Shown one piece after another: positions 1-18,956 of a stretch of 18,956 nt of DNA (position 1 is the first letter of the stretch; each line of letters starts with the position of its first letter). Both the position numbers and the translations under genes were made by a program. The DNA comes from Gammaproteobacteria bacterium (GTDB lineage Bacteria > Pseudomonadota > Gammaproteobacteria > SZUA-229): positions 1 through 18,956 of the forward strand of contig DAOWLL010000001.1 in assembly GCA_030641945.1 (NCBI GenBank), written 5' to 3'. Below the pieces are notes generated by a model that worked only from the letters and a program-made list of their open reading frames with translations, had not been told where the DNA came from and did not search any database.

Positions 1-230
1 AGATGATGCGTATGGAGCACGACCAGATGCGAAGTATTTTTTCTGAAATGCGTGATGCACTGGAGCAGCAACAAGTCAACGACTACCTGGGCGTCTCGGA
101 AACACTGTTGATATTGATGCAGCAGCACAATATCAAGGAAGAGCAAATTCTCTATAGCATGATGGACCAGCGCCTGTCAGAAGATGCAAACCATTGGCAG
201 CAAATATTTCAGGACTGGGACAAGCGCTGA
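1..230 (+). CDS. Hemerythrin-like HHE-domain protein, C-terminal part (5' end outside window)
   Basis: About 75 residues are visible, ending in TGA at 228-230. The peptide is helical and carries an EHDQMR segment (residues 4-9 from the first visible Met) and a QQHNIKEEQIL segment (about 40-50). These match the H and HxxxE iron-ligand pattern of hemerythrin/HHE cation-binding domains, which bind a di-iron centre and sense or scavenge O2 or NO. Family members are usually 140-180 residues, so the N-terminal half very probably lies upstream of the window and the ATG at 3 is internal. The stop overlaps the start of the next gene by one base (TGATG), which implies translational coupling with the DUF2249 gene. 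The family call is fairly firm; the NO/O2 role is inferred from the family and the neighbours. Confidence 0.75.
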   Translation, partial: MMRMEHDQMRSIFSEMRDALEQQQVNDYLGVSETLLILMQQHNIKEEQILYSMMDQRLSEDANHWQQIFQDWDKR

Positions 231-514
231 TGTCCGCTGAGGTATTGCTGGATGTCAGCGACCTGGAGCCCCCGGAACCTCTGGTACAGGTACTCGAAGC
301 CGCTGAACAACTGAAACCCGGGCAATACCTGCGCATGTTGCATCGGCGTGAACCCTGTTTGCTTTTTGGCAATCTCGACGACAATCATTTCAGCTATTAC
401 CAGCGCAAAGGCACAGTATCCGCTGTTGAAGTATTCATCTGGCATGAAAAAGACGATGAAGCAGCCGCGGCTGTACAGGCGATTGTAGGCGTACCGATCG
501 ATACCTCCGGTTAA
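230..514 (+). CDS. DUF2249 domain protein (TusA-like fold)
   Basis: This is a 94-residue soluble protein. The start at 230 is chosen because its ATG overlaps the preceding TGA; a longer in-frame extension to 194 would run into the hemerythrin gene. The N-terminus (LDVSDLEPPEPLVQVLEA) and the central GQYLRMLHRREPCLLF stretch are typical of DUF2249, a small domain related in fold to the TusA/SirA sulfur carriers. I see no Cys in the CPxP position of TusA, so sulfur transfer by that mechanism is not supported. DUF2249 genes commonly sit beside hemerythrin, NnrS and nitric-oxide-reductase genes. The exact role is unknown; an accessory role in NO or respiratory metabolism is an inference from context. 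Confidence 0.8.
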   Translation: MSAEVLLDVSDLEPPEPLVQVLEAAEQLKPGQYLRMLHRREPCLLFGNLDDNHFSYYQRKGTVSAVEVFIWHEKDDEAAAAVQAIVGVPIDTSG

Positions 515-529
515 TCAGGCACCATAGTC

Positions 530-1852
530 ATGCGCGCCGACCTTTCACTACAGCAATCCCCGCCGTTTTCCGTCCCTGCGCGATTTCTCGTCAGCGCGCC
601 GTTGTTTGGCCTGACTGCCGCACTGGTATTACTCTGGCATGGGCCGGGGATGGTTAGTCATCGCTGGACACCTGAAATACTGGCGGTTACCCATTTTCTG
701 ACACTGGGATTCCTCGCCATGAGTATGCTTGGCGCCATGATGCAGCTTACGCCGGTACTCATGGGCGTGGTTAACCTACGCCCCGTACTTTTCAGCACCG
801 TTATTCATGCTCCATTATTTCTGGGTACAGCCTGTCTTGGCCTGGCATGGTTGATGCAGGTTAATCAGCTGTTCATTATTGCAATGGTGTTGCTGGGGTT
901 CTCTTTCACGGTTTTTATCGTGGTGACTACAGAACGTTTATTACGTTCAAAAAGCAGACATGTGTCGCGCAGCATGATGCTGCTGGCTTTACTGGCATTA
1001 TTAATCACCGCTTCTCTTGGTATCTATCTGGTCATGGGGTACACCGGGCAAACATTGCCACTTGCACGGCATCTGGCTGATTTACATTTGAGCTGGGGCC
1101 TGATGGGTTGGGTGTTGCTTCTGATTATGGCTGTCGCATACCAGGTGATCCCCATGTTCCAGATTACCGATGAATACCCTGCCATGCATCAACGCTGGAT
1201 GGGTTGGTCAGTGTTTTCCGCCATCCTTGGACTGAGCCTGACTTATATATGGCCATTGGAAACACTAAAAACTCTTTCCGCCATTCTGCTGGCCGGCTGT
1301 TTGCTGACTTTTGCACTGACTACTTTGTGGGTCCTGCATAAGCGACGCCGTCAACTAGTTGACGTTACACTGAATTTCTGGCGGCTTGCCATGATCAGTC
1401 TTGCATTTCTCACATTGACCTGGGCAATATCGGCAATATTGAATTTGAATGTTCCAGTGTTGCTGCTGGGTGTGTTAATGATCCACGGCTTTGCCATGAC
1501 AACGGTTAATGGCATGATGTATAAAATTATCCCGTTTATTATCTGGCTGCATCTTAGTGCGCGTAATAAAAACTTACGTGACAGGGGGGAGAGAAGTTCA
1601 CAGGTAAAAGTGCCACACTTGCGTAAAATCATTCCGGAAGCTGCCGGCTTGTGGCAATTCCGCTTTCACCTGGCCAGCCTGCTATTGCTGGCCGTGGCAA
1701 CAATATGGCCGAAATGGTTTTATTATCCGGCAGCCCTGTCGTTTGTAATCGCCCAGGCTGCATTGTTATTCAATTTGTCGAATGCAGTTCGTTTTTACAA
1801 TGCAAAAATCGCCATGCTCTCGATCGGAAAAGCCGGATCAGACCCTGTTTAG
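530..1852 (+). CDS. NnrS/CcoN-like polytopic membrane protein, probable haem or NO-related
   Basis: The protein is 440 residues, almost entirely hydrophobic, with about eleven or twelve likely membrane helices and the only long hydrophilic loop near 342-362 (RNKNLRDRGERSSQ). Histidines lie inside or at the edge of helices at about 55 (AVTHFLTLGF), 186 (ADLHLSWGLMGW) and 319 (MIHGFAM). This resembles the haem-ligand layout of haem-copper-oxidase subunit I and NnrS-type proteins. NnrS proteins are haem-copper membrane proteins linked to nitric oxide tolerance. The ATG at 530 lies 15 bp after the DUF2249 stop, so the three genes probably form one transcript. I cannot assign a catalytic reaction, and the split between NnrS and a CcoN-like orphan subunit is not decidable by eye. 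It runs into a 480-bp gene-free block. Confidence 0.6.
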   Translation: MRADLSLQQSPPFSVPARFLVSAPLFGLTAALVLLWHGPGMVSHRWTPEILAVTHFLTLGFLAMSMLGAMMQLTPVLMGVVNLRPVLFSTVIHAPLFLGTACLGLAWLMQVNQLFIIAMVLLGFSFTVFIVVTTERLLRSKSRHVSRSMMLLALLALLITASLGIYLVMGYTGQTLPLARHLADLHLSWGLMGWVLLLIMAVAYQVIPMFQITDEYPAMHQRWMGWSVFSAILGLSLTYIWPLETLKTLSAILLAGCLLTFALTTLWVLHKRRRQLVDVTLNFWRLAMISLAFLTLTWAISAILNLNVPVLLLGVLMIHGFAMTTVNGMMYKIIPFIIWLHLSARNKNLRDRGERSSQVKVPHLRKIIPEAAGLWQFRFHLASLLLLAVATIWPKWFYYPAALSFVIAQAALLFNLSNAVRFYNAKIAMLSIGKAGSDPV

Positions 1853-1971
1853 CCGAACAAATACCCGTAATTATCCCGGCACCGAAAACAGGATCAGGAA
1901 GCATGAGCGGGGACGAGCTTCATATTTTGGGTCTTCACCCCATCAAGTGGGTTAAACAGATAAAAAGCTTT

Positions 1972-1989
1972 ACCACAGAGGCACAGAGG
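1972..1989. repeat. CACAGAGG tandem repeat unit, dispersed family
   Basis: The stretch reads ac followed by two perfect copies of CACAGAGG (ACCACAGAGGCACAGAGG). A related unit occurs at the right end of the window (18914-18940). Such CACAGAGG-type intergenic repeats are seen in many environmental bacterial genomes. Here it lies six bases before the long inverted repeat at 1996. Confidence 0.65.
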
Positions 1990-1995
1990 TTTTAG

Positions 1996-2263
1996 CCGCC
2001 TGCCGCTACACGGCCCCCGCAAAAGGCGCGAATGATGTGGTGTGTAAATAGATGCTTATTGATCTTATTTTCACTGTCGGAATCATGTGATAAGGCTATT
2101 GAACCGCTGGATGCCGGGAAGGAACAGGACCTATGTCCACAGATAAACGCAGATGAACACGGATGAAAGCGTTTTTAAGTTACTAAATATCTGTGTTCAT
2201 CTGTGTTCATCTGTGTATAATTTGTTTTTAAACATTTGCGTGGGGCCGTGTAGCGGCAGGCGG
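1996..2263. mobile_element. Candidate MITE-like element bounded by 22-bp perfect inverted repeats
   Basis: The left arm at 1996-2017 (CCGCCTGCCGCTACACGGCC plus CC) is the exact reverse complement of 2242-2263. The match continues inward after a one-base bulge (GCAAA at 2019-2023 against TTTGC at 2235-2239). The enclosed 268 bp has no coding capacity for a transposase and contains a second, nested palindrome. This architecture fits a non-autonomous miniature element or a long REP/BIME-like structure. I found no convincing target-site duplication directly outside the arms, so mobility is unproven. Confidence 0.5.
2138..2215. repeat. Palindromic repeat with 10-bp internal periodicity (CAGATGAACA type)
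   Basis: The left arm at 2138-2164 and the right arm at 2189-2215 are 27-bp inverted copies with three mismatches, separated by 24 bp. Each arm is itself built from 10-bp tandem units: the right arm reads ATCTGTGTTC twice, then ATCTGTG. Transcribed, it would form a long hairpin. It is nested inside the larger inverted repeat at 1996-2263. Confidence 0.75.
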
Positions 2264-2332
2264 ACAAATATTCCCTGTGTGGTCAGGGTGTTATCATGGG
2301 TCTACCCGCTGTCTTTGGGGAAGATCAAAATT

Positions 2333-4426
2333 CTATAATTGATCTGCAATCGTTTCCATCAGGAAATCGGACCATTTCTTCGGCAGTTGTTCTTTCAGTT
2401 CTACAGACTTTTCAAAGTCGGGCAATATTACCTGGTCTAGAAAACCCTGTACGGCAACAGGGCTGGAGGTGGCTATATTGAGTTCCTTGTTCATGCGTAG
2501 ACTGAGCTGGTCGAAGTTGGCAGAGCCCAGGCATATCCAGCCGTCATATACTGCACCCTTGATATGTGACTCTCCGGGATAAATATACACCCGAATGCCG
2601 TTAACCAGCATGGCATTAATTGCCCTTACATTGCTGCGGTCAATAATACCGCTGTCAGACTGATAAGGGATGATGATGCGAACATCCACGCCTCGACGTC
2701 GTGCCATGGCAAGTTCGAAGATGATATCGTCGGAAGTAAAGTAGGCATTTTCGATATAGATGCGTTGATTTGCGCGGGCAATGGCGGCTAGCTGAGTGCG
2801 CAGAATCTGCGAGTCACCTGGTTTGGTGAAGAGTAATCTTATTGGCACATCATTCGGTTGTGGTTCGTTTACTGGTTTGCCTGGGCGGTATAAGGCGGCA
2901 CGTATATCCCCCAGAAACGCCTGCAGGCGCCATGCCTTTTCAAAATTCGTCTGTATTTCATCAACAACCGGACCGCGCAGTTCTACCATCAGGTCATGCC
3001 AGTCATATCGGTATTCACGTCCGATGTTCATGCCACCGAGAAATGCAATCCGCCTGTCGATCAGGATGGTCTTAGTATGATCTCCAGCCAGCCAGGGGTT
3101 GAGTACGGTACGCACATCGATTTCCGAGTTGCTTTCCAGGTAACGAATGATCCGCGGCGGCGGTTTGTATTGTTCGGGCGTGGAAGGTGAGCGGGCTGAA
3201 GCGGCACTGATAGTACCCAGGCCATCGACCAGTACGCGAACCTCGACCTGTTTTGATCGTTGTTTGAGAAGATCTGCAATCTTCAATGCATAGTCATCAT
3301 TATCAAAAATGTACAGACGTATATCGATGGATTCTTCAGCTGACTGGATTGCGTCGACCAGGCGGGCAAAGAACGCCGCACCATCGACCAGGTACTCGAT
3401 TGAACCTTGAGTGAGGGGCGAATAGGCAAGCTCGCTTAATTCCTGTTCCCATGCTTCGGCATCCATTGGTTCATTATCAGACACCGGTGGAATCGGTTGG
3501 TCTTTTAGAAATATCACAGGCTTGGGCGTGACTGTGTCTACCAGCTTGAAAGATACCAGGCTGAACAGTCTTGCTACCGAGCCAATGGGCTGCCTTAAAA
3601 AGCATTCAAGGTGGCTCCTGGTGGTATGTACCAGGGCATCTGGCAGCAAAGCGCCTGTCGGGCCGCAGCACTCAGGATCTCCGGGCATTCGACGCAGAAA
3701 AACGACCTGGCCGGACTCACGGTTGGCATAAATAAACGGGTAACCATAGTCTGCCGTGTCGCCGGTGTTAAATAGCAGTGCTGGAGCGCCGGCTCCTCTT
3801 GCCGCAGAAATGTACTCACTGAGGAGGGGAACCGCTTCGGTTAGCAATTGACTAAATATGAAGGTGTCCCTGGTACTCAGCTCGGCCGGCTTGTCATGTA
3901 GTGGTACTGAGTGCAACAGGCCTTGTTCGTCATAATAAAAAAACAATTCCTCCCGCTTGAGAAATTCGACCACGACCCCGGTGCCCGGTTTTTTCGGTGT
4001 TATGCTTGCGAACAGACGGTCACGGAACTCGCGCCACAGTGCGACACCTGCAACAGGTAATGCCTGTAATTCGTGTGTATACTCAATCCATTGTTCGGGG
4101 TCTATATATGATAATTGTGCAAGCGGGAGATTATTGTACTGCTCGACGACCTGTTGCAGCGCTAGCGTGGTGGACGTGCCGGAGACCAGAGTTACATCCA
4201 GGTCTGGCAGTATCGCGAAGCTGTCTATCGTCTCTGACTGGTGCCGGAATTGAATAAATAGCCGGTTGTCACTGATATAGGCCTGTTCGGCAAGCAGGAC
4301 TGATGTATCGACCACTGTGTCGTCAATTACTATGCTGGGTTGTGATGGTTCAGGTTCAGCAGGGTCGATTGTGCAACCAGTAACAATACTGAGCGTGATC
4401 ATTATGATAATCACAGATCTTGTCAT
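2333..4426 (-). CDS. Phospholipase D / cardiolipin synthase family lipoprotein
   Basis: This 697-residue protein starts at the ATG at 4424-4426, chosen because it places a lipoprotein signal peptide at the N-terminus (hydrophobic SVIIIMITLSIVTG followed by Cys18). The longer reading from 4486 would bury it. The residue at +2 of the mature protein is Thr, not Asp, so outer-membrane sorting is plausible. Two PLD catalytic motifs HxKx4D are complete: H450/K452/D457 (HTKTILID) and H621/K623/D628 (HIKGAVYD), each followed by the usual GG or GSAN context. The C-terminal half (about 340-690) resembles ClsC/YmdC-type cardiolipin synthases or phospholipases, which transfer or hydrolyse phosphatidyl groups. 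Residues 30-320 match nothing I recognise and make it longer than those enzymes. It is convergent with the repeat block and has no close operon partner. Confidence 0.85.
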   Translation of the reverse strand: MTRSVIIIMITLSIVTGCTIDPAEPEPSQPSIVIDDTVVDTSVLLAEQAYISDNRLFIQFRHQSETIDSFAILPDLDVTLVSGTSTTLALQQVVEQYNNLPLAQLSYIDPEQWIEYTHELQALPVAGVALWREFRDRLFASITPKKPGTGVVVEFLKREELFFYYDEQGLLHSVPLHDKPAELSTRDTFIFSQLLTEAVPLLSEYISAARGAGAPALLFNTGDTADYGYPFIYANRESGQVVFLRRMPGDPECCGPTGALLPDALVHTTRSHLECFLRQPIGSVARLFSLVSFKLVDTVTPKPVIFLKDQPIPPVSDNEPMDAEAWEQELSELAYSPLTQGSIEYLVDGAAFFARLVDAIQSAEESIDIRLYIFDNDDYALKIADLLKQRSKQVEVRVLVDGLGTISAASARSPSTPEQYKPPPRIIRYLESNSEIDVRTVLNPWLAGDHTKTILIDRRIAFLGGMNIGREYRYDWHDLMVELRGPVVDEIQTNFEKAWRLQAFLGDIRAALYRPGKPVNEPQPNDVPIRLLFTKPGDSQILRTQLAAIARANQRIYIENAYFTSDDIIFELAMARRRGVDVRIIIPYQSDSGIIDRSNVRAINAMLVNGIRVYIYPGESHIKGAVYDGWICLGSANFDQLSLRMNKELNIATSSPVAVQGFLDQVILPDFEKSVELKEQLPKKWSDFLMETIADQL

Positions 4427-4583
4427 TGATACCCGGCATGTATTGAATATCGCCATTATCCTGGTAGTTTGCCATGAATCTTGCACCGGGTATGGTTATG
4501 CTGTTATATGGTGAGTGCCATTCTGTGCTGCAGATGGCGACATCGAACGCAGCTTTCTGCAATCATTTCACAGGTCCAGCAAT

Positions 4584-4793
4584 ATGGATATCAAATCATA
4601 TCAAGATGAGGTTCAAGGTTTTGTTGATCGCGGCAACTACCATGCTGCGTTCAATATTGCGCTGTCAGGGCTGAATGCATGCCAGAGAGAGCATGATCAA
4701 ACTGGTGTTGATCAATGCCTCAGTGTTATCGAGGGAGTGATACAGCATCTTGTTGAAGAATTTGGCAGTGAAGAATATCTTGAGCAAGAATAA
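4584..4793 (+). CDS. Small helical protein of unknown function
   Basis: The protein is 69 residues, acidic and probably all-helical (MDIKSYQDEVQGF...), with one pattern (RGNYHAAFNIALSGLNAC) reminiscent of a single TPR hairpin. The ATG at 4584 is preferred over an upstream in-frame ATG at 4515, because the intervening residues look non-coding and a weak AGG precedes 4584. The stop TAA at 4791-4793 runs straight into a strong terminator, which supports it being a real transcribed gene. It is divergent from the lipoprotein gene and convergent with EF-G. I do not recognise the family. Confidence 0.55.
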   Translation: MDIKSYQDEVQGFVDRGNYHAAFNIALSGLNACQREHDQTGVDQCLSVIEGVIQHLVEEFGSEEYLEQE

Positions 4794-4822
4794 AAAAAGG
4801 CCGGTTTGACCGGCCTTTTTTT
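4792..4822. terminator. Bidirectional rho-independent terminator
   Basis: A perfect 14-bp stem has arms AAAAAAAGGCCGGT (4792-4805) and ACCGGCCTTTTTTT (4809-4822) with a three-base TTG loop. A-run and T-run on opposite sides let it work on both strands, ending the small gene at 4584-4793 and the elongation factor G gene coming from the right. Confidence 0.95.
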
Positions 4823-4840
4823 GTTGCAGCTGAACGCGTG

Positions 4841-6925
4841 TTATTTCTTGCCTTCGCGCTCCAGTGTTTCCTTGATGACTTCTTCAGCCACGTTTTTCGG
4901 ACATGGCATGTAGTGCAGGAACTCCATGGAGAACTGGCCGCGGCCAGATGTCATGGTGCGCAGGTCACCAATATAACCGAACATTTCGCTCAGCGGGCAT
5001 TCGGCCTTGATGCGTACACCGGTAGTGCCAGGTTCCTGTGACTTGATCATGCCGCGGCGGCGGTTCAGGTCGCCAATGACATCACCAACGTTGTCATCAG
5101 GTGTATACACATCCACCTTCATGATCGGCTCCATCAACTGTGGACCCGAATTAGGCATAGTCTGGCGATATGCTGCTCTGGCAGCCAGCTCATAAGCAAC
5201 AGCAGATGAGTCAACCGGGTGATAGGCGCCATCGGTCAAGGTTACCTTGAAGTCAAGGCAGGGGAAGCCCGCCAATACGCCACGCACCATGCTGGCTTTA
5301 AAGCCTTTATCAACGGCCGGCCAGAATTCACGTGGTACGTTACCGCCGGTAACGACAGATTCAAACTCGTAGCCGCTGCCGGGCTCGCCGGGTTCGATTA
5401 TATAGTCGATCTTGGCGTACTGACCTGAACCACCGGTCTGTTTCTTATGGGTGTAGCTGTCTTCAGTGCGCCTGGTAATGGTTTCGCGGTAGGCAACCTG
5501 TGGTTTACCAACATCGACTTCAACACCATGGGTACGCTTCAGAATGTCGATCTTGATGTCGAGGTGAAGCTCGCCCATGCCTTTAAGGATGGTTTCACCC
5601 GAGTCCTGATCGGTTTCAACACGGAAGGACGGGTCTTCCTGAATCATCTTACCTATAGCGATGCCCAGTTTTTCAGAAGCGCCTTTGTCTCTAGGTGCAA
5701 CGGCAATGGAGATAACGGGATCCGGAAATACCATGGGCTCCAGCGTGGCTGGTGCTTTCGGGTCGCACAGTGTGTGCCCGGTCTGTACGTTCTTCATACC
5801 AATCACGGCTACGATATCACCGGCCTGTGCGCCACTGAGTTCGATGCGCTCATCGGCATGCATTTCTACAATACGACCGATACGTTCTGTTTTACCCGTG
5901 AATGTATTCAGCACGGTATCGCCTTTGTTCAGCGTGCCTGAGTAAATACGGATGAATGTCAGTGCGCCAAAACGGTCATCCATAATCTTGAACGCCAGTG
6001 CGCGTAGTGGCTTCTCCGGGTCAACGATGGCGAATTCACCGGTTTCATTTCCTTCATCGTCGGTTTCAGGCTGTGGCTTGACTTCGGTCGGGCTGGGCAG
6101 GTAATCAACAACCGCGTTCAGCACCGGCTGTACACCCTTGTTTTTGAAGGCTGAACCGCAGTAGGTCGGGAAGAAATCCAGGTTGATTGTGCCTTTGCGG
6201 ATACAGCGTTTGATGTCTTCGATAGCCGGCTCTTCTCCTTCCAGGTATTTTCCCATCAGCTCATCATCCTGCTCAACAGCCGCTTCGATGAGTTTTTCAC
6301 GCCATTCTTCAATAGCATCAGCCATATCAGCAGGTGGCTCCTGTAGTTCATAGTTTTCAGGTAAACCAGAGTCATCCCAAACCCATGCTTTGCGTGTTAG
6401 CAGATCCACCACGCCGGTAAAATCCTCTTCAATACCGATAGGCAGCACCATCACCAGCGGGTTTGCGCCCAGTACGTCTTCAACCTGCTTCACAACGCTG
6501 TAGAAGTCAGCGCCAATACGGTCGAGCTTGTTGACGAAAATAATACGAGCAACTTCGGATTCGTTGGCATAACGCCAGTTGGTTTCAGACTGGGGCTCAA
6601 CACCGCCAGAACCACAGAAAACGCCAACACCGCCGTCGAGCACTTTCAGCGAACGGTATACTTCGATGGTAAAGTCAACGTGTCCCGGGGTGTCGATAAT
6701 GTTCATGCGATGTTCATTCCACTCGCAGCTGGTTGCAGCAGACTGAATGGTAATACCGCGCTCAGCTTCCTGTTCCATGAAGTCAGTAGTGGCCTCGCCA
6801 TCATGCACTTCACCGGTCTTATGGATTTTGCCGGTCAGTTTCAGGATACGTTCCGTGGTCGTTGTTTTACCGGCATCCACGTGTGCGAAGATACCTATGT
6901 TTCTGTATTTGCTTAATTCAGTCAT
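4841..6925 (-). CDS. fusA2: Elongation factor G, second paralogue (EF-G2 type)
   Basis: This 694-residue translational GTPase starts at the ATG at 6923-6925, which gives the expected N-terminus [20 protein letters not shown]; an upstream extension to 6979 is not conserved-looking. GTPase motifs are all present: AHVDAGKT (14-21), RGITI (56-60), DTPGH (78-82) and NKLD (132-135). Domains II-V follow with the typical [12 protein letters not shown] near the end. The wording of the motif regions ([47 protein letters not shown] as split stretches) matches the Pseudomonas/Vibrio second EF-G more than canonical FusA. The gene also lies outside any str operon (no rpsL, rpsG or tuf nearby). It catalyses ribosomal translocation and/or recycling; bacteria with two EF-Gs may divide these tasks. 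It appears monocistronic and ends at a strong terminator. The start is preceded by a weak AGGA only 2-3 bases away. Confidence 0.9.
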
Positions 6926-7236
6926 TGTCCTGGTTGCTCTATGCAGTTCAAAATTAATCGGTTGGCGTCCCTGGACCACGCTACAGGTAGGCTGGCACTG
7001 CCAGTCAGATACGCCTATTTCAGCCCATCATTTCGACATGCCCGGCAATACCGATAGCGTGCCAAAATCAGGAGGGCGGATTATATACTAAATGGAGAAT
7101 ATATACGGCAGTTCTTGAACTGTTTTGTTGCCGCAAACAGGAACCCGAATGGGGGTGTAATTCAAAGGAAATCAGACAATTAGGGCGTTTTTCGTTATTT
7201 TTTTTAGAGCTGACCAGTTGGCAGCCTCGTCACCCG
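6926..7236. other. 311-bp intergenic leader of fusA2 with -10-like box and palindrome
   Basis: No gene is seen. On the minus strand a TATAAT sits at 7085-7080, about 155 bp upstream of the fusA2 start, but I see no matching -35 at 16-18 bp. A near-palindrome CAGTTC-TT-GAACTG lies at 7109-7122, upstream of that box, and could be an operator. Around 7192-7206 there is a T-rich run without a clear stem. The downstream 140 bp would be an unusually long 5' leader if the -10 box is real. Confidence 0.4.
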
Positions 7237-7572
7237 TCATTGTTGAAATATCTCAAATTCGGCTTCGGATGTTGTTTTATCGATGCTGATCAGCATCTCA
7301 CAATAGGCATTTTCAGCTATGGGATCATCGCCACAGCCGCAACCGACGATGATTTCAGTGAAAAAGATGCCAACTTTAGACTGAATGCTGTTTTTGTTCT
7401 GTTTCGCATTTATAACGGTGACCGAGATATTGCTGTCATCGACAAAGCCGCCTCGGGTTGTGCCTTTTTCCAGCGGAAGGGTGCCTGCTGGCAGATTCTC
7501 GAGTTCGCGCTTTAATGCTGTTTCGAAGGAGCCGGATTGGAATTCCTGCAGGGCATCGAGAAATTTTGGCAT
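7237..7572 (-). CDS. Conserved hypothetical protein with GCGCGDDP motif
   Basis: This 111-residue soluble protein has no signal peptide and no membrane segment. It has a Cys pair in VGCGCGDDP (Cys78, Cys80) and a third Cys at 91, in a region that alternates like beta strands (VGIFFTEIIVGC, YCEMLISID). I have a vague memory of small proteobacterial proteins with a similar GC.C.DDP segment but cannot name a function. The three Cys could bind metal, which is an inference. It begins 23 bp after the stop of the PGPGW membrane protein, on the same strand, so the two are probably co-transcribed. The ATG at 7572 lacks a strong Shine-Dalgarno. Confidence 0.65.
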   Translation of the reverse strand: MPKFLDALQEFQSGSFETALKRELENLPAGTLPLEKGTTRGGFVDDSNISVTVINAKQNKNSIQSKVGIFFTEIIVGCGCGDDPIAENAYCEMLISIDKTTSEAEFEIFQQ

Positions 7573-7595
7573 GACATTAGTCTGTTGAAAGAATC

Positions 7596-8015
7596 TTAAC
7601 GGTTATAAGTTTTCAGTGGCATATGACCGGCACGCTGACGAAGCTTGTTGATGGTATTCAATACCGGGGCTCGCATGATCACCCAGCGCTCAAGCCGGTA
7701 TTTACCCGGGAAATTGATAAACATGATCCCTATCAGGATTGTCAGAATGCCTTGTCCGGGCAGCACCAGCATGGCAATGCCGAGAATAATAAAGATGTAG
7801 CCGAGTATGTTTTTTGCAGCTAACAGTGACCACCGTATAACGGGATGCTGATGGGCCCAGGGTTCCCAGCGGTGACGCTTGTTTTCGGCGAAGTAATCTT
7901 CAGGGATCCTGATCACAAGCACTGGCACGAGCAATAGTGTAGCTGCAAAGCTGACGATGGAAAAAACGGCCATGTACCAGATTGTTGCTTCGTCTAATGT
8001 TATCCAGTCAAGCAT
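7596..8015 (-). CDS. PGPGW-family small transmembrane protein
   Basis: This 139-residue inner-membrane protein has a first membrane helix at about 14-36 and a second hydrophobic region at about 66-102. The second region contains LVLPGQGILTILIGI, followed by NFPGKYRLERW, the pattern of the PGPGW putative transmembrane family (PF09656), and a basic C-terminal tail. Molecular function is unknown for the family. It is divergent from the doxX gene, with 110 bp between the starts, and leads the two-gene run with the GCGCGDDP protein. Confidence 0.75.
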   Translation of the reverse strand: MLDWITLDEATIWYMAVFSIVSFAATLLLVPVLVIRIPEDYFAENKRHRWEPWAHQHPVIRWSLLAAKNILGYIFIILGIAMLVLPGQGILTILIGIMFINFPGKYRLERWVIMRAPVLNTINKLRQRAGHMPLKTYNR

Positions 8016-8057
8016 GTTATTGTTTGCGAACGGATGGGAGATAATGCATCGGGTGCA

Positions 8058-8063
8058 TATAAT
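8058..8063 (+). promoter_or_regulatory. Possible -10 box of doxX, overlapping a small palindrome
   Basis: A consensus TATAAT lies 63 bp upstream of the doxX start. It is immediately preceded by an ATGCA-TCGGG-TGCAT inverted repeat (8044-8058). There is no good -35 at standard spacing, so it may be a regulated promoter or chance in an A+T-rich spacer. Confidence 0.35.
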
Positions 8064-8125
8064 ACAATACTATCAGGCTGCCCAGATTTCAGGCTGTGAC
8101 AAAAACCATTTCCGGGAGGGATGCA

Positions 8126-8530
8126 ATGAACGAGCTATTACATAACGATGCACTGGGTAAATTAATCCTGCGTCTTACGGTAGGCATTCTCATGCTGTTT
8201 CATGGTATTGCCAAGATAATGAATCCGGGCACAGTCGATTTCATTGGCGGTGCACTATCTGGTTCAGGGTTGCCATCGATCCTCGCTTACGGTGTATACG
8301 TCGGAGAAGTGATTGCACCATTAATGATTATTGTTGGTGTCTACTGTCGCTATGGGGCGATTATTATCGTGGTAAATATGTTGTTTGCTATTTTGTTGAT
8401 GCATACCGGTGATATATTCGCATTGACTGACCACGGTGGCTGGCGGCTGGAGTTGCAGGGTTTTTATTTGTTTGGCGCTCTTGCCATTATGCTTCTCGGC
8501 AGTGGCAGGCATGCTGTTAAACCAGACTGA
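8126..8530 (+). CDS. DoxX family membrane protein
   Basis: This 134-residue protein has four hydrophobic stretches. The start at 8126 is chosen because GGGAGGG (8114-8120) lies five bases upstream; a longer frame from 8096 has no ribosome site. The early GKLILRLTVGILMLFHGIAKI segment and the later YGVYVGEVIAPLMIIVG are characteristic of DoxX/DoxD-like proteins. These were first linked to thiosulfate:quinone oxidoreductase but are mostly uncharacterised in bacteria, where some protect against redox stress. No thiosulfate-oxidising partner is nearby, so substrate and role remain open. It is transcribed alone or with the AsmA-like gene 90 bp downstream. Confidence 0.85.
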   Translation: MNELLHNDALGKLILRLTVGILMLFHGIAKIMNPGTVDFIGGALSGSGLPSILAYGVYVGEVIAPLMIIVGVYCRYGAIIIVVNMLFAILLMHTGDIFALTDHGGWRLELQGFYLFGALAIMLLGSGRHAVKPD

Positions 8531-8546
8531 TTCTGGATATTTTTTG
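8522..8546 (+). terminator. Weak terminator-like hairpin after doxX
   Basis: CCAGA (8522-8526) and TCTGG (8532-8536) form a five-pair stem with a five-base loop that includes the doxX stop codon; a short T-rich tract follows (8537-8546). The short stem makes it inefficient at best, so read-through into the AsmA-like gene is possible. Confidence 0.35.
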
Positions 8547-8620
8547 TATAGGTTATAAGTAAGCTTGCGCCATACTTAAATGAGTGCATTCCGGTATAGA
8601 ATTTAATCAAGGGCGCTAGA

Positions 8621-9427
8621 ATGAAAAAAACCATATTCGCAATCATTGTCATACTCATGATCGCCATTGCAGGTGCGATATTTTATGTATTCAGCAACCT
8701 GGATGCCATTGTAAAGGCGGCAATTGAAGAATTCGGTAGCGATGCAGTTAAAACATCTGTGCGAGTTGAAAAAGTCGCAATCAGGTTAACCGAGGGTACG
8801 GCTGTAATTAATGGATTGACCGTTGCTAACCCGGACGACTTTTCTTTGCCACATGCATTTTCTCTGGATGAAGTTGCAGTAAGTATTAATCTTGAAAAAA
8901 CAAACAAGGAAATGATCGCTATTGATGTAATTAGCATAGTTGCACCGCAGGTATTTTATGAGATTAATGCGCAGCGCCAGGGCAGTCTTAATATACTCAA
9001 GGAAAATCTGGGTATGGGTGGTGGAGCATCTGCCGATGCACCTGCCGGTAGTGGAACACCAGCAGCATCAGAAGCAGCGCCGGTTATACTTGATATTGCA
9101 CGTTTTGAATTTAGAGACGCGAGCCTGCATGCCAGGGTAGTACCACTGCAAGACAAGACCTATGATCTCAAGCTTCCCGCGCTGGTATTATCTAATCTCA
9201 GTGGCACACCCGAACAAATGTCCAGACAGGTGCTCGACAGGCTTATTGATCATGCGAAGAAGGTGATCCAGGTACAGGGGCTGGATAAGGAGCTTGCAGA
9301 AATAAAAGCCAGGGCGCAGCAAAGAATCGATGAGGAAAAAGCAAAACTGGAACAGCAAGCCGATGATCGCATCGATGAAGAAAAGCAAAAAACAGAAGAC
9401 AAGCTGAATAACCTGCTTGGCAGGTAA
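8621..9427 (+). CDS. AsmA/DUF748-like periplasmic protein with C-terminal coiled coil
   Basis: This 268-residue protein has an N-terminal membrane anchor (about 4-25, KKTIFAIIVILMIAIAGAIF). A beta-rich segment (about 45-128) follows with the pattern of AsmA/DUF748 proteins: a hydrophobic rise to GLTVANPDDFSLPHAFSLDEV, then IVAPQVFYEI. A Gly/Ala/Ser/Pro-rich linker spans 131-153, a second beta segment about 155-195. The tail is a charged helix (about 222-264) with a 15-residue repeat centred on two RIDEEK motifs (235 and 250), probably a coiled coil. AsmA-like proteins are tied to lipid transport and envelope homeostasis; this one is much shorter than TamB or AsmA. The start has GGGCG upstream. 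It is followed by the 9496-9567 palindrome. Confidence 0.7.
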   Translation: MKKTIFAIIVILMIAIAGAIFYVFSNLDAIVKAAIEEFGSDAVKTSVRVEKVAIRLTEGTAVINGLTVANPDDFSLPHAFSLDEVAVSINLEKTNKEMIAIDVISIVAPQVFYEINAQRQGSLNILKENLGMGGGASADAPAGSGTPAASEAAPVILDIARFEFRDASLHARVVPLQDKTYDLKLPALVLSNLSGTPEQMSRQVLDRLIDHAKKVIQVQGLDKELAEIKARAQQRIDEEKAKLEQQADDRIDEEKQKTEDKLNNLLGR

Positions 9428-9495
9428 CAAACCATTTAACGCTGTGTCAATCGTTAGTTTGGTTGATTGTTCAAACCAACATTGAAAATATTTTT

Positions 9496-9567
9496 GCCGC
9501 TAAAGACGCAAAGGGCGCAAATATAATTGTTGTATATAAACTTTGCGCAATTTGCGTGTTTCGCGGC
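9496..9567. repeat. Palindromic GCCGC-AAAGACGCAAAG repeat
   Basis: The left arm at 9496-9521 and right arm at 9542-9567 are 26-bp inverted copies with four mismatches (GCCGCTAAAGACGCAAAG... against GCCGCGAAACACGCAAAT... when reverse-complemented), around a 20-bp A+T-rich loop. The arms contain the short internal period CGCAAAGGG/CGCAAA. It belongs in style to the CACAGAG and CAGATGAACA repeats elsewhere in the window. It sits between the AsmA-like gene and the convergent ParA gene and could act as a transcript-end hairpin for both. Confidence 0.75.
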
Positions 9568-9586
9568 TAGTTAATGGTTTATTTTA

Positions 9587-10282
9587 CTAGTTCAGCACAG
9601 TCGGTTCACGGTTTTCAAGCCAGTTGACAACCTGTTGCCAGGCGTCGATATCCTGCTGGCTTGATCTGGAATTCAATTCATGCACGCCGAGACCTTTTTC
9701 TGAGGATGTCACGTAATTCTGGGTCTCGCGTAACTGGGCAATGACAGGTATGTCCAGGGCGCGCAGAAATCTTTCAAGCCCGCGAAAGGATAGAGTGTTG
9801 GGTTTGATGCGATTGCAGATGATACAAACACGGGTGCGTTGTGGGCGGATTTTTGCAATCAGAAAAAGATCGCGAATAAAGTCGGCTGTTGCATGGATAT
9901 CGATGGATGAAGGTAGTACAGGTATCAGTATGGTGTCAGTGTCGCGTAATTGATCGATCAGGCCGAGGCCGGTAAGTCCAGCAGGTGTATCGATGATGGC
10001 GCGTTCTGTTTCCTGTGGCAGACGTAACTGGAAACTGCGGGTGACTGTAGAGTTCCTCACCGGGTACGCTGCGATACCATGAAGTTGTGCAGCATCCGAT
10101 GGCCTGGATTTCAGCCAATACATGCTTGATCCCTGTGGATCATAATCCAGTAGAGTCGTATTCAGGTCCAGCTTTGCATAGGCGCTGGCTAAATTGGTCG
10201 CGACAGTTGTTTTACCACAGCCGCCTTTTACGTTAATAATGGTAATTCGCTGCAGGCGGGTGTCTGATCCTGCTGATGCCAT
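9587..10282 (-). CDS. Orphan ParA/MinD-family P-loop ATPase
   Basis: The 231-residue protein has a deviant Walker A, KGGCGKTT (19-26) with the signature Lys19, the switch-like DYDPQGSS (46-53) and a Walker B IIDTPAG (96-102). These define ParA/Soj-type ATPases that position DNA or protein cargo by dimerising on the nucleoid. A ParB or cargo-adaptor partner would normally be adjacent, but none is in the window: the neighbours are a repeat and a divergent VOC gene. It is shorter than plasmid ParA with no N-terminal helix-turn-helix, closer to chromosomal orphan ParAs. Its cargo cannot be read from context. Confidence 0.85.
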   Translation of the reverse strand: MASAGSDTRLQRITIINVKGGCGKTTVATNLASAYAKLDLNTTLLDYDPQGSSMYWLKSRPSDAAQLHGIAAYPVRNSTVTRSFQLRLPQETERAIIDTPAGLTGLGLIDQLRDTDTILIPVLPSSIDIHATADFIRDLFLIAKIRPQRTRVCIICNRIKPNTLSFRGLERFLRALDIPVIAQLRETQNYVTSSEKGLGVHELNSRSSQQDIDAWQQVVNWLENREPTVLN

Positions 10283-10387
10283 TTTTCATCCATCGGTCAG
10301 TGATGCACTTGTTATAGGATGGTATGGGTGATAACACAAAAACGCAAGCCCCCCGCAAAGACCGGCTCAACAAGAGGGTAAAAATAC

Positions 10388-10792
10388 ATGGGTAAGCCAG
10401 TTACACGTGGTGTGCACCATGTCGGGCTATCCGTCACTGACCTTGATGCCAGTTGCAGCTTTTTTTGTGAATTGCTTGGTTGGGAGAAGGTGGGCGGTAA
10501 TTCTGCTTATCCTGCCGTATTTGTTTCCGATGGCTCGGTGATGGTTACTCTCTGGCAAGCCAAACAACCGCCGACAGCGAAACCTTTCGATAAGAACAAC
10601 AACGTAGGCCTGCATCATCTGGCGATCAGGGTGACAGATCTCGATACGCTGGACACGATTTATCAGAAGCTGGCGGCAGCTGAAAATGTCGACATCGAGT
10701 TTGCACCCGAGCCTTTGCGTGAGGGTCCGACAATACACATGATGTGTTATGAGCCGGGCGGGATTCGTATTGAACTTATCGTGCCAGCCTGA
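10388..10792 (+). CDS. VOC-family (glyoxalase/dioxygenase fold) protein
   Basis: The 134-residue protein is built of two beta-alpha-beta-beta-beta halves: RGVHHVGLSVTDLDASCSFF at 7-26 and VGLHHLAIRVTDLDTLDTIY at 73-92. His11, His77 and Glu129 (in IRIELIVPA) are in the positions that bind the metal in VOC enzymes. GAGGG at 10374-10378, nine bases upstream, supports the start. The family covers glyoxalase I, dioxygenases, fosfomycin and bleomycin resistance proteins. Nothing here distinguishes them, so no substrate is assigned. Confidence 0.8.
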   Translation: MGKPVTRGVHHVGLSVTDLDASCSFFCELLGWEKVGGNSAYPAVFVSDGSVMVTLWQAKQPPTAKPFDKNNNVGLHHLAIRVTDLDTLDTIYQKLAAAENVDIEFAPEPLREGPTIHMMCYEPGGIRIELIVPA

Positions 10793-10909
10793 CCTCAAAG
10801 CTTCAATTCACGCATCATATTGATTATTACGCGGTATTGATGTTCGTGTAAACTAGGCTGGACTAATTAAAAACCTGCGCACTTAATAATAATTCTGGAG
10901 AATGCTTCG

Positions 10910-12274
10910 ATGGATTCTGGTATTAAGCCAAAACTTTCCGAGAATAATGATGATTCTTCAGTTAATGAAGAAATATATGCTATCAAGCTGACTAAACGAA
11001 GCAAGTCACCTATGTTTCATTCGCGCGTCACCCGGTTCGATCACTGGCTGGCACGAACAATGTTAGATGTGGTCGGCAATCCTAAAACCAATCTGCGTCT
11101 CTGGGACGGTATAGATGTGACCACACCGGTTGATGATCCGGTTGCTGTAATTCTTTACTGCAATCGTCTGGCTATGTGGAAAACCATAATCAACCCTGAA
11201 TTGCACTGGGGTGATCTTTACTGTAACGGCCAGCTTGAATTCGACGGTGATATGGCCAGGTTCCTGGAAATTATCTACCGTAATCTCAACAGTAATGGAA
11301 AAGGCGGTTTGTTGCGCCGTTTCATGGTCTGGCTTGGTCATCGTCGTATTGCAAACTCGCATGCCAGGGCAGAAGAGAACATCCATCATCATTATGATAT
11401 CGGTAATGATTTCTACAGGCTGTGGCTGGATACCGAGGAGATGCAATATACCTGTGCCTATTTCCCCGATCCGAACATGAGTCTTGAAGATGCACAGGTC
11501 AGCAAGCTGCATCACGTATGCCGCAAGCTGCAACTTAAACCAGGCGATACAGTCGTCGAAGCAGGTTGCGGCTGGGGCGGGCTGGCGCGATTCATGGCAA
11601 GGCATTATGACGTCAACGTCAGGGCTTATAATATTTCAAAAGAGCAGGTCAGCTATGCACGGCAACGTGCCGAAGCTGAAGGCCTGTCAGACAGGGTTGA
11701 GTATGTTCTCGATGATTATCGCAACATAAGCGGCGAATATGATGTATTCGTTTCTGTTGGAATGCTTGAGCATGTAGGCAAGCGGGATTATCCTGTAATG
11801 GGAAAAGTGATTGGCCGTTGCCTGAAACCTGAAGGCCGCGGCTTGATCCATACCATCGGCCGCATCAGCCCGGGCCCGATGAACGCGTGGATCGAGCGCC
11901 GTATATTTCCAGGCGCGTATCCACCCAGCCTGAGTGAGATGATGGAAATCTTCGAGCCGAACCAGCTGGCGGTGTTTGATGTTGAAAACCTGAGACTGCA
12001 CTATGCAAAAACACTTGAGCACTGGGTGCAAAGATTTGAGCAGCACAGGGAAGCAATTGAATTAATGATGGATGAGGAATTTGTCAAAGCCTGGAGCCTT
12101 TACCTGGCTGGCTCCATTGCTGCGTTTAGAGTGGGCGAATTGCAGTTATACCAGGTTGTGTTTGCCAGAGATTCTAATAACGATCTGCCATGGTCACGTG
12201 ACCATCTTTGTAGCAACACATCTGACAACAAGGTCAAGCTAAGTATTGTGCATGGTGAACTCGCTGATGCTTGA
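10910..12274 (+). CDS. cfa: Cyclopropane-fatty-acyl-phospholipid synthase family methyltransferase
   Basis: This 454-residue SAM-dependent enzyme acts on double bonds of membrane-phospholipid acyl chains at the membrane surface. The SAM motif VEAGCGWGG is at 216-224. Residues important in E. coli Cfa appear conserved: Cys182 (QYTCAYF), Glu287 (GMLEHVG), His314/Ile316 (IHTIG) and Tyr365 (HYAKTL), the last ones forming the bicarbonate site. The signature IFPGAYPPSL follows. The lipid-binding N-terminal domain is about 70 residues longer than in E. coli (382 residues in total there), the first 35 being polar. GGAG at 10897-10900 supports the start. The last bases overlap the start of the flavoprotein gene, so the product may not be the end of the pathway: cyclopropane is likeliest, a methyl-branched or other derivative is possible. 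Confidence 0.9.
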   Translation: MDSGIKPKLSENNDDSSVNEEIYAIKLTKRSKSPMFHSRVTRFDHWLARTMLDVVGNPKTNLRLWDGIDVTTPVDDPVAVILYCNRLAMWKTIINPELHWGDLYCNGQLEFDGDMARFLEIIYRNLNSNGKGGLLRRFMVWLGHRRIANSHARAEENIHHHYDIGNDFYRLWLDTEEMQYTCAYFPDPNMSLEDAQVSKLHHVCRKLQLKPGDTVVEAGCGWGGLARFMARHYDVNVRAYNISKEQVSYARQRAEAEGLSDRVEYVLDDYRNISGEYDVFVSVGMLEHVGKRDYPVMGKVIGRCLKPEGRGLIHTIGRISPGPMNAWIERRIFPGAYPPSLSEMMEIFEPNQLAVFDVENLRLHYAKTLEHWVQRFEQHREAIELMMDEEFVKAWSLYLAGSIAAFRVGELQLYQVVFARDSNNDLPWSRDHLCSNTSDNKVKLSIVHGELADA

Positions 12275-13400
12275 TGTACTCATCATAGGTGGTGGTCCCG
12301 CAGGTTCGACGCTTGCATGGGCTCTGCGCAAATCAGGGATGGATATTGCGATTATCGACAAGGAGGAATTCCCGCGGCAGAAAATTTGTGCCGGCTGGGT
12401 AACGCCAGCTGTTATGCAGGAATTGAACATAGACCTGGATGACTATGCTGATGGCCGGGTGTTGCAGCCTATAACTGGTTTTCGCATCAGCCAGCTCGGT
12501 CAAAAACAGGTGCAGTCGCATTATGCCGGCGATCCCGTCAGTTACGGGATTCGCCGCATCGAGTTTGATGACTACCTGCTGCAACGCAGTAAGGCAAAGC
12601 TATTGACAGGCAGGGCATTCAAGCGCATGGAGCGTATTGATAACGGCTGGCGTGTTAATGATGATATTAATGCAAAACTGGTGGTTGGCGCCGGTGGACA
12701 TTTCTGCCCGGTTGCACGTGCTATCGGTTCAAAAGGCGTGAGTGAAGTTGCTGTTGCTGCGCAGGAAGTCGAGTTTGAAATGACTGCCGAGCAGGCGGCC
12801 GCATCTACTATAGATGCTGAAGTCCCGGAGCTTTTTTTTACCCCGGACCTGAAAGGCTATGGCTGGATATTTCGCAAAGGGGATTTCCTCAATATTGGCC
12901 TGGGTCGAGAAGACAAACACAGGCTTTCGAGTCATGTGCAGGATTTTGTTCAATACCTCAAACAGCAGGATAAGATTCCGCAAGATATTGCCGAGAAGTT
13001 CAATGGCCATGCCTATTTGCTGTATCCGCATGCAATTCGAGATATTGTTAGCGACAACGTTATGTTGATAGGTGATGCAGCCGGGCTCGCTTACCCGCAA
13101 AGCGGTGAAGGTATTCGACCCGCGGTGGAGTCTGCGTTATTTGCGGCCCGGGTTATTGAAGACTGCCATGGTGATTATGCTGCTGCGCAGCTTCAGCCCT
13201 ATCATGAGCTGATCGAGCAACGATACGGAGAGCGTCATCCTGGGCCTGATCTGATGGAGCGTTTGCCATTAGGCATTAAGCAGCTGGTTGCTGCCGAGTT
13301 AATGAAAACCAGGTGGTTTACAAGAAAGATCGTGACTGACCGCTGGTTTTTACAATCTCATCAAGAGCCGATAAATATGCAGACGATGTCCCAGGGGTAG
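12267..13400 (+). CDS. Geranylgeranyl-reductase-family FAD-dependent oxidoreductase
   Basis: The 377-residue flavoprotein has an N-terminal dinucleotide-binding GGGPAGS (8-14), the FPRQKICAGW segment (35-44), GYGWIF (197-202) typical of the GGR substrate face, and the second FAD motif GDAAG...GEGI (269-283). GGR-family enzymes reduce isolated double bonds in isoprenoid lipids and in bacteria also act on poorly defined lipid or quinone-like substrates. The ATG at 12267 (GGTGAA seven bases upstream) is preferred; it overlaps the methyltransferase stop by eight bases. An upstream ATG at 12252 or TTG at 12246 is possible. The overlap says the two enzymes are made together. No membrane helix is evident. 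It ends 21 bp from the convergent dgkA. Confidence 0.8.
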   Translation: MLDVLIIGGGPAGSTLAWALRKSGMDIAIIDKEEFPRQKICAGWVTPAVMQELNIDLDDYADGRVLQPITGFRISQLGQKQVQSHYAGDPVSYGIRRIEFDDYLLQRSKAKLLTGRAFKRMERIDNGWRVNDDINAKLVVGAGGHFCPVARAIGSKGVSEVAVAAQEVEFEMTAEQAAASTIDAEVPELFFTPDLKGYGWIFRKGDFLNIGLGREDKHRLSSHVQDFVQYLKQQDKIPQDIAEKFNGHAYLLYPHAIRDIVSDNVMLIGDAAGLAYPQSGEGIRPAVESALFAARVIEDCHGDYAAAQLQPYHELIEQRYGERHPGPDLMERLPLGIKQLVAAELMKTRWFTRKIVTDRWFLQSHQEPINMQTMSQG

Positions 13401-13421
13401 AGTGTCAATTCCTGAGCCTGG

Positions 13422-13802
13422 TTAAAACGCTGCTGGCGGATGTTCGAATAGAACAGCGGCCCACGCAATAGCGGTAATAATAAGAGCGAATAATACTGCA
13501 GCTGAGCCCATGTCTTTGGCGCGGCCCGCCAGTTCATGATGTTCGTCGCTAATGCGATCGACTACTGACTCAATGGCAGAATTGAGCAGCTCAACGACTA
13601 ACACGAAAAGCACACTGCAAACCAGCACGGCTTTATCGAGCACTGATTCACCGAGAAAAATACCGGCAGGTATAAGCGCTGCCGCCATCCACAGCTCCTG
13701 CCTGAAAGCTGCTTCATGTTTGTAAGCTGAGCAGATGCCCTTCCATGAGTATCCCGCTGCATTAATAATGCGTTTAATTCCTGTAACACCGGTTTTCCCC
13801 AT
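13422..13802 (-). CDS. dgkA: Diacylglycerol kinase, prokaryotic membrane type
   Basis: The 126-residue protein has three membrane helices. It phosphorylates diacylglycerol released by membrane-derived-oligosaccharide or LPS-modifying reactions, returning phosphatidate to phospholipid synthesis. The active-site signature is ELLNSAIESVVDRIS (71-85) with Glu71, Asn74 and Glu78, then AGRAKDMGSAAV (92-103). Length matches E. coli DgkA (about 122). Its AGGAG ribosome site lies on the stop codon of the upstream hydrolase gene (TAGGAGAACATAATG), so it is co-transcribed with that gene nine bases away. The stop is 21 bp from the convergent flavoprotein gene. Confidence 0.95.
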   Translation of the reverse strand: MGKTGVTGIKRIINAAGYSWKGICSAYKHEAAFRQELWMAAALIPAGIFLGESVLDKAVLVCSVLFVLVVELLNSAIESVVDRISDEHHELAGRAKDMGSAAVLFALIITAIAWAAVLFEHPPAAF

Positions 13803-13811
13803 TATGTTCTC

Positions 13812-14810
13812 CTAGCCGATGTGAATCTGTTCCATAAGGTAACACAGGCAGTCCTGCCTGATGGCTCTTTCGTTGGTTGTATACATAGAGAGCGTGGCAT
13901 TCTTTTGGAGAATAATTTTTGCGTTTTCTACATCGAAGAATTCGCTGGTGACATCTTCACTGCTTTCGTTAGTGACAACAAGGTGTGCATTGCTCTCGGG
14001 ATTAAGGCCGGCAAATATAGAGCCCGTAGCAAGCTGTTCAAAATTCATTTTCTCAAGCTCGTGGCTTAGATGAATATCTGTGCTGCTATCGGTGCCCAGT
14101 GAGAATATTTCTGGTACGGTCACACGCGCGACAGTATGAAACAGGTTGATGTGTCCAGGGTGCTCAGATGATAGTTTCTCTGTGTTGAGGACTGCCTGTA
14201 AAAAACGGGTCGAATGCGTGACACCGTCTGCCTGCCCCGATTGTCCACATTCGAGTACAACCGACGGGCAAAAATCCGAAAACGCCGCAGATTGCACACC
14301 CTTGGGGCTGGTGAAATAAACCACGGTATTACCGAACATGCCGGCAAGCTGTATGCAGTGCGGACTCAGGATGTTGACACAGGCATAATGCGGGTTAAAA
14401 CCCGTGTTGTTATGAATATCAATACTGGCGAATGGCTTACGTTTGCGCATGATGTTGGAAACTGTTTTCATCATGTCTGTTTCGGCGCAGTCATCATGGT
14501 GAGTGCCGGGCCAAACGCGATTATAATCCGGTTGCAGGTCCAGTCTTCGCTGCTCAGCAGCGGCAGCTTCTACATTACCAACGAATACAGTTATGGAGCG
14601 TGGCAGCGGCTTTTCCTGATATTCTTTTAATAATCGCTGAATAGCATAAAAGCCTGTTGTCTCGTTGCCATGCAGCAAGGTGCTGATGAACAATGGTTGT
14701 TTTATTTCGCCTTCGAGATGGATTAGCGTAGGTGAGCCAAGCAAGCCGAGTAATTCGGTAGCTTCGGCTTCAAGTAAACCATCAGGCAGGATGTCGGTCT
14801 CGTTTAACAT
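13812..14810 (-). CDS. Aspartoacylase / succinylglutamate desuccinylase-like zinc hydrolase (M14 fold)
   Basis: This 332-residue protein contains the zinc ligands HGNE (His47, Glu50) and DIHNN (His133), a substrate-binding NR pair in DYNRVWPG (Asn97-Arg98) and a candidate catalytic Glu187 in VVLECGQ. This order is that of AspA/AstE-type enzymes, which hydrolyse an N-acyl amino acid or a related amide. A C-terminal beta domain follows (about 225-330). The start ATG overlaps the upstream ligase stop by one base (TAATG). Coupling to a GCS2 ligase suggests its substrate is the ligase product or a precursor with an amide-linked acyl group. A classical arginine-degradation role (astE) is unlikely since no ast genes are present. 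Confidence 0.8.
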   Translation of the reverse strand: MLNETDILPDGLLEAEATELLGLLGSPTLIHLEGEIKQPLFISTLLHGNETTGFYAIQRLLKEYQEKPLPRSITVFVGNVEAAAAEQRRLDLQPDYNRVWPGTHHDDCAETDMMKTVSNIMRKRKPFASIDIHNNTGFNPHYACVNILSPHCIQLAGMFGNTVVYFTSPKGVQSAAFSDFCPSVVLECGQSGQADGVTHSTRFLQAVLNTEKLSSEHPGHINLFHTVARVTVPEIFSLGTDSSTDIHLSHELEKMNFEQLATGSIFAGLNPESNAHLVVTNESSEDVTSEFFDVENAKIILQKNATLSMYTTNERAIRQDCLCYLMEQIHIG

Positions 14811-16255
14811 TATGTGTAGCTTTCAAAGTCCCATTCATGGACGGGCATATTGTGTTGTTGATTCTGATAATAGCTTTTCGTCAATAGCCGCATATCGCGG
14901 CCGTGAAGTTCGGCGAATTTACGTTGCCATTGTGTTCCTGTCTGTTCGCTTTTGATGCGCGATTCTATTATGCCAAGATAATGTTTGCTGTCAGCATCAG
15001 AAAGACCAAGCTTATCAAGCCCGGTTTCTGCTTCACCCAGCAGTCTGTTCAACACCAGTTCCTTGATGCTATGCCTGTTTCCGTCTGTCCATAACACCCT
15101 GTGATTTAAACCTACTTGTGCGGATCTGTAGAAATTATCTTTTGTTTGGGCAAAAGTTAATGCTGCTTCGGGAGGGTCAATACAGGTTGCATAGTACTGA
15201 ACCAGACCATAGTAAAAAGCGATATTCGCTATATTATCGACCATGCTGGCTGCGCTGGACATGGTGCGGTGTTCGATTCTCAAGTGAGGAGTGCCGTCGT
15301 CATCAAAGCCGATCAGCGGACGGTTCCAGCGCCATATTGTACCGTTATGCAGTCTCAGGTAGTTCAGTTTCTCAGCTGCGGTATCATAGGTTACCGGCAG
15401 CAGTACGGGGTAATGTTCGAGGTTTTCTCTGAAACATTCCAGCAGGGACTCACGGGCATACTGGCTGCCAAAGGTTACGCGGCGTATTGGACCGCTTGCA
15501 GCGCCGCCTATGCCGCCTATATCAACGGATTGTTCAAAAACGGGGATGCGTGTTTCATACCAGAGATCCTTGTTGAACATGAAAGGAGCGTTGGCGCCGA
15601 CAGTAACAAGGGGCGCCGAGAGTATCATGGACGCATTGTAATAACGCACAGCTTTATCCTGTGGCGTTTGTAGATGTACCTGTAGTGATGTTGCTGCGGC
15701 CTCGAGCATTACATCCCTGTGTTCTACCTCGAGGTGCTCATTGCCATTGATGTTCAGGCTGATGGTTTTTCCTTTACGATGTCTCAGCACCTGTTCATTC
15801 AAGGCACGATAACGGTCGAGAGAGGAAATGTTTTTCAGAGAAAGATCACTATCGGTCAGCGTTGGCAGTATGCCAATGCCAAGCATGTTGCAACCAATAT
15901 TATTTGACGATTGCTGGCACTGCTTCCATAACTGTTGCAGTTGGTTTTCGAAGTCGCTCAACAGGCTTTTATTAAATGACTGCGGATCTACATTGAGCTC
16001 AACATTGAATTTGGCCAATTCTGGAAAGATATAGGGATTGTTCGCGTGTTGAAGAAATGCTTCGTTTTGCGGGCATGGTGAAGCGTTTTTACCTATAAGC
16101 CATGCTTCCAGCTCGTAGCCTGCAACAAGTTTGTGGTTTGACAGGGAATGACTGTCAAACCAGCCGGCAAGAATGTCCGTTTCCTGTTGCAGACGTTTTT
16201 TATATTGCTGGTAGTCGGTTTTGTTAAATCGACTATATGTGATTTCTTCGCCCAT
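14810..16255 (-). CDS. GCS2-type carboxylate-amine ligase (glutamate-cysteine ligase-like)
   Basis: The 481-residue protein has a GS-like ligase fold. Features are the N-terminal strand GYELEAWLIG with the metal/nucleotide Glu48 and Glu50, NVELNVDPQSF (84-94), and the arginine-bearing HLRIEHRTMSSAASMVDNIAN (324-344), which corresponds to the RIEFR..PS..VVD region of GCS2 (PF04107). Such enzymes join a carboxylate to an amine with ATP; many GCS2 proteins do not make glutathione and act on unknown amino acids or peptides. It begins 21 bp after the murU stop and its stop overlaps the start of the zinc hydrolase. The Shine-Dalgarno is weak, which fits coupling with murU. Substrate unknown. Confidence 0.75.
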   Translation of the reverse strand: MGEEITYSRFNKTDYQQYKKRLQQETDILAGWFDSHSLSNHKLVAGYELEAWLIGKNASPCPQNEAFLQHANNPYIFPELAKFNVELNVDPQSFNKSLLSDFENQLQQLWKQCQQSSNNIGCNMLGIGILPTLTDSDLSLKNISSLDRYRALNEQVLRHRKGKTISLNINGNEHLEVEHRDVMLEAAATSLQVHLQTPQDKAVRYYNASMILSAPLVTVGANAPFMFNKDLWYETRIPVFEQSVDIGGIGGAASGPIRRVTFGSQYARESLLECFRENLEHYPVLLPVTYDTAAEKLNYLRLHNGTIWRWNRPLIGFDDDGTPHLRIEHRTMSSAASMVDNIANIAFYYGLVQYYATCIDPPEAALTFAQTKDNFYRSAQVGLNHRVLWTDGNRHSIKELVLNRLLGEAETGLDKLGLSDADSKHYLGIIESRIKSEQTGTQWQRKFAELHGRDMRLLTKSYYQNQQHNMPVHEWDFESYT

Positions 16256-16276
16256 GCTGTATCTGCTGTCAATAAT

Positions 16277-16939
16277 TTAACTCAGATAGGATCTCAGTTG
16301 TGCGAGCCGCTCAATGGTGCCAATATCAATCCACTGACCATCATAGAGCTCCCCGCTCACTTTATTCAGCTCTGATTTTTTTCTCAGGATTGGAGCAAGT
16401 GCTTTTTTCCCAGGGTTCGTATCCGCAAAAAATCCGGGGGTGTAAATACCTATGCCGCTGTAAGTCAGTTTTTTCTCACCCGTATTTTTTATCAGGCCCT
16501 GTTCAATCGCAAAATCGCCTGCCGCATTATGTTCCGGGTTATTTACCAGCACCAGGTGCGCCTCATGTTCCGAACATCGGTTTATCAGCCTGGTAAGATC
16601 GTAGTCACACCAGATGTCGCCATTAATGACTATAAAAGGCTTGTCACCCAGGTGCGGCATTGCATTGATAATACCGCCGGCTGTTTCCAGGGCTTCTTCG
16701 CCTTCATCTGTATAGGTGATGCTGAGCGAGTAATTGCTTCCGTCGCCCAGTGTTTCCCTGATCTGGTCTGCGAGCCATGAGATGTTGATAACAACATCCT
16801 TGATGCCGGCTTTGGCCAGGTTGAGCAAGTGATATTCAATGAGTCGATGTTTTCCAACCTGTATCAGCGGCTTCGGAGTGATGTCCGTGTGTGGGCGTAA
16901 GCGTTCGCCGCGGCCTGCGGCCAGTATCATGGCTTTCAT
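16277..16939 (-). CDS. murU: N-acetylmuramate alpha-1-phosphate uridylyltransferase
   Basis: The 220-residue nucleotidyltransferase makes UDP-MurNAc from MurNAc-1-phosphate and UTP, as in the Pseudomonas cell-wall recycling route that bypasses MurA. The signature MKAMILAAGRGERLRPHTD leads to TPKPL (21-25), which binds the nucleotide, and VINGDIW (104-110) with metal-binding Asp108. The start at 16939 (AGGTG about eight bases upstream) gives the family N-terminus; a longer frame from 17020 is not conserved-looking. It lies downstream of amgK with a 144-bp spacer that holds an inverted repeat, unlike the tight pairing common elsewhere. Generic hexose-1-phosphate nucleotidyltransferase is the alternative; the amgK neighbour favours MurU. 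Confidence 0.88.
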   Translation of the reverse strand: MKAMILAAGRGERLRPHTDITPKPLIQVGKHRLIEYHLLNLAKAGIKDVVINISWLADQIRETLGDGSNYSLSITYTDEGEEALETAGGIINAMPHLGDKPFIVINGDIWCDYDLTRLINRCSEHEAHLVLVNNPEHNAAGDFAIEQGLIKNTGEKKLTYSGIGIYTPGFFADTNPGKKALAPILRKKSELNKVSGELYDGQWIDIGTIERLAQLRSYLS

Positions 16940-16963
16940 TTCTGGACACCTTTCAAAAAGGTC

Positions 16964-17061
16964 TTTTTGCGTGAATACTGCGTCAGCTCCATGCTCGAAT
17001 CCTCGTGTATTGATATACACTCCGGTCCTGTGCGTGGTGCTTCCTTGTCTTCACGCAAAAA
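16964..17061. repeat. 12-bp perfect inverted repeat between amgK and murU
   Basis: TTTTTGCGTGAA at 16964-16975 and its exact reverse complement at 17050-17061 bracket 74 bp. In the amgK-murU transcript this could form a long-range hairpin in the leader of murU. The inner part also contains AAAAAG-GT-CTTTTT adjacent to the left arm (16955-16968). Function is unknown; it could tune murU expression or be chance. Confidence 0.45.
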
Positions 17062-17083
17062 TCCACTTTTTTAAAGGCATCCA

Positions 17084-18052
17084 TCAGCTCGCTTTCGGAT
17101 GTTGTAATACCGTTGATTCAAGCAGATCCAGTAACGGCTTCAGCTCATCATATTGACTGCATGTATCAATGACGTATTTTAACGTTAATGGCAAGTCGTT
17201 AAGGTACTGTGATTTTCCATCACGGTAGTTCAATCGTGCAAAGATTCCCAGTACTTTAAGGTGGCGTTGAACGCCCATTAAGTCGAACCAGCGAATGAAT
17301 CGACGCCTGTCGACAGGCAGGTCAATTGCTGTGGAGCGCAAATATTTATCCAGCCAGTGTTCAACTTTATCTCTTGGCCACTCTATATAGCAATCCTTGA
17401 ATAGAGAGACCAGGTCATAGGTAACAGGTCCGATGACTGCGTCCTGGTAGTCAATCACACCGGGATTGTCTTCATCTAACAGCATCAGGTTGCGTGAATG
17501 GTAGTCCCGGTGTACAAAAACCTGTGGTTGTTCCTGGGCTGATTCAATCAGTAAATCATATATTGAATTAATGACGGTTTTTTGTTCGTCATCCAGAGTT
17601 ATACCCAGGTGTTTGTTCAGGTACCAGGGTTCGAACAGTCCCATTTCATCATGTAATCGCTGTTTATCATAGGGCGGCAAATGATTTTGTATGCGTTGCA
17701 TATTAATCAGCGCAATTAGCGCGTCGTGGTACAGATCGTCACTGCTGTTATCATCAAGATAGTCAAGATACTGGCGATCGCCGAGGTCATCCAGCAGCAG
17801 AAACCCCTGTGCAAGATCCATAGTGATGATGTCAGGCGCGTTGACGCTGACGCTGCGCAATAGCTGAGTGATATGAATAAAAGGCTTGCAGTCTTCCTTG
17901 TCTGGCGGGGCGTCCATGACGACGAATGTCTTCCCCGTGTTTCTGTCAGTGACACGAAAATAACGCCGAAAACTGGCGTCAGCTGAGGCTGGGCGAATGT
18001 CTACCAGCTCGTGGGCTGGGATAGCGTTCAGCCAGTCCTCAAGTTGGGACAT
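17084..18052 (-). CDS. amgK: N-acetylmuramate/N-acetylglucosamine anomeric kinase
   Basis: The 322-residue aminoglycoside-phosphotransferase-fold kinase phosphorylates MurNAc (and GlcNAc) at C1 in peptidoglycan recycling, feeding MurU. It has the catalytic loop VHRDYHSRNLML (180-191, Asp183), the metal-binding IDYQDAVIGPVTYDL (Asp201), an N-lobe with a SFRRYFRV segment (27-34) and LLLDDLG (85-91). The ATG at 18052 is chosen with purine-rich AAGAGAG upstream; a TTG at 18076 in frame gives eight more residues. Leader of the amgK-murU-GCS2-hydrolase-dgkA run. In pseudomonads the pair neighbours lptD, here it is divergent from a dehydrogenase gene. True aminoglycoside resistance is unlikely given the MurU partner. 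Confidence 0.88.
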   Translation of the reverse strand: MSQLEDWLNAIPAHELVDIRPASADASFRRYFRVTDRNTGKTFVVMDAPPDKEDCKPFIHITQLLRSVSVNAPDIITMDLAQGFLLLDDLGDRQYLDYLDDNSSDDLYHDALIALINMQRIQNHLPPYDKQRLHDEMGLFEPWYLNKHLGITLDDEQKTVINSIYDLLIESAQEQPQVFVHRDYHSRNLMLLDEDNPGVIDYQDAVIGPVTYDLVSLFKDCYIEWPRDKVEHWLDKYLRSTAIDLPVDRRRFIRWFDLMGVQRHLKVLGIFARLNYRDGKSQYLNDLPLTLKYVIDTCSQYDELKPLLDLLESTVLQHPKAS

Positions 18053-18141
18053 TCTCTCTTGGCTTTGTTGGCTCAATTAAACGGAATCCGTCATTAGTAT
18101 AGAATGTGCGGCATTTTATCAGTCTTGTGAGAATCTTCCGA

Positions 18142-18903
18142 ATGAAAAATCCTGTTGTTGTTGTCGGCATCGGTGAAATCGGCAGCGTCTTTGCGCGTGG
18201 CTTATTGCGTTTGGGTCATCCAGTATACCCCGTTGTTCGTGGTGTAGAGATGGCTGAGATAGCCAGCCGGGTTGCCGAACCGGAACTGGTCGTGATCGCG
18301 GTCGCCGAAAAAGATATCCAGGCTGTTTTGCAGAAGGTGCCGAAATCCTGGCGCGACAGGCTGGTTCTGTTGCAAAACGAATTACTGCCTGATGACTGGA
18401 TAATGCACGGTCTCGATCCAACTGTAATTTCGGTGTGGTTTGAAAAGAAAAAAGGCATGGATTCAAAAGTGATCATTCCGTCACCGGTATTCGGCAAGCA
18501 TGCGCAACTGGTTGCCGATGCGCTGGCCTCTATTGATATTGCTACCAGTGTGCCTGGCAGCGCTGAAGAATTACTGTTTGAGCTGGTGCTGAAGAACGTT
18601 TATATCCTGACAACGAATATTTCAGGCCTGGAAACCGGCGGAAGCGTAGGTGAACTTTGGTCGGAACATCAGGAAGTTGCGACACAAGTGGCTAATGAAA
18701 TTATCCAGTTGCAGCAGAAACTGACCGGGCAGTCATTGAATGCCGGGCAATTAATCGAAGGCATGGTGCATGCGTTTAACGGTGATCTAGAGCACGGATG
18801 TATGGGCCGCAGCGCACCGGCCAGGCTGGAACGCGCGCTCAAGCTGGCAGATGAGCATGGCCTGGATTTGCCCAGGTTGAAGACAATTGCCAGTAAGGTT
18901 TAA
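18142..18903 (+). CDS. Ketopantoate-reductase-like NAD(P)-binding oxidoreductase
   Basis: The 253-residue protein has an N-terminal Rossmann motif GIGEIGS (9-15) after a VVVV strand. The AEPELVVIAVAEKD strand (45-58) and VLLQNELLP (75-83) echo PanE/ApbA. A helical C-terminal half carries LVLKNVYILTTN (148-159), where Lys151 could match the catalytic Lys of ketopantoate reductase. It is shorter than PanE (about 300), so true ketopantoate reduction is unproven; a distant NAD(P)-dependent dehydrogenase is safer. The start at 18142 is preferred over 18106, as the first twelve residues of the longer frame are not family-like. Divergent from amgK with 90 bp between. Confidence 0.6.
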   Translation: MKNPVVVVGIGEIGSVFARGLLRLGHPVYPVVRGVEMAEIASRVAEPELVVIAVAEKDIQAVLQKVPKSWRDRLVLLQNELLPDDWIMHGLDPTVISVWFEKKKGMDSKVIIPSPVFGKHAQLVADALASIDIATSVPGSAEELLFELVLKNVYILTTNISGLETGGSVGELWSEHQEVATQVANEIIQLQQKLTGQSLNAGQLIEGMVHAFNGDLEHGCMGRSAPARLERALKLADEHGLDLPRLKTIASKV

Positions 18904-18913
18904 AAAATATTTA

Positions 18914-18940
18914 GCCACAGAGGGTACTGAGTACACAGAG
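18914..18940. repeat. CACAGAG-type dispersed repeat unit with central near-palindrome
   Basis: The unit GCCACAGAGGG...ACACAGAG holds two CACAGAG copies separated by GTACTGAGTAC, itself an inverted repeat around one base. It starts ten bases after the stop of the dehydrogenase gene and matches the 1972-1989 CACAGAGG pair in style. The window ends 16 bases later, so its partner arm, if any, may lie outside. Confidence 0.6.
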
Positions 18941-18956
18941 TTTTATGTTGTTAGAT

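Follow-up and report, generated by a model that had tools for sequence, protein, structure and literature searches.

In ergothioneine synthesis a GCS2 ligase, EgtA, and a gamma-glutamyl hydrolase, EgtC, belong to one pathway. A ligase (LIG) and a hydrolase (HYD) are also encoded side by side in the locus described here, which lies in an 18,956-nucleotide stretch of gammaproteobacterial DNA referred to as the window (Table 1), but HYD is a zinc enzyme unrelated to EgtC. In its fold, PF24827 domain and zinc-ligand pattern, HYD is like AstE, aspartoacylase and DoeB, from which it differs in being paired with a ligase. The pairs formed by RimK and a DoeB-like hydrolase likewise combine an amide ligase with an adjacent hydrolase of HYD's family type, although the RimK ligase has another (ATP-grasp) fold and its hydrolase is only a remote paralog of HYD. 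The fold of LIG matches plant and yeast glutamate-cysteine ligases (2gwc, 3ig5; TIGR01436) over almost its full length (463 residues aligned with 3ig5), but the sequence relation is barely detectable, LIG is paired with a hydrolase, and its organism has a GshA of another family. Compared with the YbdK-type carboxylate-amine ligases (1r8g, 1tt4; TIGR02050), LIG is about 100 residues longer, with 14–15% identity in structural alignment. The AmgK-MurU genes of MurNAc recycling lie directly upstream of the pair in many genomes, although genomes with MurU and no LIG are common and the pair is also found elsewhere.

Table 1. Features of the LIG-HYD locus, in window coordinates
Feature	Position	Strand	Basis
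dgkA, prokaryotic diacylglycerol kinase, next gene in the run	13422..13802	-	PF01219, 122.7 bits
Ribosome site of dgkA (GGAG), which overlaps the stop codon of HYD	13807..13814	-	Sequence TAGGAGAACATAATG
HYD, 332-aa zinc hydrolase, succinylglutamate desuccinylase (AstE)/aspartoacylase fold	13812..14810	-	ORF and predicted fold
TAATG, one base common to LIG stop and HYD start	14808..14812	-	Sequence
LIG, 481-aa ligase, glutamate-cysteine-ligase (GS-like) fold	14810..16255	-	ORF and predicted fold
21-base spacer, murU stop to LIG ATG	16256..16276	-	Sequence
murU, N-acetylmuramate alpha-1-phosphate uridylyltransferase	16277..17020	-	NF045761, 296.8 bits (cut-off 250)
amgK-like N-acetylmuramate/N-acetylglucosamine kinase	17084..18076	-	PF01636, over cut-off

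The layout given in a preliminary description of this DNA, with overlapping ligase and hydrolase genes, a 21-bp gap behind murU and a dgkA ribosome site on the HYD stop, is borne out in the sequence. When the window proteins were scanned with NCBIfam models, the MurU match to NF045761 began at residue 28, and the true start of murU is probably 16939; the AmgK-like protein reached 296.9 bits against NF045759, below its cut-off of 550. We considered dgkA as a part of the module and rejected it: among 181 sources searched, it directly follows HYD only in the window and the near relatives L001–L003, and its linkage to the LIG-HYD pair is local, not conserved.

LIG had been called a GCS2-type ligase. 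It scores 16.9 bits against Pfam GCS2 (PF04107), missing the curated cut-off of 21, so the label rests on fold and remote similarity; judged by sequence, LIG is at the borderline edge of the family. A PF04107 search of its own genome returned no match, and a precomputed table lists PF04107.19 for at least 120 relatives and PF03074 for some. No NCBIfam cut-off is reached among the models listed for the window protein, for which no match to TIGR02050 (YbdK family, cut-off 176.4 bits) is listed; a fused LIG-HYD protein (L071) scores 27.3 bits against the latter. By structural comparison LIG has a GCL/GS-like catalytic fold, nearest to YbdK and the eukaryotic/plant glutamate-cysteine ligases. Searches of solved structures by sequence, with the single LIG sequence or a profile, found no true relative, and the viral proteins among their rows were dismissed as chance matches. 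Residues G46, E48, E50, E86, R326, E328 and R330 are invariant across 85 sequences and presumably include metal-binding acidic residues and the ATP-site arginine; E328 and R330 align weakly with the glutamate and arginine of the plant-type GshA EMR motif (TIGR01436; hhalign with a two-sequence target, probability only 54%, E 1.3e-4). We picture LIG as a member of the glutamate-cysteine-ligase superfamily and as a carboxylate-amine ligase that depends on ATP and Mg; it would probably phosphorylate a glutamate-like substrate on its side-chain (gamma) carboxyl and then couple an amine.

LIG is probably not the glutathione enzyme of its own genome, because a separate canonical GshA (PF04262, 544 bits) is encoded on another contig (C334). 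This GshA, and the recurrence of the hydrolase linkage in other genomes described below, go against the possibility raised earlier that LIG is an ordinary glutathione enzyme with no such linkage elsewhere. Alternatively, the two enzymes could run a local thiol cycle, HYD being a gamma-glutamylcysteine amidase and LIG an additional gamma-glutamylcysteine ligase of the ordinary kind, as the nearest folds of LIG and the PF03074 assignments of some relatives might suggest. We consider this very improbable given the canonical GshA, the only remote similarity of the LIG sequence to any glutamate-cysteine ligase, and the recurrent neighbours scanned (one representative each), none of which belongs to a thiol-metabolism family.

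HYD exceeds the cut-off of PF24827, the AstE/AspA catalytic domain (48.6 bits; cut-off 25), and falls far under those of the equivalogs for AstE (TIGR03242, 25.1 bits; cut-off 305.65) and aspartoacylase; no DoeB model is listed for the window protein. Its nearest folds are the N-acyl amino-acid deacylases AstE, DoeB and aspartoacylase, and penicillin acylase rows in a HYD search of solved structures were set aside as chance matches. H47, E50, H133 and E187 are invariant in 69 sequences; we take the His-x-x-Glu motif and the further His to be zinc ligands and Glu to be catalytic. HYD would be a zinc amidohydrolase, cutting the LIG conjugate or a closely related compound.

The two genes are not adjacent only here; they recur together across the class and beyond, and this conservation supports the ligase-hydrolase module that had been proposed. 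In a sample of 274 genomes spread over class Gammaproteobacteria, LIG is present in 104 and HYD in 103 (about 38%), with 100 genomes encoding both, 4 LIG only, 3 HYD only and 167 neither. In the class-drawn set, 80 of 91 loci encode HYD at most 400 bp behind LIG and in the same orientation, and 56 of 65 families have at least one locus with the two genes within this distance. Among loci with at least 1 kb of downstream sequence, 78 of 90 in the class-drawn set and 74 of 77 in the named set have a gap of no more than 250 bp, and the genes are also adjacent in all 11 further genomes, seven of them from outside the class. Both co-occurrence and adjacency exceed chance. Eight loci encode LIG and HYD as a single, continuous ORF (adjacency counts are from HMM positions and codon-model genes); seven of these eight are present in the LIG tree, forming two clades, and fusion is found in at least two lineages. 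Distances in the LIG and HYD trees are correlated (r 0.77, 155 loci), and in an 81-locus subset with MurU the coefficients are 0.72 for LIG-HYD, 0.68 for HYD-MurU and 0.59 for LIG-MurU.

Exceptions among the class-drawn genomes include four in which LIG and HYD are apart (G019, G064, G240 and G005) and three in which about 1.7–2.5 kb separates them (G122, G237 and G146). HYD was not found in the LIG-bearing genomes G068, G108 and G182, and G121 has a second, unpaired LIG copy. Conversely, G093 and G214 have HYD, behind MurU, but no LIG. G146 has its LIG divided between two frames, and in loci L098 and L112 the genes between LIG and HYD lie on the other strand.

From the gene pair, its conservation, the fusions, the predicted folds, the conserved motif residues and the linkage, we infer that LIG and HYD may form one two-enzyme cytosolic module, by which a small amino-acid cap would be put on and taken off, or made and trimmed. 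That the module makes and unmakes, or makes and trims, a conjugate of gamma-glutamyl type has, in our view, an even chance of being right; the reactions, the gamma-glutamyl donor and the action of HYD on the LIG product are predictions. Because two enzymes acting on the same product in one compartment would create a futile cycle unless regulated, LIG and HYD may instead act in sequence. HYD would then deacylate a precursor amino acid, as AstE and DoeB do, and LIG would couple the freed compound, or LIG would come first and HYD later trim a different bond; either way a metabolite would be built, not undone. Such a sequential pathway is in keeping with the deacylase folds nearest HYD and with the single-ORF fusions, which fit channelling of an intermediate, and it avoids the futile cycle, but we regard it as somewhat unlikely: the parallels described next suggest hydrolases acting on the ligase's bond type, and in the fetched loci no gene cluster other than MurU and AmgK is as frequent a neighbour of the pair (clusters, not every gene).

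Remote HYD paralogs adjoin RimK glutamate ligases in all ten loci checked (L197–L206; nine further weak HYD matches are outside this count), and eight of these ten genomes have both systems. A RimK model built from the ten loci has no match beside LIG-HYD among 181 sources; the one match that it gives is a RimK-hydrolase locus without LIG (L180). RimK thus does not adjoin this pair, in agreement with the earlier observation that it is absent from the window. The presence of RimK somewhere in a genome is uninformative, because PF08443 is over cut-off in 258 of 274 genomes; in the window's own genome its matches are weak (best 1.1e-13). RimK was thus rejected as a missing partner of LIG-HYD and looks like a parallel system, because, where examined, it is accompanied by a separate hydrolase that shares the fold of HYD. 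An EgtC-like gamma-glutamyl hydrolase gene lies directly before the LIG homolog in two of the seven LIG-bearing genomes of one family, both of one genus (G182 and G609; loci L175 and L220). Its score of 171.6 is below the EgtC cut-off of 218.65, and none of five other L175 neighbours scanned was recognised as an ergothioneine gene. The RimK-hydrolase pairs and the EgtC-like neighbour support the idea of a ligase paired with a hydrolase.

RimK modifies ribosomal protein S6, and LIG-HYD could similarly modify a protein or peptide and not a small metabolite, a reading that we find quite improbable. It would be consistent with the two scanned RimK-hydrolase pairs, whose RimK scores over cut-off as an S6-glutamate ligase, and with the appearance of PafA and Dop, GS-fold enzymes that act on proteins, among the structural neighbours of LIG.

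The LIG-HYD pair recurs beside murU and amgK, a linkage anticipated in the preliminary description. Of the class-drawn loci, 83 have sufficient flanking sequence, and in 46 of these MurU or AmgK lies at most 3.5 kb upstream of LIG. The link is present in 35 of 63 families, with the same strand, the same order and short spacing; in the other 28 it was not found. Strains of Ectothiorhodospira shaposhnikovii carry the pair with no MurU next to it. Whether this order reflects function, or was merely inherited by a pair unrelated to the cell wall, is in our judgement evenly balanced, and the latter bears on gene context alone and would leave the module itself intact. Mere inheritance would account for the 28 families, for five pair-bearing genomes (G121, G193, G236, G259 and G265; 97–99% complete drafts) in which best E-values revealed no MurU near cut-off, and for the gene-dense blocks that also recur, with many pair loci flanked by LptD/SurA/PdxA or LipA/LipB/PBP5-type genes. 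It sits less easily with the constant arrangement in 35 families, with the HYD genes without LIG that sit behind MurU in G093 and G214, and with the frequency of MurU, which reaches cut-off level in some 95 of the 104 LIG genomes versus some 113 of 170 others (Fisher p 1.2e-6, uncorrected for kinship; counted by eye on the basis of best E-values, with G108 borderline). Genes for a glycosyltransferase-looking protein (k14, downstream), a 150-aa protein (k35) and L,D-transpeptidases are present in subsets of loci only and were not retained as module parts.

Given how often the proposed module follows amgK-murU, its conjugate may be part of the recycled cell-wall fragment pool, a connection suggested by gene order. 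In a bolder form of this proposal, a large part of the proteobacteria would operate a reversible cycle in which peptides or amino sugars derived from peptidoglycan are capped with a gamma-glutamyl (or similar) group. LIG would cap a fragment recycled from the wall, in the cytosol, and HYD would uncap it, and the cycle would control how such material re-enters wall synthesis; we rate this as unlikely.

A literature search found no paper on the LIG-HYD pair, which may have been mentioned earlier by Iyer and co-workers, 2009, in what is reportedly a comparative-genomic study of amidoligases. A ligase and a hydrolase that are adjacent, sometimes fused and co-inherited provide a strong handle on a new metabolite or modification, and the linkage to MurNAc salvage opens a direct experiment. 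Should the product prove to be a conjugate derived from the wall, the module would constitute an extra step in peptidoglycan recycling.

On the minus strand of the window the gene order is amgK, murU, LIG, HYD, dgkA, where LIG is a predicted glutamate-cysteine-ligase-fold amide ligase, HYD is a predicted AstE/aspartoacylase-fold zinc hydrolase, and AmgK and MurU are MurNAc recycling enzymes. Twenty-one bases separate the murU stop from the LIG start, the LIG stop and HYD start have one base in common (TAATG), and the HYD stop is covered by the dgkA ribosome site; re-reading the window sequence confirmed the coordinates assigned to the pair and its neighbours in the preliminary description. Inspection by eye revealed no obvious signal sequence at the start of LIG or HYD, consistent with a cytosolic pair. 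The murU ORF opens with GTG, 27 codons upstream of the family-match start, and translation more probably begins at the ATG at 16939. Elsewhere in the window, a cyclopropane-fatty-acid-synthase-like gene overlaps one for a geranylgeranyl-reductase-like FAD enzyme; the clusters of these genes each recur at 7 loci, and the enzymes are possibly a fatty-acid methylation/reduction pair. A PLD-domain protein and an elongation-factor-G family protein are ordinary neighbours.

Coordinates of features in the window and in individual gene neighbourhoods (L numbers)
Feature	Source	Positions	Strand	Length
LIG	window	14810-16255	-	481 aa
HYD	window	13812-14810	-	332 aa
murU ORF	window	16277-17020	-	
Cyclopropane-fatty-acid-synthase-like and geranylgeranyl-reductase-like genes	window	10910-13400		
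PLD-domain protein	window	2333-4486		
Elongation-factor-G family protein	window	4841-6979		
EgtC-like gene and LIG homolog, no HYD beside	L175	7965-10227		
EgtC-like gene and LIG homolog, no HYD beside	L220	745-2996		
HYD directly following MurU	L176	7598-9270		
HYD directly following MurU	L177	7267-8954		
Gene behind HYD	L092	6099-7217		~370 aa
Gene behind HYD	L043	3224-4309		~370 aa
TPR-Cds6/YkuD genes behind HYD	L056	4030-6477		
TPR-Cds6/YkuD genes behind HYD	L071	3745-6030		

That LIG and HYD form a genetic unit is well established. Among 274 genomes of the class, LIG occurs in 104, HYD in 103, and both in 100. LIG is the only one of the two in four genomes (G068, G108, G182, and G079, where it is a 33-residue end piece); HYD is the only one in G093 and G214, and weakly so in G167, where the matching protein is a paralog linked to RimK, an ATP-grasp glutamate ligase. 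Neighbourhoods were taken from the 3 HYD-only genomes and, in addition to the window, from 91 of the 104 genomes with LIG. HYD follows LIG in the same orientation, no more than 400 bp away, at 80 of the 91 testable class-drawn loci and in 56 of 65 families, loci with <1 kb downstream being retained only when adjacent; a stricter count places it within 250 bp at 78/90. Match coordinates give LIG-HYD distances of at most ~150 bp in 11 of the 12 LIG genomes outside the neighbourhood set (G067, G088, G098, G110, G123, G164, G208, G211, G215, G238, and G259; the twelfth is G079). In the named set (best 80 of 583 relatives), which overlaps the class-drawn set so that counts are not additive, 74 of the 77 loci with enough flank have HYD within 250 bp. 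A phylum search of 299 genomes found LIG in 16, of which 3 are near chance (19-21 bits) and 2 were already in the class set; HYD adjoins LIG in all 11 others, seven of them from other classes. The adjacency suspected in the preliminary description is thus conserved, contradicting the alternative that the pair is adjacent only here. Records titled Halobacteria archaeon and Nitrosomonas sp. (L059, L050) also have the pair and are probably mislabelled or mixed bins.

At 8 loci LIG and HYD form a continuous single ORF of 807-844 aa. Seven were placed in the LIG tree, which groups five of them in a tight cluster and the other two in a separate clade far from it, so two or more fusion events are likely; the eighth, L048, is outside the tree and its HYD part is short of ~36 model residues. 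LIG and HYD distances correlate with r 0.77 (155 loci), and in the 81-locus MurU subset r is 0.72 for LIG-HYD, 0.68 for HYD-MurU, and 0.59 for LIG-MurU.

The window's genome (86% complete) encodes a PF04262 GshA (544 bits) on a separate contig, so LIG is probably not its glutathione enzyme; it may still use glutamate or cysteine. This GshA, together with the HYD linkage kept elsewhere, counters the suggestion that the ligase is the ordinary glutathione enzyme, unlinked to the hydrolase.

Counting only loci with an upstream flank of 2.5 kb or more, a MurU or AmgK gene precedes the pair in the same orientation, at most 3.5 kb away, at 46/83 class-drawn and 35/67 named loci (best 80 of 583). MurU is within 500 bp at 40/89 class-drawn and 35/72 named loci (again from the best 80 of 583). 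The recurrent linkage proposed earlier holds in 35 of 63 families (49/86 loci, including 3 short-flank loci counted on account of being linked) and was not found in the other 28. Inherited gene order is a live alternative explanation because of these 28 families, because MurU is common regardless (over cut-off in 208/274 class genomes), and because other genes also recur at many loci, with LptD, SurA, and PdxA on one side and LipA, LipB, DUF493, a class IV aminotransferase, and a PBP5-type carboxypeptidase on the other (one representative scanned per cluster), although linkage expected by chance is well under 1% per genome. MurU reaches cut-off level in ~95/104 LIG genomes versus ~113/170 others (Fisher p 1.2e-6, kinship uncorrected; best E-values judged by eye, G108 borderline), and is absent at that level from five nearly complete drafts with the pair (G121, G193, G236, G259, G265). 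In the two genomes where HYD directly follows MurU, LIG was not found and an ordinary GCS2 protein is encoded elsewhere.

Mostly right after HYD, the ~370-aa gene (in L092, L043, and 16 further loci) looks by eye like a MurG/GT1-type glycosyltransferase; two members scanned gave no Pfam match. TPR-Cds6 and YkuD L,D-transpeptidase genes (one member scanned for each) occur behind HYD at ~16 loci, nearly all in the named set (best 80 of 583).

Ten weak HYD matches in the class survey (E 3e-8 to 4e-7) all lie beside a RimK match. In these loci (L197-L206; nine further weak HYD matches fall outside this count) the two genes are adjacent in 10/10, with RimK first in 9 and gaps of -44 to 283 bp, and LIG and HYD are present as well in eight of the ten genomes. 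PMC10092738 deals with the genomic surroundings of RimK in Pseudomonas. NCBIfam scans of two pairs identified RimK as S6-L-glutamate ligase, over cut-off, and the hydrolase as DoeB-like, below cut-off. A model from the ten RimK loci, run over the first two sets (181 sources), found no RimK beside LIG, extending the absence noted for the window. The partner of RimK is a DoeB/aspartoacylase-like hydrolase; the HYD family type is thus paired with two unrelated amide ligases.

In G182, where a genome search did not find HYD, a divergent LIG homolog (32% identical) lies directly behind an EgtC-like gene of class-II amidotransferase fold (TIGR03442, 171.6 bits versus a cut-off of 218.65). The same neighbours adjoin in G609, of the same genus, on a 3.9-kb contig with no HYD. 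LIG occurs in 7 of 57 genomes searched in this family; G601 has the usual HYD with LIG, and neither HYD nor an EgtC-like gene was seen beside LIG in G580, G589, G582, and G572, three of them near a contig end. As EgtC, of ergothioneine synthesis, removes gamma-glutamyl groups, this neighbour, confined to one genus, is the best hint of gamma-glutamyl chemistry. That LIG uses glutamate as donor, via the gamma carboxyl, has a roughly even chance of being correct.

Amide ligase-hydrolase pairs as such are a known idea, and a 2009 comparative-genomic paper reportedly treated amidoligases. No prior description of the LIG-HYD pair was found in the literature searched, which did not include that paper, and the pair therefore appears to be an undescribed variant of a known idea. 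Judging from their folds and motifs, LIG likely forms and HYD likely cleaves an amide. It is somewhat more likely that the product of LIG is itself the substrate of HYD than that the two enzymes are used in sequence, and a cell-wall substrate for the module is possible, if rather unlikely.
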